A stretch of DNA of 64,000 nt. Source: a virus. A program made the position numbers and the translations under genes. Shown piece by piece: positions 1 to 64,000 of the stretch (the first letter of the stretch is position 1; each line of letters opens with the position of its first letter). The notes under the pieces are model-generated. The model did no database searches, was not told the DNA's origin, and worked only from the letters and a program-made list of their open reading frames with translations. Where the stretch lies: positions 1 to 64,000 of the IMG/VR virus record IMGVR_UViG_3300032298_000424; one strand, given 5' to 3'.

Positions 1-8
1 GGGGCCTA

Positions 9-37
9 TGTACAACAGCGAATTACTATGGTATAAT
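9..37 (+). promoter_or_regulatory. Putative sigma70-like promoter
   Basis: A perfect TATAAT lies at 32-37, with TGTACA (4 of 6 matches to TTGACA) at 9-14 and a 17-bp spacer. Transcription would start near 44. That leaves a short leader carrying AGGGA-type SD bases before the ATG at 70, and it argues against the upstream ATG at 49. Inference from motif match only. Confidence 0.5.
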
Positions 38-69
38 GGTTCCATTAAATGATTAAACAAAGGGAAAAA

Positions 70-993
70 ATGACAGCTACAGTGATTATCGGATTTGACA
101 AAGGTGCCGGCAAGTTCAAATGTTCTATTAACGGTCAGCGTTTTACTACGACCAAACAGAACTATATTGAGTACATGTTCAAACAGATCACAGGCGAAAA
201 GAAGTCATTTAAGGACATCGACGCTATGCAAAAGCCTGCGGTGTCTGAGAAATTCTGTATCAATCAAAGATTTGGTTTTGTGGAGAAGATCGTAGGTATG
301 GTAGCCACTGGCGTCCAACCTTCGACCATCATCACCGGTCAGGGTGGATTAGGTAAGACCTACACTGTTATGAAGACATTGCAAGCCAACGGTCTTCAAG
401 ACTATAATGAAGTTATCCAAAAACTTCCAGTAGGCGCTACGATCCCAATGAAGACCGTTTATGTTACTATTAAAGGTTACAGTACAGCTAAAGGTTTGTA
501 TCGTACCTTGTTCGAGAATCAAAACGCAACAATCGTGTTTGATGACTGTGATTCAATCCTTAAAGATCCTGTTGCTCTTAACTTACTTAAGGGTGCATTA
601 GATTCTTATGGTAAGCGTATCATCAGCTGGAATGCAGAATCCTTTGGTAAGGATGATGATCTCCCACGTAGCTTTGAGTTTAAAGGTCGTGTGATCTTTA
701 TTTCGAACATGGACCAGGACAAAATCGATCAAGCTATCCGTAGCCGTTCTATGATGATCGATTTGTCCATGACAGATGATCAGAAGATCGACCGTATGGC
801 TCATATTGCAGAGAGCGAAGAATTCCTCCCTGAGTATTCGATCGAGATCAAAGCCGATGCACTTGCTTTGATCCGCGAAGTTAAGGACCAAGCTAAAGAG
901 ATTAGTCTCCGCACCTTGATCTCGGTCGCTAAGATCCGTGCAGCTAACCCACATGACTATAAGGACTTGGCAACATACGTGTTGACCAACTAA
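70..993 (+). CDS. AAA+ ATPase, early module
   Basis: A 307-aa AAA+ ATPase. Residue numbers are from the ATG at 70. A small basic N-terminal region precedes the ATPase core: Walker A GQGGLGKT at about 90-97, Walker B VFDDCD at 156-161, a sensor-1-like FISN ending at about 213, and RSRS at about 224-227 as a probable arginine finger. The C-terminal part looks like a helical lid. I chose the ATG at 70, not the in-frame ATG at 49, because an AGGGAAAAA Shine-Dalgarno-like tract sits directly before it and the putative promoter would start transcripts near 44. It heads a run of tiny + strand genes, suggesting early expression. The substrate (DNA, or remodelling of a host or phage protein) cannot be told from sequence. 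A clamp-loader-like or replication-initiation helper is possible. Confidence 0.8.
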   Translation: MTATVIIGFDKGAGKFKCSINGQRFTTTKQNYIEYMFKQITGEKKSFKDIDAMQKPAVSEKFCINQRFGFVEKIVGMVATGVQPSTIITGQGGLGKTYTVMKTLQANGLQDYNEVIQKLPVGATIPMKTVYVTIKGYSTAKGLYRTLFENQNATIVFDDCDSILKDPVALNLLKGALDSYGKRIISWNAESFGKDDDLPRSFEFKGRVIFISNMDQDKIDQAIRSRSMMIDLSMTDDQKIDRMAHIAESEEFLPEYSIEIKADALALIREVKDQAKEISLRTLISVAKIRAANPHDYKDLATYVLTN

Positions 994-1070
994 GATTACG
1001 GCCAGTTACAGGTCTCTCAGCTGACATCGCTCAGCAGTAAGGGACTGGAGGCCACCTCTTTTAAGGATAT
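994..1070 (+). other. Structured intergenic leader
   Basis: This 77-bp gap contains a small hairpin (GCTGA 1020-1024 with TCAGC 1031-1035) inside a longer possible pairing (CCAGT 1002-1006 with ACTGG 1044-1048). A short GAGG/CCTC hairpin followed by TTTT comes at 1049-1062. It may act as a weak attenuator or leader between the ATPase gene and the small-gene run. It is not a tRNA: there is no cloverleaf. Confidence 0.25.
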
Positions 1071-1190
1071 ATGATGAAACAAAAGAAAACACTGAACGAA
1101 CTATTCCGCAAAAAGCTAGGTATCAAACCTACTTTGGGATACTTACTAAGAAAGAGGTTAGGACATGTCAAGCCAAAAACAAAGAAATGA
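1071..1190 (+). CDS. Small basic protein, 39 aa
   Basis: A 39-aa Lys/Arg-rich frame opening with ATGATG (1071 and 1074) and preceded by AAGGA at 1063-1067. It ends with TGA at 1188-1190, overlapping the next gene by 26 nt. The product is strongly basic (many KK and RK pairs), so nucleic-acid binding or inhibition of a host enzyme is possible. I do not recognise a family. Support comes from the good ribosome-binding site and from lying in the same tight overlapping run as the four small genes that follow. Confidence 0.45.
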   Translation: MMKQKKTLNELFRKKLGIKPTLGYLLRKRLGHVKPKTKK

Positions 1191-1347
1191 ACAGCTAGCA
1201 GCAGATCTACTTTCTCAGGTCGAGGAACTTATTGATGATTTTGTCCGAGATAACTTAGACCAGAACCTGGATATGGATGACCTGGTCGAGCAGCACGAAT
1301 TCATCACTAAGTACATCCAGAAAAACATGTTCAGGACACCGCTATGA
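1165..1347 (+). CDS. Small acidic hypothetical protein, 60 aa
   Basis: A 60-aa, Asp/Glu-rich, probably helical protein (residues about 8-55), preceded by GAGGTTAGGAC as a ribosome-binding region. It overlaps the preceding small frame by 26 nt and the next gene by an ATGA tetranucleotide, which indicates translational coupling. No recognised domain. It is the kind of small early protein that T4-like phages use against host functions, but that role is only inferred from context. Confidence 0.6.
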   Translation: MSSQKQRNEQLAADLLSQVEELIDDFVRDNLDQNLDMDDLVEQHEFITKYIQKNMFRTPL

Positions 1348-1538
1348 AATTATTCAGAGAGACGACTAAGGACTGGCAGGTCCCACAGCAGAACCATGCC
1401 TATGCCTTGTCAGATGATAAGCAGTGGATGTACGGATATGTTAAGGCCGGAACCAGGGATCTCATCACCTTTAAGAAGAGGATCCAGTTCAGCACTCGGT
1501 ATCGGACCTTTGTTGAACTCAGAAAGGGACAGATATGA
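1344..1538 (+). CDS. Small hypothetical protein, 64 aa
   Basis: A 64-aa frame whose ATG overlaps the upstream stop as ATGA and whose stop overlaps the next start in the same way. The product is mixed-charge, with Trp and Tyr residues near the N-terminus (KDWQVPQQ) and a basic C-terminal half. I recognise no family. The chain of 4-nt overlaps (1344/1347, 1535/1538) and the uniform strand make it a credible gene rather than chance. Confidence 0.6.
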   Translation: MKLFRETTKDWQVPQQNHAYALSDDKQWMYGYVKAGTRDLITFKKRIQFSTRYRTFVELRKGQI

Positions 1539-1729
1539 GTGGGTACAGGTCTAAGAAGAGGAAGACACAGGACCTGCAGAGGATCGTGTCCGTATGGGAA
1601 CAGAACGAGTTTGACCTGTTCATGCAGCAGATCCGTCTATATAGGAATACCGGTATGTCCATCCCTACCATAGCACAGACCCTTAACACATCAGAGGATG
1701 TCATCCTTCAGGTATTAAAGAATGGATGA
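1535..1729 (+). CDS. Small HTH-like protein, 64 aa
   Basis: A 64-aa product with a basic N-terminus (residues 4-10, KKRK) and a C-terminal stretch at about 39-62 that looks like a helix-turn-helix (MSIPTIAQTLNTSEDVILQV: helix, turn, recognition helix). This is consistent with a small DNA-binding regulator or recombination-directionality-type factor. It is coupled to the previous gene by ATGA and overlaps the next by 8 nt. The HTH reading is from pattern only. Confidence 0.55.
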   Translation: MSGYRSKKRKTQDLQRIVSVWEQNEFDLFMQQIRLYRNTGMSIPTIAQTLNTSEDVILQVLKNG

Positions 1730-1934
1730 TGAGGATATTAAGCCACTCCGTTGGTCAGTCTATATCTGTATTTTCCTAATCCTAATGGCCACATACATAG
1801 ATGCCCAACAGGAGTTGGTCCGTTGGTCTCATCCGCCTAGGGTACATAAGACCTATCAGCCACCAGTAGACATAGACAGGTGGGATGATACCTTTAAGAG
1901 TGCGATAACACCAATACAGGATTCTCAGAATTAA
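1722..1934 (+). CDS. Small single-pass membrane protein, 70 aa
   Basis: A 70-aa product with an acidic N-terminus, one hydrophobic segment at about residues 12-27 (VYICIFLILMATYIDA) and a polar, proline-containing C-terminal tail. It is likely an inner-membrane anchored peptide with N-in topology, given the charges before the segment. It is the last gene of the left + strand module and overlaps the previous gene by 8 nt. Function unknown; a superinfection-exclusion or lysis-timing role would fit but is unsupported. Confidence 0.55.
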   Translation: MDDEDIKPLRWSVYICIFLILMATYIDAQQELVRWSHPPRVHKTYQPPVDIDRWDDTFKSAITPIQDSQN

Positions 1935-2330
1935 ATCATAGGGTCTATGGGTCCCATACTATAGGCTAATTACTATAGGAGACCATCTATAAGATACCGA
2001 CTCGGTTAAACCGATATCGTCCGTTACTAAGATAAAAATAAAATCCCCCCATGGCCCGAATGAATTACCCAGTTTTATTCCCCAGACGTAATTCTGGATA
2101 ATTCCCCCTGGGGTATGACTGATCCCCCTAGATTAATCCCGTACAACCTTCACATTGTTACCCTTAAGTTGATGTATTCTATAGGCTTCAGTGAGCTTCA
2201 GTCCAATGCAGTATAATGCAGTATATGGTCAATATATTCGCCAAATGATCACTGCAGGGAATCTATAAGATACAGGTATAATTTTCGTGAGTCGGCTATC
2301 TGCCTGGGATATATAAGCGCACCAATAAAA
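1935..2330. other. Convergent non-coding region with short repeats
   Basis: No credible gene on either strand across about 400 bp, between a + module ending at 1934 and a - operon ending at 2371. It contains five CTATA(A/G)G heptamers (1959, 1973, 1987, 2179, 2263). There is a 13-bp direct repeat ATCTATAAGATAC (1985-1997 and 2261-2273), and an AATGCAGTATA repeat (2205-2215 and 2215-2225). A 10-bp near-tandem GCTTCAGTGA/GCTTCAGTCC lies at about 2186-2205. C-runs and mutually exclusive hairpins occur at 2080-2113 (CCAGA/TCTGG against CCCCAG/CTGGGG). It could hold a small RNA, an origin-like region or promoter elements. Confidence 0.4.
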
Positions 2331-2357
2331 AGGGACCTTACGGTCCCTATTCTTTTT
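2327..2357. terminator. Bidirectional rho-independent terminator
   Basis: A perfect 7-bp stem AGGGACC (2331-2337) / GGTCCCT (2342-2348) with loop TTAC. On the - strand the stem is followed directly by TTTTT, making a strong terminator for the tape-measure operon that ends at 2371. On the + strand it is followed by ATTCTTTTTC, so it may also stop reading from the left module. Confidence 0.85.
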
Positions 2358-2370
2358 CTGTCTGGTGTAA

Positions 2371-3930
2371 TTATGAGCCGAAGCCTAAGGAGTTCCAGCC
2401 TCTTGCTAACATATCCTCTGTGTCTCTGATTTTAGAGCGTGCACTCATGAGGGCAGTATTACCGTTGTTGATGATGGTCTGTCCAGCGTTCACTACTCCT
2501 TGTACAGCTTGCTGGCCCGCGGCTACTGCCTGGTTTACCATCTGCTCGCCCTTCGCAGCGACGTTATCTACCGTAGCACCTTGTAATTCACCTGTCTTAG
2601 GGTTCATGCCTGCAAACTCATAGACTTTATCTGGAATAGCTTTAGCTGCAAGCTTGACGGCTGGGTTATCTGAGGCAGGGTTAGGTAGTATAGAACGTAA
2701 TAGAGTCTTAAGGAAGTTCTTAGCCATATCACTGATCTTACCAAATAAATCTCCTACGTCGGCGACTAACTTGCCTGGATCTTTAAAGATGTCCATGACA
2801 TAACGTATCATGCCTTCGACGAAGTTGAAGAAACCTTCAACGCCTTTCTTTATTAGGTCAGAGAATGAGAAGCTATCAAGTGCCTTCGCTGCGTTCTCAA
2901 ACCCGAGTAAGTTAGCTAACCATGACATACCGTCTTTAATCAAGTCGAGTAGTCCACCGATCAAGCCGTTCAATAGTCCTGTGACGCCGCCTTTTAGAGC
3001 ACCAAAGAACTTAGCCATGAAGTCGCCCTCTGTCTTGTTCCAGCCATCCAATGCACCTGTCACCATATCAAATACAGATAAGACGACTTGGATAGGATAT
3101 GCTAACTTACCGAGGATAGAACCAAATGCCTTGAAGAATTTAGTTAATGGCTGAAAGAAATCCATCGCCTTAGCTATCTTACTAAACAACCCACCTTCGC
3201 CGCCTCCTAGTGAGAAGATCTTGCCAAAAAATCCGCCGATGGCTTTTGCTGTGCCTGATATCATATCGCCGACAGATTCGAACATGCGAACAAAGTCTTT
3301 AAATAATCCTTTACCTGAGAATCCAAAGAAATCGCCGATGTATGTGAATAGCTTGAGGACATTACCTTTCAACATCTTGAGTAGGTCACTGCCTTTAAAC
3401 AAGTCTTTGATATAATCTACCATTCGAATAAATCCACCCCTGATAAAATCAAACGGTGCTTTAATATATTTGAATAGAGTAGCTACTAACACATCGAGCT
3501 TAAGCATCTTAGCAGCTTTTGTCCAGAAGCCAACAAAGCCTTTAATATAGTTTTTAACAAAGGCAAGACCACCCATCACCAATCCACCGATTAATGCACC
3601 AGCAAGACCGAGCCAAGAAAAATCTCCGCTCTTTTCTTTCTTTTCTTCGGGCTTTGGTTTTAAACCCCTCAATGCATCGAGGATCTGTTCATTGTACTTA
3701 GACTGTTCTGATGCCTTTTCAAGATCTTTCATGTGATTGCCGACTACGATCTTCTCAATCGCTTTGATTGAGTCATCTATGTCGATCAAAACATTGTTGA
3801 TACCCTTCAGTGCATACGTATCTACGACGCCGTCGTCCTGTGTCTGTGCAAGTATTTGATTAGACTGTTTAACGGCCTCGATCAGTTCTTGTATGTTTGA
3901 ACCAGAGGTGACGTACTTTGCTTTTGCCAT
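2371..3930 (-). CDS. Tail tape measure / hub protein (gp29-like)
   Basis: A 519-aa protein with an acidic coiled-coil-like N-terminus (about 1-95), a Lys/Glu linker (about 92-102), then long hydrophobic and Gly/Phe/Lys-rich helical stretches (for example GALIGGLVMGGLAF near 112-125, GDFFGFSG, GGLLDLIKDG), and a polar C-terminus rich in AAGQQA and INNGN. Size (T4 gp29 is about 590 aa), composition and position downstream of gp26 and a small assembly-type frame fit the tape measure, which sets tail length and enters the hub. It is last in the - operon and is followed by a strong terminator. The call rests on context and composition; no enzymatic motif is visible. Confidence 0.65.
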   Translation of the reverse strand: MAKAKYVTSGSNIQELIEAVKQSNQILAQTQDDGVVDTYALKGINNVLIDIDDSIKAIEKIVVGNHMKDLEKASEQSKYNEQILDALRGLKPKPEEKKEKSGDFSWLGLAGALIGGLVMGGLAFVKNYIKGFVGFWTKAAKMLKLDVLVATLFKYIKAPFDFIRGGFIRMVDYIKDLFKGSDLLKMLKGNVLKLFTYIGDFFGFSGKGLFKDFVRMFESVGDMISGTAKAIGGFFGKIFSLGGGEGGLFSKIAKAMDFFQPLTKFFKAFGSILGKLAYPIQVVLSVFDMVTGALDGWNKTEGDFMAKFFGALKGGVTGLLNGLIGGLLDLIKDGMSWLANLLGFENAAKALDSFSFSDLIKKGVEGFFNFVEGMIRYVMDIFKDPGKLVADVGDLFGKISDMAKNFLKTLLRSILPNPASDNPAVKLAAKAIPDKVYEFAGMNPKTGELQGATVDNVAAKGEQMVNQAVAAGQQAVQGVVNAGQTIINNGNTALMSARSKIRDTEDMLARGWNSLGFGS

Positions 3931-3941
3931 TTTTGTTTACC

Positions 3942-4358
3942 TTAATCTACAGTAGGGATCTTTGGTGGAGCCACTACTGGTGGTGCTCTAACTACAGGTG
4001 GTATTGTAGGTGCTGATGTTGGAGACATATCTTTATCAATACTTGGTAAAGCTGTTGATACAGCTGATGCTCCATTGATTTTCTCTTGCGTTCTACCCCA
4101 AGCTGCAAGGCCTAGTACTGCACCCATAGCCATGTGGAAAAGACCAGCACCTTGTAGTGTCAGTGGTTGCCATTGACGAAACGCATCATTCGCGGCAGAA
4201 GTTTCCCAGAATTGGATCGCAGCCCACAATACAGGGAATAATATGAAGTCTGCAACGCAAACTGCCATATACATCCAACCCATAGCGGGACGCCATTTGG
4301 TGTTCATCCAATCTTCTTTTTTCTTTTCGCTTTCGCTCATCAGTTTCTCTTCTGCCAT
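3942..4358 (-). CDS. Holin-like membrane protein (GTA_holin_3TM type)
   Basis: A 138-aa protein with a charged N-terminus (1-22), then WRPAMGWMYMAVCVADFILF (about 22-41) and a second hydrophobic stretch around AGLFHMAMGAVLGLAAWGR (about 70-89), followed by a Pro/Ala/Val-rich soluble tail. The WRP...W.YM...DF...P motif and layout resemble the 3-TM holin family first described from gene-transfer agents. It sits between the gp26-frameshift unit and the tape measure, with a perfect TAAGGAG Shine-Dalgarno that includes the upstream stop codon. Role: permeabilise the inner membrane for lysis or release. The Pro-rich tail could also be a virion-related adaptation. Confidence 0.65.
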   Translation of the reverse strand: MAEEKLMSESEKKKEDWMNTKWRPAMGWMYMAVCVADFILFPVLWAAIQFWETSAANDAFRQWQPLTLQGAGLFHMAMGAVLGLAAWGRTQEKINGASAVSTALPSIDKDMSPTSAPTIPPVVRAPPVVAPPKIPTVD

Positions 4359-4367
4359 TTCTACTCC

Positions 4368-4562
4368 TTAGTGGTATTTTTGATTTGCTTTCTTAATACG
4401 TTCGTTCTCTTCCTTAACATATTCAATCAACATAGCCACATATACTTCTCTCTCCCATGGTAACATCTCATTTAGCTCGGTTAAACTATACTTGTGATGT
4501 TGCATCATAATGAAGTTTCCTCGGAAATGGTTCTCTAAGGATTCATGCGAGAGAGCTAGGCG
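4368..4562 (-). CDS. gp51-like short frame; C-terminal part of a -1 frameshift product of gp26
   Basis: A -1 frame relative to gp26 runs open from the slippery site (4568-4562) to TAA at 4370-4368, adding 64 residues and giving a 299-aa fusion. It contains the motif LNEMLPWEREVYVAMLIEYV, typical of the short assembly proteins next to gp26 in T4-like phages, and a charged helical end. An internal ATGATG at 4508/4505 could also give a separate 46-aa protein. However, about 18 residues upstream of that ATG (RLALSHESLENHFRGNFI) read like genuine helical coding sequence with no start codon, which favours frameshift expression. The downstream holin SD overlaps its stop. Confidence 0.6.
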   Translation of the reverse strand, partial: RLALSHESLENHFRGNFIMMQHHKYSLTELNEMLPWEREVYVAMLIEYVKEENERIKKANQKYH

Positions 4563-5266
4563 AAAAAAGCTTGGAGGCCCTCGATAACTAACTTGTTATG
4601 AGTACCGCAATTTCCGCAATCAAAACTTGCATCGTGCGACAACTTAGGTAGACCTTCAAAAAATTCTTGGATCTTCTTAAATTGTAGCGAATTCAATGAA
4701 TCAACAAACGACTCTACTTCTTTTCTTTCTAAGTTGGCTGCTTCATATACACCATTATCATCAAATATAGCTTCTATGCAAGATGTGATGATGGCAAATG
4801 TATTTTTAACTTCGCCTTCGTTAGAACCTATTGCTCTTGTCACGTCATCAGCAGTTGGGAACTTCATGATTACACCAACTTTATCTGTTAACATGATCTT
4901 ACTATCTGTCTTCTTAGGTTGAGTAAGTTCTACTGTCTCTAAGTTGACGACTAATTCGTTTTTTGTACCGCAATTCTTACACTCATATCCAATCTGGGTC
5001 GTTTCACCGACTGACTTAGATCTAAGTTTTAAGAAAAGCAATTCTAGTTCAGCTGTTGGCAACGTTTTTGCCTTGACTTCTCCGAATGTACATGCTTCGA
5101 TGATCTCTTGGACAGCTCTCAGGATCTGTTTCTGATCTTGAGATTCCATAGCCATCATCAATAGCTTCTCTTCTTTGACCAAGTATGGTCTATATTTTAC
5201 CGTTTTCTTACTTAATGGCAAATCCACTTCATACGACGGCGTGTTTAAAATAATAGGTAAAGACAT
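4556..5266 (-). CDS. 26: Baseplate hub/assembly protein gp26 (zinc-ribbon-containing)
   Basis: A 236-aa product matching the T4 gp26 'T4 baseplate' family in size and style: an N-terminal segment, then two zinc knuckles, CKNCGTKNEL (about 94-103) and CGNCGTHNKL near the C-terminus (about 216-225), each a CxxCG motif. It acts in baseplate hub assembly. The last codons are GCT TTT TTC GCC TAG, placing a T_TTT_TTC heptamer just before the stop (4568-4562). Reading in the -1 frame continues without a stop into the gp51-like frame. Next in the operon come the holin and tape measure, as expected for a chaperone-type role. Confidence 0.75.
   Translation of the reverse strand: MSLPIILNTPSYEVDLPLSKKTVKYRPYLVKEEKLLMMAMESQDQKQILRAVQEIIEACTFGEVKAKTLPTAELELLFLKLRSKSVGETTQIGYECKNCGTKNELVVNLETVELTQPKKTDSKIMLTDKVGVIMKFPTADDVTRAIGSNEGEVKNTFAIITSCIEAIFDDNGVYEAANLERKEVESFVDSLNSLQFKKIQEFFEGLPKLSHDASFDCGNCGTHNKLVIEGLQAFFA
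4562..4568 (-). promoter_or_regulatory. Putative -1 ribosomal frameshift heptamer U_UUU_UUC
   Basis: In the gp26 frame the codons are GCT TTT TTC GCC TAG, so the sequence is X_XXY_YYZ with X and Y = T and Z = C, a canonical -1 slippery site located two codons before the stop. The -1 frame stays open for 64 codons. No downstream pseudoknot was evaluated. Confidence 0.6.
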
Positions 5267-5287
5267 AATATACTCCTAATAATATTA

Positions 5288-5929
5288 TTATATTCCAAAT
5301 GTTCGGCCGACAGAGCCAAGTAGTACTTTCCCTTTCGAAAGAACTGATTCTACAAATCCCTCTTCATTCCAATCTTCATACGATAGTGTGATTGTTAGCT
5401 TTTGGGTTTGATTTTCACCGCTGTTTGTCAATTCATACGATGTGATACTTGTTGGGAACGCGTTTCTTAGCGTTACCGTGTAAACTGGGACGTCTCTTTG
5501 ATCTAATTGCTGAATAATTACGTCAGTCGTGAACTGAGAACGATATTTCATAGTCATTTTTTTACGATCGAACATCCTATTGAACCAATTTTCGAAAAAT
5601 TTCTTCATAAAATGATCATTTGTGATGTGAAAGCTCATCGTAACGTCATCATTGATGTAAGTATAAGGCGTTTTTATCGATAATAAGTTGGTTTGGACTT
5701 CAGAAGTCGAAATTTGACGTCCTGGGAGTGTAACCGAGTCACAAAGTATCGAAACATCGCGCGGATCGTTGATAAAAGGACTAGAAGTGCCTTGTCCAAA
5801 CGCTCGCGCGATCAAATTTTGTGGATCGAAGCTAATTAGTGGTAAAGCCATGTAAACGGCGAATCGGTTTTGCGGTGCAAGACCTCCTCGCTTAGATATG
5901 ACTGATTTAAACTTATCTATTTGTGGCAT
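5288..5929 (-). CDS. Tail-tube-family protein (gp19/gp54-like)
   Basis: A 213-aa protein with the hallmarks of the T4 tail-tube fold family: an N-terminal RFAVYM..PL segment, central VTLPGRQISTSE, then TMSFHITND and the C-terminal pair FPTSITSYELTNSGEN ... KLTITLSYEDWNEE. That C-terminal pair matches the conserved NAFPxxI...L/I...YxDW pattern of tube and tube-initiator proteins. The location next to gp26 and opposite the gp48/54-like gene suggests a tube initiator or second tube subunit rather than the major gp19, which would be expected downstream of gp18 beyond this window. Confidence 0.65.
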   Translation of the reverse strand: MPQIDKFKSVISKRGGLAPQNRFAVYMALPLISFDPQNLIARAFGQGTSSPFINDPRDVSILCDSVTLPGRQISTSEVQTNLLSIKTPYTYINDDVTMSFHITNDHFMKKFFENWFNRMFDRKKMTMKYRSQFTTDVIIQQLDQRDVPVYTVTLRNAFPTSITSYELTNSGENQTQKLTITLSYEDWNEEGFVESVLSKGKVLLGSVGRTFGI

Positions 5930-5930
5930 T

Positions 5931-6545
5931 TTATGCTCTGTATCCTGTTATCATACGTTTAGACTCTCTCCAAACGTTTCTTTTGTTTGTACCAATGAAT
6001 TTTTCAGTTGGTAAGTAGATTGATATCTCCCATTCAGATGATGGGACCATCATGATCCTCGATTCTATCTGACTAAAAAGATAATGTTTAAAACATGGCT
6101 CAAAAGGTCTAAGTCTACCTATTGATGTAAGTAGATTATAGTTTACCCTCATCTTTGTCGTTTCATCAAACTTATCATTATTCACTGTGTCTAATAATCT
6201 ATCTAAAAAACGCGCTCTGAGAGGAGGAGCCAGATAATGTAAGTTAAGACCATAAAATCCACCTTGTGCTGGTCCTACTGCTATCATTAATGGGAAACGA
6301 TCCCAATATGGTAATGTATCAGCACCTTTTGCATCATACAAAAAATGATACATGAATCCTGGTCTAAAAGATGTCTTTTTATAAAAATGCGGATCCTTAA
6401 GGAACTGCATCGCATTGATATTTTTACCAGCTAAAGACTTTACTTTTTGTGTGAACCATTTCTTAGATTGTTCTGTTCGTTCTGGATATTGTAATCCCTG
6501 ACGTAACTTGTCATATAAACTCGTTGGTGTTTTTTTAGTAGCCAT
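5931..6545 (-). CDS. Conserved phage structural-type protein, unknown
   Basis: A 204-aa basic protein whose middle (about 80-115) reads LPYWDRFPLMIAVGPAQGGF, followed by LNLHYLAPPLRARFLDRLLD. This block looks strongly conserved in style but I cannot assign it to a named T4 gene. N-terminus K/T-rich; C-terminus basic. It stands in the place where T4-like genomes carry gp2 or other head-completion genes near gp4, so a virion or DNA-end role is plausible but unproven. The stop is 1 nt before the tail-tube-like gene. A CATAAATA element on the - strand lies 5 nt before its ATG. Confidence 0.5.
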   Translation of the reverse strand: MATKKTPTSLYDKLRQGLQYPERTEQSKKWFTQKVKSLAGKNINAMQFLKDPHFYKKTSFRPGFMYHFLYDAKGADTLPYWDRFPLMIAVGPAQGGFYGLNLHYLAPPLRARFLDRLLDTVNNDKFDETTKMRVNYNLLTSIGRLRPFEPCFKHYLFSQIESRIMMVPSSEWEISIYLPTEKFIGTNKRNVWRESKRMITGYRA

Positions 6546-6550
6546 ACTTC

Positions 6551-6558
6551 TATTTATG
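6551..6558 (-). promoter_or_regulatory. NATAAATA-type late promoter element
   Basis: The reverse strand reads CATAAATA followed by GAAGT and the ATG of the 204-aa gene. This is the relaxed T4-like late motif (NATAAATA, reported in T4-like cyanophages). Transcription starting 5-7 nt downstream would give a leaderless message. It is the only such motif found for the left - operon. Confidence 0.4.
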
Positions 6559-6997
6559 TCAGTAATTTGATGCCCATAGCTTTAATCGTATCTTCTGTCC
6601 AAATAACAAACTGCCAACTCCTATCTTTTGCATAGTTATCAGCAGCTTTCCATTTACATTGGTTTTTGACGAAAGTGCGTGCCTCTTCCAAGTATTTTTT
6701 AGTCTGTCTACTTGGTTTTTTGGGAGGCACAGTTTGTGATTTTGGTTTAATCTCTACTAAAAACGTTCCTTGAGCAGTAGTATATTTTACGTCTATAAAA
6801 TAACGATGCCATTTTTTATCTAATGGATAAAAATATTGTACAACTGTCTCCTCTGAAGACCATTTTAGTACTTGTGAATTTTCATCACACCATCTAAATA
6901 CTTGTCTTTCCCAAAGAGACCTATAAACTATGTTTTTGAAGTCGCCTTCATATTTTGCTGGATTCTTACATCTGTAAAAACCTTTGTATGTAGCCAT
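6554..6997 (-). CDS. 4: Head completion protein gp4-like
   Basis: A 147-aa protein from ATG 6997 (an upstream in-frame ATG at 7048 would add 17 poorly conserved, hydrophobic residues). It shows the gp4/gp50 head-completion signature YRSLWERQVFRWCDEN, VLKWSSEETVVQYFYP, HRYFIDVKY, FLVEIKPKSQ, then a Lys-rich region and CKWKAADNYAKDRSWQFVIWTE. The D...EIKPK arrangement resembles TnsA-like or other restriction-fold nucleases, as noted for this family. It acts late in head maturation so heads can join tails. Its start lies at the left edge of a + strand late promoter (6997-7004) and the next gene is divergent. Confidence 0.85.
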   Translation of the reverse strand: MATYKGFYRCKNPAKYEGDFKNIVYRSLWERQVFRWCDENSQVLKWSSEETVVQYFYPLDKKWHRYFIDVKYTTAQGTFLVEIKPKSQTVPPKKPSRQTKKYLEEARTFVKNQCKWKAADNYAKDRSWQFVIWTEDTIKAMGIKLLT

Positions 6998-7004
6998 ATA
7001 AATA
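6997..7004 (+). promoter_or_regulatory. T4-like late promoter TATAAATA
   Basis: A perfect TATAAATA, 37 nt before the start of the gp48/54-like gene. A start about 6 nt downstream of the element leaves a leader of about 30 nt. It heads the long + strand baseplate operon. Confidence 0.8.
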
Positions 7005-7041
7005 AGAGTGTCCGTATGTAAAAGAATCATAAAGGTACAAC

Positions 7042-7944
7042 ATGCCAATCGACAATATACCCGCTGCGTTTGATAATGTTCAAGAGTTCGTTAAGAACAC
7101 TTTAGCATCCTTAAACTTTTTAAACCCGTTCGGGGCAAATGCTCCTCAGTTACGTTATCCCAAGGGGGATGTACAAAAACATCAGAACGTTATAAAGTTC
7201 GAGGCCATTGCACGTGTCAAGAAAAGTAGCGTATTAGATTTTAAAGTAGCTAAGTTTGCTGAGAGTGCACTCGGTTCAGTAACTTTATATATGCCTTCAG
7301 GAATAAGCGTTGCAGATACATTGAGTTATGATAATGCAGATACTGGTTTAGGCGGTGAGATAATGAAAGCCGGTGGTTCTGCAGCATCTCCTGGTGAATT
7401 CATCGATACATTAAAAGATCAATCTAAAGGCGTAGCTCAAACTGCTGTAGCAGCTGGTACTGCAAAAGTGGCACAAAGCAAAGGTTTGGTTGGTGGTGCA
7501 GCGACTCAAGGTATAATCAATAGAGGTGAAGTTGTAAATCCTCACACACAGATGTTATTTAAATCTCCTTCGCTTCGTCAATTTCAATTTCAGTTTAAGA
7601 TGTTTCCAAAAACTAAAGCTGAAGCTCAAGAAATAATTAAGATAGTTCAATTCTTCCGCGTAGCTGCATATCCAGCTCTTGGAAACGGTAGTGGAACTGA
7701 TTCAATTAACATGTCTACATTTAAATTTCCAGATGTATTCAAAGTTACGTTCTTAACTGGAAGTAAACAAAATAAAAATATTATTAGGATGATGGATTCT
7801 TATTTAACGTCAGTGACTGTTAACTATAATCCAACTAGTCCAACTTTCTTCGAAGATGGTATGCCATCTGAAATAGATTTGTCTTTGACTTTCCAAGAAA
7901 GCAAAGCACTCAACAGAGACCTCATCCTTTCAGGAGGTTACTAA
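7042..7944 (+). CDS. Baseplate tail tube cap (gp48/gp54-like)
   Basis: A 300-aa protein with the C-terminal pattern typical of tube caps and initiators: SLRQFQFQFKMFPKTKAEAQEII, IVQFFRVAAYP, FKFPDVFKVTFLTG, MMDSYLTSVTVNYNPTSPTFFEDG and PSEIDLSLTFQES, ending ILSGGY. An Ala/Gly-rich insertion lies at about 105-160. In T4, gp48 (364 aa) and gp54 (320 aa) complete the baseplate and initiate the tube; which of the two this represents is not clear. First gene after the late promoter; 1-nt spacing to the gp53-like gene. Confidence 0.8.
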   Translation: MPIDNIPAAFDNVQEFVKNTLASLNFLNPFGANAPQLRYPKGDVQKHQNVIKFEAIARVKKSSVLDFKVAKFAESALGSVTLYMPSGISVADTLSYDNADTGLGGEIMKAGGSAASPGEFIDTLKDQSKGVAQTAVAAGTAKVAQSKGLVGGAATQGIINRGEVVNPHTQMLFKSPSLRQFQFQFKMFPKTKAEAQEIIKIVQFFRVAAYPALGNGSGTDSINMSTFKFPDVFKVTFLTGSKQNKNIIRMMDSYLTSVTVNYNPTSPTFFEDGMPSEIDLSLTFQESKALNRDLILSGGY

Positions 7945-7945
7945 T

Positions 7946-8674
7946 ATGTCATATTTCTTCCAAGGTTTTCCAACAATGCAATATGATGTATTTGCAAATG
8001 GAAGACCCGTTGAAACCACAGATTTATTTAGATCCGTTAGACTTAAAAACAATTTACGTGATGATATAATGCTTTATGAAGCATATCATATTAATGATGG
8101 AGAAAGACCAGATCATGTATCATTAAAGTTATATGGTACTACTGATTATTATTGGACTTTTTTCATGATTAACACAGATTTAGTAAATTCATATGCTGAT
8201 TGGCCATGTTCTACTACTGAAATGGAAAATAAGATTAAAATTAAATATCAAGGTAATGTATTGTTGACTGACGAAGATATCTCTACTAAGTTTGTTCGTG
8301 GAGAAACATTACGAGGATCTATCTCTCTAGCGACTGCTAGTATCATACAAAAAGATACAGATAAGGGTGTGATTCGCTTATCAACGACTGATCAAGTTGG
8401 CACCTTCGTAGATGGAGAACTTGTAAGAGGTTTAACGTCAAACGATCAGATAATTATCAATAGTCAAAGGCCATACACTGTTGCTGCAAATCACTTTGAA
8501 GATTCACAAAGAAATTGGGTAAGAAAGGATTATCCTGGAGCAGTGCCTATGCCAAATGACGAACATGAAAGAGAATGGAATGAATATAAGACAGACATTC
8601 GAGTTATCAGACCTGAATACATTACTCAAGTAGTAGACGAATTTTATAAAATAATTAATCCAGACTCACAATAA
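7946..8674 (+). CDS. 53: Baseplate wedge protein gp53
   Basis: A 242-aa product with the gp53 signature: N-terminal SYFFQGFPTMQYDVF, TDLFRSVRLKNN, LYEAYHINDGERPDHVSLKLYGTTDYYWTFFMIN, and SYADWPCSTTEMENKIKIKY. T4 gp53 is 196 aa; the extra length is a C-terminal beta-rich extension (about 110-242). gp53 clamps neighbouring wedges around the hub. Its stop overlaps the next start (TAATG). Confidence 0.85.
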   Translation: MSYFFQGFPTMQYDVFANGRPVETTDLFRSVRLKNNLRDDIMLYEAYHINDGERPDHVSLKLYGTTDYYWTFFMINTDLVNSYADWPCSTTEMENKIKIKYQGNVLLTDEDISTKFVRGETLRGSISLATASIIQKDTDKGVIRLSTTDQVGTFVDGELVRGLTSNDQIIINSQRPYTVAANHFEDSQRNWVRKDYPGAVPMPNDEHEREWNEYKTDIRVIRPEYITQVVDEFYKIINPDSQ

Positions 8675-9939
8675 TGTCATTAGGTAAATTTGACTATTCA
8701 GTTGAATCAGTTCAACTAACATCTTCTACTGGGCAAAAGCTCGAGATAAAAGATTTGGTGATATCGATTGATATCTATGAATCACTATTATCTCCGTACA
8801 TTAAAGTAGAGTTAGGTATCACAGACGCTTCTAACTTACTTGAAACTGTTCCGATATTAGGTCAAGAAAAAGTAGATTTAGTTTTATTAGAAGGTAAGGC
8901 CAAGATTAAGAAAACGTTTTATGTTGGTTCTGTAGCAAACTATATTCGTGCTAATAATCAAGCTTCGATGTACACATTGAAACTTATTACACCAGAACAG
9001 TTGATGAATAGTTTGAGACTTGTATCTCATGCATACACGGGTAAAATATCTGACGCTGTACAAGGTGTTATGAAAGATTATTTAAATAAGAATGTTGATG
9101 TTACAGAAGATACCGTTGGCAATTACAAACTAGTTATTCCAAATTGGAATCCATATCAAGCTATAGATTGGTTAACGCGCAAAGCAATGGATAAAAATCA
9201 AACGCCATTTGCTTTCTATGAAACATTTACTGGTGGTCATCGTTTGCAGTCTTACACAACTCTATTCAATCAAAAGACATATAATAAGTTTGTACATAAG
9301 GGCGGTACATCAGCTAGCACTGATGCAGGGCAATTGGCTGCGTCTTATAATGTAGCTATTGAATATGATATTAGAGATTATTCAAACACATATAAGAATA
9401 CACTGCGCGGAGCATTTGGTTCTGCTATGCATACTGTGGATATTAGCACAAGATCTTATAAACTTTTAAAATATGATTATCTAAAAGATTTTGATAAGAA
9501 AGCACACTTAGACAAAGTGCCGTTTATCAATAAAGAATTTAAAGTGCAAAATAAACCTCTTAATGAATATGATTCAGTGCATTATGTAACTAATAAAAAC
9601 TCTAAAGCTTGGGGTATAGCTTCATATAATAATTATAACAACGAAGCGGAATTTACAAAGTTAGAGGCTGATGCATATGTTTATCAACTTGGATTAACTA
9701 CTCTCAATATGGTAATTCGTGGAAGAACAGATTTATATCCTGGCAAGATTATCGAATTCGAAGTAGATCGCGATAGACCATCAATATATGGTGTTGCTAA
9801 GGATAGCAATGAATATATTTCTGGAAGATATTTGGTAATGCATACACATCATAAAATGGTTGATGGTAAATACACAATCATTATGGATGTAGTAAGAGAT
9901 TCTCTTGGCAAAAAAGTTAAACAACGTGGTGGTAAATAA
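8674..9939 (+). CDS. Baseplate hub protein (gp27-like)
   Basis: A 421-aa protein directly before the gp5-like spike. It has an N-terminal VQLTSSTGQKLEIKDLVISI/DIYESLLSPYIKVELGI beta region (tube-like domain), a middle segment NWNPYQAIDWLTRKAMDKNQ...FAFYETFTGGHRLQSY, and a C-terminal TDLYPGKIIEFEVDRD...ISGRYLVMHTHHKM beta domain. This layout is that of gp27/gpD-type hubs. Forms the trimeric hub ring on which gp5 sits. The pairing with gp5 and the size (T4 gp27 is 391 aa) support the call. Confidence 0.75.
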   Translation: MSLGKFDYSVESVQLTSSTGQKLEIKDLVISIDIYESLLSPYIKVELGITDASNLLETVPILGQEKVDLVLLEGKAKIKKTFYVGSVANYIRANNQASMYTLKLITPEQLMNSLRLVSHAYTGKISDAVQGVMKDYLNKNVDVTEDTVGNYKLVIPNWNPYQAIDWLTRKAMDKNQTPFAFYETFTGGHRLQSYTTLFNQKTYNKFVHKGGTSASTDAGQLAASYNVAIEYDIRDYSNTYKNTLRGAFGSAMHTVDISTRSYKLLKYDYLKDFDKKAHLDKVPFINKEFKVQNKPLNEYDSVHYVTNKNSKAWGIASYNNYNNEAEFTKLEADAYVYQLGLTTLNMVIRGRTDLYPGKIIEFEVDRDRPSIYGVAKDSNEYISGRYLVMHTHHKMVDGKYTIIMDVVRDSLGKKVKQRGGK

Positions 9940-9942
9940 ATT

Positions 9943-11184
9943 ATGAAAAATTACATGAACTGGTTTACTGGTGTGGTCGAAGATCGTGATGATCCACAAG
10001 AATTGGGTCGTGTGCGTGTAAGAATATTTGGTTTACATACAGACGACTTATCAAAGATTAGGACGAGTGATTTACCGTGGGCTCATACGATGATGCCTAC
10101 GACGTCTGCATCTATTTCTGGATTGGGATTTTCCCCAACTGGTTTAGTAGAGGGTTCGTGGGTCGTTGGTTTCTTTGCAGACGGTGAAAACTGTCAAGAT
10201 CCTATCATCCTCGGTTCTATACATGGATATCCAACTCAAAATGTAAACGAACGCAATGCTTTTAAAGACTTTAACGGCAATTATCCTCGTTGGTATAATG
10301 AAACTGATGTAAGCAAGGTTGCGAGAAATGAATGGAAAGATCATGTATCCTATTATTCTCGCTATGCTGAGCAGGTTAAAGGGATTGAGAAAGCTACTAA
10401 ACCTTATATCCCAACGGTTGTAAGTGACTCCCCAGAAGAGTCCAGGGGCTCATGGGAAGAGCCAGAACCACGTCGTGGAGTTAGAGGAACATATCCATTC
10501 GTTCATACCTTTGAGAGTGAAACAGGCATCGTCCGTGAGATCGATGATTCTGAAAATAACTCGCGAATTGTTGAGCATCATCCTGCAGGTACATTCTACG
10601 AGATATTTCCAGATGGTGATAAAGTAACTAAAGTTTCTGGTGAAAATTATACGATAGTTGTTTATGATGACAATATCTTAATTCGTGGAACACAAAATAT
10701 CACGATCGAAGGTGATTCGCGAGTATTGGTAAAAGGTGATTATGTAATGGAAGTTATGGGTGACTATAACTTAAAAGTACACGGTAATCGTTATACTAAG
10801 ATATCACAAAATGACGCAATTGAAACTGTTGGTAACTTTAACTTAAACGTAAAAGAAGATTTCTTAACTCGCGTTGGTAAAAATCAAACGTTATTAATTG
10901 ATGTAAACAAGACTGAAACAATAGGTGGAAGTTCTTCATTAATGGTAACAGGAAAAGTAGATAACGTATTCTTAGACACTATGAGTACGTTCTCAAACGG
11001 TGCACAATCAGTATCAACCAATTCAACTCAACAGTTCTTATCTAAGAATGGTTTAGAGTTTGGTTCTGAAGCAAATTGGAACCTTAAGTGTAATGCAAAC
11101 ATGACTATTGAAACAGTCGGAACTTTCTCAATTGAAAGCGGAGGCAATTTTAGTGTCGACGCTCCTAGAGTGGATTTAAACTAA
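9943..11184 (+). CDS. 5: Central spike gp5-like, lacking lysozyme domain
   Basis: A 413-aa protein with the gp5/VgrG OB-fold N-terminus (WFTGVVEDRDDPQELGRVRV, PWAHTMMP, VGFFADG, PIILGSIHG), a linker, and a C-terminal beta-helix needle built from short repeats such as ENYTIVVYDDN, IRGTQNITIEGDSRVLVKGD and GDYVMEVMGDYNLKVHGN. Unlike T4 gp5 there is no lysozyme domain between OB-fold and needle. A glycoside-hydrolase-like domain is instead encoded by the next gene, 1 nt downstream. Function: tail tip that punctures the outer membrane. Confidence 0.85.
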   Translation: MKNYMNWFTGVVEDRDDPQELGRVRVRIFGLHTDDLSKIRTSDLPWAHTMMPTTSASISGLGFSPTGLVEGSWVVGFFADGENCQDPIILGSIHGYPTQNVNERNAFKDFNGNYPRWYNETDVSKVARNEWKDHVSYYSRYAEQVKGIEKATKPYIPTVVSDSPEESRGSWEEPEPRRGVRGTYPFVHTFESETGIVREIDDSENNSRIVEHHPAGTFYEIFPDGDKVTKVSGENYTIVVYDDNILIRGTQNITIEGDSRVLVKGDYVMEVMGDYNLKVHGNRYTKISQNDAIETVGNFNLNVKEDFLTRVGKNQTLLIDVNKTETIGGSSSLMVTGKVDNVFLDTMSTFSNGAQSVSTNSTQQFLSKNGLEFGSEANWNLKCNANMTIETVGTFSIESGGNFSVDAPRVDLN

Positions 11185-11185
11185 T

Positions 11186-12586
11186 ATGTCAAATTCTCCA
11201 TGTGGAATTAATGCAGCCTTAGATGAAGCAAAGGCTGGAATCGATTCTCTTAAAGAAAAGATTGCCGGTGGATTGGATTCTATAGGTGACTTAGATTCTA
11301 TTGCTACAACTATTAAGAATAAGTTAAAGGAAGTAAATGTTCCGAAACTTGAAAGTATTAATTTAAAAGAAGAGTTACTTAATCTTCCTAACTTAAACGC
11401 TGAGGAATATTCTGCAAAAGTTGCAGAACTAAAAGCCAAGTTTGGTACAGCAGTTCCTGACTTAGATACGGTTATTGCGAAGATCCCTAAACCGGTTGGA
11501 TTGAATGCTCAAGGCAATAAAGATATTTTTACACAACTCAATGATGCGTTGGGTAATGTTGGTGCTGCATTCCAAAATGTTCAAGAACAACTTAGTTCAC
11601 TCTCTATAGAATCTTTAACTGCAAGTATATGTGATGAGAAAAAGATTGATCCTATTACTAAGAAAGAAGTTCCTGTAGTACCTAACGTTGAAGTGGTACA
11701 GAAGACTATTCCAGATCCAGTTACAAAAGAACCAGTTCCAGTTGTAATAGATCCTGTTACTACTAAAGAAGTTCCAATAACTAAAGTAACTCCTCCTCCG
11801 CCTGGAGCTCCTGCAGTAATTCCTGCACCAGTTTATGAAACTAAGCCTCAAGTAAAACCAACTCCTCCTATAGTTCCTCAAAAAAATCCAGTAGTTGAAA
11901 CTAAACCATCGACTCCTCCATCTTCTGGATTTACATTTGCATTTACTAAAGAAAAATTAGTAGCGGCTGGTGGCGCTGCAGCAGGTAATTGGTATGATTA
12001 CCTAAGAGATACTTTACCAAAATACAATATTACAACACCTGAGCGTGTAGCTGCATTTGTTGGTAATGTTGGAGTTGAAACGAGTTGGACACAAATTGAA
12101 GAAAGCGTAAAGTATAGTGCAGACTTTATATTTAAAAATTTAAACCCAGGAAATAAACGATTCGCTACGCTTGACGATGCTCGAGCTGCTGTATCAAAGG
12201 GAGCAGAATACGTTGCTAACGTCATCTATATGGTAGAACGTAAGTTATTAGATCCTCAACCTGGTGATGGTTGGAAATATCGTGGAAGAGGTTTGAAACA
12301 ACTTACATTTAAAGACAACTATCTTAGAGCATCGAAGGCATTCTTTGGGGACGATCGTCTAGTTAAAAATCCAGACTTAGTAGTTACAGATAAGAATATC
12401 GCTGTTGAGACTGGTGCTTGGTATTTTAAGACTAAAAATATTTCTGATTATGCCGATAAGAAGGCTTGGGGAGAATGTGGAGCCATAGTTAATGCAGGCA
12501 AACCTAATGCTGATCCCGCAAAAGTAGTAGACTACCAAAAGAGAATAAATGCTCAAGAAAAAGCATATAAAGCATTCACGGCATAA
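11186..12586 (+). CDS. Virion GH19-like peptidoglycan hydrolase with coiled-coil N-terminus
   Basis: A 466-aa protein. Residues 1-150 are helical (repeated L/K/E segments); about 150-245 is a Pro/Val/Lys-rich linker with repeated PVTKEVPV-like units. From about 248 there is a GH19/chitinase-like lysozyme domain with VAAFVGNVGVETSWTQ (Glu near 296 as probable catalytic acid) and GWKYRGRGLKQLTFKDNY near 362-380, a strong GH19 signature. It sits directly after the lysozyme-less spike gene, so it probably supplies the tail-associated muralytic activity. The helical N-terminus may dock to the baseplate. It could alternatively be the endolysin, although position favours a virion role. Confidence 0.8.
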   Translation: MSNSPCGINAALDEAKAGIDSLKEKIAGGLDSIGDLDSIATTIKNKLKEVNVPKLESINLKEELLNLPNLNAEEYSAKVAELKAKFGTAVPDLDTVIAKIPKPVGLNAQGNKDIFTQLNDALGNVGAAFQNVQEQLSSLSIESLTASICDEKKIDPITKKEVPVVPNVEVVQKTIPDPVTKEPVPVVIDPVTTKEVPITKVTPPPPGAPAVIPAPVYETKPQVKPTPPIVPQKNPVVETKPSTPPSSGFTFAFTKEKLVAAGGAAAGNWYDYLRDTLPKYNITTPERVAAFVGNVGVETSWTQIEESVKYSADFIFKNLNPGNKRFATLDDARAAVSKGAEYVANVIYMVERKLLDPQPGDGWKYRGRGLKQLTFKDNYLRASKAFFGDDRLVKNPDLVVTDKNIAVETGAWYFKTKNISDYADKKAWGECGAIVNAGKPNADPAKVVDYQKRINAQEKAYKAFTA

Positions 12587-12592
12587 TAAATA
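12585..12592 (+). promoter_or_regulatory. NATAAATA-type late promoter element
   Basis: AATAAATA, overlapping the stop codon of the GH19 gene and ending 5 nt before the gp25 ATG (AATAAATA-GAACC-ATG). If active it gives a leaderless message. The spacing mirrors the element at 6551-6558. Confidence 0.35.
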
Positions 12593-12597
12593 GAACC

Positions 12598-13065
12598 ATG
12601 CGCTCACAAAACTTATCAGACAAAGTATTAGGCAATCGTCCAAGCAGTTCTCAGACTATGCGAGAACTAACGTACGGCGGTAGAGAATCTACGTATGCAG
12701 ACTTAGACCTATTGTTTAGACCCAACCCAGTGACAGGAGATTTAAATCCAATTCGCGACGTTGATGCAGTTAAAAAGTCTGTGCAAAATTTAGTATTAAC
12801 TAATTTCCAAGAAAGACCATTTCAACCTGAAATCGGATCTGGAGTTAGAGGTTTATTATTTGAACCAGCAGATGATATTACGATTCATGGTATAGAAGAA
12901 GCTGTCCGCAGAGTCCTTGCTAACTTTGAGCCAAGAGCACGTATACTTGAAGTTGATTCTGTCTTTGACGAAGGATTGAACGCGTATAGGCTCACACTAG
13001 AATTTCAAGTAATCACTACTGGTCAAGTAGCAACAACAACTATTGTATTAGAGAGAACAAGATAA
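12598..13065 (+). CDS. 25: Baseplate wedge protein gp25
   Basis: A 155-aa member of the GPW/gp25 family: LFRPNPVTGDLNPIRDVDAVKKSVQNLVLTN, FQERPFQPEIGSGVRGLLFEP, IHGIEEAVRRVLANFEPRARI and a C-terminal beta strand region LTLEFQV. T4 gp25 is 132 aa; it is a sheath-initiator component of the inner baseplate. gp6 follows 1 nt downstream, the conserved 25-6 order. No obvious SD is present between the NATAAATA element and the ATG. Confidence 0.9.
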   Translation: MRSQNLSDKVLGNRPSSSQTMRELTYGGRESTYADLDLLFRPNPVTGDLNPIRDVDAVKKSVQNLVLTNFQERPFQPEIGSGVRGLLFEPADDITIHGIEEAVRRVLANFEPRARILEVDSVFDEGLNAYRLTLEFQVITTGQVATTTIVLERTR

Positions 13066-13066
13066 T

Positions 13067-14941
13067 ATGCCGATCAATGTAACCGAACTAGATTTCTTTC
13101 AAATAAAAGAAAATTTAAAGGATCATTTAAAAGGTCTTCAAGCTGGCGGTAAATTTACTGACTACGACTTCGAAGGATCTGGCATGGCTGTGCTCATAGA
13201 TCTTTTAGCATATAATACACACTACAATGCATTGAATGCAAACATGGCGGTGAATGAGGTATTCTTAGACTCTGCAGATCGTAGACAGAATATTGTATCT
13301 CATGCTAAGTTATTAGGTTATATCCCACGTTCTAAAACTTCTGCATTTGCAACTATTAATATTGTTGTGAATAATCCAACTGGTGCTCCTTCTAGGTTAA
13401 CTCTTGATAGAGGTACAGAATTCACGACGACCATCAATGATAAGCAATACATCTTTACAGTGCTTGAAACTCAAACGATTTCTCCTATTGCAGGAGTGTA
13501 TACATTTGAAAATGTTAAGATAAATCAAGGCGTTTTAAAATCTACGTTCTATGTAGTAGATTCATTCGATGAATATCAATATTATGAAATTTTAGATTTA
13601 TATTGTGATAGAGAAACTATCACTGTTAAAGTAAAAGAAAACCTTTCTGCGACTTTATCTGATGTATACACATTGGCAAAAGATTTTACAAAAGTTAATG
13701 CAGAATCAAAAGCATATTACATACAAGAAGCCGTATCAGAAAGATTTGAAATTTATTTTGGCGATGGTATAACATCTAAAAAATTGGATGCTGGTAATGT
13801 GGTGGAAATTGAATGGTTATCTACTGCTGCAGAAGAAGCTAATGGAGCAACGATATTTACGCTAAACGGAAATATTGAAGGTAATACAAATGTTACTATA
13901 TCAACAGTATCAAAATCTGATTCTGGTTCTGATCGCGAATCAAACGACTCTATTAAATTTAATGCACCATTGACGTATATTGCGCAAAATAGAGTAGTTA
14001 CACCAGATGACTACCGTGCTGCTATCTTAGAAAACTATTCTAATATTGAATCTATTGCAGTATGGGGTGGAGAACAAAACGATCCTCCTCAATACGGTAA
14101 AGCTTATATCTCTATTAAACCAAAAGATGGTGAAACGTTAGATGAAGTTGAAAAACAAAAGATCAAAGATCAGGTCTTAAAGCCACGCAATATTGTTTCT
14201 ATCAGTCCAGAGATTATCGATCCAGAATACACATACCTTAAGTTAGAAGTATTTTATAAGTATAATCCTGCACTTACATCTAGAACTGCTGGAGAATTAA
14301 AACAACTTGTAACAGAAACTATTGCAAATTATAATTCTGCGGACTTACAACAATTTGATGGTGTGTTTAGAAATTCTAAATTAACAAGATTAATTGACGC
14401 GTGTGATCCATCTATTTTAAATAGTACAGTCAGAGTGTTTATGGTAAAACGCTTGGTCCCAATATTAAATACACCAAGACTTTATACCATACAATTCTCT
14501 TCTCCATTATACTCTACGCGTTCAAACGATAAAGTTATTACTTCGACATCATTCACGTATGGTGGAATAACATCTTACATACAAGATAGAGCTCAAACAT
14601 TGGGTAGCGCTGAACCTCATTCTGATAAAGGCGGAACACATACATTAGAAATATATAAACTATTAAATAATAATAAAATTACTACAATATCAGATATAGG
14701 TTATATCATTGCAGATCAAGGATTAGTAGTATTAGAAAAATTTACTCCATCTGCTATAAGCGGTGATTATATTACTATTACTGGAATTCCAAATTCTAAT
14801 GATATTGCTCCTAAAAGAAATCAATTAATAAAGATTAATATGGATGATGTTACAGTAACTGGCGAAGTTGATACTATTGCTACGGGTGGTACACCTGCAG
14901 GTGTAAGTTACACAACAACTCCTCGTCATAAAGAAGATTAA
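13067..14941 (+). CDS. 6: Baseplate wedge protein gp6
   Basis: A 624-aa protein (T4 gp6 is 660 aa). The diagnostic N-terminus reads FTDYDFEGSGMAVLIDLLAYNTHYNALNANMAVNEVFLDSADRRQ, then GYIPRSKTSAFATI. The baseplate J-like core contains FGDGITSKKLDAGNVVEIEWL and RVVTPDDYRAAILENYSNIESIAVWGGE, and the C-terminal region is specific to the T4 group. It forms the inner dimeric ring that holds the wedges together and triggers sheath contraction. Confidence 0.92.
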   Translation: MPINVTELDFFQIKENLKDHLKGLQAGGKFTDYDFEGSGMAVLIDLLAYNTHYNALNANMAVNEVFLDSADRRQNIVSHAKLLGYIPRSKTSAFATINIVVNNPTGAPSRLTLDRGTEFTTTINDKQYIFTVLETQTISPIAGVYTFENVKINQGVLKSTFYVVDSFDEYQYYEILDLYCDRETITVKVKENLSATLSDVYTLAKDFTKVNAESKAYYIQEAVSERFEIYFGDGITSKKLDAGNVVEIEWLSTAAEEANGATIFTLNGNIEGNTNVTISTVSKSDSGSDRESNDSIKFNAPLTYIAQNRVVTPDDYRAAILENYSNIESIAVWGGEQNDPPQYGKAYISIKPKDGETLDEVEKQKIKDQVLKPRNIVSISPEIIDPEYTYLKLEVFYKYNPALTSRTAGELKQLVTETIANYNSADLQQFDGVFRNSKLTRLIDACDPSILNSTVRVFMVKRLVPILNTPRLYTIQFSSPLYSTRSNDKVITSTSFTYGGITSYIQDRAQTLGSAEPHSDKGGTHTLEIYKLLNNNKITTISDIGYIIADQGLVVLEKFTPSAISGDYITITGIPNSNDIAPKRNQLIKINMDDVTVTGEVDTIATGGTPAGVSYTTTPRHKED

Positions 14942-14944
14942 AAA

Positions 14945-16057
14945 ATGCCGTATACCGTTTTAACTGACAGGTTAGGGACTACGACACCGCAGTATTACGT
15001 ATTAGACGAAGTAATACCTGAACATCTTCGCGCTAATGAACGCTTCATGGAATTCCTTGAAGCTTATTTAGAGTGGCAGCAATCAACAGTTTATTCTCCT
15101 GGTAGTATTATAAACAAACTAGTCGATATTAAGAATATTGATAACGTTGCCGAAGAATTTCTACCGTATATTCAACGTGCTGTTGCAGGTCCAATTCCAA
15201 CAGTTACAGGTGTTGATCGTAGAAAGCTTTATAAGCAGATTATCGACTTATATCTAGCTAAAGGTTCATTGCCTTCATACGAAGCTTTATTTAATATATT
15301 ATTCCAAGATCAGATAGAACTTTATTTCCCCAGGGTTGATATGTTACAACCTTCCTCTGGGAAATGGAATGATGCTGATGGAAGATACGCTGATAATAAT
15401 GGATTTCTATCTGATAGAAAATATTTACAAGACAGTTATTATTACCAAGATTACTCATATGTAATTAAAACAAGTAAGTCCTTCCAAGATTGGAAGGATA
15501 TAGTTACTAAAGTACTTCATCCAGCTGGATTCATCTTCTTTGGTCAAATTAAAGTAGTTTCTACTGCTTTAGTTGGCCAACAAAGATTAAAGACGAAGTT
15601 GGTGCAAATTGGTAGAGTAGTTGCTGAAGAAGCTACTAGACCTATCATCTTAGATACTGTAGCTATACCAATAAGTATAGCCGAAACTTATCGCGAGTTG
15701 TTGGGTACAATTATTACTCCAGTTGTTGGAGAAGCTATTGAGGGATTAACATCTAAACCAGCAATTCCACTTGGTCCAACATTTAAACACTTTGATCAGT
15801 ACAAATTCTTGATAGAAGAATTCGCTTCGAATTATGATGATGTTGTACTTGAAGGACCATGTTTAGGACTTAAGACCAATTTTGTACCTGTACTAAATAG
15901 AAATGTTATAGATGAAACGTATGAAAACGGCACAACGATATTAATGTCTTCCTTCTTGACAGTTCAACCAGCAGATTTAGCTGGAAGTTCATATAATGAG
16001 ACAATAGATTTACTTGATCCAACTTCAGGATCTGATGTTGTAGTTGAGCTCAACTGA
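14945..16057 (+). CDS. Baseplate wedge gp7-like protein
   Basis: A 370-aa protein following gp6. The N-terminal half contains FMEFLEAYLEWQQ, NIDNVAEEFLPYIQRAVAG, DRRKLYKQIIDLYLAKGSLPSYEALF and ELYFPRVDMLQPSSGKW, a pattern found in the protein occupying the gp7 position of marine T4-like phages. T4 gp7 is much longer (1032 aa), so this is a minimal version or a functional replacement. It probably links the inner wedge (gp6-gp53) with gp8 and gp10-type parts, given that the gp8 gene is next. Confidence 0.65.
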   Translation: MPYTVLTDRLGTTTPQYYVLDEVIPEHLRANERFMEFLEAYLEWQQSTVYSPGSIINKLVDIKNIDNVAEEFLPYIQRAVAGPIPTVTGVDRRKLYKQIIDLYLAKGSLPSYEALFNILFQDQIELYFPRVDMLQPSSGKWNDADGRYADNNGFLSDRKYLQDSYYYQDYSYVIKTSKSFQDWKDIVTKVLHPAGFIFFGQIKVVSTALVGQQRLKTKLVQIGRVVAEEATRPIILDTVAIPISIAETYRELLGTIITPVVGEAIEGLTSKPAIPLGPTFKHFDQYKFLIEEFASNYDDVVLEGPCLGLKTNFVPVLNRNVIDETYENGTTILMSSFLTVQPADLAGSSYNETIDLLDPTSGSDVVVELN

Positions 16058-16065
16058 TATAAATA
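16058..16065 (+). promoter_or_regulatory. T4-like late promoter TATAAATA
   Basis: A perfect TATAAATA directly after the gp7-like stop and 30 nt before the gp8 ATG, the same spacing class as the element at 6997. Confidence 0.75.
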
Positions 16066-16095
16066 GACCATATATTCCTAAGGATTTTAAAAACC

Positions 16096-17562
16096 ATGTC
16101 TGCTATTATTACTACTAAATTTCGTTATCAAAACGCTAATACCTTGGTTCAAGGTTTAGCTGGAGAACTTGATGATGTTTATTATCTTGGTATAGGTCGA
16201 GCATTTGCTTGGTCTTCTGATTCTTCTCCTCCAACCCCAACTGATGTTCAATCAACTGAGTTTGATGCTCAGAGAAACTTATTAGCGCTTAAAAAGATAG
16301 CGCTTACAAACGTATCTCGTGCAATCCCTCGCTATAATTGGATTTCTGGTTCAACATACTCAGAATACGATGACCAAGATAGTGCTTTAAGTACAAAACA
16401 ATATTATGTGGTAACTGATGAGTTGAACGTCTATAAGTGCATCAAAGCTGGTACTTCAGGTTCATCTATCAAACCCGCTGGTACACCTACTTCTATTGGA
16501 TCTGTATTAGCAGACGGTTATCAATGGAAATATATGTACACATTATCAGGCGCAGACGTTGCTAAGTTTAATACATCTTCCTTTATTGCTGTGAAAAAAT
16601 TAGAGTCAGATGATGATTCAGTTCAATGGGATGTTCAAGAAGCTGCACTTCCTGGTGCCATTCAAAGAATTAAAATAACGAACGGCGGTGTTGGTTACAC
16701 ATCTAAACCTACTGTGACAATTACTGGTGATGGTATTGGTGCTTCTGTTATTGCAGCAGACGTTACACTTACTGGTGGCGTTGTTACAGAAATCTTGATG
16801 AATACAGCAAGAGTTGGTAGCGGATATACAATAGCAAATGTAAGTTTTAGCGGTGGAACTCCTGTTACTCCAGCAACAGCAAGAGCAATCATCTCTCCAA
16901 AAGGAGGTCATGGTTCAAATCCTATTGAAGAACTAGGTGGCTTCTATGTTATTATCGACGTTAACCTAGTTGCAGATGAAGGTTCTGGAGATTTCTTAGT
17001 TGATAATGATTATAGACAAATTATGTTAGTAGCAAATCCACACCAAGTTGATGCAACAGCTGTACGTTTACTTGGTAAATGGACAGCAACTACAGCGTAT
17101 ATTGTTGGAGATGTCGTTTATTATGATAATTATGCATACGTATGTGATACTCCTCATACTTCAGTTTCAACATTTGAGCCAGATATTGCTAAATGGACAG
17201 GACCAAGTGTAGCTTCTGCAGCAACATTAAATAGTCTTACTACAATTACATACACTGGATTATCTGGTACTCTTGCAGCAGATCAACAAGTTATAGGTCA
17301 AACAAGCGGTGCAATCGGTTATGTAGATAGCGTAGATACCGAAGATACTATAATAAAATTCCATCAAAATTCTACTACTGGATTTGGTAGTTTCCAAGAA
17401 GGTGAATCTATTACTATAGGCGGCGCTACAGCAACTATCGATTCAATAAGTGCACCAGAATATGTGCCAATGTCCGGCAAATTAGTATATCTTGAAAATT
17501 TATCGCCTGTAAATAGAAACATAAATCAAACAGAAGATATCAAGTTAGTATTAGAACTATAA
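16096..17562 (+). CDS. 8: Baseplate wedge protein gp8 with C-terminal extension
   Basis: A 488-aa protein. The first 160 residues match gp8: YYLGIGRAFAWSSDSSPPTP, RAIPRYNWISGSTYSEYDD, QYYVVTDELNVYKCIKAG, and ADGYQWKYMYTL. T4 gp8 is 334 aa. Additional segments here include a glycine/valine beta region (about 195-275) and a carbohydrate-binding-like module (TAYIVGDVVYYDNYAYVCDT at about 335-354), similar to modules in the large fibre at 38623. gp8 dimers sit on the upper side of the wedge. The extension may add surface binding. Confidence 0.85.
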   Translation: MSAIITTKFRYQNANTLVQGLAGELDDVYYLGIGRAFAWSSDSSPPTPTDVQSTEFDAQRNLLALKKIALTNVSRAIPRYNWISGSTYSEYDDQDSALSTKQYYVVTDELNVYKCIKAGTSGSSIKPAGTPTSIGSVLADGYQWKYMYTLSGADVAKFNTSSFIAVKKLESDDDSVQWDVQEAALPGAIQRIKITNGGVGYTSKPTVTITGDGIGASVIAADVTLTGGVVTEILMNTARVGSGYTIANVSFSGGTPVTPATARAIISPKGGHGSNPIEELGGFYVIIDVNLVADEGSGDFLVDNDYRQIMLVANPHQVDATAVRLLGKWTATTAYIVGDVVYYDNYAYVCDTPHTSVSTFEPDIAKWTGPSVASAATLNSLTTITYTGLSGTLAADQQVIGQTSGAIGYVDSVDTEDTIIKFHQNSTTGFGSFQEGESITIGGATATIDSISAPEYVPMSGKLVYLENLSPVNRNINQTEDIKLVLEL

Positions 17563-17584
17563 TTCAATTTAAGGCTTTTAAAAT

Positions 17585-20500
17585 ATGTCATTAAAGATCT
17601 TTTCTCAAGCACCATATTATGATGATTATGATGAGGCAAAAAGATACCTTCGCGTATTATTTAGACCTGCTGTTTCTTTACAAGTAAGAGAGTTAAATCA
17701 ACTTCAAACATACTTACAAACTCAAGTAGAGCGTGTAGGTTTGCACTTGTTCAAAGAAGGTGCGATGGTCATTCCTGGTCAATCTTCTGTCGATACAAAC
17801 ATAACTTACATAAAGATTGAGAATGAGACTAATGGCGTAGACATCAATGATATTGCAAATGAATTAATTGGTTCTACCATAACAGGTCAAACTTCTGGAG
17901 TCACTGCTAAAGTTACTACTGTAACTCTTGAAGAACCAAATGAAGATAATCCATTACTAACAGATGCTATAACATTATTTGTTAGATACACCTCTTCAGG
18001 CGATGACAATGAAACTAAAACATTCGTCGCTGGAGAATTATTGGTTGCAGATGCAACTACTACTACATCATTAGTAGAGAGAACAGTACAAATCAAATCT
18101 GGTACTGGTGTTCTTGGTAAAGGTACTATTGCAGCTATTCAAAAAGGTATCTACTTCGTAAAAGGTCAATTTACTCTTGTTACAGATCAAACTCTAGTAA
18201 TTTCTAAGTATAGCAATACACCAAGCTATAGAATTGGTTTAGATGTCGATGAAAACATCGTTGATTCTAATGATGATAGTACTTTAGCAGATAATGCCAA
18301 CGGAGTTCCAAATCAAAATGCTCCTGGTGCGCATCGTTATCAAATTATCTTAACATTAACTAAACTAGCTCCTGATTCAGTGCTCGATGATACATTCATT
18401 GAACTTATTAGAATCACTGATGGTATATTACAGTCTAGAGTTACAGAGACTGATTACTCAATCTTAGCAAAGACTTTAGCTAGACGTACATTCGACGAAT
18501 CTGGTCATTATACAGTTTCTCCATTTAAAGTTGCAGTTCGTGAACATCGTAACAATGATAGAGGTGCGTGGAGTGGACCTGGTACAACTTATCAACTTGG
18601 TGATATCGTCACATCAGGTGGCAATTACTTTGTAGCTCTTAAGAGCGGTTTATCTGGAGCTGTTGAGCCATCAACGTTGTTTGATGCGACTGATCCGTAT
18701 CAAAATTTAAATGATGGTATTATTGATTGGAACTACACGACCAATCCTTCATTCAATAGAGGTTACTTAACTCCAGAAAAAGGTGGTGATGAAGCTGCTG
18801 TAGCGGTTGCTATTGAACCTGGAAAAGCATATGTTCAAGGTTATGAGATTGAAAAAATTGCAACTGAATATGTAAAAGTATCTAAAGCAAGAACATTTGA
18901 TCGTATATCAAATGACGCTATACCCGTATCATATGGTAATTACATTTACGTTTCAAACGTTTTAGGATTGCCAGATTGTTCAACATTCCCTCAAGTTGAT
19001 TTATATAATCGACTAACTCCAGCTTCTACTCCTCAAGCAGCTGGTTCTGGCACTAAAGTTGGTACAGCTAGACTTCGTGGATGGGAATTCCATTCAGGTA
19101 CGCCTGGAACATCAACTGGTGTTTATAAAGCATACATCTTCGATGTTAAGATGGAAAGCGGATACACGTTTGATCGTGATGTAAAACAAATATTCTATGA
19201 TAGCGGTACAACTAAGACCAATATTGCAGCCGATGTTTATGGTAAGTACACTACACTTTCTGGTTTTATAACTGCTTCAGCTACTACAATCACAGGTTCT
19301 TCTGGAACTGCATTCACTACGCAACTCAAAGTTGGTGATTACATTAGAACAATTAATTCGACTGCAGCATATGAATTCCGTAGAGTTACTGCAATTACAG
19401 ACAGCGATACACTTACCATAGATTCAGCATTTAGCGGTACTGTATCTGGTGCGGTTTATTCACGAGTCGGCACTGAGATCAATGAGCCCGGTGGTTTACC
19501 ATTATTATTCCCACTTGCATATTCATTTATTAGAAATACACGTGGTGGTACTGGAGATAATGAACAAGCAACCACATACACTACAACACAACGCTTTGAT
19601 GCATCAACTGGTGCATCACAGACGTCATTAACATTCTCAGTAGGTTCAGCAACTAGTCCAACTACTAGCGGTTCAGAATTCAACCCTGCTGCAACTTCTA
19701 CTGATTACATCTTAGTTAATAGGACAGATGGTACTATTGAATCACCAAGCGGTATAACGCTTCAAAATAATGGTGTAGATGTATTAATTAGTGGATTAAC
19801 AGCTAGTAAAGCATATAGCTTATTAGCTCCTGTTCGTAAAGCTGGTTCTCCAGCACAAGAAAAGAAAAAAACATTAGTTGATAATGCAACTGCAGATTTT
19901 ACAACACTAGCATCTGTAACACCATTGACTTTATCACTAGCTAAAGCTGACGGTTATAGAATAGTAACTATTCGAATGGCTGAAGATTTTACAGCTGCGT
20001 CATCTGATCCAGCTACTACTACTGATATTACATCTTGGTTTACTTTTGATAATGGTCAGCGCGATACACATTACGATGTTGCTACTATCACACGTAGAGA
20101 TGGTTATCCAGTTCCAAGCGGAGCTGTTCGTGTCATATTTGATTATTTCGATCATAGTATTGGTACAGCTGGTGACTACTTTACAGTTAACTCATATAGC
20201 GGCGAAGTTCCATACAACAAGATCCCATACTATATCTCTTCAACTGGTGTAGTAGCTTTATCAGATGTTATGGACTTCCGTCCTCGTATTGGAGATGCTG
20301 GCGCATTATTCTCTGGTACAGGTGCTTCACAAACTGAAATTCCTAAAATTGGTTTCGAAACTTCTGCAAGTTATTCATATTACTTGCCGCGTTCAGACAA
20401 ATTAGCATTAAATATAGATGGCACATTCTTCTCAGTTGATGGAGTTGCAAGCTTATCTCCTGAAGAACCAAAAGATCCAAACTTAGGCATGTTAATTGCT

Positions 20501-23500
20501 AAGTTACATATATCAGCTTACACATTATTCCCATCTCAAGGTTCTATCCAAATAGAAACCATCGATACTAAACGATATACGATGCGTGATATTGGTAAAC
20601 TTGACAAGCGCATTGAAAACTTAGAATACTACACAGCATTATCATTATTAGAACAAGAAACTAAGTCATTGACAATTCAAGATGAATTGGGTCTTGATCG
20701 TTTCAAGAATGGTTTCATCGTTGATAGTTTCAAAGGTTCTGACCTTGGAGATACAGCATCAATAGATTATCGTTGTTCTATCGATATGTCATTACAAGAA
20801 TTACGACCATTCTACACAATGGATAATGTCAACTTATTAGAAACTAACCAATCGGATATTGCTCGTGATGCTGATGGATATGCATTGACTGGCGATATTA
20901 TCACATTACCATATACAGAACGAGAATTAATAAAACAACAATTTGCATCTCGTACAGAGAACGTAAACCCGTTTGCCATCTTTACATTCTTAGGAAGTAT
21001 GACTTTAAACCCTCCTTCAGATGAATGGTTTGAAGTTGATCGTAGACCAGATATTGTAAACAACATTGAAGGTAACTTTACAGCTGTACAAACTGCGCTT
21101 GAATCAACTGGTGCATTAGGTACAGTTTGGGGTGCATGGGAAACCAATTGGGTTGGTCAAACAAGAAATATAGATCGTTTAGTTGTAACACGCGGATTTG
21201 ATAGCAGAGACTATGGTCTTGGAGCTGCACGTTGGTCAGATCGTCGTACATTTACTCAAGCAGAATTACAAGCTATTGGTGGTGATGCTACTAGTTTTGG
21301 TAACGATGCTGCAGGTGCTCGCGTTCTTACATTCCAAACTCAAGCTACAACAGTTGGTCAATCACGTACAGGTATTCAAACATCTGTTACTCCCAGAATA
21401 GATTACCAAGTACTTGAAGATAGAGTATTACAGTCAGCTCTGATTCCATATATCAGATCACGTGATTTACTCTTCGTTTGTAAAGGTTTAAAACCAAATA
21501 CGAAACTATTCCCGTTCTTTGATGATACTGATATATCTTTATTCGTAACTCCAGCAACAAAAGTTAATTTATCTTTAGTAACTGAAACTACGACTCAGTT
21601 TGATACTGAAACTAACGTTGGTGGTGCTGCAGAAGAATTTGCTAGACAAGTAGATGGTAAAGCAGAAGTTTCATACAATAAAGGTGACGTAGTTTTTGTT
21701 AAACAACGTGGCGCTACAACATATAACACTCAAGCTGTTTCTCCAGGAACTGGTATAGCTGTGTTAGTTGAAAGAAGCATTCAAGAAGAAGCTGAAGCCG
21801 TTTATTTGATGAACATCAAAGGTTCTTTCCAAAACGGAGATATCTTAAAAGGTTCTATTTCTGGAACAGAATATGAAGTTAATGGAAGCGTAGTAGTAGC
21901 TACAGAAGCTGATGATATTATAACAAACTTTAATGGTTCAGTTGCTGGTGTGTTTAAGATCCCAAATACTCAGTCAATTCGTTTCAGGACTGGTATTAGA
22001 GAATTTAAACTGTCTGATAGTAATACAGGATCTTTAGATTTTACTACGCAAGGTCGTGGTCAATATCGTGCTCAAGGTATATTAGAGACTAAACAAAAAA
22101 CTATTAATGCTGTTAGAAATGCAGAGATTGCAACTCAACAAGTTTCTGAATCTCAAACAACTGAGGTTTATTCAGACGAGCGTTTAACTCGTGATAGCGG
22201 ATGGTATGATCCACTAGCACAAACATTCTTAGTACAATCTACTGGTGGTGCATTTATCACCAGCGTTGATATATTCTTTGCAACAAAAGATGTCGGGATT
22301 CCAGTAACTCTTCAAATTCGCGAAGTTGTAAACGGATATCCTGGCCAGCGCGTATTGCCGTTCTCAAGAGTTACACTAACTCCAGATAACATTAATATTA
22401 ATCCAAATACTGGAACAACTCCTACTACATTTAGATTTGAATCTCCTGTATTCTTACAAGATTTGACAGAATATTGTATAGTGTTATTATCAGATTCAAA
22501 TAACTATAGAGTTTGGATATCGCAACTTGGTGAAAAAGCTATTGGTACAGATCGTTTTATATCTGAACAACCTTATGCTGGTGTGTTATTCAAATCACAA
22601 AATGCTTCTACATGGACAGCAAACCAAGAACAAGATTTGAAATTCACGATTCGTTCTGCCGTATTCGATATTACACAATATCCAGTAATCCAATTTAATA
22701 ATGAACCATTGCCTCCGATCATATTAGAAACTGATCCGTTCCAAACTAAGAGCGGGACTGATAAGGTGCGTGTATTTGCTAAAAATCATGCTATGCCAAA
22801 CAACTCATCAGTCATCATCTCTAACGTGGCTGCAGGAACATATAATGGTATAGTTACAACATCATCTACCGGATTAAATGGAACATTTACTATTGTAGAT
22901 AGCGAGATCGATTCATTTGTAATCGATGTTAATGCTAATGCTACTAATAGTGGCTTTGTTGGTGGAGAAAATGTGATTGCAACGGTTAACGTTGGCTATG
23001 ATGCAGTAAACTTTATTGCTCAATCTCAAGTGTTCTCAGAAACTACATTAGCGTTTGGTATGACACCTATCAATGAGTCATACAGCGCAGCTTCTTCAGA
23101 AACTTCTTTAATACCAAATGTGACTACATATTTCGATAATAAGAATATCATAGCTTCTCAAACAAATGAAAACTTATCTGCGTTATCTGGTAACAAGTCA
23201 TTGGTTGTAACTGCAAGATTAACATCTGAAAATGAAAACTTATCTCCGGTTATCGATACTTCTAGGATGTCATTGACAACAATCTCTAACAAGATTGACA
23301 CATACACCTATTCAACTAAAAATAACGATGACTTAGATTACAAGACAGTATTGACTACTGCTGGAAACAATGTATCATACGCTGGAAGCACCATCAGTAT
23401 TGCGAATACTGGAAGCTTAAGAAGTGATGCTACTGGTATAGCAGTTGGTAAGTATATTGAAATAACTGGAACAGGATCTTCAACTAATAACACGACTGAT

Positions 23501-23986
23501 CCTATATTGGTAACTGGTGTTGCTTCAGATGGTGCTACAATTACTTGCGACCACACATTTGTAACACAGTCAGCGACCACTACTACTATCACTTTATTGG
23601 ATAACTATGTTAGTGAGATCGCTCCAACAGGTGGTTCTTCTGAATCTAAATATGTTACGCGCGTAGTTAACTTAGCAAATTCTTCAACTTTCTTGAAGAT
23701 TATGTTTGGTGCTAATATTCCAGCAGTAACCGGTTCAGATATAGAAGTTTATTATAAACTATTACCTGCTGGTTCTACTACAGATATCACCAAGTTTAAC
23801 TTTGTGAGAGCTACTCCTACAGCCAACTTAATTAAGACATCTAATCGCAATACATTTACTGATGTTGCATATGAATTAGAAAACTTACCAGTGTTTGATG
23901 CTGTTGTGATTAAGATTGTATTTAAGACTGGTAATTCTGCTCAAGTACCTAGAGTTAAAGATCTAAGGGTTATAGCTTGTGCTTAA
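17585..23986 (+). CDS. Giant DUF4815-type baseplate/fibre protein, 2133 aa
   Basis: Ten percent of the window. The N-terminus (YYDDYDEAKRYLRVLFRPAV, SLQVRELNQLQTYLQTQVER, HLFKEGAMVIPG) is the DUF4815 signature known from large structural proteins of marine T4-like phages. A second conserved block, SGWYDPLAQTFLVQSTGGAF with VDIFFATKDVGIPVTLQI, lies at about 1540-1580. C-terminal regions are beta-rich Thr/Ser/Gly repeats. Position after gp8 fits the place of gp9/gp10 in T4, that is, the wedge periphery where long fibres attach. A preceding AAGG serves as SD. Confidence 0.8.
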   Translation: MSLKIFSQAPYYDDYDEAKRYLRVLFRPAVSLQVRELNQLQTYLQTQVERVGLHLFKEGAMVIPGQSSVDTNITYIKIENETNGVDINDIANELIGSTITGQTSGVTAKVTTVTLEEPNEDNPLLTDAITLFVRYTSSGDDNETKTFVAGELLVADATTTTSLVERTVQIKSGTGVLGKGTIAAIQKGIYFVKGQFTLVTDQTLVISKYSNTPSYRIGLDVDENIVDSNDDSTLADNANGVPNQNAPGAHRYQIILTLTKLAPDSVLDDTFIELIRITDGILQSRVTETDYSILAKTLARRTFDESGHYTVSPFKVAVREHRNNDRGAWSGPGTTYQLGDIVTSGGNYFVALKSGLSGAVEPSTLFDATDPYQNLNDGIIDWNYTTNPSFNRGYLTPEKGGDEAAVAVAIEPGKAYVQGYEIEKIATEYVKVSKARTFDRISNDAIPVSYGNYIYVSNVLGLPDCSTFPQVDLYNRLTPASTPQAAGSGTKVGTARLRGWEFHSGTPGTSTGVYKAYIFDVKMESGYTFDRDVKQIFYDSGTTKTNIAADVYGKYTTLSGFITASATTITGSSGTAFTTQLKVGDYIRTINSTAAYEFRRVTAITDSDTLTIDSAFSGTVSGAVYSRVGTEINEPGGLPLLFPLAYSFIRNTRGGTGDNEQATTYTTTQRFDASTGASQTSLTFSVGSATSPTTSGSEFNPAATSTDYILVNRTDGTIESPSGITLQNNGVDVLISGLTASKAYSLLAPVRKAGSPAQEKKKTLVDNATADFTTLASVTPLTLSLAKADGYRIVTIRMAEDFTAASSDPATTTDITSWFTFDNGQRDTHYDVATITRRDGYPVPSGAVRVIFDYFDHSIGTAGDYFTVNSYSGEVPYNKIPYYISSTGVVALSDVMDFRPRIGDAGALFSGTGASQTEIPKIGFETSASYSYYLPRSDKLALNIDGTFFSVDGVASLSPEEPKDPNLGMLIAKLHISAYTLFPSQGSIQIETIDTKRYTMRDIGKLDKRIENLEYYTALSLLEQETKSLTIQDELGLDRFKNGFIVDSFKGSDLGDTASIDYRCSIDMSLQELRPFYTMDNVNLLETNQSDIARDADGYALTGDIITLPYTERELIKQQFASRTENVNPFAIFTFLGSMTLNPPSDEWFEVDRRPDIVNNIEGNFTAVQTALESTGALGTVWGAWETNWVGQTRNIDRLVVTRGFDSRDYGLGAARWSDRRTFTQAELQAIGGDATSFGNDAAGARVLTFQTQATTVGQSRTGIQTSVTPRIDYQVLEDRVLQSALIPYIRSRDLLFVCKGLKPNTKLFPFFDDTDISLFVTPATKVNLSLVTETTTQFDTETNVGGAAEEFARQVDGKAEVSYNKGDVVFVKQRGATTYNTQAVSPGTGIAVLVERSIQEEAEAVYLMNIKGSFQNGDILKGSISGTEYEVNGSVVVATEADDIITNFNGSVAGVFKIPNTQSIRFRTGIREFKLSDSNTGSLDFTTQGRGQYRAQGILETKQKTINAVRNAEIATQQVSESQTTEVYSDERLTRDSGWYDPLAQTFLVQSTGGAFITSVDIFFATKDVGIPVTLQIREVVNGYPGQRVLPFSRVTLTPDNININPNTGTTPTTFRFESPVFLQDLTEYCIVLLSDSNNYRVWISQLGEKAIGTDRFISEQPYAGVLFKSQNASTWTANQEQDLKFTIRSAVFDITQYPVIQFNNEPLPPIILETDPFQTKSGTDKVRVFAKNHAMPNNSSVIISNVAAGTYNGIVTTSSTGLNGTFTIVDSEIDSFVIDVNANATNSGFVGGENVIATVNVGYDAVNFIAQSQVFSETTLAFGMTPINESYSAASSETSLIPNVTTYFDNKNIIASQTNENLSALSGNKSLVVTARLTSENENLSPVIDTSRMSLTTISNKIDTYTYSTKNNDDLDYKTVLTTAGNNVSYAGSTISIANTGSLRSDATGIAVGKYIEITGTGSSTNNTTDPILVTGVASDGATITCDHTFVTQSATTTTITLLDNYVSEIAPTGGSSESKYVTRVVNLANSSTFLKIMFGANIPAVTGSDIEVYYKLLPAGSTTDITKFNFVRATPTANLIKTSNRNTFTDVAYELENLPVFDAVVIKIVFKTGNSAQVPRVKDLRVIACA

Positions 23987-24218
23987 TGAACCTTTGATGA
24001 AAGTAGAAAACGAAATAGGGTTGTATCGCGATCCTGTTTCAAAAGTTATCATAAATAAAGATGACATTTCATATAATAAGTATTTGCAAAATAGACAAAG
24101 ACTAATTAATGCACAACAACAGGTTGAAAAGAATACCTCTGATATCAACGATATCAAAAAAGAAGTAAGTGAAATTAAAAGCATGTTAGTTACTATTCTT
24201 GCTAACATCCAAAAATAG
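23979..24218 (+). CDS. Small coiled-coil protein, 79 aa (GTG start)
   Basis: A GTG start at 23979 is preceded by TAAGGGT (23963-23969) and overlaps the giant gene by 8 nt; an ATG at 23997 is an alternative. The N-terminus (PLMKVENEIGLYRDPVSKVIINKD) has the look of a conserved docking segment. The C-terminal half (about 35-79) is a heptad-like coiled coil with DINDIKKEVSEIKSML. It probably bridges the DUF4815 protein and fibre proteins. No named family. Confidence 0.6.
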   Translation: MLNEPLMKVENEIGLYRDPVSKVIINKDDISYNKYLQNRQRLINAQQQVEKNTSDINDIKKEVSEIKSMLVTILANIQK

Positions 24219-24228
24219 AGAGATATAA

Positions 24229-25326
24229 ATGGCAGCTATTAACGTAAATCTAACCGACACCTTTAACGGGTGGAGACTAAAAACTAATCAGATTGGTGAC
24301 TTTGTAGGAGACACTGCTGGTTTATTAACTGATGCAACTAATGTTGTTGCAGCTATTAATGAAGTAAGATCTGCAGCTCCTCTCGATGGTGTTATCTCTA
24401 CTGATGGTAATGAATTTAAAGTAAACGTAGATTCAGCAGATACATTTGAACTTGTATTAACAGCCGCTGGTAATTTATCAGTTACCGGTGAAATGACTGC
24501 AACAAAGTTTAATGGTCCATTAACAGGCAATGTAACAGGCAATGTAACAGGTGCTGTTACAGGCAATGCATCAACTGCCACAACATTACAAAATGCTCGC
24601 ACAATCAATGGTGCTTCTTTTAACGGCTCTGCTAATATAACATTCAATACAGATGCAACTGCAGAAGGTAGTACTAATCTTTATTTCACGAATGCGCGTG
24701 CTAGATCAGCAATAAGTATTGCCGCTACAGGCGGTAATATTACATATAACTCAACGAGTGGTGAATTTAGTTTAACTAATGCTAATGTGGTTGCAGCTCT
24801 TGGTTATACACCTTGGCATTCAGGCAATGATGGAGCAAGCTCTGGTCTTGATGCTGACTTATTAGACGGTATGAATAGCGCTACAGCTGCAACTAATTCT
24901 ACTATCGCAGCACGTGATAGTTCAGGCAATTTAACAGCAAATGTGTTTAACGGTGTTGCAACATCAGCTAGATACGCTGACTTGGCAGAAAAATATACAA
25001 CAGACAAAGAATATCCAGTTGGAACTGTCATGGTGATTTCATTAAGTGCTGATTCAGAATGTACAGCTTCTTATTCTCCAGGTCAAATCGCAGTTGGTGT
25101 AATCTCTGAGAAGCCAGCATTCTTGATGAATAAAGATGCTGATGGTCAAGCGATTGCTCTTCGTGGTCGAGTTCCAGTTAGAGTGATTGGACCAATTACA
25201 AAAGGCCAAACTGTAATTGCTAGTGTTGATGGCAAAGCAATTTATGGTGTATTAAACCCTGTTGCAATAGCGCTTGAAACAAATCAAGAATTCAAAGAAA
25301 AATTAGTTGAGTGCGTGATATTATAA
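24229..25326 (+). CDS. Tail fibre protein, 365 aa
   Basis: A fibre protein with a short N-terminal anchor, a repeat tract of tandem GNVT/GAVT units (DNA repeats at about 24524-24570), a central FNTDATAEGSTNLYFTNARA beta-fibre motif, LGYTPWHSGNDGASSGLDADLLDG, and a C-terminal head beginning SARYADLAEKYTTDKEYPVGTVM. These are standard tail-fibre modules in aquatic T4-like phages. The C-terminal domain is probably the distal tip. Its stop overlaps the next start (TAATG). Confidence 0.8.
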   Translation: MAAINVNLTDTFNGWRLKTNQIGDFVGDTAGLLTDATNVVAAINEVRSAAPLDGVISTDGNEFKVNVDSADTFELVLTAAGNLSVTGEMTATKFNGPLTGNVTGNVTGAVTGNASTATTLQNARTINGASFNGSANITFNTDATAEGSTNLYFTNARARSAISIAATGGNITYNSTSGEFSLTNANVVAALGYTPWHSGNDGASSGLDADLLDGMNSATAATNSTIAARDSSGNLTANVFNGVATSARYADLAEKYTTDKEYPVGTVMVISLSADSECTASYSPGQIAVGVISEKPAFLMNKDADGQAIALRGRVPVRVIGPITKGQTVIASVDGKAIYGVLNPVAIALETNQEFKEKLVECVIL

Positions 25327-25754
25327 TGCATGAAGAAGTATTCTTTCAATTTGTAAAAAATCACGATAACTTATCACACTTAAGTTATACTGAAAATAGA
25401 CGCGAAGGTCAACAGATCATCGGTTTAAAGGTTGCTGGTATTCCAGGCGAAGATGATGATATTTTTGTTCCATACGTTGCTGAATTATTAAAAGAAGAAG
25501 ATACTACTATCATCGATCCAAACTATGATGCTGTTTATGAAAGCTTTACAGGTATCGATCATAACTTAGATTCAGTAGAATATATCAAAACCTTGGTAGA
25601 ATCTATGACAACACGTGAAGAGATATCTGTATTTTGTGTTAACAATATAGTTAAAAAATTAATCGACTGTAATATTGATGCAAGTAAAGTTTATGTAAGA
25701 GTTAAACCCCACTGGCCAACCGACTGGTGTGATCAGGTAATCGAGGTTCAATAA
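25326..25754 (+). CDS. Hypothetical protein, 142 aa (fibre-associated?)
   Basis: I take the ATG at 25326, which overlaps the upstream stop; a GTG at 25311 would add five residues. The product is acidic (repeated DD and EE), probably globular, with a C-terminal VRVKPHWPTDWCDQVIEV. It has no signal or membrane segment. It lies between a fibre gene and a putative HxH virion protein and is coupled to both by overlaps, suggesting a fibre chaperone or accessory structural role. Not recognised. Confidence 0.55.
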   Translation: MHEEVFFQFVKNHDNLSHLSYTENRREGQQIIGLKVAGIPGEDDDIFVPYVAELLKEEDTTIIDPNYDAVYESFTGIDHNLDSVEYIKTLVESMTTREEISVFCVNNIVKKLIDCNIDASKVYVRVKPHWPTDWCDQVIEVQ

Positions 25755-26140
25755 TGGCAACCACAGAACGCAATCCTAAAGCAAATATATTTCCAGATAA
25801 TAGTCCTATAACTACATTAAGAAATAATATTGTAGCTGGAAACAACATTACTGCTAGCGATATCAATTCTTTGACTAACTTAATAATGGCCTGGAAGGGT
25901 CATTATCACACGTATGATGATGCATGGCAATTAGCTACTTATGGTAACAACGGTGATCGTGGCAATTACTATGAAGATAAAAACACTGGGCCTGCCGTTC
26001 GCACAATTACTGAAGTTTTTGTTCCCCCTGCACAAGTCTCATCAGGTACTGATATATATGCAACTCACCACAATGAAATGAGATTTTTTATCTCTCTCGT
26101 TGGAAATCATGTCCATAGAATTGATGACCGCACTAGTTAA
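25754..26140 (+). CDS. HxH-repeat putative virion protein, 128 aa
   Basis: A 128-aa product with two versions of the same motif: ITASDINSLTNLIMAWKGHYHTYDD (about 36-60, key residues A38, N42, L44, H54, H56, D59) and IYATHHNEMRFFISLVGNHVHRIDD near the C-terminus. Each ends in H-x-H-xx-[YI]-D-D. A similar motif recurs in the 68-aa peptide at 28335. HxH pairs bind metal in T4 fibre tips, so a metal-stabilised tip protein is plausible. Its TAA shares bases with the stop of the convergent aminotransferase. Confidence 0.6.
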   Translation: MATTERNPKANIFPDNSPITTLRNNIVAGNNITASDINSLTNLIMAWKGHYHTYDDAWQLATYGNNGDRGNYYEDKNTGPAVRTITEVFVPPAQVSSGTDIYATHHNEMRFFISLVGNHVHRIDDRTS

Positions 26141-27363
26141 CGTAGTAAACTTTTATCTTCTACGATTAGACTTACTTTCTCTTTTAGTTCATTAAAATAT
26201 TTTTCCCCAGCATTTAGAGGTATCAAGCCTCTAGCAATAGCATCATACTTAAATGTTGTCAGTTGAAGATCATGTTTAAGAGCAACTGATGCAAACCTAA
26301 CGCCTACATCTCGGCGCCATTTCCTAGATTTCATATCAAAAGCAAAGAAGTTACCAACTTGTCTAGTTGAGGTTATATCGTGCTCACTAATAAGCCAATC
26401 TAAAAATTCTTCAACTAAGCGTTGATTATCATAGTCGTTTTCTTCATATAGGTTTAATGCTTCATTAGCAGCAGCAAGTCCAATCACCGATCCGCTATTA
26501 GTCCATCCATGTACTATCCATTCGTTTTCTAATTGATTCCAAATTTGATTATGAATCGCAACAGCAGATAACGGTACATATCCAGCAGTAATACTCTTAG
26601 ATAGTATTATAAATGTTGGTTCTATTGGTAATGCATAGTAATGAAATGGTGAACCAGTCTTAAAAAATCCGGATGCAGATTCGTCTAATATTAGGTGAAT
26701 ATCGTTAGCTACACAAAAATAGTTTAATTCATCCCAGAATTGATATGAACATTGCAATACACCAGACAAATAAGTGAAAGGTTCTATAACAATAGAACTA
26801 ATCTTGTCTACATCCAATTTTGCCAATTCGTTTAATGTTGCTTGCCCATCGTTTCCAAATGGTGATAATAATTTGATATTCTCTGGCCAATCGGGTAGGT
26901 GTTGTCCTAATCCACCCAAATCACTAATAGCTCCTGTTAACCATGTAGATCCATGGTAAGATCCTTTGAATGTGATGATCTTCGTCCTATTGCTTTTTTG
27001 TTTTAGACGAGTCATATAAGACAATCTTAAAGCAGACTCTACAGCATCGGAGCCAGAACTACCAAAGAAAAATTTCTGATGGTGTGAAAAATAAGCCGCT
27101 AATCTTTTTGAGTATGTTACACCAATCTCAGCTAACATACTATTATTATGTCTACTGAACGGTAAAGTTTGGGAGGCATTATAAATAGCATTGGATATTG
27201 AATGTTGAGAGTAACCCAGGTTGCAGTTAATATTGCCGCACTGGGCATCTAGGATCCGCTGACCAGACTTTGCAATCAGGTGAAAGCCGTCAGCGGAACT
27301 GATGATCAATGGTTCTAAGTCCGAGTGATTGGTGTAAGGAAGAACATAGTTATAATTAAACAT
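26137..27363 (-). CDS. Class-III PLP-dependent aminotransferase
   Basis: A 408-aa protein (ATG 27363; an upstream in-frame start would invade the divergent gene). Motifs of fold-type I class-III aminotransferases and glutamate-1-semialdehyde mutases: GSSGSDAVESALRL (about 101-114, phosphate loop), FKGSYHGST, DESASGFFKTG (Asp near 227 contacts PLP), and SKSITAGYVPLSAV (Lys near 256, Schiff base). It is the only - strand gene inside the right + region. It ends in a 3-bp stop overlap with the HxH gene and starts 9 bp from a divergent gene. Substrate unknown; an amino-sugar or peptide-linked amine is possible given nearby modification enzymes. Confidence 0.85.
   Translation of the reverse strand: MFNYNYVLPYTNHSDLEPLIISSADGFHLIAKSGQRILDAQCGNINCNLGYSQHSISNAIYNASQTLPFSRHNNSMLAEIGVTYSKRLAAYFSHHQKFFFGSSGSDAVESALRLSYMTRLKQKSNRTKIITFKGSYHGSTWLTGAISDLGGLGQHLPDWPENIKLLSPFGNDGQATLNELAKLDVDKISSIVIEPFTYLSGVLQCSYQFWDELNYFCVANDIHLILDESASGFFKTGSPFHYYALPIEPTFIILSKSITAGYVPLSAVAIHNQIWNQLENEWIVHGWTNSGSVIGLAAANEALNLYEENDYDNQRLVEEFLDWLISEHDITSTRQVGNFFAFDMKSRKWRRDVGVRFASVALKHDLQLTTFKYDAIARGLIPLNAGEKYFNELKEKVSLIVEDKSLLR
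27180..27187 (+). promoter_or_regulatory. TATAAATA late promoter motif antisense inside the aminotransferase gene
   Basis: A perfect TATAAATA on the + strand, within the - strand aminotransferase coding sequence, about 190 bp before the + gene at 27373. It could start late transcription of the radical-SAM operon with a long leader antisense to the aminotransferase 5' end. A TATAAT at 27351-27356 with TTGGTG at 27329 is an alternative closer promoter. Confidence 0.45.
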
Positions 27364-27372
27364 GAGGATATA

Positions 27373-28332
27373 ATGAAACCTATAGTATTTTTTCAATGCG
27401 GTGAAACTCAAAGTACACCATGGCTAGATGCTATCCAAACTTGGAATTCAGATTCAGATATAAAAGGATTTTGGATAAATCCAAAGCATCCGCAATCATA
27501 TCTATATCACTTTGAAAAGAAAGAAAACAAGATAGTTTTCAATAAAAATGTTGGTTATGTAGAAGGATCTGATTTTGTAATTACTAAACAATTCGTGCAA
27601 CCTGGCATGGATATGAATCGATCAGTAACAAAGGGTATCAATATAGATTTTATCATTGAATGGTTAAATGCCAACGATGGTAAAGCTTTAGGATTCGGAA
27701 CATTTTTAAGTAGCGGATCACATGTCGATATTATCCAAAACAGTGTATACTATACTAGAGATCCTTGGATGGGTGGTCATATATTAGATATTGAAAAAAA
27801 TGAATTCATATCTAGCGATGATAACAATAAATTGAGCACTGTTACTTGGTTTTATGCATATAAAGTAAAAAATTTACCTATCTATCTTTTAGTATTTAAT
27901 CCGTCAACGACTACGATGGGAGATAATGTAGAATTCGAAACCGAAACTAATAGATATAGAATAATGGATCCTCACATGGGATACATGTCTACTCAATTTT
28001 TAAAACCAAAGATGAGTAAAAATGCATATCCATTAGAAGACAAATGGTATGTCGTAAAGGGTGAAGAGTTTAGTTTTGAAGTTGGTGCTTTAAGTACAAT
28101 TAAACTTGGTTTAGGAGAAATCATAGATCCAAGCTTAATTAAGGTTTTAAGTGATTTAAATTTAGAACATTTGGGTGATAATAAATATAAAGCTAGATTT
28201 AAGAATGGTCAACAGTCTGCTTATATTAGTATTAGAATGAACACAGGTAATACGATGGATTGGACATTTATCAATAGTGGCAATCGGTTAGTATATAATA
28301 TTAAGATTAGCAAACATTACGAAGAGGTTTAA
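27373..28332 (+). CDS. Unknown protein, 319 aa, first of the radical-SAM operon
   Basis: ATG 27373 is preceded by GAGGATATA. The soluble product is mixed alpha/beta and rich in aromatics (for example YYTRDPWMGGH at about 129-139, RIMDPHMGYMSTQF, EDKWYVVKGEEFSFEVG). The C-terminal 80 residues look beta-rich, ending in NIKISKHYEEV. No catalytic motif is recognised. The stop lies 2 nt before the Cys-rich peptide gene, so it is cotranscribed with it. Possible roles are a substrate-presenting partner or a fibre-associated protein. Confidence 0.6.
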   Translation: MKPIVFFQCGETQSTPWLDAIQTWNSDSDIKGFWINPKHPQSYLYHFEKKENKIVFNKNVGYVEGSDFVITKQFVQPGMDMNRSVTKGINIDFIIEWLNANDGKALGFGTFLSSGSHVDIIQNSVYYTRDPWMGGHILDIEKNEFISSDDNNKLSTVTWFYAYKVKNLPIYLLVFNPSTTTMGDNVEFETETNRYRIMDPHMGYMSTQFLKPKMSKNAYPLEDKWYVVKGEEFSFEVGALSTIKLGLGEIIDPSLIKVLSDLNLEHLGDNKYKARFKNGQQSAYISIRMNTGNTMDWTFINSGNRLVYNIKISKHYEEV

Positions 28333-28334
28333 AA

Positions 28335-28541
28335 ATGGGTATAGAAGATGTAAGCACGTTTACTACTGGATCTACTATTCCAGCAGAAAAGGCCGCAGCA
28401 GATACCGTTTCTGCTGATACATTTAGACAAATGCTGGATGTGCTAGAATCATTAGCATCTCACAGCCACATATTTTATGATGATTATAACACTGTCTGCG
28501 AATGTCAGTGTGCTTGTGCTTGTGGCCGTGGGACTGTATGA
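28335..28541 (+). CDS. 68-aa peptide with HxH domain and CxCxCxCxC tail (candidate modified peptide)
   Basis: A short protein with two parts. Residues 1-52 carry a helical HxH domain (SADTFRQMLDVLESLASHSH, then IFYDDY), similar to the 128-aa protein at 25754. The C-terminus has cysteines alternating with other residues: C-E-C-Q-C-A-C-A-C, then GRGTV. SD AGAGG precedes the ATG. Its stop overlaps the SPASM radical-SAM start by 4 nt (ATGA). The leader/core layout and coupling fit a RiPP precursor or a peptide to be cross-linked, while the HxH homology suggests a virion tip peptide; both may be true. Small size makes it easy to miss. Confidence 0.75.
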   Translation: MGIEDVSTFTTGSTIPAEKAAADTVSADTFRQMLDVLESLASHSHIFYDDYNTVCECQCACACGRGTV

Positions 28542-30259
28542 AAACTATTTGGTTAAAAACCGAAGCACAAAAACAAAGGCAGCAAGATCATAAAGCATCA
28601 GTAATAGAAACTGATGGACAGTTCCAATTCCTTAGCGAGAAAATTATCACTCCAAAGGGATTGGATAAAATTAATAAACTAATCTCAGTTGTTCCAAAGG
28701 AAAATGAGACTGTACTTAGTATAAGCAATACGAAATATCTGTTTAGTGAATTGAAGCAGATGAATCTTATATTAACTAATGCATGTAATTTGTCATGTTC
28801 TTATTGTTATGAGCAGCATAAGAAAGACTTTGGTAGATTTACCAATGAGTCTCTCTTGACTGCATATCGATTCTTAAAAGATGCAAATAATAACCAAAAG
28901 AAAGTATTTCAATTTTTTGGCGGCGAGCCTTTAATCCACAAAGATATCATCTTAGATTTCCTTCGTAAGAATAAAGAAGAATTACAAATTAACTCACGCG
29001 GTGAAACCAATACAGTTATCGGTATCGTCACTAATGGGTTATTACTGACTCAGCCTTTAGTCGATGAATATTTCTCGCACGACTTTACATATATGCTTAT
29101 CTCGCTAGATACAGATAAATCTGAGGTCGATCATAGAGAGATCGGTCAAGATAAGATAAACAAGCTCATGGATCAGATCCAAACAATCCCAGAAGAGCCA
29201 AAATTTCAAAAGCGAGTCACTGTACGTTGTACTCTTGCCAGAGAGAATGCACCTTATTTTGCAGAGTTTGTTGATAACTTATACGAGCGAGGAATTAGAC
29301 GTTTAGTAGTTCATCCGCTCATATTAGATTCTGCGAGAGGATTCATTCAATGGACTGAGCAAGAATGGAATACTTTGCATAATGACATATTAAACTCTCT
29401 AGATAAGTATGAAGACTTACAAATACATTTTAGTGAAGGTGTTGGTAAGAAAGGCGAAGAGAACTGTATGATTGGTTCTGATATGATAGCTATTGATGCC
29501 AGTGGAGATTTTTCAGGTTGTTATTTTTTCACAAATCAAAAAGGCGGTTCAACTGCCGATACTATATTAGGCAATGTTTTTAATAATACGATCTATATCG
29601 ATCGTTATAAGCACTTCCAAAAAGAATATGCTAAGATGTTTGAAGAGGAAGAACAATGTAAGACATGTGACTATAAGAATGCATGCTATCAGTGTCCAGC
29701 AGGTAACTTAGATACTGGCACACGTATGTTTAGACCAGATGATATGTGTCAAAAGATCGTTAAGCTTTATGTAGATTTGCAAGAAGATATTGCTAAGAAA
29801 CAATTTAAGATTAAGTATGATACATTAGTTCGCGCATTACATACTGAAGGATATGAACTAACATTCCTTAAAGCTATCAGCTATATGTTATTTTATTATG
29901 TTTATCAATATCATCCATCACTTGATAAAGTGCATAATGATCTCGTTAATAAATTTAAAAATCCTCAAAGGTTGTTGGGTTTTTGGTTAGAGATCATGGA
30001 AGGTAAACATAAAGAACTAGATGAAGTTAAACCAGAAGAATTCCTCGATACAATACAAGAATTGATTGGTGATAAACAAGTAAGCATCGATGACTTTTAT
30101 TATCAAATTTTGGCTAAAAGAAACATGCCAACTGGTAGAATTGTTAAAGTACAAAATCAAATGCAAGAAGTATTCTTCTTAGCATTACTCCACGTATTGA
30201 TATTGGCGTCCGATGATCGGGCTTTAGATGATGCAATCAGCTATAAACTTCTACAATAA
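28538..30259 (+). CDS. Radical SAM/SPASM peptide-modifying-type enzyme (573 aa)
   Basis: The start at 28538 overlaps the peptide stop as ATGA. The radical-SAM core has C83-x3-C87-x2-C90 (NACNLSCSYCYE) and GGEP at 128-131. A C-terminal SPASM-type cysteine set follows: ENC..., GDFSGCYFF, then CKTCDYKNACYQC and DDMC, able to hold auxiliary 4Fe-4S clusters. About 160 extra helical residues follow. SPASM enzymes typically install thioether, C-C or other modifications on peptides. The coupled Cys-rich peptide immediately upstream is the obvious candidate substrate, by inference. Confidence 0.88.
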   Translation: MKTIWLKTEAQKQRQQDHKASVIETDGQFQFLSEKIITPKGLDKINKLISVVPKENETVLSISNTKYLFSELKQMNLILTNACNLSCSYCYEQHKKDFGRFTNESLLTAYRFLKDANNNQKKVFQFFGGEPLIHKDIILDFLRKNKEELQINSRGETNTVIGIVTNGLLLTQPLVDEYFSHDFTYMLISLDTDKSEVDHREIGQDKINKLMDQIQTIPEEPKFQKRVTVRCTLARENAPYFAEFVDNLYERGIRRLVVHPLILDSARGFIQWTEQEWNTLHNDILNSLDKYEDLQIHFSEGVGKKGEENCMIGSDMIAIDASGDFSGCYFFTNQKGGSTADTILGNVFNNTIYIDRYKHFQKEYAKMFEEEEQCKTCDYKNACYQCPAGNLDTGTRMFRPDDMCQKIVKLYVDLQEDIAKKQFKIKYDTLVRALHTEGYELTFLKAISYMLFYYVYQYHPSLDKVHNDLVNKFKNPQRLLGFWLEIMEGKHKELDEVKPEEFLDTIQELIGDKQVSIDDFYYQILAKRNMPTGRIVKVQNQMQEVFFLALLHVLILASDDRALDDAISYKLLQ

Positions 30260-31346
30260 ACGAGATAAGCCTCTTAATAATGTTAAGATGCTTATCATTT
30301 ACCTTGGGAATAAGTGTAACTTTGATTGTGTATATTGTGATCGAGGTTATATTGAATCGCTTGGCGGTCAATCGTTAAACGGAAACACAACTCAAGAGTT
30401 ACAAGATTTTTTCTTGTGGGCAGAAAAACAAGAAAATAAAGTTGAATGGGTATCTTTCCATGGTGGTGAGCCATTGTTATTCGCAAAACGCATGGAACAA
30501 TGTCTTGAATGGTTGATGCCAATCGCTGAACGCAATGGTTGGAAAGTTGGAATGACCACCAATGGTTCTCTAGTAAAAGAAAATCAGCATATATTTGAGA
30601 AGTATTCTGGCAAACTTGGTGCAACTATAAGCTATGACTTCATGTTCCAAGAAGAGAATCGTGATAGATTGAATGTAGTAGAGATGGCTGAAGTATTAAA
30701 TCAGCATTGTTTTGATTGGAAGTGGCAATATGTTCTGCCTATTGAAGATAGACGTGCATTCTCATTTGAAAATGTACAATCTATAGTAGACACGTGTTAT
30801 AGCACTGGATGTAAGACTGTAAATGTCATTCCTCTAAGACATCATCGCGGAGAAGACAAATTTGATGTTATAATAGATCGAATTAATTTACCGCAATTCT
30901 TTGGTGCATTTCTCGAGTTTATCCAAATATTGTATATAAAAAAGTTAAATATTTTTATCGATGGTAATTATGATAAGATTGACAAAGCATATTTTGCAGA
31001 ACATAATAAGCTAATCTTATCTCCCGACGGATATCTGTATCCAGAATTCGATTTCTTAGAATATAAAGTTGAGAATACCCGCATAGGCAAATGGCAAGAT
31101 GGAGTAGAAGTTTGGCAACCCATCGGAGATCAAAGTAGAATACATGAATCGTGTGATTCATGCGAACAAAAAGCAAGTTGCGGTTTAAAATATCTTTATA
31201 AGTTGTTCGACAAACAACCGCAAGGAAGTTGTAAAGATTTCTATAAATTTGTTGATGTAGCTATAATGCATAATGCTGAATTGAAAAAGGAAAAAAGTTT
31301 ATTCCAGAGGATCGGTATAGATAATCAATTCAAGGTGAATAAATGA
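30228..31346 (+). CDS. Second radical SAM enzyme with short Cys-rich C-terminus (372 aa)
   Basis: CX3CX2C at about 30-37 (NKCNFDCVYCDRG) and FHGGEPLLF at about 78-86. The C-terminus has CDSCEQKASC followed by GSCKDFY, a reduced SPASM/twitch-like cluster site. ATGATG at 30228/30231 overlaps the first radical-SAM gene by 32 nt; M21 (30288) immediately before the core is a less likely start. Divergent from its neighbours in length and cluster site, so it probably catalyses a different step on the same substrate. Confidence 0.82.
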   Translation: MMQSAINFYNKRDKPLNNVKMLIIYLGNKCNFDCVYCDRGYIESLGGQSLNGNTTQELQDFFLWAEKQENKVEWVSFHGGEPLLFAKRMEQCLEWLMPIAERNGWKVGMTTNGSLVKENQHIFEKYSGKLGATISYDFMFQEENRDRLNVVEMAEVLNQHCFDWKWQYVLPIEDRRAFSFENVQSIVDTCYSTGCKTVNVIPLRHHRGEDKFDVIIDRINLPQFFGAFLEFIQILYIKKLNIFIDGNYDKIDKAYFAEHNKLILSPDGYLYPEFDFLEYKVENTRIGKWQDGVEVWQPIGDQSRIHESCDSCEQKASCGLKYLYKLFDKQPQGSCKDFYKFVDVAIMHNAELKKEKSLFQRIGIDNQFKVNK

Positions 31347-32401
31347 ATAGAGACGATTTCGACAATTATCCAGATCTAGCACAATATTGGTTAAGGGAAG
31401 ATGCACTACGTTCATTAGACTATGATGTATATTTTAGTGTTGGTACAAGATACTATTGTGATGCTGGTTGCAAAGTATGTTATATTAAAGATCACTTAAA
31501 AGAAACGAAAGATTTATCTAATTTTGGAAATGATTTAGATAAACACCAAGAAGAATGGTTTAAGTTTTTTAAATATTTCGGTGTAATTAGAACTAATGAC
31601 GATCTATACTATCTAAAGCATAATCATCAAAAAGAGTATGAGTGGTATCAAAAATATGGTCATATGTTTGAATTATGTATTACTGATAATGCTATATTTA
31701 GGACACTAGAATTAGATGACATTAATTTAGCCAGTATTGCAGACATCTCAATAAGTACAGATTTTTTGAATCATGTTGGTGTAGAAAAAGTATTGGTTGC
31801 ATGTAAACAGCTTTATGATAAATTTGGCGTTAGAAAGATAAAGTATATTGACTGCGGTCACCCAGAACTATTTAAAGATATTATAGAATGGGCTAATAAA
31901 TTAGATTTACATAATTGTGTACATCATGATTTTAGAACTAATCACAGAGATATACTACACCATGCTTGGGCAGAATACCAAAATACGTGGGTAATTAATG
32001 ATGATAAAGGTTTGATGCACATCTATAGAGAATCAGTACATCTTTACTATGATAGATTTTTCTTTTCATCAGATGATGCTACCGACTTAACGATTGAACC
32101 GTTTTATCAATTTGACAATAGTATAGACATAAAAGCTTTTATGGTTAAGATGTTACAAGGTAAACAAACCTTATATAATCTTTGGAAAAATAGACCCATT
32201 GAAAAAAGATTTAGAGATTACTATACGACAACCATGCAATATATTATCAATGAAAATTTTAATTTTATCCCTAGAATTATGATGTCTCCAAAGGCAAAGT
32301 TTTTTTACAAATTACTAGAAGAAGGATGGATCCAAACTCCATACGGTCTTCTTAAGTCATCTGAATCAGATAAGATTATACCAATTATAGGCACAAAATG
32401 A
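31343..32401 (+). CDS. Divergent radical-SAM-like protein (352 aa)
   Basis: It contains CDAGCKVCYIKDHL with C39-x3-C43-x2-C46, the spacing used to bind the radical-SAM 4Fe-4S cluster, but no clear GGEP motif and no SPASM cysteines. The remainder is an alpha/beta protein with many Tyr/His residues (LHNCVHHDFRTNHRDILHHAW near 190-210). It is joined by 4-nt overlaps at both ends to bona fide radical-SAM genes. It may be a diverged enzyme or a partner subunit. The family call rests mainly on the three cysteines and the context. Confidence 0.6.
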   Translation: MNRDDFDNYPDLAQYWLREDALRSLDYDVYFSVGTRYYCDAGCKVCYIKDHLKETKDLSNFGNDLDKHQEEWFKFFKYFGVIRTNDDLYYLKHNHQKEYEWYQKYGHMFELCITDNAIFRTLELDDINLASIADISISTDFLNHVGVEKVLVACKQLYDKFGVRKIKYIDCGHPELFKDIIEWANKLDLHNCVHHDFRTNHRDILHHAWAEYQNTWVINDDKGLMHIYRESVHLYYDRFFFSSDDATDLTIEPFYQFDNSIDIKAFMVKMLQGKQTLYNLWKNRPIEKRFRDYYTTTMQYIINENFNFIPRIMMSPKAKFFYKLLEEGWIQTPYGLLKSSESDKIIPIIGTK

Positions 32402-33729
32402 GCTTTAGTAAATTTCAAACACAATCTGGTAAAGTATTCTATTATAGAAACTTAGACAATAGTCTTCATAATGATAAGGGTGAGATTTTATCTTTACCTC
32501 CTAAAGAAGGTTATGAATTCTTTGAAAATGTACAACATAATTTTGGTGTGCAACATAAGACGAATAAACCAACTGCATTACGCATTCTTCTAGGACATGC
32601 GTGTAATTACTCATGCACATATTGCATGCAAAAAGATATTGGCAATCCTGATGAGAAACCACAAAATTTTTGGTTAGAATCATTTGTAGAATCTATTAAC
32701 AAATATCTTGACTTAGAAAACTTAGAACGCATTGAACTTTGGGGTGGAGAACCATTCCTTTATTGGAATGATATGGTTCCGATCATGAAATTACTTGATG
32801 GTCCAGGTCGACACTTCTATATCTCTACAAATGCATCACCACTAAGACAAAAGCACGTAGATTTCTTCAAGACTTTAACTGCTAGTGTCATGATGGGTAT
32901 TTCACACGATGGTCCAGGTCATGAGCGTCTTCGCGGAGAAGATATCTTTGATAAGAAGAGTGTTGTTGATGTTATCAAGCAATTTGATGATATGAGTCCT
33001 AAGGTACAATATAGTTTTAATTCTGTTGTCTCTGCTACAAACTTTGATATGTTTGAGATTAATGATTATTTTAAAGCAGTTAAAGATAAGTTGGGTTTGA
33101 AGCATGCGAGGATCAGTTACATTCCTGCACGAGTTTATGACGATACAGATTCTAAAAACTCAGCTGATCATGTTATTAAAGGTGATGATCTACCCAAGTT
33201 TAAGAAGATAGTCAATGACTATATTAAAGCTGCTATCAAGCAATTGAGAGAGGGCGGAGATCGCATATTAAACTCTAATGTTATCGATGGAGATGCTGGA
33301 GTTCTTAAGTATGCCGCTTTAACTCGACATCAAATACCTATTACGATGACGTCGAATTGTGGAGCTGATGCAGCTGACATCCTTTCTATGGATATTATGG
33401 GACAAGTTAGATTATGCCCACACACCTCTGAGAAATTTAAAGGAGGTCATATCAAAGATATTAAAAGTGTTAAGATCATACAATTAGATTTAGATAGAAA
33501 ACACGAGCATTGTTATACATGTCCAGTTAGAAGACTTTGTAAGTCTAGTTGTCCTATTAAATTTCCCGATGAAGTGTTTATGCATAATTGTAGAGTAGAA
33601 AAGATTTGGTATTCTGCTATTCAACAAAACGCATTCTCATTATTGTTTAATGAACCCATAGAATTATTAGAAACTGGATTAAATGAAATTAGACCTAAAG
33701 AAGATACAAGAGCACCGATCTCAGCTTGA
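32398..33729 (+). CDS. Radical SAM/SPASM enzyme (443 aa)
   Basis: A CX3CX2C cluster site at C69, C73 and C76 (HACNYSCTYCMQ), LWGGEPFLYW with GGEP at 116-119, and a SPASM region: SNCGADAADILSMDIMGQVR, LCPHTSEKF, then CYTCPVRRLCKSSC and HNC. This resembles peptide-maturase families (AnSME/SPASM). It overlaps the preceding gene by 4 nt and the DUF3050 gene by 47 nt. It is the second complete SPASM enzyme of the operon. Confidence 0.87.
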   Translation: MSFSKFQTQSGKVFYYRNLDNSLHNDKGEILSLPPKEGYEFFENVQHNFGVQHKTNKPTALRILLGHACNYSCTYCMQKDIGNPDEKPQNFWLESFVESINKYLDLENLERIELWGGEPFLYWNDMVPIMKLLDGPGRHFYISTNASPLRQKHVDFFKTLTASVMMGISHDGPGHERLRGEDIFDKKSVVDVIKQFDDMSPKVQYSFNSVVSATNFDMFEINDYFKAVKDKLGLKHARISYIPARVYDDTDSKNSADHVIKGDDLPKFKKIVNDYIKAAIKQLREGGDRILNSNVIDGDAGVLKYAALTRHQIPITMTSNCGADAADILSMDIMGQVRLCPHTSEKFKGGHIKDIKSVKIIQLDLDRKHEHCYTCPVRRLCKSSCPIKFPDEVFMHNCRVEKIWYSAIQQNAFSLLFNEPIELLETGLNEIRPKEDTRAPISA

Positions 33730-34438
33730 GAATCATTCTCTTCTTGTAACTAATACTATACAATCTATTGAAGATCTTAGAATCTTCATGAAATATCATG
33801 TCTTTGCGGTATGGGATTTCATGAGTCTATTAAAGACTATACAGCACAATGTGGTGCCAACTAGTAACATATGGTTACCAACTCCTGGCACAAGGTCTGA
33901 TATAGCTAGGATGATTAATGAGATAGTCCTCTGTGAGGAATCTGATATATCTCCCGATGGTAAATCATCTATAAGTCATTTCGACCTATACTTACAGTCA
34001 ATGATGGAAGTAGGTGCTGATACAATGCCTGTTAGAAATTACCTGGATGCGGTTAGCAAGTTTAATTCACACATAGACTGTGAGTATGTTCCAAAGGCTT
34101 CTATGGATTTCGTAAAAACCACATTTGATGCTATAAAAATGGGTCCTCATTGTGCTGCAGCTTCATTTTGTTACGGTAGAGAATCAGTAATCCCTGCAAT
34201 GTTTAAAAGATTACTTAAACAGATTGATATATCAGAAACTGATGCTCCTAAGTTTCACTATTACTTAGAAAGACACATCCAGGTTGATGGAGAAAGTCAT
34301 GGACCAATGTCAGAACATTTGGTTAATTATTTTTGTAAGGATGATCCATTCCTTATTCATGAGGCCGAACAAGCGGCGATTACAGCTATCAAAGCTAGAA
34401 TTAAACTATTTGATGACATAGAATCGCAACTCATATAA
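33683..34438 (+). CDS. DUF3050 (heme-oxygenase-like diiron oxidase family) protein
   Basis: A 251-aa protein with the DUF3050 pattern: YHVFAVWDFMSLLKTIQ (about 38-54), RMINEIVLCEESD (about 76-88), SHFDLYLQSM, GPHCAAASFCYGRESVIPAM, and HYYLERHIQVDGESHGPM. The conserved E, H and D residues (H39, E84/E85, H99 and the HIQVDGESHG block) are suitable metal ligands of the heme-oxygenase-like fold that includes diiron oxidases. It ends the radical-SAM operon. Its start overlaps the upstream gene by 47 nt. A terminal oxidation step in a modification pathway is inferred from position. Confidence 0.8.
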   Translation: MKLDLKKIQEHRSQLENHSLLVTNTIQSIEDLRIFMKYHVFAVWDFMSLLKTIQHNVVPTSNIWLPTPGTRSDIARMINEIVLCEESDISPDGKSSISHFDLYLQSMMEVGADTMPVRNYLDAVSKFNSHIDCEYVPKASMDFVKTTFDAIKMGPHCAAASFCYGRESVIPAMFKRLLKQIDISETDAPKFHYYLERHIQVDGESHGPMSEHLVNYFCKDDPFLIHEAEQAAITAIKARIKLFDDIESQLI

Positions 34439-34441
34439 ATA
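34434..34441 (+). promoter_or_regulatory. T4-like late promoter TATAAATA
   Basis: A perfect TATAAATA overlapping the DUF3050 stop, 36 nt before the next ATG (34478). It separates the enzyme cassette from the fibre operon, so the two can be transcribed independently. Confidence 0.78.
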
Positions 34442-34477
34442 AAGCCAGAATAACTCTTTTTTTGGATTTTGCTATAA

Positions 34478-34813
34478 ATGTCTCAGTTAGTTAACCTAGT
34501 TATAGACCAAGGCTCAGACTTTGTGGCCACATTGGACATTGAAGATTCCATTGGTACGCCAATTAATCTTACATCATATACAGTTCGTGGTCAGATTAGA
34601 AAAACATATACGTCTTCCACAGCTGTATCAATTGGCTGTGTAAAGACTACTAATCAAGGTGAAGTAAAATTGACCTTGACATCAACACAAACTAGCGGAA
34701 TGCGAGACGGTCGTTATGTCTATGATATAGAAATTGTTCATTCAACACTTGGTACAGTTATCCGAGTCGTTGAAGGACAAGTAACAGTAACACCAAGAGC
34801 AACTAGACCTTAA
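34478..34813 (+). CDS. Fibre/baseplate adaptor protein, 111 aa
   Basis: An all-beta small protein: NLVIDQGSDFVATLDIEDS, GTPINLTSYTVRGQIRKTY, LTLTSTQTSGMRDGRYVYDI, and VRVVEGQVTVTPRATR. The pattern (I.QG..F...L...D..G.P..L..Y..R.Q.R) matches BppU-N-like upper-baseplate/fibre attachment domains seen in many tailed phages. First gene behind a late promoter in the fibre operon. It probably attaches fibres to the baseplate. Confidence 0.65.
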   Translation: MSQLVNLVIDQGSDFVATLDIEDSIGTPINLTSYTVRGQIRKTYTSSTAVSIGCVKTTNQGEVKLTLTSTQTSGMRDGRYVYDIEIVHSTLGTVIRVVEGQVTVTPRATRP

Positions 34814-34824
34814 GGGATTTGTAG

Positions 34825-35052
34825 ATGTCTACCGCGTTAAGATCAAAGATTAAACTTGACACACCAGTTACAGTACGTACTTTTGCCTTAGGTATTACGT
34901 CACTTAACTTATTAGACTTAAATGATGTTGATGCTACCGAACTAGAAGACGGTGCAATGATGATATATGATGCTGATACTGCAAAATTCAAATTAACAGC
35001 TACGGTTGATCACCCAAGATCAAAGGTTAAAATCATCGGAGGAAAGTACTAA
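34825..35052 (+). CDS. Small fibre-operon protein, 75 aa
   Basis: A 75-aa product (TPVTVRTFALGITSLNLLDL, then DVDATELEDGAMMIYDADT and a basic end HPRSKVKIIGGKY). The DLNDVDATELEDGAMMIYD stretch is typical of tail-fibre attachment segments, with an AxxxL...W/YD-type beta turn. RBS GGGATTTG. 11 nt downstream of the previous gene and 3 nt before the next; a single structural unit is likely. Function unassigned. Confidence 0.55.
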   Translation: MSTALRSKIKLDTPVTVRTFALGITSLNLLDLNDVDATELEDGAMMIYDADTAKFKLTATVDHPRSKVKIIGGKY

Positions 35053-35055
35053 GCC

Positions 35056-36441
35056 ATGGCAACCATTATTAAAATCAAAAACTCAGGTATAAGTGGAGCA
35101 CCCAGCACACTTGCGACCGGCGAGTTAGCATATTCATACTTACAGCAATTACCAATTGAAGGTGTCGTAAGTACTAACGGAGGTGATCGCCTCTACATCG
35201 GTACAGGCACAGAAACTGCAGGTGAAGCGAATGATATCGTACACATTGGTGGTAAGTACTTTATGGACATGTTGGACCATGAAAATGGTGTCTTAAGTCC
35301 AAACTCTGCCATAATTACTGATTCAGACAGTAAAGTCAATCAATTAAATATTGATAACCTTCGATTAGATGGTAATACTTTATCTGTTACACAAACAAAC
35401 GGTAATTTAAATCTTGAAGCTAATGGTACTGGTACAATTAGTTTTAATTCTGATGTAGACTTAACTAATATTAACGTTGATACTATATCATCTTCAAGAA
35501 CTGATGGTAAGATCTTTATCGAACCATCTGGCACAGGTTATTTACAAATAACTAGTACAAATGCTGTACGTGTTCCAGTTGGTAATACTGCATCCCGTGA
35601 TGCATCACCTCTTGCAGGTATGTTCCGCTTCAACACAACGACGAACGTGTTTGAAGGTTACGACGGTATTGCATGGAATGCTATTGGTTCTCGTTTACAA
35701 GATATTGATGGTAACACATATGTTTCTCCAGAAAATTCTCCTGGCGCAAATAACAATCAATTACGTATGTTTACGGATGGTCTTGAAAGATTAAGAGTAG
35801 ACAACGATGGTGCATCAAAATTCTCAGCTGACTTAACAGCAGCAACGCCAATTGGTACAAAGATTTTAAACAATAAGATCTCTACATTCGGCGCCGATAT
35901 CCTTTACATAGATCCATCAACTGGTGGTTCAAATACTGGTTCTGTTGTTATTGAAGGTAATTTGACAATTAAAGGTACTACAACAACCGTCAATTCTGCA
36001 TCAGTTCAATCAAATAATCCAACTTTGATTTTAGGTATGCAATCTGATTCTGAAGGTACAGAAACTGCACTTACTGCGCCAGATGGTTTAGATAAAGGTA
36101 TGGAATTTAGATGGCACAATGGAACAGCTGCTAAATCAGGTTTCTTCGGTTATGACACTTCTGCAAATAGATTTACATTTATTGAAGATGCAACTAACAC
36201 TAGCGATACTTTTTCTGGTACAGCATCAGATGTACGTTTTGGTAATGCATTACTAACAGAATTATCTTTCTCAACATTTACCAATAACTCAATCCCTTGG
36301 GTTGACGTAGATGGTGACACAGGTTTTATCACCGGTGACGGTACAAGTGTTTACAACGGCGGTGATACAACTGGTCAAGTATTACAGATGAATGCATCTG
36401 GTTTACCAGTATTCTCACACATTGATTGTGGCACATATTAA
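35056..36441 (+). CDS. Tail fibre protein, 461 aa
   Basis: N-terminal segment IKIKNSGISGAPSTLATGEL with AYSYLQQ and NGGDRLYIGTG is the common fibre N-terminal module. Next come Asn/Thr/Gly-rich beta repeats (VTQTNGNLNLEANGTGTISF, IEGNLTIKGTTTTVNSASVQ) and FRWHNGTAAKSGFFGYD near the C-terminus, a widespread phage fibre fold. No enzymatic motif. It ends in NASGLPVFSHIDCGTY, with a single Cys near the C-terminus. Confidence 0.75.
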   Translation: MATIIKIKNSGISGAPSTLATGELAYSYLQQLPIEGVVSTNGGDRLYIGTGTETAGEANDIVHIGGKYFMDMLDHENGVLSPNSAIITDSDSKVNQLNIDNLRLDGNTLSVTQTNGNLNLEANGTGTISFNSDVDLTNINVDTISSSRTDGKIFIEPSGTGYLQITSTNAVRVPVGNTASRDASPLAGMFRFNTTTNVFEGYDGIAWNAIGSRLQDIDGNTYVSPENSPGANNNQLRMFTDGLERLRVDNDGASKFSADLTAATPIGTKILNNKISTFGADILYIDPSTGGSNTGSVVIEGNLTIKGTTTTVNSASVQSNNPTLILGMQSDSEGTETALTAPDGLDKGMEFRWHNGTAAKSGFFGYDTSANRFTFIEDATNTSDTFSGTASDVRFGNALLTELSFSTFTNNSIPWVDVDGDTGFITGDGTSVYNGGDTTGQVLQMNASGLPVFSHIDCGTY

Positions 36442-36461
36442 TTAAATTATAAGGATATATT

Positions 36462-36641
36462 ATGGCTATTGAAGCGAGTCAAGAATTTGTGAATAAGTTT
36501 GTAGAGCGTCAACAAAGAGCAATTGCAGATCTGATGAATAAAGTTATTTTATTGGAAACGCAATTAGCAGTTGCTCAAGATCGTTTAGCAATTTTAGAAG
36601 CAGACAAAAAAGAAGATACAACAGAAGAAGTTAAAGAATAA
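36462..36641 (+). CDS. Short coiled-coil protein, 59 aa
   Basis: The ATG at 36462 is preceded by AAGGATAT; the stop overlaps the next ATG (TAATG). The product is almost entirely helical with heptad-like leucines and isoleucines (ADLMNKVILLETQLAVAQD) and an acidic tail. It probably acts as a trimerisation peptide or fibre assembly partner for the adjacent fibre proteins. Small enough to be overlooked by size-filtered gene callers. Confidence 0.6.
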   Translation: MAIEASQEFVNKFVERQQRAIADLMNKVILLETQLAVAQDRLAILEADKKEDTTEEVKE

Positions 36642-37150
36642 TGGCAAACGGTACAATAGTTCAACTTCGCAGAAGCGATACACAAGATTCTGTGCCAGAT
36701 GGTACAGCCTTGTATGAAGGCGAAGTTGCGATTAATACTACCAATAGAAAGCTTTACACTCGTGTTGTTCCAGGTTTAGATCTAGTTGAAGGTATACCAT
36801 TTGGCGTATTGGAAGCAAACATTAAAAATTGGAATCATGCAACTGAAACTACTGTTACGCTAGATTCTTTTGATATTACATTACATAAGACAGCAAAATA
36901 TTTCATTGAAATAGGTAGTAGCGGTGGAACAGCAACTGGTTATTATCAAGCGATGGAAGTTATTGTTATTCATAACCAGGTTGATGCTTTTATAACACGA
37001 TATGGCGTAATAGAGACCAATGGCGAAATAGCAACTGTTACTGCTGATATTGTTAGTGGACAATTAAGATTAAGAATTACAAGTACTCCATTAGCTTCTA
37101 ATACAAACTATGTAGCTAATTTTGTTCGTATCATGCAGCAAGTATGGTAA
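36641..37150 (+). CDS. Fibre protein with receptor-determinant-type N-terminus, 169 aa
   Basis: The N-terminus reads IVQLRRSDTQDSVPDGTALY, then EGEVAINTTNRKLYTRV, the common fibre N-terminal domain in which QLRR and GE.A.N...KLY are conserved. The C-terminal domain is a compact beta module ending NFVRIMQQVW. A second, out-of-place copy of the bases encoding FRIMQQ appears just after the stop (37153-37169), suggesting recombination at this gene end. Confidence 0.65.
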   Translation: MANGTIVQLRRSDTQDSVPDGTALYEGEVAINTTNRKLYTRVVPGLDLVEGIPFGVLEANIKNWNHATETTVTLDSFDITLHKTAKYFIEIGSSGGTATGYYQAMEVIVIHNQVDAFITRYGVIETNGEIATVTADIVSGQLRLRITSTPLASNTNYVANFVRIMQQVW

Positions 37151-37169
37151 GTTTCGTATCATGCAGCAA
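37125..37169 (+). repeat. 17-bp direct repeat at a fibre gene end
   Basis: TTCGTATCATGCAGCAA occurs at 37125-37141, inside the last codons of the 169-aa fibre gene, and again at 37153-37169, followed by TTATAA. The second copy reads TTT CGT ATC ATG CAG CAA TTA TAA (FRIMQQL stop), a remnant 3' end of a related gene. This looks like a recombination or duplication scar. Confidence 0.65.
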
Positions 37170-37170
37170 T

Positions 37171-37178
37171 TATAAATA
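37171..37178 (+). promoter_or_regulatory. T4-like late promoter TATAAATA, leaderless spacing
   Basis: A perfect TATAAATA, only 7 nt before the ATG at 37186, so transcripts starting about 6 nt downstream would begin almost at the start codon. Confidence 0.6.
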
Positions 37179-37185
37179 GACTAAT

Positions 37186-37449
37186 ATGACAACAACTAGT
37201 AAACCATTTTTAGTAAAAGACGATTTCATAATTGATAATGCTTCAGGCAGATCATTTGTGATTCCTCATGGAACTGGTTTTGAAAGACCTGCTGCCCCTA
37301 TAAAGGGAACTATGCGTTATAGCGATGACTCAGAGACATGTGAAATATACAATGGCGATGAGTGGCAAAACGTTGCACAAGTTGGTGAATCAGTAACGCA
37401 ATCTGGTGCAGAAGAAATCGCACTAGTTCAATCTATTATTTTTGGATAA
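37186..37449 (+). CDS. Small fibre-operon protein, 87 aa
   Basis: An 87-aa product with IIDNASGRSFVIPHGTGFER, PAAPIKGTMRYSDDSETCEI and YNGDEWQNV. The KGTMRY...YNG.EW pattern is common at the ends of phage fibre proteins, where it forms a small beta knob. There is no clear SD because a late promoter element abuts the gene. Probably a fibre accessory; not assigned to a family. Confidence 0.55.
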   Translation: MTTTSKPFLVKDDFIIDNASGRSFVIPHGTGFERPAAPIKGTMRYSDDSETCEIYNGDEWQNVAQVGESVTQSGAEEIALVQSIIFG

Positions 37450-37452
37450 GAT

Positions 37453-37794
37453 ATGGCATCAGTTAGTAATATTACAAATAAAGTAATAAAAAATTTAGGT
37501 AAAACTGAACAGACACTTGTAACTACGACTAGTGCACAAAAAGCTGCATGCGTAGGATTAAGTCTTGCAAATATTACTAATACAGTTGTTAAAGCTTCAA
37601 TATTCGTAACAGATGCTAGTTCTATTAAAGGCTATTATATAAAAGATTTAGAAATAGCTCCGCAAAGTAGCGCTAGAATTATTAACGGTGGAGAAAAATT
37701 GCTTTTAGCTCCAACTAACTCTGTAAGTATAGTATGTGATACAACCGATGGACTAGATGCTATATTTAGTTTAGTTGTTATAACATACTCATAA
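37453..37794 (+). CDS. Small fibre-operon protein, 113 aa
   Basis: A beta-rich 113-aa product (TTTSAQKAACVGLSLANITN, VVKASIFVTDASSIKGYYIK, ILAP-like and VSIVCDTTDGLDAIFSLVVITYS segments). It resembles small capping or decoration proteins found between fibre genes. No recognised family. 3 nt after the previous gene; the next ATG follows 8 nt after its stop with AAAGGTTA as SD. Confidence 0.5.
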   Translation: MASVSNITNKVIKNLGKTEQTLVTTTSAQKAACVGLSLANITNTVVKASIFVTDASSIKGYYIKDLEIAPQSSARIINGGEKLLLAPTNSVSIVCDTTDGLDAIFSLVVITYS

Positions 37795-37802
37795 AGGTTA
37801 AT

Positions 37803-38588
37803 ATGACTACTCCATATATCTTAGGTAAATCTGTAGCGGAATTTAATGAACCGTCAACTACTTTTTTATATGCGCTTAGACGTACTGAAGACGGTGATTT
37901 GTATCTATTAAAAGTTAATGAAAATGACAAATCAAATGTGAATTTATTTGGTGAAACTATCCCATCTCAATTTGCTGACTACGCATTGGGTGATGATTTT
38001 TTTGAAGGTAGAGGCGAAGACCACGTATTAGATTATACAACTGCTGATGTTAAATATGAACAATGGAAATTTGTAAATAGCGAACAAACGTATTACATCG
38101 ATTCTGATGGTTATTTTACATTAGATACTTCTAATTTACAGTTGTCAGAAATAGAAGATATTCAAATTCCAGCTGGTCATCAACAATCATTTACAATATC
38201 GGGCGAAAATTATAATATAAACCTATTCGATAAGTTGATCGAAATGGGATGGAATGGATTATCTAGTGTTGCACTTACGATTAGTGGTAACATTGGTTCT
38301 ACGCATCCTAGAAAAGCAGCGTTAAGTATTGATAAGCTATTTAAGAATGGTTTAACTATCATAAATAATGGTAATATCGTAGGATGTAATGGTAATTTAC
38401 AAAATGATCCGGTTGTCAATAGAAATTTTGGTATAGCTATAAGTATCGAAGTTCCTGTTACAGAATTTACAAACAATGGACTTATCAAGGCTGGCGTATT
38501 TAATTCACAGTATGCTAACGCATTCAGAGGATGGACTAACATCACTACTTGGGATAATAATGGCACTTGGATAGGCTATGACGATTAA
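37803..38588 (+). CDS. Fibre/adhesin-like protein, 261 aa
   Basis: The N-terminus has SVAEFNEPSTTFLYALRRTE and DGDLYLLKVNEND, recalling fibre-associated domains. The C-terminal part is a beta-solenoid-like stretch with repeated LTIINNGNIVGCNGNLQNDP and FTNNGLIKAGVFNS segments and a final WDNNGTWIGYDD. Likely a structural adhesin. No enzyme motif. It sits between small fibre proteins and the 1159-aa fibre. Confidence 0.55.
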   Translation: MTTPYILGKSVAEFNEPSTTFLYALRRTEDGDLYLLKVNENDKSNVNLFGETIPSQFADYALGDDFFEGRGEDHVLDYTTADVKYEQWKFVNSEQTYYIDSDGYFTLDTSNLQLSEIEDIQIPAGHQQSFTISGENYNINLFDKLIEMGWNGLSSVALTISGNIGSTHPRKAALSIDKLFKNGLTIINNGNIVGCNGNLQNDPVVNRNFGIAISIEVPVTEFTNNGLIKAGVFNSQYANAFRGWTNITTWDNNGTWIGYDD

Positions 38589-38622
38589 TAAGCATTTAAT
38601 TGCAATTCAAAGGAAATAACAA

Positions 38623-41600
38623 ATGGCAGAGTTTAAATTAGGTAGACTTAAATTTGTATGGAAAGGTGCATGGACAGCGTCTGCTACATATGTAAAAGAT
38701 GACATCGTAAGACACGGTGGAAAATCATATGTGTGTGTGCAAGGACACGTTGCTGGCGGTACCTTATATTCGGACGATGCCAAATGGCAATTGATGAATG
38801 ACGGTTTTTCATGGAAAAACGCATACACTGTAGCAACATATTATAAAGTAAATGATATCGTAGCATACGGTGGTTCAACATACATTTGTACAACAGCACA
38901 TACAGCAGCTGGTGGCGGAATATTAAATCCAAGTTATTGGGATATATTCGCTAAAGGTGTTGAAGTAGAAGAATCTTGGGATTCAGCTGTTGATTACCAA
39001 ATTGGCGATGTTGTTTCATATGGCGGTTATACTTATTACGCATTAGAAGCAAATGATGACGTTGTACCTACTTCAGATGTTACTGTTTGGAGACCTTTCG
39101 TTGAAGGCCTAAATAATCGTGGAAATTGGGTTGCATCAGGTTCTGGTGTATTACCATATAGAACTGGTGACTTAGTGCGTTTTGGTGGTAACCAATATTT
39201 AAACATTGCAGACTCTACAACAGAAAATCCTTATGACACTGATCATTGGGAATTATTTAGTCAAGGTTTTGCTTGGCTAGGAAACTGGACTAGCGGCGTT
39301 GCTTACAAATTAAACGAAGCTGTTAAGTTTAGTGGATCAACATATATTTGTATTCAAGCACATACTGCTAGCGGATCAAATGATCCTGGTGCTGACACAG
39401 TTCACGCTTATTGGAATACATTAGCTGACGGTACTGCTTCAGCAGTTGTAACCACACGCGGTGATACAGTTTATCGTGATGCTAGCGGTGCTGCACGACT
39501 TCCAATAGGAACACTAGGAGCATCACACACAGATCATCAAGGTATTGCAAGGCAAGTACAACCTGTTTTAGTTGTTAATGCTGCTGGTAATGAACCAGAA
39601 TGGTCAGCTGCAGCGCACTTAGGTTGTGAAGCTATCCACGTAGATAATCACTTAGTAGTTGGTCCAGACACTGGTCAAGTTGGTTCTGTCTTTATCGGTG
39701 AAGATGCACAGACATACTTAGCTGATGATGGTCCATATTCAGGTTATGTTGGTCTAACAGATGTTAGATTATTAGCAGTTTGGGACGTTGACGCATTTGG
39801 TCAATTTGCATTAAAGAACATTAATGATGGTCCTTCTGCTTCTACAGACTTAATTCTTTACACTGATGACGGTGATAACGATTCTGGTTGGATCGACATG
39901 GGTATCACATCATCTGGCTTTGACATTACTTCTGGTTATGGTATCACTGACGTTCATGATGGTTACATCTTCATGTCAGCACCCGCTGGAAGTACAGGTC
40001 CAGGTAACTTAGTTATCGCCACAGGCGAAAATGGTACTGAGAAAGACATCGTATTCGTTACAGGTGGTTTTGATCCTACGACTAATACAGATGCTGAAAA
40101 GATGCGTATCATTGGCGAAGGTCGTAATGGTGCAGTATTTGTGGGTACAATCGCTGATAACTTATTAACTGTCGCTTCTGTAACTAGTGGCGGTCCTATC
40201 GTTTTTGATGGAACTAAATCAATCGTTGGTACCGGAGTAGTTAACGGAACAACTATCACATCACAATTAAGTGGCACAGCTGGTGGTGCTGGAACATATA
40301 CAGTTGATCAAAGACAAACAGTCGCTGCTGGAACCACTATCACTCAACAAAAAGATCCAGCTGGTGTTGAAATTTACATCAATACAAGCTCTTACAACCC
40401 ATACACCGGAGCCTTAAGAGTACAGGGCGGTGTGGGTATAGAAGGTAGCCTAAACTTAGACGGCGAGATCCAAGCTTATGGTGGTGCTATCTATCAAGGC
40501 CGTGATGGTGAAATCACTGCTAAACAACTTACACAAGATGACACAGTTTATTCTGGTTATGTTGGTCTAACAGACGCATCTGCAGTATTCACAGGTCATG
40601 CTGATTCATTCGTACAAGTTGCGTTGAAGAACTTCAATAGCGGAACTGGTGCTTCAACAGACATGATCGTATATGCATCTAACGGAGATAATGACTCTGG
40701 CTGGATGGATATGGGTATCACATCTGAAAACTATAATGACCCAACATTTACTGTTACTGGTCCATCAACTGGTTACATATTCATGTCAGCTCCAGCTGGA
40801 TCATCAGCTACTGGTAATATGTTGATCGGTACTGATGAAACAGGTACAGAAAACGACATCGTATTCTTCACAGATGGCTTCGATGCCGGTAACGAAAAAC
40901 TACGTATTGTAGGTGCTTCACGCGCAGGTAAAGCTGCTGGCGTTGAGATCTACGCTGATACAGAATCTACTTCAACTACTACAGGTGCTTTACGTGTTGA
41001 CGGCGGTGTTGGTATCGTCGGTAACTTAAACGTTGGTGGTAACGTAGCTATTACTGGTACAATTGCAATTGGTGGTGCTGGTTCTTCTTTAGAAACAACA
41101 ACTCTTGCAGTTTCTGACCCAATGATTCGTATGGGTTCTGGTAACCCAAGTGACTTGATCGACTTGGGTTTCTATGGTACATTTAGTACAATCTCTACGG
41201 AACTTAATGGTGGAATCAATGCTTCTGTTACAACAATTACCGTAGATGATACTACTGCATTTGCATCTACAGGTAAGATAGCTATTGGCACAGAAGAGAT
41301 GACTTATACTGGTAAGACAGCTACAACGTTTACTGGTGTTACTCGTGGTGCTAACGGTACTACAGCAGCTTCACACTTAGACAACGATAAAGTTTACGTA
41401 GCTCTATTTGCTGGTCTAGTACGCGATGCTTCAGACGGTGCATTCAAGTTATTCACTAGCCTAGATTCTCTAGCTCCTACTGCAACAGTTGACTTTGGTG
41501 ATGCTCAACTAACATATGCTCCTCTAACTACTGGTAACCTAACAGCAGGTTCTGGTACATTCTCAGGAGATATAGCTGCAAACGGTGGAGATATTACTAC

Positions 41601-42102
41601 TAGCGCAACTGGTACAGCAACAGTATTCAATACTAACGCTACTACGTTGAATATCGGTGGCGCAGCTACTACTGTTAGCATCGGTGCAGCAACTGGTACT
41701 ACGACGATCAACAATAACTTGCAAGTTGGCGGTATCACTAACGTCGAGTCTATCGTCGAATTAATGGATTCTAAGACCGCTGCAACTGGTACAGTAACAC
41801 ATGATTTCGCCGTTACTGATGTATTCTACCATTCTAGCATTAGTGCAAGCTTTACAGCTAATATTACGAACGTACCTACAACCGCTGGAAGAATTATGTC
41901 CGTTACATTAGTTCTAGCACAAGGTGGTACTGGATACTTACCTACAGCTGTACAGATCGATGGTGCATCACAAACTATTAAATGGGCGGGTAACACACAA
42001 CCTACACCTCAAGCAAACAAGACAGACGTTGTTGTATTCACATTGATTAGAACTGGCGCTGGTGCTTGGGTTGTTTTAGGTCAAATGTCTTCATACGGTT
42101 AA
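38623..42102 (+). CDS. Large tail fibre with CBM-like repeats, 1159 aa
   Basis: The N-terminal 270 residues hold about five copies of a chitin-binding-like unit (pattern W.G.W....Y...D.V..GG..Y.C...HTA; for example FVWKGAWTASATYVKDDIV and WLGNWTSGVAYKLNEAVKF). A domain of about 130 aa is then duplicated (GYVGLTDVRLLAVW... and GYVGLTDASAVFTG..., each containing DNDSGW.DMGIT and GYIFMSAPAGS). A Thr/Gly-rich beta fibre with TTTINNNLQVGG and a C-terminal domain complete it. Such fibres mediate host recognition; the CBM repeats suggest polysaccharide binding. Confidence 0.8.
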   Translation: MAEFKLGRLKFVWKGAWTASATYVKDDIVRHGGKSYVCVQGHVAGGTLYSDDAKWQLMNDGFSWKNAYTVATYYKVNDIVAYGGSTYICTTAHTAAGGGILNPSYWDIFAKGVEVEESWDSAVDYQIGDVVSYGGYTYYALEANDDVVPTSDVTVWRPFVEGLNNRGNWVASGSGVLPYRTGDLVRFGGNQYLNIADSTTENPYDTDHWELFSQGFAWLGNWTSGVAYKLNEAVKFSGSTYICIQAHTASGSNDPGADTVHAYWNTLADGTASAVVTTRGDTVYRDASGAARLPIGTLGASHTDHQGIARQVQPVLVVNAAGNEPEWSAAAHLGCEAIHVDNHLVVGPDTGQVGSVFIGEDAQTYLADDGPYSGYVGLTDVRLLAVWDVDAFGQFALKNINDGPSASTDLILYTDDGDNDSGWIDMGITSSGFDITSGYGITDVHDGYIFMSAPAGSTGPGNLVIATGENGTEKDIVFVTGGFDPTTNTDAEKMRIIGEGRNGAVFVGTIADNLLTVASVTSGGPIVFDGTKSIVGTGVVNGTTITSQLSGTAGGAGTYTVDQRQTVAAGTTITQQKDPAGVEIYINTSSYNPYTGALRVQGGVGIEGSLNLDGEIQAYGGAIYQGRDGEITAKQLTQDDTVYSGYVGLTDASAVFTGHADSFVQVALKNFNSGTGASTDMIVYASNGDNDSGWMDMGITSENYNDPTFTVTGPSTGYIFMSAPAGSSATGNMLIGTDETGTENDIVFFTDGFDAGNEKLRIVGASRAGKAAGVEIYADTESTSTTTGALRVDGGVGIVGNLNVGGNVAITGTIAIGGAGSSLETTTLAVSDPMIRMGSGNPSDLIDLGFYGTFSTISTELNGGINASVTTITVDDTTAFASTGKIAIGTEEMTYTGKTATTFTGVTRGANGTTAASHLDNDKVYVALFAGLVRDASDGAFKLFTSLDSLAPTATVDFGDAQLTYAPLTTGNLTAGSGTFSGDIAANGGDITTSATGTATVFNTNATTLNIGGAATTVSIGAATGTTTINNNLQVGGITNVESIVELMDSKTAATGTVTHDFAVTDVFYHSSISASFTANITNVPTTAGRIMSVTLVLAQGGTGYLPTAVQIDGASQTIKWAGNTQPTPQANKTDVVVFTLIRTGAGAWVVLGQMSSYG

Positions 42103-42115
42103 TAAGGATTAAAGA

Positions 42116-43753
42116 ATGGCCTTTAGTGGAACCATTGGTGGGAGTAATACCAAAACTGGCCGTGGAGCATATCACCCAGGAGTAGGCCCAGTCGACATCA
42201 ATTATCCAGTCTCAGTGAGTACTGGAACTGAGTTGGCATCTCCAGTTAATGGATTGCAACTTAGAATTGATGCATCACAGAGTATTTGGACAACATATGA
42301 AAATTTACCAACACACTTAACGGGTGTTGGTAAAGTTACTTCTACTGTTATTAATGAAACTGATAGCGGCACATTTACTGTAACACAACCTTGTAGAGTT
42401 TGGTTACTTAGATCACCGGCATGGAATGCTGTAGATGTTTCCGCATATACTTTATATGCTAGTAATCAAACACTTGGTTTAGATGGAGCTAATACATCAG
42501 TTTATTATCGAGATGTTACTCCAGGTACATATCCATATGATAACAACTCTGCGATGTATATTTGGGCGTTCGATACTCCTGTTTCAGAAGTAAGCGGTAC
42601 ATTAGGTACAACTGTAGTTAATGGCGCTGGCGATACTATTGCTAACACAAGTTCTACTCGTATTTCAGGTCAACGTGGTACATATGATCCATTTCATAAT
42701 GGACCAGTAACATATTCTATTTCTTCTGGTTCGCTTCCACCAGGTTTCACGCTAAACTCTTCGACTGGTCAAATCACTGGTACATATACTGCATCAGGTA
42801 TTAATACTGACGGTCAAGTGTATTCGTTCACTGTTCGTGCTACTGATAATTCTCCAGGCGCAAAATCAACCTCAGACAGAAGTTATACAGTAACACTATC
42901 AGTACCATGGTTATATCGTCAAATCATCACAACATTGTATATGGTTGGTGGGTATAAAGATGCTTCTGCATGGTCTAATGGTAATAGATTCCCACGTTCA
43001 ACTGAAACATGTACTAACTTAGGTAATGGTTGTATTGACAACTACAACTACAAATCTGGTATGTGTAGTGATAATAATGGTTACGTATTTGGTGCTGGTG
43101 GTGGCCACGCAGTTGATTTAAACGCTACGTCAAAATTTAGTATAAGAACAGAAGTCAAGGCATCAAATCCAGGTGGACCTGGATATTCAGCATCAGATAC
43201 TGCTACAGCGTTCGCACCAGATCGCAATAGATCATATACTACTGGTGACGGTGTAAGTAATATGTTTAGATTTACTGCATCAACTGAAGCATATGCTACA
43301 CTAGGTGGTGGACAAGGTGGTCATGCTTGTCAAGTTTCTGGTGAAAATAAAGGAATTTATTGGGGCGACGCTAATAGATCTATTAACTTTAGCACTGAAG
43401 CTCAAGCTACTATTAGTATGGCTGGTGGAGCACACGGTCAACAAAAAGGCTTGTCATCAAAACTTAATTTAGGTTATGGTGGCAACGAAGGTACATATAA
43501 CGCCGGATACAACCATCGTAAAATCAACATTACTAATGAGACATACGGCACAATCACAAAGATGTTAGGTAACTGCGGTGAAGAAAATTACGCGATGTCT
43601 CAAGATCGTGGCTACATTTTAGGTGAATATAACGGTGCACAAAACAATAACTGCGGTAGATTGATTTATGCAACTGACGCAGGAACTCAATTAAGTACAT
43701 CAGTACAAGGCAATGGCGGAGCTTCATCTGGCCATTGTTTCTGGAGAGATTAA
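42116..43753 (+). CDS. Adhesin with Ig-like domain and beta-propeller-like head, 545 aa
   Basis: Domain order: Gly-rich N-terminus, a beta region with no recognised family (about 40-155), a putative Ig domain (TYSISSGSLPPGFTLNSSTG then QITGTYTASG), and a C-terminal adhesin from about 265: PWLYRQIITTLYMVGGYKD, RFPRSTETCTNLGNGCID, then Gly-rich repeated blades (FAPDRNRSYTTGDGVSN, GGGQGGHACQVSGENKGIYW, GGAHGQQKGLSSK) ending in ASSGHCFWRD. The YRQIITT...GGYKD head is common in T4-like cyanophage-type adhesins. The next gene encodes a close paralogue. Confidence 0.75.
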   Translation: MAFSGTIGGSNTKTGRGAYHPGVGPVDINYPVSVSTGTELASPVNGLQLRIDASQSIWTTYENLPTHLTGVGKVTSTVINETDSGTFTVTQPCRVWLLRSPAWNAVDVSAYTLYASNQTLGLDGANTSVYYRDVTPGTYPYDNNSAMYIWAFDTPVSEVSGTLGTTVVNGAGDTIANTSSTRISGQRGTYDPFHNGPVTYSISSGSLPPGFTLNSSTGQITGTYTASGINTDGQVYSFTVRATDNSPGAKSTSDRSYTVTLSVPWLYRQIITTLYMVGGYKDASAWSNGNRFPRSTETCTNLGNGCIDNYNYKSGMCSDNNGYVFGAGGGHAVDLNATSKFSIRTEVKASNPGGPGYSASDTATAFAPDRNRSYTTGDGVSNMFRFTASTEAYATLGGGQGGHACQVSGENKGIYWGDANRSINFSTEAQATISMAGGAHGQQKGLSSKLNLGYGGNEGTYNAGYNHRKINITNETYGTITKMLGNCGEENYAMSQDRGYILGEYNGAQNNNCGRLIYATDAGTQLSTSVQGNGGASSGHCFWRD

Positions 43754-43756
43754 TAA

Positions 43757-45010
43757 ATGGCAGCATTTGGAACTAAAGGCGGAAATAATAGAAATAGCGG
43801 TAGGGGTGGGTTTCATCCTGGAGCTATCAATGATACTTCTTTATCTGCACCATCTGGTTCATTGGGTACTTCTACAGTAAACGGGACTGGCGATACTATT
43901 GCTAATACTGGTTCTACGGCCGTTTCAGGTCAACGGCAAGTATTTGATCCGTGGCACAACGGTATTACATACTCTATCGTTTCTGGTTCTTTACCTCCTG
44001 GTTTTTCTTTAAACTCATCGACTGGTCAAATTACTGGTGCATATTCTGCATCTGGTGTTAACACTGATGGGTTGGTGTATAACTTTACTGTTCGAGCCAG
44101 TGATAACTCACCCGGTGCAAAGACAACATCTGATCGTTCATATAGTGTAACTCTTTCAGTGCCTTGGTTATATCGCCAAATCATTACAACGTTGTATATG
44201 GCTGGTGGATACAAAGATTCCAATCTTTGGTCAAACGTAAACAGATTCCCAAGATCTACTGAGACATGTACAAACTTAGGTGACGGTAAAATTGATAATT
44301 ACCACTATAAGTCTGGAATGTGTGATGATAATCGTGGACACATTTGGAATGGAAACTCCACTACTACATTTAACATGAGAACAGAATCTAAGGTAAATGG
44401 AGTGGGTGCACCAGGACATAATACAAGTAATACAGGCACTGTATTTGCACCAGATCGTAACAGATCGTGGACTACTGGTGAAGGTATAAGTAATGTGTTT
44501 AGGTTTACGGCAAGTACGAATTCATTTGCTAACATCGGTGGTGGTACTGGTGGTCATGCGTGTGGAATATCCGGCGAAAATAAAGGTATTTGGTGGGCAG
44601 GTCAAGGCACCAACTACACTGCAAAAATAGATTTTTCTACAGAATCACAAGCAACAGGTATCGTTGCTGGTGGTGCACACGGTCAACAAAAAGGTATGTC
44701 TGCAAAGACAGGCTTTGGTTATGGCGGTAACGAAGGTACGTATGCTGGTGGTTATAACTATAGAAAAACTAATATTACCAATGAATCATATAGTACTGTT
44801 GCAAAGATGTGGGGTAATTGCGGTGAAGAAAACTACGGTATGTCGCAAGATCGTGGTTATATGATTGGCCAATATGATGATTCAGGCGGCGTAGGTCAAA
44901 ATAATAGATGCGGTAGACACATCTATGCTACAGATGCAGGTGCACAATTAGGCACTACTGTACAAGGACATGATGGAGCTTCCTCTGGACATTGTTTCTG
45001 GAGAGATTAA
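43757..45010 (+). CDS. Tandem paralogous adhesin, 417 aa
   Basis: A shorter version of the previous protein. It lacks the 42236-42590-type N-terminal domain but keeps the Ig-like domain (TYSIVSGSLPPGFSLNSSTG) and the whole head (PWLYRQIITTLYMAGGYKDS, RFPRSTETCTNLGDGKID, GGAHGQQKGMSAK, ASSGHCFWRD). High similarity along the shared part indicates recent tandem duplication. Divergent loops (for example GNSTTTFNMRTESKV) may alter receptor specificity. Two-adhesin arrangements broaden host range in T4-like phages. Confidence 0.75.
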   Translation: MAAFGTKGGNNRNSGRGGFHPGAINDTSLSAPSGSLGTSTVNGTGDTIANTGSTAVSGQRQVFDPWHNGITYSIVSGSLPPGFSLNSSTGQITGAYSASGVNTDGLVYNFTVRASDNSPGAKTTSDRSYSVTLSVPWLYRQIITTLYMAGGYKDSNLWSNVNRFPRSTETCTNLGDGKIDNYHYKSGMCDDNRGHIWNGNSTTTFNMRTESKVNGVGAPGHNTSNTGTVFAPDRNRSWTTGEGISNVFRFTASTNSFANIGGGTGGHACGISGENKGIWWAGQGTNYTAKIDFSTESQATGIVAGGAHGQQKGMSAKTGFGYGGNEGTYAGGYNYRKTNITNESYSTVAKMWGNCGEENYGMSQDRGYMIGQYDDSGGVGQNNRCGRHIYATDAGAQLGTTVQGHDGASSGHCFWRD

Positions 45011-45016
45011 TAAATA
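45009..45016 (+). promoter_or_regulatory. NATAAATA-type late promoter element
   Basis: AATAAATA directly at the end of the adhesin gene and 36 nt before the ATG at 45053, the same spacing as the perfect TATAAATA at 34434 and 6997. It would drive the helical-protein and halogenase cassette. Confidence 0.4.
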
Positions 45017-45052
45017 GTATTAGCTAAATAATTTTTTTGTTAAAGGTAAAAA

Positions 45053-45967
45053 ATGACTGATATCGTAGAGTATGGAAAATACAAGTATGAAAATCACTTC
45101 CCTAAAAAGAAGATTTCAACTGATGTTTCTTTGATCCCTAAAAAATCCCAAGAATTAATAGAGTTTTCATATAACAACTATTGGAGTACTCCAAAGTTTA
45201 AGTTAAAGTGGTTTGTGGGTCAAGCCGAATATACCCCATTCCATATCATCCGTCAATATCTTCTTGAACTTCGTGCACGTGAAGACTCTTTAGAGTTACA
45301 AGAATATGAGTTGAAAAAGATCGAGATTGAATTAAAGATGGCAATCAGAGATCGCGATGAGGCAACTGATGAATTAGTTAGAGAAATGCTAGATTTAGAA
45401 GTAAATAAAAAAACTAATGGTGTTGCTTCAACTCGCACTAGAGTCAAAGATCTTTACATTGAACGGCAATTCTTCTTAGAACTAGTCGAAGAATTTTTAA
45501 ACGGTCCACACGGCAAAACCCCAGATGGTAGGCCATTGACCGCTGTGTTAGGCACCGAAGAAGAAGAGTTATACGAAAAACAATATTGGACAGTTCGTTT
45601 AGCACGTCAAGCAGCTATGGATTTGTGTGCTTATGGTCGTATCGGTTCTGGCAACTTAGATGCTATCATGCAACTTGGGGCCGAACAAAGAGAAGAAACT
45701 CTTGCTCTTGCGCATACAGTTAACTTAGCCGTAGAACAACAACAAACTACATTGCGTCAAGAGGCTGCGAAGTCTTTACAACTTACTAATGATGGCAAGA
45801 TGCAATATATTGGTTCATTGAATCCAGAACTTATTAATAATGCAATTAATGCAGACTTAGAACTTATGAAAGCTGCAAGTGCTAGATTAAATTTAGATAA
45901 TAAAAATTCAAATGAGCCTCCTCCTCCAACTTTGCCAAAAGAATTTAATGAAATATATAACCTTTGA
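45053..45967 (+). CDS. Coiled-coil protein near adhesins, 304 aa
   Basis: A mostly helical protein with long charged stretches (about 75-120, ELRAREDSLELQEYELKKIE; about 200-275 with EQREETLALAHTVNLAVEQQ) and a C-terminal acidic/proline end. No recognised enzymatic motif. A protein of this type sits between fibre and accessory genes in aquatic T4-like phages and may help fibre folding or attachment. It overlaps the next gene by 20 nt. Confidence 0.55.
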   Translation: MTDIVEYGKYKYENHFPKKKISTDVSLIPKKSQELIEFSYNNYWSTPKFKLKWFVGQAEYTPFHIIRQYLLELRAREDSLELQEYELKKIEIELKMAIRDRDEATDELVREMLDLEVNKKTNGVASTRTRVKDLYIERQFFLELVEEFLNGPHGKTPDGRPLTAVLGTEEEELYEKQYWTVRLARQAAMDLCAYGRIGSGNLDAIMQLGAEQREETLALAHTVNLAVEQQQTTLRQEAAKSLQLTNDGKMQYIGSLNPELINNAINADLELMKAASARLNLDNKNSNEPPPPTLPKEFNEIYNL

Positions 45968-46670
45968 AAAATCTGAGTATCACAAAAATCTATTAAATAA
46001 ACTAGAACACAAATCTATAGCTAGTTTTTGGATATATGATGTCTATCAGATAGAATGTGATATTAATGATTTACCTAAAGAATTGCAGGAAACGTTAGTT
46101 GAATTACCCGAAAGCGTAGCTAGATGTTCATGCTTTTCTCATATTAATTTAAATGAACGAAAAACCATGAATATAAAGGTGGAGCAACAGGCTTTTGAAT
46201 GGGTTAAACACACTTTTGATATACCTGCAAATAAGAAATTAAATCCTAGAGATAAATTTACATATACAATAACTGAAGAAGATGAAAAGAATTGTGTAGA
46301 ATTCATTAAGACTATCTTATTGCAGTATCTACAAAAACATTATTGCTTACTATCAGATGGTAATAAACTAAGATATAATAAAAAAATTAATAAGTTAACA
46401 GAAGCTATTCTAGACTGTAAAACTAATCACGAGTGCCACGTTATAATGCACAATCATTATAATCACCCTCTTTTGGTGGTGGAAAATAAACTTGGAAGAT
46501 CTCTGCCTGGTGCAAAATGGAACTTATCACGTGATCATGGTTCAAGAAATCCAGTACGAGAAGAAGAAATCACTGAAGAAGCTTTAGATCCTGGACCTAC
46601 TATACATACTATAAGCTCTGATGTATTTACATTGAAATGGGAAATAGGTGAGCCAGTAAGAATAGAGTAA
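45948..46670 (+). CDS. Unknown protein, 240 aa
   Basis: I take ATG 45948 (MKYITFEKSEYHKN). An ATG at 45912 would add 12 residues from the neighbouring gene's frame. The soluble, charged product has a central region ECHVIMHNHYNHPLLVVENK with several His and a C-terminal GSRNPVREEEITEEALDPGP. No assigned family. The overlap with the coiled-coil gene suggests cotranscription. Confidence 0.5.
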   Translation: MKYITFEKSEYHKNLLNKLEHKSIASFWIYDVYQIECDINDLPKELQETLVELPESVARCSCFSHINLNERKTMNIKVEQQAFEWVKHTFDIPANKKLNPRDKFTYTITEEDEKNCVEFIKTILLQYLQKHYCLLSDGNKLRYNKKINKLTEAILDCKTNHECHVIMHNHYNHPLLVVENKLGRSLPGAKWNLSRDHGSRNPVREEEITEEALDPGPTIHTISSDVFTLKWEIGEPVRIE

Positions 46671-46685
46671 TATAATAACTATAGG

Positions 46686-48368
46686 ATGAATAAGGTGACT
46701 CCGAAAAAAATATTTAGTATTCCAATCAATCCTAAACTTTCACAAGAAGAGTTTACGGCATTTTATCATTGGCTTTCAGAATACAAAGACTGGATTGCTG
46801 ATGTGTACTTTACATCTAGAATAAACCCGTTCAATCAAGATGCAATGGGCGACGTCATCATGTTTAATCAAGATAAGGTTAACCTTATCGAGACAGCATT
46901 AAACATTCAAAAATATCTTGGAATTAAAGCATCTGCAACCTTTAATAATATCCAAGTAGCTCCAACGCAAACAAATTTAGATACTTTTATTGTCAACTTT
47001 AAACCGTTGTACGATGCAGGTATTCGTGTAGCAACTATTCCTCATACACATTGGATGGCCACTGGTCAAATTAAAGCTGCATTCCCAGAGTTATTTGTTA
47101 AAAATACCATACTAAGAAACGTAAGAAGACCTGCTGAAGTAGTAGCACTAGCCAAAGAAGGGTTTGATTATATTAACTTAGATCGTGATCTAATGCGCGA
47201 TAGAGATGCTTTAGTTAGACTACAAGAAGCTAAGAAGTGGATTAAAGTAAACTTAGGTAAAGACATTCAATATAGTCTATTGGCTAATGAAGGTTGCTTA
47301 GGTGAGTGCCATATGATGGATGAACACTTTGAATATAATAATACTCGTGGAGAAAAAGATCCATCTTACTTTAATTCTCCAATAAGTCGTGTAAGTTGCC
47401 CAAAATGGGACGTTGAAGATCCAGCAGTTTATTTAAAGACCGCGAACTTTGCTCCGTGGAAAGCAGATTGGGATGAATACTTAGATTTGGGTATTGATGT
47501 GTTTAAGATGCATGGAAGAGAAAGCATTGCCAGGTTGGGTGAGACCATGCGTAAAGTAGAAAGATACGTAGCAAATGAAGAAATATTAGATGATAATTTT
47601 GAAGACTTTATTAATAAGGCTCAACTTACTGGTAAACCTATTAATATTTGGCGCGATAAGATTAAAAATTGCAAATTTGATTGTTGGGAATGTCAATACT
47701 GCGATAAGATTGAAGAGAAAAAAGACGAGTATGATTATACGTCTCTAACTAAACACGTCGTAGATTCTATTGCAAAGAGTGGTATTCCAAAGGTTAACAT
47801 TAATATCAGTGGCTTAACTAGTTCGCGCGTTCAAACATTATTAAATGTACTAGCTTCCAAGTGCGGTTCCTATCTAGAAGTTGGATCTTATTTGGGTGCA
47901 ACTGCGGCCGCAGTACTATATAAGAACCCCATTAAAGCATATTTTATTGATAGATGGGAACAACAAATTCAACCCGCCAATGATAACTTTCAAACTGAAG
48001 CTAATGATTACGACACCTTTCTTTTAAATATTACCCCGTATGTAGATAAATCTGATGTAAAGATCTTTAGAGAAGACATGCTGAATGTTAACTTGAATGA
48101 AATAGATTCTAAAGTTGATATGTTCATGTATGATGGTCCGCATGATGCTAAATCTACGAGTGATGCAATTAAATACTATTGGCCAGTCTTAGCTAATGAA
48201 GCTATCTTAATTTTTGATGATGCAAATTGGGAGACAGTTATTCAAGGAGTTAGAGATGGATTGAATGAAGTAGATGCTAAAGTAATCTATGAAAAGATGA
48301 TATTGAATTCTGAAGAGAATCCACGAGAATGGTGGAATGGATTATATATTTTGGTGATTAAAAAATGA
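46686..48368 (+). CDS. U32-like Fe-S domain fused to a class I methyltransferase, 560 aa
   Basis: The N-terminal half (1-345) is a TIM-barrel-like protein with the U32-family look: INPFNQDAMGDVIMF (about 46-60), ANEGCLGECHMMDEHF (C204, C208), SRVSCPKWD (C238), and NCKFDCWECQYCD (C329, C333, C336, C339). The cysteines could hold a 4Fe-4S cluster, as in UbiU/V- and RlhA-type U32 proteins. The C-terminal part (about 395-560) is a SAM methyltransferase (YLEVGSYLGATAA at about 396-408, DMFMYDGPHD, ILIFDDANWETVIQG). Fusion of these activities is unusual. It precedes the halogenase by a 4-nt overlap, so a joint pathway is likely. Confidence 0.72.
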   Translation: MNKVTPKKIFSIPINPKLSQEEFTAFYHWLSEYKDWIADVYFTSRINPFNQDAMGDVIMFNQDKVNLIETALNIQKYLGIKASATFNNIQVAPTQTNLDTFIVNFKPLYDAGIRVATIPHTHWMATGQIKAAFPELFVKNTILRNVRRPAEVVALAKEGFDYINLDRDLMRDRDALVRLQEAKKWIKVNLGKDIQYSLLANEGCLGECHMMDEHFEYNNTRGEKDPSYFNSPISRVSCPKWDVEDPAVYLKTANFAPWKADWDEYLDLGIDVFKMHGRESIARLGETMRKVERYVANEEILDDNFEDFINKAQLTGKPINIWRDKIKNCKFDCWECQYCDKIEEKKDEYDYTSLTKHVVDSIAKSGIPKVNINISGLTSSRVQTLLNVLASKCGSYLEVGSYLGATAAAVLYKNPIKAYFIDRWEQQIQPANDNFQTEANDYDTFLLNITPYVDKSDVKIFREDMLNVNLNEIDSKVDMFMYDGPHDAKSTSDAIKYYWPVLANEAILIFDDANWETVIQGVRDGLNEVDAKVIYEKMILNSEENPREWWNGLYILVIKK

Positions 48369-49894
48369 TTAAGAAGATAAAAAATATTGTTATATTTGGT
48401 GGAGGAACAAGCGGTTGGTTAACAGCAGCTTATATGACAAACCGTTTAAACTTTCCATGTAATATCACATTGATAGAAAGTAAATCACTTGGACCTATTG
48501 GAGTTGGTGAAGGTACACAACCATTTACTTCTAGATTTTTACATGATGCGGGTTTAGAACCAAAGCAGTGGATGAAACCAGCGCAAGCTGCATTTAAATA
48601 CGGCGTATTATTATCTGGTTGGAATAAAGAACCATACTTTGTAGATAATGATTTCGTTGAAAACCATATCATGGGTCCAAACTTATATGCACACGACTAT
48701 TTTATTCATAAAACAAATGAAGAGTGGGTAAAATGGCAACCGGCTTATAGATTAGCTATGGCAAATAAAAGCCCTAAGCTTGGTGGTTATGATCATTCCA
48801 TGTCTCTTCGAGACTTTAAAGACTGGGGTGCGGTGCACTTTTCAGCATTTGATATATTAGATACTATCCACGATTTAATTAAAGATCGAATTACATATTT
48901 CGACACTAAGATTACAGAGATAAAATCTAATGATGAAGGTATCGAATACTTATTAGATGAACAAGGTAGAAAACATACAGCCGATCTTTTTATTGACTGC
49001 ACGGGCTTTGAAGCCAAGTTAATCAATAAAGAATTAAAAGTGCCTTTTATTGATATCTCTAGTATTCTTCCATGCGATAGTGCAGTTGCTATGCCTACAC
49101 AATTTAAAAATCCGCAAGAAGAATGCCATCCATATACTAAAGCAACCACTATGACGGCTGGTTGGAGATGGACAATCCCAACATTCAAACAGATTGGCAA
49201 TGGTTATGTGTATTCATCTAAACATATTTCAGCTGAAGATGCTGAAAAAGAACTAAGAGATTCTATCGGCGAATATGATGCTAAAGCTCGTCATTTAAAA
49301 ATGAGATGCGGAGCTTCTGAGAAGGTAGCACATAAGAATGTTATTGCAGTTGGATTATCTGCTGGGTTTGTAGAGCCTTTAGAAGCAACTGGTATTACAT
49401 TCACTACTAAGATCGTTGAAGCATTAACAAACGGATTAAATCATCATAGCGGTATTTGGAATGATAACTTAATGAATGCTTTTAATGCAGCATATATTAA
49501 TATGGTAGTTGAAATCATTGCGTTTGTTTGGGCTCACTATCATTATAGTGACAGAGATGATACTCCTTTCTGGCAAGAAATCAGAAACCAAAAAATAGAA
49601 GATGCGCCGCAGTATATCCAAGAAATGTTTAGTCACTTCTATCCTACACTACATCGTAGATTTTATATAGACGATAAGACCTCTGGTTTCCATAGTGGTC
49701 ATTGGTTTAGTATGTTACATGCCAATAGAGTGTATGATAACATTGAAAAACCTAAACTATCAGAAGAAGAGATGAAGTATGCTGAATACTATATTAAGTC
49801 AAAAACTGATGAGATAGATAATGCTATAGAATATTTCCCAAATCATTATGAATTTTTGAAGGATTGGTATGAGAGAACCAGTAACGCTATTTAG
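48365..49894 (+). CDS. Flavin-dependent (tryptophan-type) halogenase
   Basis: A 509-aa protein with the FAD-binding GGGTSG (12-17), the halogenase signature WRWTIP (about 265-270), the catalytic lysine in QAAFKYG (K78, the PrnA K79 equivalent), and an Glu in GFVEPLEATGI (E337, the PrnA E346 equivalent). All residues expected of an active flavin-dependent halogenase are present. A viral homologue, VirX1 of cyanophage Syn10, has been shown to halogenate (iodinate) small aromatics. It is followed by two oxygenase-like genes in one operon. Confidence 0.9.
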   Translation: MIKKIKNIVIFGGGTSGWLTAAYMTNRLNFPCNITLIESKSLGPIGVGEGTQPFTSRFLHDAGLEPKQWMKPAQAAFKYGVLLSGWNKEPYFVDNDFVENHIMGPNLYAHDYFIHKTNEEWVKWQPAYRLAMANKSPKLGGYDHSMSLRDFKDWGAVHFSAFDILDTIHDLIKDRITYFDTKITEIKSNDEGIEYLLDEQGRKHTADLFIDCTGFEAKLINKELKVPFIDISSILPCDSAVAMPTQFKNPQEECHPYTKATTMTAGWRWTIPTFKQIGNGYVYSSKHISAEDAEKELRDSIGEYDAKARHLKMRCGASEKVAHKNVIAVGLSAGFVEPLEATGITFTTKIVEALTNGLNHHSGIWNDNLMNAFNAAYINMVVEIIAFVWAHYHYSDRDDTPFWQEIRNQKIEDAPQYIQEMFSHFYPTLHRRFYIDDKTSGFHSGHWFSMLHANRVYDNIEKPKLSEEEMKYAEYYIKSKTDEIDNAIEYFPNHYEFLKDWYERTSNAI

Positions 49895-50477
49895 AGCTGA
49901 CTTATTTAGTTATGCAAACATAGGTACACCAGAGCAGAGGCAAGAGTTAATCGACAGATTGTTAGCTCTTAAAGCTTCTGGTGCTAAAGATATTAACGAA
50001 TTGACTAATAACGAAGGTTGTTGGAGATATTCTTTTCCAGTAACAGATTGTGAATGGTTAAATAACGCATTAAGCGTTATAATGAATGACGCATTTACAT
50101 ATTATGCAAATCAACCCGGCAGCAGAATCAGAATACCAACTGAAGAAAACAAAATAAAACTCGGGAGTTGGTGCAATATTAATGAGAAATATGCTAGGAA
50201 CGTTTATCATGCACACAAAGGTTCTATATTCTCATGTGTATATTATTTACAGGCCACAGACACTGGTAGATTAATCCTTACCAATCCTGCTAATGTTTTA
50301 AATGATTGTAGTGATTTTGCTCCGTACACTAGAGACTTTTTCTTTCTCCCCAAAGATGGTGATTTAATCCTTTGGCCTTCATGGATTCCGCATGAAGTAG
50401 AACCCAATATGTCAGATAGACAACGAATTAATATAGTATTTGATATTGATGTGCCTTTCATATATGAACCAAAGTGA
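49869..50477 (+). CDS. 2OG-Fe(II) oxygenase-like protein, 202 aa
   Basis: The family signature of TIGR02466-type putative 2OG-Fe(II) oxygenases: LGSWCNINEKYARNVYHAHK, FSCVYYLQATDTGRLILTNP, FFFLPKDGDLILWPSWIPHE, VEPN and RINIVFD. H in YHAHKGS and IPHEVEP are probable iron ligands, and the Arg in RINIVFD probably binds 2-oxoglutarate. It overlaps the halogenase by 26 nt and the next gene by 14 nt. Likely hydroxylates a product or protein of the same cassette; substrate unknown. Confidence 0.72.
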   Translation: MREPVTLFRADLFSYANIGTPEQRQELIDRLLALKASGAKDINELTNNEGCWRYSFPVTDCEWLNNALSVIMNDAFTYYANQPGSRIRIPTEENKIKLGSWCNINEKYARNVYHAHKGSIFSCVYYLQATDTGRLILTNPANVLNDCSDFAPYTRDFFFLPKDGDLILWPSWIPHEVEPNMSDRQRINIVFDIDVPFIYEPK

Positions 50478-50958
50478 GATATTATTTCCTGTTGAAATAT
50501 TTTTTGGAAAAATAACATTAGATGATCGTATAATATACGATTTTAAAAAATGGTTAGAGATCCAAAAGCTATTAGAAGACGATATCAGCGCTATAAGCAC
50601 AACAATGAATGGCTGGCAGTATGCATTCAAACAACACGATATTCAACCAGAATGGCATAAAAATATAGTATCACAAATTGATACTGACTTCTATATAAAA
50701 GAAAAAAGTAGTTGGGTGGTTGACTATGATGTCGGTGGATATCAAGATCCGCATATTCATAAAAGTAGTAAAGGCACTACTATAATTAATATTGTTGGCA
50801 GCGGGGATTTATTATTATATGATACTCGACCAACTGGTGGATTTGAAGTAAAGACTTTAAATCCTGGGGATTGGATATATATTCCAGGTTGGTTGATGCA
50901 CGCTAGTCAACCATGTAAAGAAAAACGAAGCATATTAGTGATTGATTATAAAAAATGA
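50464..50958 (+). CDS. Second 2OG-Fe(II)-oxygenase/cupin-like protein, 164 aa
   Basis: ATG 50464 (an alternative ATG at 50449). Motifs: SSWVVDYDVGGYQDPHIHKS, INIVGSGDLLLYDTR, and LNPGDWIYIPGWLMHASQPC, then KRSILVIDY. The H.H...G.G.L.L pattern plus PGW.MHAS suggests a double-stranded beta-helix Fe(II) enzyme. It is separate from the upstream oxygenase despite similar order. The final KRSIL contains a basic residue typical of cosubstrate binding. Overlaps both neighbours. Confidence 0.6.
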   Translation: MNQSEILFPVEIFFGKITLDDRIIYDFKKWLEIQKLLEDDISAISTTMNGWQYAFKQHDIQPEWHKNIVSQIDTDFYIKEKSSWVVDYDVGGYQDPHIHKSSKGTTIINIVGSGDLLLYDTRPTGGFEVKTLNPGDWIYIPGWLMHASQPCKEKRSILVIDYKK

Positions 50959-51728
50959 AAATTGAGTTTTTTTCTAGTATTGAAGGTGTTGCAGAATCTA
51001 CTCCTATTTTAGAAGCTAAAGATTTCCAACAAGCTTGGTTTTCGCAATCGCGTGAAGACTATATTAAACGTCTAAATGAAGTTAATGGCACAACTATATC
51101 ACATGCATACAGGTGTCCAGGTATATTCGATCTATATAAAAATGGATTCTTCGTAACTGCTTGGTGTGATATAATAATTGAAACCAATGGAGATCCAAAT
51201 TATTATAAGTGGACTCTACCTAATATCACCTTAGCTGAGATGATGGATAAAGCAGAAGATGCTCCTATCGTACAAGATCATTCTTTCGACGGAGTAGCTA
51301 AGCACATACCTATTCCCCCAAACACATTAAGATCTATCATAAAAATTAATACGCCTTGGCACATAGTTGCTCCTAAAGGTATTAAATTTATGATGCTTCC
51401 AGTACCATATTCTGACGACTTTACGTTTACGCAGTCTACGGGAATATTAGATCCTTCTATATCAGATGCAATTAATTTACAACTTTATTGGCATAAATTA
51501 AATGGTTCACACATGATAAAAGCTGGTACACCATTAGCATATATGATACCATTGACAGAGAATAAATATAAGTTTATCTGTAGAGATAAAAATGTTTATG
51601 ATGATTTGTGGTTGAGAAAGAAGAAGTTTTTACAGAATTTTACGTTTACGCATAAGCGCTCTCAAATGAAAGAAAGTTATGTGAAGCATAATGAATCGAA
51701 GTGCCCCTTTCATAGGTGGTTTAAATAA
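50955..51728 (+). CDS. Unknown conserved protein, 257 aa (DUF6065-like)
   Basis: A 257-aa soluble protein containing INTPWHIVAPKGIKFMMLPV and PYSDDFTFTQSTGILDPS, and IKAGTPLAYMIPLTENKYKF. The TPWHI..PKG...M.LP and G.I.AG.PLA..IP pattern resembles DUF6065-type proteins of unknown function. The C-terminus is Lys/Arg-rich and ends SKCPFHRWFK. Cotranscribed with the oxygenases (4-nt overlap) and the membrane protein that follows. Confidence 0.5.
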   Translation: MKIEFFSSIEGVAESTPILEAKDFQQAWFSQSREDYIKRLNEVNGTTISHAYRCPGIFDLYKNGFFVTAWCDIIIETNGDPNYYKWTLPNITLAEMMDKAEDAPIVQDHSFDGVAKHIPIPPNTLRSIIKINTPWHIVAPKGIKFMMLPVPYSDDFTFTQSTGILDPSISDAINLQLYWHKLNGSHMIKAGTPLAYMIPLTENKYKFICRDKNVYDDLWLRKKKFLQNFTFTHKRSQMKESYVKHNESKCPFHRWFK

Positions 51729-52078
51729 TGACAATTTATCAAACATTAATCGCATGTTTTATAACGTGCGTTTTACTTTTTATAGTTTATAGACACACTG
51801 GGTTTATAGCTATAAAAGACTGCTATGCGATGTGGTTCACTAGAAAGTATTGGACCAATTATAACATAGTAGAGGCTCTTAGTTGGGCCACAAAGGCGAT
51901 CATCATCGTCCCAGGTTTAATCTTTGGGATTCAAATTTGGTGGTTATATTTCTTAACGTTATTGACAAGTCTTACATTGATTTGGGCAAGCAATAAGAAA
52001 CTATTACCTACCTTAGTTGCATTCAATAGTCTTTGGACTTGGATTAGCGTGATGGTCATTGTTAAAAACTTAGTTTAA
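51728..52078 (+). CDS. Small membrane protein, 116 aa
   Basis: Three or four hydrophobic segments (about 3-21, TLIACFITCVLLFIVYRHTG; 53-70, IIIVPGLIFGIQIWWLYF; 72-83; 90-112). TAATG-type overlap with the previous gene. No family recognised. It is followed by a permease-like gene, so it may be a subunit or partner of that membrane protein. Confidence 0.55.
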   Translation: MTIYQTLIACFITCVLLFIVYRHTGFIAIKDCYAMWFTRKYWTNYNIVEALSWATKAIIIVPGLIFGIQIWWLYFLTLLTSLTLIWASNKKLLPTLVAFNSLWTWISVMVIVKNLV

Positions 52079-52088
52079 GAGGTGAATT

Positions 52089-53129
52089 ATGGACTTCGTC
52101 CTAAATGTTCTATTAAAGAACATATCATACCTCTGGATGATATTCTTCATCATGATCACTGCTGGACTAGCAAAAGAGCATCAACTCTTCGCCCCAGCTT
52201 TCGCATATGTAAGAAACACATTCAGAAGTAATAAGTTTGTTGTTGTACTCTTGAGCGCGATTGGTGGTATATTACCAATTGAAGGTAGAGTTACTGTGTC
52301 TGCAGGTTTGCTTGATACAGTAGCACCTAAAGATGGACCTGGCCGACAAAAATTAGGCATCGTTGATTATCTAGCGACGCATCACTATTATTTGTGGTCT
52401 CCGATAGAAAAGACAGTTATCTTGCCTATCGCAGCATTTGGTTTATCTTATACAGCATGGTTAGGCCTTATCGCGCCTCTATTGGTTGTTAGTTTGGCAT
52501 TCATTACTTGGTATATTTGGTATCAAGTACACGAAGATCAAATTGCAATCGCCCCAGGAAATTTTAAATTATCAGCCGTCTTACGCAATGTTATTCCTAT
52601 GTTTATAGCCATTGGCCTTTACATTTATAACTCTGAATGGATGATTGGTTGTTTTGGTTTCTTGACTTTATATTATATGTTAATTACCCAAGAATGGAAC
52701 TTTAAGAAGTTATTAAATTATATTCGATGGGACGTGTTATTAGTAGTTGGCGCAGTTATCATATTAGGTAACTATATGAAATCTCATGGCGGCGATTTTG
52801 AAGCACTAATAAAAGGAAGTGGATTAGATCCTACAACTTTTGTTGGTATGCTGATGATTAGCGCTATTGGTTTTATAGCCAGTTTTTTAATGGGTAGTAG
52901 TGGCAAGTTTGTAGCAATAGCTGTATTAATGGCTCAAGTTTTTGGAATTGAGTATTTCTTATGGTTCTTTGCAGTAGACTTTGCAGCATACCTATTAAGT
53001 CCAACTCATAAATGCGTAATGGTAGGTCATAAGTATTTTGATACACCATTAACAACATATTATAAAGCATTAGGCACATGGGGTGGTTTACTTTTAGTAA
53101 CTGCTGGAGTAATCACGTTCGTGTTATAA
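52089..53129 (+). CDS. DUF401/GntP-like multi-TM permease, 346 aa
   Basis: About ten transmembrane segments with a motif around residue 57-70 (SAIGGILPIEGRVTVSAGLL) typical of the DUF401/ion-transporter-type family, in which (G)G..P.G/E.R...S is conserved. The GSSGKFVAIAVLMAQVFG segment appears late. No ATPase, so a secondary transporter. As a phage auxiliary gene it might import or export a substrate or product of the halogenase cassette, but that is an inference from position. RBS AGAGGTGA. Confidence 0.65.
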   Translation: MDFVLNVLLKNISYLWMIFFIMITAGLAKEHQLFAPAFAYVRNTFRSNKFVVVLLSAIGGILPIEGRVTVSAGLLDTVAPKDGPGRQKLGIVDYLATHHYYLWSPIEKTVILPIAAFGLSYTAWLGLIAPLLVVSLAFITWYIWYQVHEDQIAIAPGNFKLSAVLRNVIPMFIAIGLYIYNSEWMIGCFGFLTLYYMLITQEWNFKKLLNYIRWDVLLVVGAVIILGNYMKSHGGDFEALIKGSGLDPTTFVGMLMISAIGFIASFLMGSSGKFVAIAVLMAQVFGIEYFLWFFAVDFAAYLLSPTHKCVMVGHKYFDTPLTTYYKALGTWGGLLLVTAGVITFVL

Positions 53130-53144
53130 AAAATAGAGTGTTAC

Positions 53145-53170
53145 AGAGGGGTTGATTCGACAACCCCTCT
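53145..53170 (+). other. Perfect 10-bp hairpin without T-tract
   Basis: AGAGGGGTTG (53145-53154) and CAACCCCTCT (53161-53170) with a 6-nt ATTCGA loop, just after the permease stop and 24 nt before the next ATG. No T-run follows, so it is more likely an mRNA-processing, stability or translational-control hairpin than a terminator. Confidence 0.55.
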
Positions 53171-53193
53171 TATCAAACAACAGGGGAATAAAG

Positions 53194-54060
53194 ATGAAAA
53201 ATATATTCATAGCAATATATTTTGTGTTATGCAGTTTTCCAGTATTTGCACAAAATAAATTAGAAACACCGACTGAGAAAATTCAAGATGAAAAGCAACT
53301 AAAACTTCCAAGTGTTACAGTTACTGACAAATATTTAACAAGTCAATTTGATACGGTTGGGGAATATAATCAACCTGTATGGACTACTACTAGAATGTTT
53401 GCAAGTACTAGAGCATACGTTATGACTCCTCCAGGAAATGTAAAGTATGAAAAGTGGTTCGACTTTAGAGATAGAAAAGACGGACCAACTATGATTCGAA
53501 TGCGTGATGAGTTAGCTTTTGGTTTAGGTAATAGATTAGAACTAGATCTATATCATCACACAGTTTATGATGGCGCTGCAAATAATCAGACGTTTTCGAC
53601 TAGAGGTTTTAGTTGGGAAATTAGATATGCACTAGCTGATTGGGGAAAAATTTGGGGAAATCCAACATTATACTTCGAGCATAAGATGATAAATGGTAGA
53701 CAAGGTATAGAACCTAAACTATTGTTAAGTGATAGAATAGGCAATACTGATTGGATTTGGGCAACTAATCTCATCTATGAAGCAAACCTTTCTGGAGAAA
53801 CTCCTGCAGAACAAAAGAAAGAATATGCAGTAACTGCCAGCGTTGGTAAAGTTTTTAATGAAAACTGGATGCTTGGATTATCATCTCATGTACGTAAATA
53901 CGATTATGATACTAATCTAACGGAAGTTTATTTGGGTCCTGCAGTCAACTATAAAATCAATAATAACGCTAGAATTAGCGCAGAATATATGCCTAAGATT
54001 AGTGATGATGGATATTATGATAGCAGAAGCTTTATGATTTTTGCATATGACTTTAAATAA
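53194..54060 (+). CDS. Outer-membrane beta-barrel-type protein with signal peptide, 288 aa
   Basis: ATG 53194 with SD AGGGGAATAAAG. A clear Sec signal peptide: KN plus hydrophobic IFIAIYFVLCSFPVFA, cleavage after AFA-like at about 20-21, then mature QNKLETPTEK. The mature part has aromatic amphipathic beta strands (RLELDLYHHTVYD, WEIRYALADWGK, TLYFEHKMI, YAVTASVGKVFNENW, MLGLSSHVRKYDYD) and ends in FAYDFK with a terminal aromatic region typical of outer-membrane proteins. It may change the host surface (uptake or superinfection exclusion). Confidence 0.7.
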   Translation: MKNIFIAIYFVLCSFPVFAQNKLETPTEKIQDEKQLKLPSVTVTDKYLTSQFDTVGEYNQPVWTTTRMFASTRAYVMTPPGNVKYEKWFDFRDRKDGPTMIRMRDELAFGLGNRLELDLYHHTVYDGAANNQTFSTRGFSWEIRYALADWGKIWGNPTLYFEHKMINGRQGIEPKLLLSDRIGNTDWIWATNLIYEANLSGETPAEQKKEYAVTASVGKVFNENWMLGLSSHVRKYDYDTNLTEVYLGPAVNYKINNNARISAEYMPKISDDGYYDSRSFMIFAYDFK

Positions 54061-54090
54061 AAGCTGATAACTTATAATATATCACGTAAT

Positions 54091-54117
54091 GGGGATCTCA
54101 ATGATCCCCATTTTTTT
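54091..54117 (+). terminator. Rho-independent terminator
   Basis: A perfect stem GGGGATC (54091-54097) / GATCCCC (54103-54109) with loop TCAAT, followed by A and seven T (54111-54117). It ends the halogenase/transport cassette. The last T overlaps the next late promoter. Confidence 0.9.
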
Positions 54118-54124
54118 ATAAATA
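54117..54124 (+). promoter_or_regulatory. T4-like late promoter TATAAATA
   Basis: A perfect TATAAATA beginning at the last T of the terminator, 25 nt before the Dps ATG. Terminator and promoter overlap by one base. Confidence 0.85.
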
Positions 54125-54149
54125 GATTAGTCTAATAAGGAAAATTACT

Positions 54150-54587
54150 ATGAATCAACTTGTAGAACAGCTGCGCAAGATCTTAACTTCTAATTTTGCG
54201 TTATATTTAAAAACCCATATGTTCCACTGGAATGTAGAGGGAGAAAACTTCTCAGAATACCATGACTTCTTCGCTGACGTTTACGCAGACTTATTTGCAC
54301 AATCAGATGTATTAGCTGAATTCATTCGTCAATTGGGTGAAAAAGCACCTGGATCTTTAACAGTGTATGCATCTCAAAGCTTAATCAAAGATGAAGAAGA
54401 TTTCCCAGATGCTATGACAATGTTTCAAAAACTTCAAGCAGATACTCAAGCCATGATATCTTTATACCAAGGTTTATATGATATTGCTGAAAGCGCACGT
54501 GAACATCAAATTTCAAATTATGCGGCTGATCGTTTAGCTGCACATAAAAAAACCGCATGGATGGTTCGTTCCATCCTAAAAAAATAA
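54150..54587 (+). CDS. Dps-like ferritin family protein, 145 aa
   Basis: Dps/ferritin signature: LYLKTHMFHWNVEGENFSEY (about 19-38), HDFFADVYADLFAQSDVLAE, then FIRQLGEKAPGS (about 60-71), with the conserved H, D and E residues of the ferroxidase centre (H24/H27 region, D, E). Members mineralise iron and protect DNA. It is the first gene of the neck operon and has its own promoter, an unusual position; it may be packaged or serve to protect the phage genome or to sequester iron. Confidence 0.85.
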   Translation: MNQLVEQLRKILTSNFALYLKTHMFHWNVEGENFSEYHDFFADVYADLFAQSDVLAEFIRQLGEKAPGSLTVYASQSLIKDEEDFPDAMTMFQKLQADTQAMISLYQGLYDIAESAREHQISNYAADRLAAHKKTAWMVRSILKK

Positions 54588-54597
54588 GAGAAATTAA

Positions 54598-55335
54598 ATG
54601 GCAACCCCAACCAATAGAGCAGAATTAAAAGAATATTGCCTTAGAGCATTGGGTCAGCCAGTGCTTGAAATCAATATTGACGAAGATCAGTTAGATGATC
54701 GTATTGATGAAGCACTTCAAAAATATTATGATTACCACTATGACGCGCAACGAAGAGTTTATATTCCACACCAAGTTAGTGAAATTGATATAGCTAATGG
54801 ATATATGACTCTCAGCGATGACGTAGTATCAGTTACTCGTATATTACCATTGACTTCTGCATGGTCAGGCATGAATATGTTTAATATGAAATATCAAATG
54901 TATCTAAATGACTTTTATGCGTTATATAGAGCAGACTCAATGCAATACTTTGTTGAGATGCAACAATATCTTTCAACGCTAGATGCTTTATTGAATGGTG
55001 TTCAAACAGTACAATATCAAAGACACGGAAATAGATTATATATTGAAACTAAGTGGAGTGAGAAGATTCAAGCTGGACAATATATCATGGTTGAAGCATA
55101 CGGAAGAGTAATAAGCGATGAGATTTGGAATGATTTTTGGTTAAAAAGATATTCTACTGCATTAATACAATTTCAGTGGGGTGCAAACTTAGCTAAGTTC
55201 GATGGTATGCAATTACCTGGTGGCGTTACAATTAATGCCCGTCAATATATCGATGATGCTGAGAATGATATTAGACTATTAGAAGAAGAACTACGTAATA
55301 CACACGAACTGCCAGTCGACTTTTTCTGTGGATAA
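54598..55335 (+). CDS. 13: Neck protein gp13
   Basis: A 245-aa product (T4 gp13 is 309 aa). Conserved pattern: LKEYCLRALGQPVLEINIDE, DRIDEALQKYYDYHYDAQRR, VSVTRILPL, and WNDFWLKRYSTALIQFQWGA followed by AKFDGMQLPGGVTINARQYI. gp13 and gp14 form the neck ring to which tails join after DNA packaging. The adjacent gp14 gene is 4 nt downstream. Confidence 0.88.
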   Translation: MATPTNRAELKEYCLRALGQPVLEINIDEDQLDDRIDEALQKYYDYHYDAQRRVYIPHQVSEIDIANGYMTLSDDVVSVTRILPLTSAWSGMNMFNMKYQMYLNDFYALYRADSMQYFVEMQQYLSTLDALLNGVQTVQYQRHGNRLYIETKWSEKIQAGQYIMVEAYGRVISDEIWNDFWLKRYSTALIQFQWGANLAKFDGMQLPGGVTINARQYIDDAENDIRLLEEELRNTHELPVDFFCG

Positions 55336-55339
55336 TTAA

Positions 55340-56377
55340 ATGCCAACCAATGTCTACTTTAATCCCGGAGTCTTATCCGAACAAAGACTTTATGAGGACA
55401 TGATCGAAGAGTCTCTAAGAATTTATGGACAGGATATTTACTATATTCCTAGAAATCTTAAAAACTTAGATAACGTAATGAATGATGCTATAGCATCTGA
55501 ATTCAATCAAGCTTACTTCATTGAAATGTATATCGACGAAGGTGGATATACCGGTGAAGGTACTATCATGTCTAAGTTCGGTTTAGAAATACGAGATCAA
55601 GCGACATTCGTTGTATCACGTAGAAGATGGGAAAACTTTATTGGTCGAGAAAATACTACCATGATTGGTGGTCGTCCCAATGAAGGAGATTTATTATACA
55701 TCCCGCTTTCTGGTACATTTATGGAAATCAAATTCGTTGAACACGAAGCTGCTTTCTATCAATTAGCCAACATTTTCGTATACGAATTGCATTGCGAAAC
55801 ATTCGAATACTCTGGAGAGAAGTTCAATACTGGTTATGATATTATTGATGGTATTGAAAATACATTCGCTGCAGCTCAAACATTAAACTTGGGTTCTGGT
55901 AATAGTATACCATTTATAGAAAATGAAGAAGTACAACAGTTCTTAGGATATGACACTGATAATAAACCAATCTTTGTATATGGAAACTTAGCTTCTGTTG
56001 ATTTTGCTGGTGGTGTTGCTGCAGCTATTACGGTAAATCAAATAAGATCTACTGATAAAAAACCAAGATACTTCCAAGAATCTGGTATTGGGGATGCAGC
56101 GACAGAGAGACGATTGATTGGTATGACATCTGGTGCGGCATTCTTGATTACTACTGCTGGTAGTAGTCTTGAATTACCAAATGATCCTAATGCACAAAAT
56201 AAAAACTTCGAAGAATTTGGAGATACGATACTTGACTTCTCAGAAACGAATCCTTTCGGAGAACCAGGAGGCGCATATGAACAACTTACATTATCAGATT
56301 ATGAACCTTCAGCAATTTCACTAGATAACAACATCTTACGCTTTGACGAAAATACGGCAACGTGGGATGCAAGATAA
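55340..56377 (+). CDS. 14: Neck protein gp14
   Basis: A 345-aa product (T4 gp14 is 256 aa). Conserved blocks: LYEDMIEESLRIYGQDIYYI, IEMYIDEGGYTGEGTIMSKF, GLEIRDQATFVVSRRRWE, RPNEGDLLYIPLSGTFMEIK, and YELHCETFEYSGEKFNTGYD. It has an acidic C-terminal extension ending SETNPFGEPGGAYEQLTLSD. Partner of gp13 in the neck. Confidence 0.88.
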   Translation: MPTNVYFNPGVLSEQRLYEDMIEESLRIYGQDIYYIPRNLKNLDNVMNDAIASEFNQAYFIEMYIDEGGYTGEGTIMSKFGLEIRDQATFVVSRRRWENFIGRENTTMIGGRPNEGDLLYIPLSGTFMEIKFVEHEAAFYQLANIFVYELHCETFEYSGEKFNTGYDIIDGIENTFAAAQTLNLGSGNSIPFIENEEVQQFLGYDTDNKPIFVYGNLASVDFAGGVAAAITVNQIRSTDKKPRYFQESGIGDAATERRLIGMTSGAAFLITTAGSSLELPNDPNAQNKNFEEFGDTILDFSETNPFGEPGGAYEQLTLSDYEPSAISLDNNILRFDENTATWDAR

Positions 56378-56398
56378 CAGAATTTAACAGGAAAAATC

Positions 56399-58477
56399 AT
56401 GGCAAAACAAATACTTAACGTAGGCACAACAAATAATGATAAGACCGGTGATACACTGCGCGCTGGTGGATTAAAGATCAAAGCCAATTTCGATGAAATT
56501 TATGCAGCTTTAGCATCTAATGGTATTAATATCTCAGGTGGTAATGTATTAAAAACTGGTGATTATCAAGACTTATCTAATAAACCTGTTTTTGCCACTG
56601 TAGCGACAACCGGAGATTTCTATGATTTAACTGATAGACCAGATCTTGGTATCTTTGTTGGTGCACCAGCTAACGAGATGGGTTCAGATGGTCACGTTGC
56701 TGGTAACATGGCATTTGATTCCAATTTTCTTTATGTATGTAAAGAAGATTATGTACAACAAGATCAATTCACTGGATTTAGTGGCGTAGTAGATAATGCA
56801 GGAGTCGTGGTTTATACTTTAAATGCTGCTAGTTCTTCAACTGGTACTACTGTAACGCTTACTGAAAATGCCGGAGCATACACTCCAGAAGTTGGATGGG
56901 AAATCGGCGATGGATCTACTACTCGTACTATAACCAATGTGGATACATCAGGAGACGATATAGTACTAACTTTAGATGGAGCATTTACGGCAACAACTGG
57001 TACTCCATATCATATAATTTATAGTGTGAATGCAGGTCAACACGTTCTTATTGTGAATTGGAATTCAACTACATATCAAGATCTATTTGATCAATATATC
57101 GTCGATGAAAAACCAGCAAAGTTGTTTATTAGTGCTGATGGATATGGACGAATTGTAAATGATGTAGTATTAAACGCAACTGATGATGAACTATATATTG
57201 TCTATACAGCTGGTAGTGCAATTGGTGCATTTACTGGATTGACTTTTAGATTTAATCAACCGTCAATTTGGGAATCAATTCCATGGACAACTGTATTCGG
57301 TGAAGGCGGTGGTGATGGTGGCGGTGGTGGTTCTACTGGTGCTTGGACTTGGGAAGATGATGAAGCAACGCAAGCATTACTTGGTGGTGAACAAGGTTCT
57401 TATATTGATGGCCAATCTCCAGGCGGTTTATTGCTTCATAATGATGATGCGATTACATTACAAGCCGGTGACAAAGGTTTATCTTACGATGATACTGGTG
57501 TTTTACAATTTCAAGAAGGTAGTACTATAACTGAAACACCTAATACGTTAGTTCTAACTCCTCCAACAGCATTGACTGGTCAAGGTTTAGTTATTAGAAC
57601 AACTGTAGGTGGTGGTTTATCTACTATTGATACATTTACTCCAGGTTCACCAGTAACAATAACATTTACTGATAATGGATCACATCTCAGTACAGGTGGA
57701 TATGTAGACGACTCAGAAAGCAATACTTGGGCTTATACAATTACAGGAATTTCTGAAGCAGATTTGGGTAGTCCACTTACCGGATCATTCTTAGCAGAAA
57801 ATTGGGGCACGCCGAATATTAATCAAAACGTTATAACTTTCAATATTCCTGCTGAAAGCGAGGGTACTGGATTTACGATCACATTAGATAGAGTAATTAC
57901 TGATCCTCCTTATTATCTTGAAGGTATTACTTTAAATAGCGATAATCGCATTTACCTCGAGGTTGGTGAGGTTATAACTACTGAAGTAAGTCACGTACAC
58001 TTAACTACTGCTGATCCAACCACAGTTGATTTATATCTTGGTGACGATAATCAATATGTTAAGATTGAAAAAGATGGTGGTGATGTTGTCATTGGAACTG
58101 ACTCAAATACTCATCGTTGGAGATTTGATACCAATGGCGCATTAACATTCCCAGATGCATCTGTACAAACTACTGGTATACCTCAAGGTCAACAGTTATT
58201 TTTAATGGATGGGACTAATACTATGACTTACCTTACCGATGTAAATTTCAGCCTATTATTGGCAACTCCAGCTGTAGGGTATATGGGAAATGATACACAC
58301 GTGATAACACTTCCAGATGGAGCTCCAGGTCAAAGATTAGTTGTTGTAAATAACGCTTCATTGTGTAATCTTGAAATTGTACCACACACTGTTCCAGCCG
58401 GAGGTAGAGCAGAGTTTGTATACACTAGCGGCACCTTTGGTGATGGTTGGATCCCATTATATGGTACAGCAATCTAA
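56399..58477 (+). CDS. Large fibre/whisker-like structural protein, 692 aa
   Basis: The N-terminal motif NVGTTNNDKTGDTLRAGGLK then IKANFDEIYAAL is widespread in phage fibre and whisker proteins, where it is probably a neck or baseplate docking domain. It is followed by DYQDLSNKP fibre repeats, a glycine-rich hinge (GGGDGGGGGS at about 301-310), beta-rich domains, and a C-terminal part RWRFDTNGALTFPDASVQTT with GDGWIPLYGTAI. Position between gp14 and gp15 suggests a collar/whisker (wac-equivalent) or fibre. Its stop overlaps the gp15 start. Confidence 0.68.
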   Translation: MAKQILNVGTTNNDKTGDTLRAGGLKIKANFDEIYAALASNGINISGGNVLKTGDYQDLSNKPVFATVATTGDFYDLTDRPDLGIFVGAPANEMGSDGHVAGNMAFDSNFLYVCKEDYVQQDQFTGFSGVVDNAGVVVYTLNAASSSTGTTVTLTENAGAYTPEVGWEIGDGSTTRTITNVDTSGDDIVLTLDGAFTATTGTPYHIIYSVNAGQHVLIVNWNSTTYQDLFDQYIVDEKPAKLFISADGYGRIVNDVVLNATDDELYIVYTAGSAIGAFTGLTFRFNQPSIWESIPWTTVFGEGGGDGGGGGSTGAWTWEDDEATQALLGGEQGSYIDGQSPGGLLLHNDDAITLQAGDKGLSYDDTGVLQFQEGSTITETPNTLVLTPPTALTGQGLVIRTTVGGGLSTIDTFTPGSPVTITFTDNGSHLSTGGYVDDSESNTWAYTITGISEADLGSPLTGSFLAENWGTPNINQNVITFNIPAESEGTGFTITLDRVITDPPYYLEGITLNSDNRIYLEVGEVITTEVSHVHLTTADPTTVDLYLGDDNQYVKIEKDGGDVVIGTDSNTHRWRFDTNGALTFPDASVQTTGIPQGQQLFLMDGTNTMTYLTDVNFSLLLATPAVGYMGNDTHVITLPDGAPGQRLVVVNNASLCNLEIVPHTVPAGGRAEFVYTSGTFGDGWIPLYGTAI

Positions 58478-59253
58478 TGTTCGGTCAATACTTTTATAAT
58501 CAACATCTGCGTAAGAGCGTAGCTATCTTTGGTACGCTTTTCAACAATATTACGACTGTTAAGCGTGATCAGATGGGTAATGTGTTAAGCACTGTTAAAG
58601 TACCATTAGCGTATGGTCCAAAACAAAAGTTCTTAGCACGTTTAAAGGAAGAACCAGATCTTTTGGCTCCTGAAGTAGCACTTCGCTTACCACGTATGTC
58701 ATTTGAAATTACTTCTGTTGCATATGATACGATGGCGAAAGTTAATAGGAACATAAAATTACAAACTCCATCTATTCATGGTGTTAACACAATCTATACT
58801 GCAGCACCATATAATTTATCAGTACAATTAAACATTATTGGTAAAACTCAAGATGAAGTTTTACAGATTACAGAACAGATTTTACCATATTTTAATCCTG
58901 AATACATAGTTACAGTAAAAGAAATACCTGAGATTGATTTGGTTAGAGATGTACCTATCACTCTACAATCTGTAACTATGATCGATGATTATGAAGGCGA
59001 ATTTGAACAACGTAGATCATTAATTTATACACTAGATTTTAATATGAAAATCGCATTTTATGGACCAATACAAAAAGATATCGGTGTTATCAAAGATTCT
59101 ACTGTTAATATTAGAAATCAAGATACACTCAAAAGGGTATCTACTATAAACAATCAAGTTTCTCCATTAAACGTTGGTCCTGCAGATCCGCATGATATTA
59201 TTGAAACAATTATTAATTATGACCAAGACTTCGGTTTTGTTGACAGCGAGTGA
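58477..59253 (+). CDS. 15: Tail completion / sheath stabiliser gp15
   Basis: A 258-aa protein (T4 gp15 is 272 aa): SVAIFGTLFNNITTVKRDQM, VKVPLAYGPKQKFLARLKEE, RLPRMSFEITSVAYDTMAKV (the LPRM and YD motifs are diagnostic), and EIDLVRDVPITLQSVTMIDD. It caps the tail tube and sheath at the neck. ATG 58477 overlaps the upstream TAA. Confidence 0.9.
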   Translation: MFGQYFYNQHLRKSVAIFGTLFNNITTVKRDQMGNVLSTVKVPLAYGPKQKFLARLKEEPDLLAPEVALRLPRMSFEITSVAYDTMAKVNRNIKLQTPSIHGVNTIYTAAPYNLSVQLNIIGKTQDEVLQITEQILPYFNPEYIVTVKEIPEIDLVRDVPITLQSVTMIDDYEGEFEQRRSLIYTLDFNMKIAFYGPIQKDIGVIKDSTVNIRNQDTLKRVSTINNQVSPLNVGPADPHDIIETIINYDQDFGFVDSE

Positions 59254-59258
59254 ATGAT

Positions 59259-59717
59259 ATGAAAAGTATAGATACTATTGAAAGCAAAAAAGAGAAGATA
59301 GCAAAAGCCCTTAGTAAGAATATGCCGATATCGGCACCACTGGAATCTTCGCCACCGGTCGACGACCTGCAGGTTGACTATGATGTGTCGAGAGAGACAT
59401 ATAAAGAGCTTATTGATAAGGGTAACGTAGCTATCGACCTCATGATGGAACTTGCAAAAGATTCGCAACATCCTCGCGCTTTCGAAGTATTAGCAGGTTT
59501 ACTAAAAACACAAGCTGATAATACCGATAAGCTTGCTGATCTCCAGAAAAAGCTTCAAACCCTTCGCAATGGGCCGAAGGCTAAATCTACTCCCGAACAA
59601 ATAACTAATAATAATGTATTTGTAGGATCTACAACAGACCTACAACGTTTTATTCTTGATCAACAAAAGAATAAGAATGATGTGATCGATGTCAACACTA
59701 ACACACCTAACCAATAA
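59259..59717 (+). CDS. 16: Terminase small subunit gp16
   Basis: A 152-aa product from ATG 59259; a GTG at 59250 overlapping the gp15 stop (GTGA) is an alternative. It has an acidic N-terminus, a central helical region ELIDKGNVAIDLMMELAKDS then QHPRAFEVLAGLLKTQADNT, and a C-terminal LQRFILDQQKN peptide. T4 gp16 is 164 aa and forms the ring that regulates the packaging ATPase. It overlaps the gp17 start by 29 nt, the classic small/large terminase order. Confidence 0.85.
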   Translation: MKSIDTIESKKEKIAKALSKNMPISAPLESSPPVDDLQVDYDVSRETYKELIDKGNVAIDLMMELAKDSQHPRAFEVLAGLLKTQADNTDKLADLQKKLQTLRNGPKAKSTPEQITNNNVFVGSTTDLQRFILDQQKNKNDVIDVNTNTPNQ

Positions 59718-61338
59718 CGAGTACGGGTATCTAGGGAACCCGCTCGTTAAACGAGATGGTGTTCAACAGACTTTCTCCCAAGACGAACTATCAGAATACA
59801 TTAAGTGTATGAATGATGCTGCGTACTTTGCAAATAAGTACATTAAGATCATTAACCTTGATGCTGGTTTAGTTCCGTTTAGTCTTTATCCGTATCAACA
59901 GAAAATGTTCGATCATTTTAACGAAAATCGATTTTCTGTTGTTTTAGCATGTCGACAATCTGGTAAGTCTATCTCATCTGTCGTATATATTCTTTGGTAT
60001 GCGATATTTAAACCAGAACAAACGATTGCAATCTTAGCAAATAAAGGTGCAACTGCTCAAGAAATGCTGGGCCGTGTTACACTTGCATTAGAAAACTTGC
60101 CATTCTTTTTACAGCCAGGTTGTAAGACGCTTAATAAGAAATCAATAGAGTTCTCAAACAACTCTCGTATTGTTGCAGCTGCAACATCTGGTAACTCTAT
60201 TCGTGGTATGTCAGTCAATCTACTGTTCCTTGATGAGTTCGCGTTTGTTGAGAATGATGGTACATTCTATACATCTACATATCCTGTAATTACTTCAGGT
60301 AAAACTACTCGTGTTATTATTACATCAACTGCGAATGGTTTAGGTAATACTTTCCATAAATTGTGGGAAGGTGCAGTACAAAATACTAATGACTTTAAAG
60401 CATTTCGTGTTGACTGGTGGGACGTTCCTGGCCGTGATGATGAATGGAAGCGTCAAACAGTTGCAAACACATCAGAACTCCAGTTTGACCAAGAATTTGG
60501 TAATAACTTCCATGGTACAGGTAATACGTTAATTAATGCCAATGCGCTGTTATCTTTAAAATCTAAAGAACCACTGTATTCGATGAATAGCGTAAATGTT
60601 TATGAAGTACCAGTAAAGAAAGATAAAGAAGATCCAGAATCTAAAGACCACAATTATATTATATTAGTTGACGTAGCAAAGGGTAGAGGGCAAGACTATT
60701 CAACGTTTAATATTATAGACGTAAGCACTAACCCGTTTAGACAGGTTGCTACATTTAGAGACAATAATATCTCTCCTCTACTGTTCCCAGATGTGATTTA
60801 TAAATATGCTAACATGTATAATAAAGCATTAGTTGTCATAGAAAATAATGATGCAGGTCAAGTTGTATGTAATGGACTATTCTATGATTTAGAATATGAA
60901 AATACCTATACATCTAATGGTGTTAAAGCTGATGCCATCGGTGTTTATATGGATAAACGGACTAAGAAGATTGGTTGTTCGCATATTAAAGACTTAGTTG
61001 AGCAGAAAAAGATTGAGATCGTTGATGCTGAAACTATCGTAGAGATGTCTACATTCGTTTCTAAAGGTCAATCATATGAAGCTATGACTGGTATGCATGA
61101 CGATTTAATGATGAACCTGGTGATGTTTGGTTGGTTTGCTGCTACACCAATGTTTGCAGAATCAATCGATAGCGGCATGAGAGAATACATCTATGCGCAG
61201 CAAATGAAACAGATAGAAGATGAAGTACTGCCATTTGGGTTTAATGATGATGGCAGAGAAGAACAAAACCCTACTCATATAGACAACGAAGGGCAGGTTT
61301 GGCGAGAATTTAATTGGCCAGAAGATCCACAACCATGA
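59689..61338 (+). CDS. 17: Terminase large subunit gp17
   Basis: A 549-aa protein (T4 gp17 is 610 aa). ATPase: Walker A ACRQSGKS (87-94), Walker B NLLFLDEF (about 177-184), and the coupling motif TSTANGLGNTFHKLW. Nuclease: YIILVDVAKGRGQDYSTFNI, VVIENNDAGQVV, and MHDDLMMNLVMFGW, with three acidic metal ligands. The motor that packages DNA and cuts the concatemer. It ends in an ATGA-type overlap with the next gene. Confidence 0.95.
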   Translation: MSTLTHLTNNEYGYLGNPLVKRDGVQQTFSQDELSEYIKCMNDAAYFANKYIKIINLDAGLVPFSLYPYQQKMFDHFNENRFSVVLACRQSGKSISSVVYILWYAIFKPEQTIAILANKGATAQEMLGRVTLALENLPFFLQPGCKTLNKKSIEFSNNSRIVAAATSGNSIRGMSVNLLFLDEFAFVENDGTFYTSTYPVITSGKTTRVIITSTANGLGNTFHKLWEGAVQNTNDFKAFRVDWWDVPGRDDEWKRQTVANTSELQFDQEFGNNFHGTGNTLINANALLSLKSKEPLYSMNSVNVYEVPVKKDKEDPESKDHNYIILVDVAKGRGQDYSTFNIIDVSTNPFRQVATFRDNNISPLLFPDVIYKYANMYNKALVVIENNDAGQVVCNGLFYDLEYENTYTSNGVKADAIGVYMDKRTKKIGCSHIKDLVEQKKIEIVDAETIVEMSTFVSKGQSYEAMTGMHDDLMMNLVMFGWFAATPMFAESIDSGMREYIYAQQMKQIEDEVLPFGFNDDGREEQNPTHIDNEGQVWREFNWPEDPQP

Positions 61339-62357
61339 ATTTCACACTAATACTATTTGCATCGGCATTTGCAATATCATCTGTTGCTGCATATTATTCT
61401 GTAGCAGGATTAGTTGCTATATTTTCTGGCGAACCCATCGCAGCTATCATAATGGGCGTAGCTTTAGAAATAGCTAAACTTGTCGCTGCTTCATGGATAT
61501 ATCGCAATTGGCAAACTACTGCTAGATTACTTAAATACTATTTTACAATAGCAGTATTAATACTTTCATTGATAACTTCAATGGGTATTTTTGGTTACTT
61601 ATCAAAATCACACTTAGAACACAGCGTTGTTTCTGGTGGAGTATCATCACAGGTTCAACTAATTGATGACAAGATATCAACTGAAAAAGAAAATATAAGC
61701 GCTGCAAGAAAAGCGTTAAAACAATTAGATGAATCAGTAGACCAAACGATGACTAGATCTACTGATGAAAAGGGTGCAGAAAGAGCTGCATCTTTAAGAC
61801 GTTCACAACAGAAAGAACGTCGTACAATTTTAGCCTCGATTGATGAGTCACAAAAGACAATTGAAAAACTTAATGTAGAGAAGGCACCTATTGCTGGTGA
61901 TCTAAGAAAGATTGAAGCAGAAGTTGGCCCGATAAAATACGTTGCAGAGTTGATCTATAGTGATTCGTCAGTTGAGGTTATTGATAAAGCAGTTAGGTTA
62001 GTAATTATACTAATCATCTGCGTGTTTGATCCATTGGCTATTTTACTGTTGATAGCTGCAAATATGGAAATGAGGAAAGGTACTCCTCGTGCAAGTGCCA
62101 CAACAGAACAGAAGGAGGAGAAGATCGTGGAAAAACGACCCTCTGGAACATCGAGAACTTTACCTATAAAACCTAAAAAACCTAAAAAGCCTAGTCTTCC
62201 AAAAAGGACAAAGCCTATGGTACCAAAAAAGAAACCGAAACCAGTTCCTAAGAAAAAACCAGTTCGTAAACCCAAGAAAAGTACAGTTGGTGCTACTCCT
62301 GGATTAGATGATGTTATCACCATTAAGAAGAGCACAGTATATCGCTTCGATGGCTAG
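61335..62357 (+). CDS. Membrane coiled-coil protein between gp17 and gp18, 340 aa
   Basis: ATG 61335 overlaps the terminase stop. Three N-terminal hydrophobic segments (about 3-29, 34-55, 67-87), a long charged coiled coil (about 105-200), a further TM segment (about 218-245, VIILIICVFDPLAILLLIAA), then a Lys/Pro-rich tail with repeated KPKKP and PKKKP units. This topology recurs in proteins of T4-like phages at this position but no function is assigned; a membrane-anchored late function is possible. Confidence 0.6.
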   Translation: MNFTLILFASAFAISSVAAYYSVAGLVAIFSGEPIAAIIMGVALEIAKLVAASWIYRNWQTTARLLKYYFTIAVLILSLITSMGIFGYLSKSHLEHSVVSGGVSSQVQLIDDKISTEKENISAARKALKQLDESVDQTMTRSTDEKGAERAASLRRSQQKERRTILASIDESQKTIEKLNVEKAPIAGDLRKIEAEVGPIKYVAELIYSDSSVEVIDKAVRLVIILIICVFDPLAILLLIAANMEMRKGTPRASATTEQKEEKIVEKRPSGTSRTLPIKPKKPKKPSLPKRTKPMVPKKKPKPVPKKKPVRKPKKSTVGATPGLDDVITIKKSTVYRFDG

Positions 62358-62379
62358 AAATCCAGAAGTTATAAATATA

Positions 62380-62387
62380 TGCAGAAG
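62380..62387 (+). promoter_or_regulatory. T4-like late promoter TATAAATA
   Basis: A perfect TATAAATA, 72 nt before the tail-sheath ATG, in the intergenic gap 62358-62459. Confidence 0.78.
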
Positions 62388-62459
62388 TGATAAATTCTTA
62401 TTATGGCACATATTATGCTCTCAACAATCCATATTAACTTAAAATCGAGGTAGAGAAAA

Positions 62460-64000
62460 ATGGCTTTTCAAGTTTCTCCTGGCGTAGCAATACGCGAAAT
62501 CGATCTTACTAACGTTGTACCTGCAGTCTCTACTTCAATTGGAGCTACTGTAATTACAGCCTTAAAAGGTCCGATAGAGGAGATTATAACCATTACTTCA
62601 GAGAAAGAACTGGCAGACACATTTGGTGTGCCTACAGATGATACAGCGCAATACTTTTTTAACGCTGCAGCTTTCCTAAAGTACGGTAATAATCTTAAGG
62701 TGGTCCGTGTCGCTGGCTCTGGCGCATTAAATGCAACATGCGGAGTATCAACTGCAGGCACTGGACTTTTAATCAAAAATAAAGATCATTATGAAAACAA
62801 TTACGAAGATGGCTCAGCAACTCAAGGTTGTTTTGCTGCTCGTGATGCTGGTGATCTAGGTAATTCAATCTCAGTTGAATTCGTAACTAATGCTACAGGA
62901 TATGCAGCATGGACAGATTGGAAAGATCAATTCGATACTGCTCCTGGTACATCTGATTATGCATTAGCTAAAGGTGGTACTGCAGACGAAATGCATATCA
63001 TTGTATACGACAGATCAGGTTATATCACTGGTGTTGCTAATACAGTACTAGAAAAGTTTCCCTTTGTTTCACAAGCGCGTGATGCTAAGAAATTTGACGG
63101 TACATCAAACTACTACAAAGAAGTTATTAATGCAACATCTAAATATATTTGGTGGTTAGATCATTTATCTACATTAACAAACGCTGGTTCATTAGGTTCA
63201 GAAAACTTTGCAACGATTGATACTGTATACAGTAAAGATCTTGCTGGTGGTGCTGATGGTGCTGCGGTAGATGAAGGTGATATCGATGATGGCTTCCAAG
63301 TATTCAACGATGCAGAAACCGTTGACGTCAACTTATTGATTGGTGCACCGACTCTTGCTTCTACAGCAGGCGAAACTCAAGCAGCTAACTTAATCGCGAT
63401 CGCAGAAAATCGTAAAGATTTAATCGCGTTTGTCTCTCCTCCAATCAGTGCAACGGCAGCATCAACATCGCAAAAAGCAGATGTTATTGATTTCGTTGAC
63501 ACACTAACATCAACGTCTTATGCAGTTGTAGATTCTTCAGCATTGAAGATTTATGACAAGTATAATGACGTATATCGTTGGATTCCAGCTGCTGGTCATA
63601 TGGCCGGTCTTTGTGCTAATACAGACGAAGTTGCTGACGCTTGGTTCTCACCAGGTGGCTTCACTCGTGGTCAGTTATTAGGCGTAACAAAGATTGCTTT
63701 CAATCCTAAAAAAGCTGAACGTGATGATTTATACAAAAGACGTGTAAATCCAATCGTTTCTTTCCCAGGTGAAGGCACAGTATTATTTGGCGATAAAACT
63801 CTTCTAAGTAAACCGTCTGCATTCGATCGTATTAACGTACGTCGTCTGTTTATCATCTTAGAAAAAGCTATCTCAACTGCTGCTAAGTATCAGTTGTTTG
63901 AGCTTAACGACGAATTCACTCGTGCTATGTTCCGTAACATGACAGAACCTTTCCTCAGGGAAATTCAAGGTCGTCGTGGTATTACAGACTTCAAAGTAGT
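62460..64000 (+). CDS. 18: Tail sheath protein gp18 (partial, runs off window)
   Basis: ATG 62460 with GAGGTAGAGA as SD; 513 codons are visible with no stop before the window edge. N-terminus AFQVSPGVAIREIDLTNVVP then AVSTSIGATVITALKGPIEE, the diagnostic start of T4-like sheath proteins, then FGVPTDDTAQYFFNAAAFLK and the C-terminal region reaching RRLFIILEKAISTAAKYQLF. T4 gp18 is 659 aa, so the missing end is probably about 150 residues, followed by gp19. Contracts to drive the tube into the host. Confidence 0.95.
   Translation, partial: MAFQVSPGVAIREIDLTNVVPAVSTSIGATVITALKGPIEEIITITSEKELADTFGVPTDDTAQYFFNAAAFLKYGNNLKVVRVAGSGALNATCGVSTAGTGLLIKNKDHYENNYEDGSATQGCFAARDAGDLGNSISVEFVTNATGYAAWTDWKDQFDTAPGTSDYALAKGGTADEMHIIVYDRSGYITGVANTVLEKFPFVSQARDAKKFDGTSNYYKEVINATSKYIWWLDHLSTLTNAGSLGSENFATIDTVYSKDLAGGADGAAVDEGDIDDGFQVFNDAETVDVNLLIGAPTLASTAGETQAANLIAIAENRKDLIAFVSPPISATAASTSQKADVIDFVDTLTSTSYAVVDSSALKIYDKYNDVYRWIPAAGHMAGLCANTDEVADAWFSPGGFTRGQLLGVTKIAFNPKKAERDDLYKRRVNPIVSFPGEGTVLFGDKTLLSKPSAFDRINVRRLFIILEKAISTAAKYQLFELNDEFTRAMFRNMTEPFLREIQGRRGITDFKV

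What the first reader, a model, noticed from the sequence alone, without database searches (positions are those of the whole stretch)
28335..34438. Phage-encoded peptide-modification operon: Cys-alternating peptide plus four radical-SAM-type proteins and a DUF3050 oxidase-like protein
Seen: a 68-aa gene ending in C-E-C-Q-C-A-C-A-C-GRGTV, joined by a 4-nt overlap to a SPASM radical-SAM gene, then three further genes with CX3CX2C sites (two with GGEP, one also with a full SPASM set), then a DUF3050 gene, all overlapping. Known: SPASM radical-SAM enzymes coupled to small Cys-rich genes are the hallmark of RiPP/sactipeptide-type loci. Inference: this phage modifies, probably cross-links, a small peptide. 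Four radical-SAM-type proteins in a row inside a T4-like tail region is an arrangement I do not know to be described.
Basis: partly seen in the sequence, partly recalled or inferred. Interest (0 to 1): 0.93.

Follow-up and report, generated by a model that had tools for sequence, protein, structure and literature searches.

The report
Phage tail-protein cysteine-tail modification cassette
A phage carries, inside its tail-fibre genes, a tiny tail-type protein ending in alternating cysteines plus a cassette of radical-SAM enzymes that very probably modify that end chemically, and an unbiased search shows that the same pairing of cysteine-tailed tail proteins with such an enzyme recurs across many otherwise unrelated phages.

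Summary
In detail: a 68-aa gene ending CECQCACACGRGTV overlaps (ATGA) a SPASM radical-SAM gene, followed by three more CX3CX2C proteins and a DUF3050 gene. The third enzyme (31343-32401) is an unrecognised radical-SAM candidate: its motif is invariant in 12 homologues, but its fold match is weak. The cassette recurs in dozens of viral contigs. Peptide-seeded and enzyme-seeded searches found each other in every case that was not cut by a contig end.

The free "RiPP" reading is only partly right. The peptide is homologous to a neighbouring two-repeat HxH tail-region protein, so it is probably a virion or tail-fibre component.

The larger result: an enzyme-blind search for C-terminal C[N/D]C[N/D]C[N/D]C[N/D]C in viral contigs found tail-type proteins on several unrelated scaffolds. 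70 of 84 such loci hold a relative of these enzymes, and the other 14 hold under 2.5 kb downstream. Cultured Achromobacter phages JWF and 2-1 have the same pair. The C-terminal RG motif occurs only where enzymes 1-3 are present.

Best explanation: radical-SAM maturation (probably thioether formation) of the cysteine tails of phage tail/adhesin proteins. No account of it was found in the papers searched. The chemistry is untested.

The parts
28335..28541 (+). 68-aa substrate candidate (pep): variable N-terminus, one HxHxFxDDY repeat, (Cx)5 tail, terminal RG[T/S]x
28490..28541 (+). sequence of the conserved Cys-alternating C-terminal tail TVCECQCACACGRGTV
   Evidence: alignment of 24 relatives; family of 48 sequences
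28538..30259 (+). rS1: radical-SAM/SPASM enzyme, 573 aa, nearest named family PapB (116 bits, cut-off 340)
30228..31346 (+). rS2: radical-SAM enzyme with GGEP and a C-terminal CX2CX5CX16C cluster site
31343..32401 (+). rS3x: divergent protein with invariant CX3CX2C, probable radical-SAM enzyme, not in Pfam/NCBIfam (phrog_36229)
32398..33729 (+). rS4: radical-SAM enzyme with full SPASM cysteine set; member of the phage clade that also serves other Cys-tailed tail proteins
33683..34438 (+). DUF3050 protein, haem-oxygenase-like di-iron oxidase candidate; all proposed metal ligands kept (E86, H99, E167, H198, D202, H206); absent from many relatives
27373..28332 (+). g335: conserved companion of unknown function, mostly beta model; present in most cassettes, accessory role unknown
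25754..26140 (+). two-repeat HxH tail-region protein, homologous to the peptide body (hhalign 94%, E 1.2e-7); no Cys tail
26137..27411 (-). class-III aminotransferase, opposite strand; present only in close relatives of the window, probably not core

Best explanation
The cassette is a virion-protein maturation system. The 68-aa protein is a small tail or fibre component (one HxH repeat) whose C-terminal Cys-x-Cys tail is the substrate. rS4, the enzyme type shared by all such phages, acts on the alternating cysteines, most probably by SPASM-type radical chemistry that makes thioether links from Cys sulfur to the side chain of a neighbouring Asn/Asp/Gln/Glu/Ala. rS1, rS2 and rS3x act in addition at or near the terminal RG[T/S]x, and the di-iron DUF3050 protein may add an oxidation. 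The product would be a rigid, reduction-proof tip or joint in the tail fibre, used in adsorption. Shown by computation: gene linkage, conservation of tail and catalytic cysteines, paralogy with a tail-region protein, and the phage-wide pairing of Cys tails with this enzyme type. Inferred: that the enzymes modify the tail, the bond type, the division of labour, the role in the virion.
For: Peptide-seeded search: 40 of 40 loci carry rS1. rS1-seeded search: 24 of 24 loci carry the peptide. Tail and HxH-DDY core are the conserved parts; invariant C55, C57, C63, R65, G66. Peptide body homologous to the adjacent two-repeat protein. Cassette lies between T4-like baseplate and tail-fibre genes. Enzyme-blind DNA pattern searches: 70 of 84 loci with a terminal Cys tail hold a relative of rS1/rS2/rS4, against 9 of 149 other loci; all 14 misses hold under 2.5 kb downstream, where the enzyme lies in 63 of 65 positives. 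Eight of ten scaffold clusters have the enzyme. Cultured phages JWF and 2-1: fibre with ...NCNCDCNCNCSC / ...NCNCDCNCSC directly before a Hint domain, two genes upstream of the enzyme gene. Solo rS4-type enzymes sit beside Gly-rich adhesins carrying CGAC(AC)-GGGGGG, seen in 15 loci and in none of the rS1 loci. Terminal C-x-RG occurs only with rS1-rS3x. The rS4 types join in one phage group.
Against: No biochemistry; no mass spectrum of any member. Genomic pairing does not show that the enzymes act on the tail: the tail might bind metal and the enzymes act elsewhere. Virion location of the peptide is inferred from homology and gene position only; the neighbouring tail-region protein itself has no assigned function. 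Di-iron oxidases need oxygen while radical-SAM enzymes are oxygen-sensitive. Many contigs are related, so counts overstate independent events.
Confidence: 0.75

Rival explanations
1. A free RiPP: the phage makes a small cross-linked peptide (bacteriocin, superinfection-exclusion or signalling peptide) that is cut from its N-terminal part and released.
For: Small Cys-rich gene translationally coupled to SPASM enzymes; nearest named families of rS1 and rS4-like proteins are peptide maturases (PapB, SCIFF, nif11).
Against: No protease, transporter or RRE recognised among the cassette genes scanned; N-terminus not conserved; body homologous to a tail-region protein; the same enzyme type pairs with 100-600 aa fibre-like proteins whose Cys motif is at the very C-terminus, which cannot be free peptides.
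Confidence: 0.1
2. The Cys tails are metal- or Fe-S-binding needle tips (a cysteine analogue of the HxH iron sites known from other phage fibres), and the radical-SAM enzymes help insert or sulfurate the site rather than cross-link the chain.
For: Alternating Cys would line the inside of a trimeric fibre; the peptide has an HxH motif as well; fits all linkage data equally.
Against: No SPASM enzyme known to me acts as a metal-site inserter for such tails; the nearest families form C-S or C-C bonds (for the families; their chemistry from own knowledge).
Confidence: 0.1
3. The enzymes modify something other than the tail (host surface, nucleotide, another tail protein) and the Cys protein is only a neighbour or partner.
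For: Auxiliary modification genes are common in host-recognition islands of marine T4-like phages; earlier papers read phage radical-SAM genes as host-metabolism genes (PMC2853527) or reported them without linking them to a tail protein (PMC7029224).
Against: Enzyme-blind search recovers the pair on several unrelated scaffolds; tail ending RG tracks the extra enzymes.
Confidence: 0.05

Closest known systems
PapB / ranthipeptide and QhpD-type SPASM maturases (NF047865, TIGR03906)
   Same: Radical-SAM/SPASM enzymes acting on Cys-rich ribosomal substrates; among the best-scoring named families for rS1
   Different: rS1 scores 116 bits against a cut-off of 340; substrate has CxC repeats, not the CX3D spacing of PapA (own knowledge); substrate looks like a tail protein; three or four enzymes together
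CXXX-repeat and SCIFF peptide systems (TIGR04115, TIGR03974)
   Same: Repeated cysteines with a SPASM enzyme; closest solved structure to rS1 is 5wgg, 'radical SAM domain protein' (E 4e-20), which I take from memory to be the SCIFF maturase CteB
   Different: Scores far below cut-offs (79/350, 75/425); different repeat; bacterial peptides, not virion proteins
Phage radical-SAM genes reported before: Campylobacter phages CP220/CPt10, a T4-like TARA genome with 12 such genes, pelagimyophage host-recognition cassettes
   Same: Clusters of radical-SAM genes in phage genomes, in the last case in the host-recognition island
   Different: The passages read do not mention a cysteine-tailed tail protein or a protein-modification role
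HxH iron-binding tips of phage fibres such as T4 gp37 (own knowledge)
   Same: Alternating metal-ligand residues at the end of a fibre
   Different: Here cysteines, with dedicated radical-SAM enzymes

Membership tests
PapB-type ranthipeptide maturase (NF047865) | Score above curated cut-off (340 bits) | tested here: not met
   116.5 bits for rS1, 57 for rS2, 49 for rS4
PapB-type ranthipeptide maturase (NF047865) | Substrate with CX3D/E repeats (own knowledge of PapA) | tested here: not met
   Tail is CxCxCxCxC
Radical-SAM RiPP system in general | Small Cys-rich gene coupled to a SPASM enzyme | tested here: met
   4-nt overlap, SPASM Cys set
Radical-SAM RiPP system in general | Conserved leader or RiPP recognition element, with protease or export gene | tested here: not met
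   Variable N-terminus; no such Pfam/NCBIfam domain in the cassette genes scanned
Radical-SAM RiPP system in general | Thioether or C-C cross-link in product | not testable with these tools
   Needs mass spectrometry
Radical-SAM superfamily (rS3x) | CX3CX2C conserved, partial TIM barrel | tested here: inconclusive
   Motif invariant; alternating strands and helices with only weak fold matches, best two to MoaA
Prokaryotic viperin (NF038283 / pVip) | Score above curated cut-off (180 bits) | tested here: not met
   46-57 bits; PADLOC pVip 34-65 bits, radical-SAM core only
DUF3050 / haem-oxygenase-like di-iron oxidase | Pfam match and conserved Glu/His/Asp ligands | tested here: met
   258 bits against 22; E86, H99, E167, H198, D202, H206 conserved, matching the ligand set proposed in PMC4520260
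Daptide aminotransferase (NF041821) | Score above curated cut-off (450 bits) | tested here: not met
   146.6 bits
T4-like myophage tail | Baseplate wedge, hub and terminase families | tested here: met
   phrog_430, 219, 438, 5989

The most novel reading that the evidence does not exclude
Tailed phages across many lineages use dedicated radical-SAM enzymes to cross-link Cys-alternating ends of their tail fibres, adhesins and small tail proteins: a general, undescribed chemistry of virion proteins, with the window carrying an elaborated four-enzyme form.
Probability: 0.6. Interest if true: 0.95.

Novelty: new variant of a known kind. Interest (0 to 1): 0.9.

Why it matters
Virion proteins are not known to me to be matured by radical-SAM chemistry. 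If true, it explains a class of phage 'auxiliary' genes so far read as metabolic, adds a new covalent architecture to tail tips (relevant to adsorption and host range), and offers several new peptide-modifying enzymes with a clear, minimal substrate motif. It is directly testable in cultured phages (Achromobacter phages JWF and 2-1).

Tried and rejected
tblastn of the peptide, rS3x and DUF3050 against cultured phages: no match; rS1 gave only weak hits in unannotated gut contigs. PDB profile search with the peptide, the HxH protein and rS3x: nothing meaningful. Fold search with g335: only weak Ig-like beta matches, no assignment. Adhesin-seeded scan: no hit was confirmed by tblastn, probably because of low complexity; a DNA pattern for KRLIACGAC gave four contigs, all already known with the enzyme. 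Plasmid search with an rS4-like enzyme: none. Rejected: antiviral viperin (and cut-offs); daptide system (cut-off not met; aminotransferase only in close relatives). Literature: no paper found linking phage radical-SAM genes to a tail protein; the library lacks many subscription papers.
Full report
What is there. The window is part of a 69.2-kb IMG/VR virus record. It carries T4-like baseplate and terminase genes (phrog_430, 219, 438, 5989). The cassette lies between the large phrog_358 protein with its tail-fibre-like neighbour and the tail-fibre genes downstream. Enzymes 1, 2 and 4 are radical-SAM proteins by Pfam. Enzyme 3 is not recognised by any library except phrog_36229 (unknown function), but keeps CX3CX2C in 12 homologues and its model gives weak best matches to MoaA. 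DUF3050 keeps the di-iron ligand pattern proposed for that family (PMC4520260).

The unit is conserved. A search seeded with rS1 gave 24 loci, all with the peptide. A search seeded only with the peptide gave 40 loci, all with rS1. Gene order varies (g335 before or after the peptide, the HxH protein sometimes between rS3x and rS4, DUF3050 missing, moved or on the other strand), but peptide, rS1, rS2, rS3x and rS4 stay together unless the contig ends. The contigs that carry it reach 379 kb, and relatives lie in genome assemblies labelled Alteromonadales, Bdellovibrio and Ewingella.

What the peptide is. In 24 aligned relatives the first half is variable. The conserved parts are an HxHxFxDDY core and a tail C[EDNQ]C[QN](CxCx)C-x-RG[TS]x with three to six cysteines. 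The core is homologous to the neighbouring protein 25754-26140, which has two such repeats and no Cys tail (hhalign probability 94%, E 1.2e-7). So the peptide is best seen as a small tail-type protein with a modified end, not as a leader-core RiPP precursor.

The wider pattern. Searching with rS4 brought in contigs with rS4 as the only enzyme of the cassette. In those, the neighbour is a Gly-rich tail adhesin whose N-terminus typically reads ...LIACGAC(AC)..GGGGGGGG; it occurs in 15 loci, all solo-rS4, and in none of the rS1 loci. Nearby genes include a Gp38-type adhesin and a tail assembly chaperone. Two contigs (L174, L214) have the peptide with rS4 alone; their tails lack RG. In cultured Achromobacter phage JWF the rS4 relative gp30 lies two genes after the fibre protein gp28, which reads ...NCNCDCNCNCSC followed at once by a Hint (self-splicing type) domain, and phage 2-1 has the same arrangement.

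An enzyme-blind test. Of 84 loci with such a tail within 30 residues of an ORF end, 70 hold an rS1/rS2/rS4 relative of at least 40 bits; of the 149 other loci 9 do, and at least seven of those nine also hold such a motif in an overlapped ORF or further inside an ORF (Fisher p about 1e-34). Leaving out the window-type peptide, it is 58 of 71. All 14 tail loci without the enzyme hold less than 2.5 kb of downstream sequence, whereas the enzyme is downstream in 63 of 65 positives, at a median of 2.2 kb. The tails sit on ten scaffold clusters, eight with the enzyme; the contigs are partly related, so the p-value is not to be read literally.

Division of labour. Terminal C-x-RG was found in all genuine peptides of loci with rS1-rS3x and in none of 68 Cys-tailed ORFs of solo-rS4 loci (the 'exceptions' printed there look like spurious-frame ORFs, my judgement, and some of the 68 do too). 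This suggests that rS4 handles the CxC repeat and the other three enzymes the RG end. In a quick tree rS1 and rS2 are each one group, and the rS4 proteins of the cassette, of the adhesin loci and of the (NC)n-tail loci, JWF included, join in one group (supports 93-95, one long branch).

Mechanism. SPASM enzymes of the nearest families make thioether or C-C links in ribosomal peptides (own knowledge). Alternation of Cys with Asn, Asp, Gln, Glu or Ala fits thioether formation to neighbouring side chains. A cross-linked strand, or three in a trimeric fibre, would be a rigid tip. These steps are inference. A metal-binding tip remains possible.

What is known. Phage radical-SAM genes have been reported in Campylobacter phages (PMC2853527, read as boosting host metabolism), in a T4-like environmental genome with 12 such genes (PMC5332604) and as cassettes in the pelagimyophage host-recognition island (PMC7029224). 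I found no paper that connects them with a tail protein. The enzymes are new members, far below every curated cut-off, of the SPASM maturase kind; the substrate class and the phage-wide pairing are what is new.

Noticed in passing
L232 (Achromobacter phage JWF NC_029075, locus 6802-8253); L466 3501-4943: Tail-fibre protein whose Cys tail is followed directly by a Hint domain, so that self-cleavage would expose the tail as the C-terminus
   Followed up: partly
L177, L178, L180, L182, L187, L188, L190, L192, L193, L195, L199, L201, L206, L209, L217: Solo rS4-type enzyme beside a Gly-rich adhesin with an N-terminal Cys motif (mostly CGAC); some neighbours are a fatty-acid-desaturase-like protein (L195), a 2OG-Fe(II) oxygenase (L209) and a conserved 361-aa protein without Pfam match (L182)
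   Followed up: partly
L231 15936-16319: Huge-phage contig (543 kb) with the HTHT core followed by a long irregular Cys-rich region and several radical-SAM relatives nearby
   Followed up: no
L420 2048-2634; L355; L462: Loci with two or three different proteins ending in (NC)n tails served by one or two rS4-like enzymes
   Followed up: no
window 48365-49894: Tryptophan-halogenase-like gene (phrog_2928, 330 bits) in the same phage
   Followed up: no
window 26137-27411 (-): Class-III aminotransferase on the opposite strand beside the cassette, only in close relatives; named hits include bioA and daptide aminotransferase, all below cut-off
   Followed up: partly
L074 (Ewingella americana strain E4, 253-kb scaffold): Genome assembly of a named strain holding a divergent copy of the cassette; whether prophage or co-assembled jumbo phage was not checked
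   Followed up: no
L366, L414, L450, L391: Proteins with an internal (CD)n motif and no radical-SAM neighbour; the motif is not at the C-terminus, so they may be a different thing
   Followed up: no
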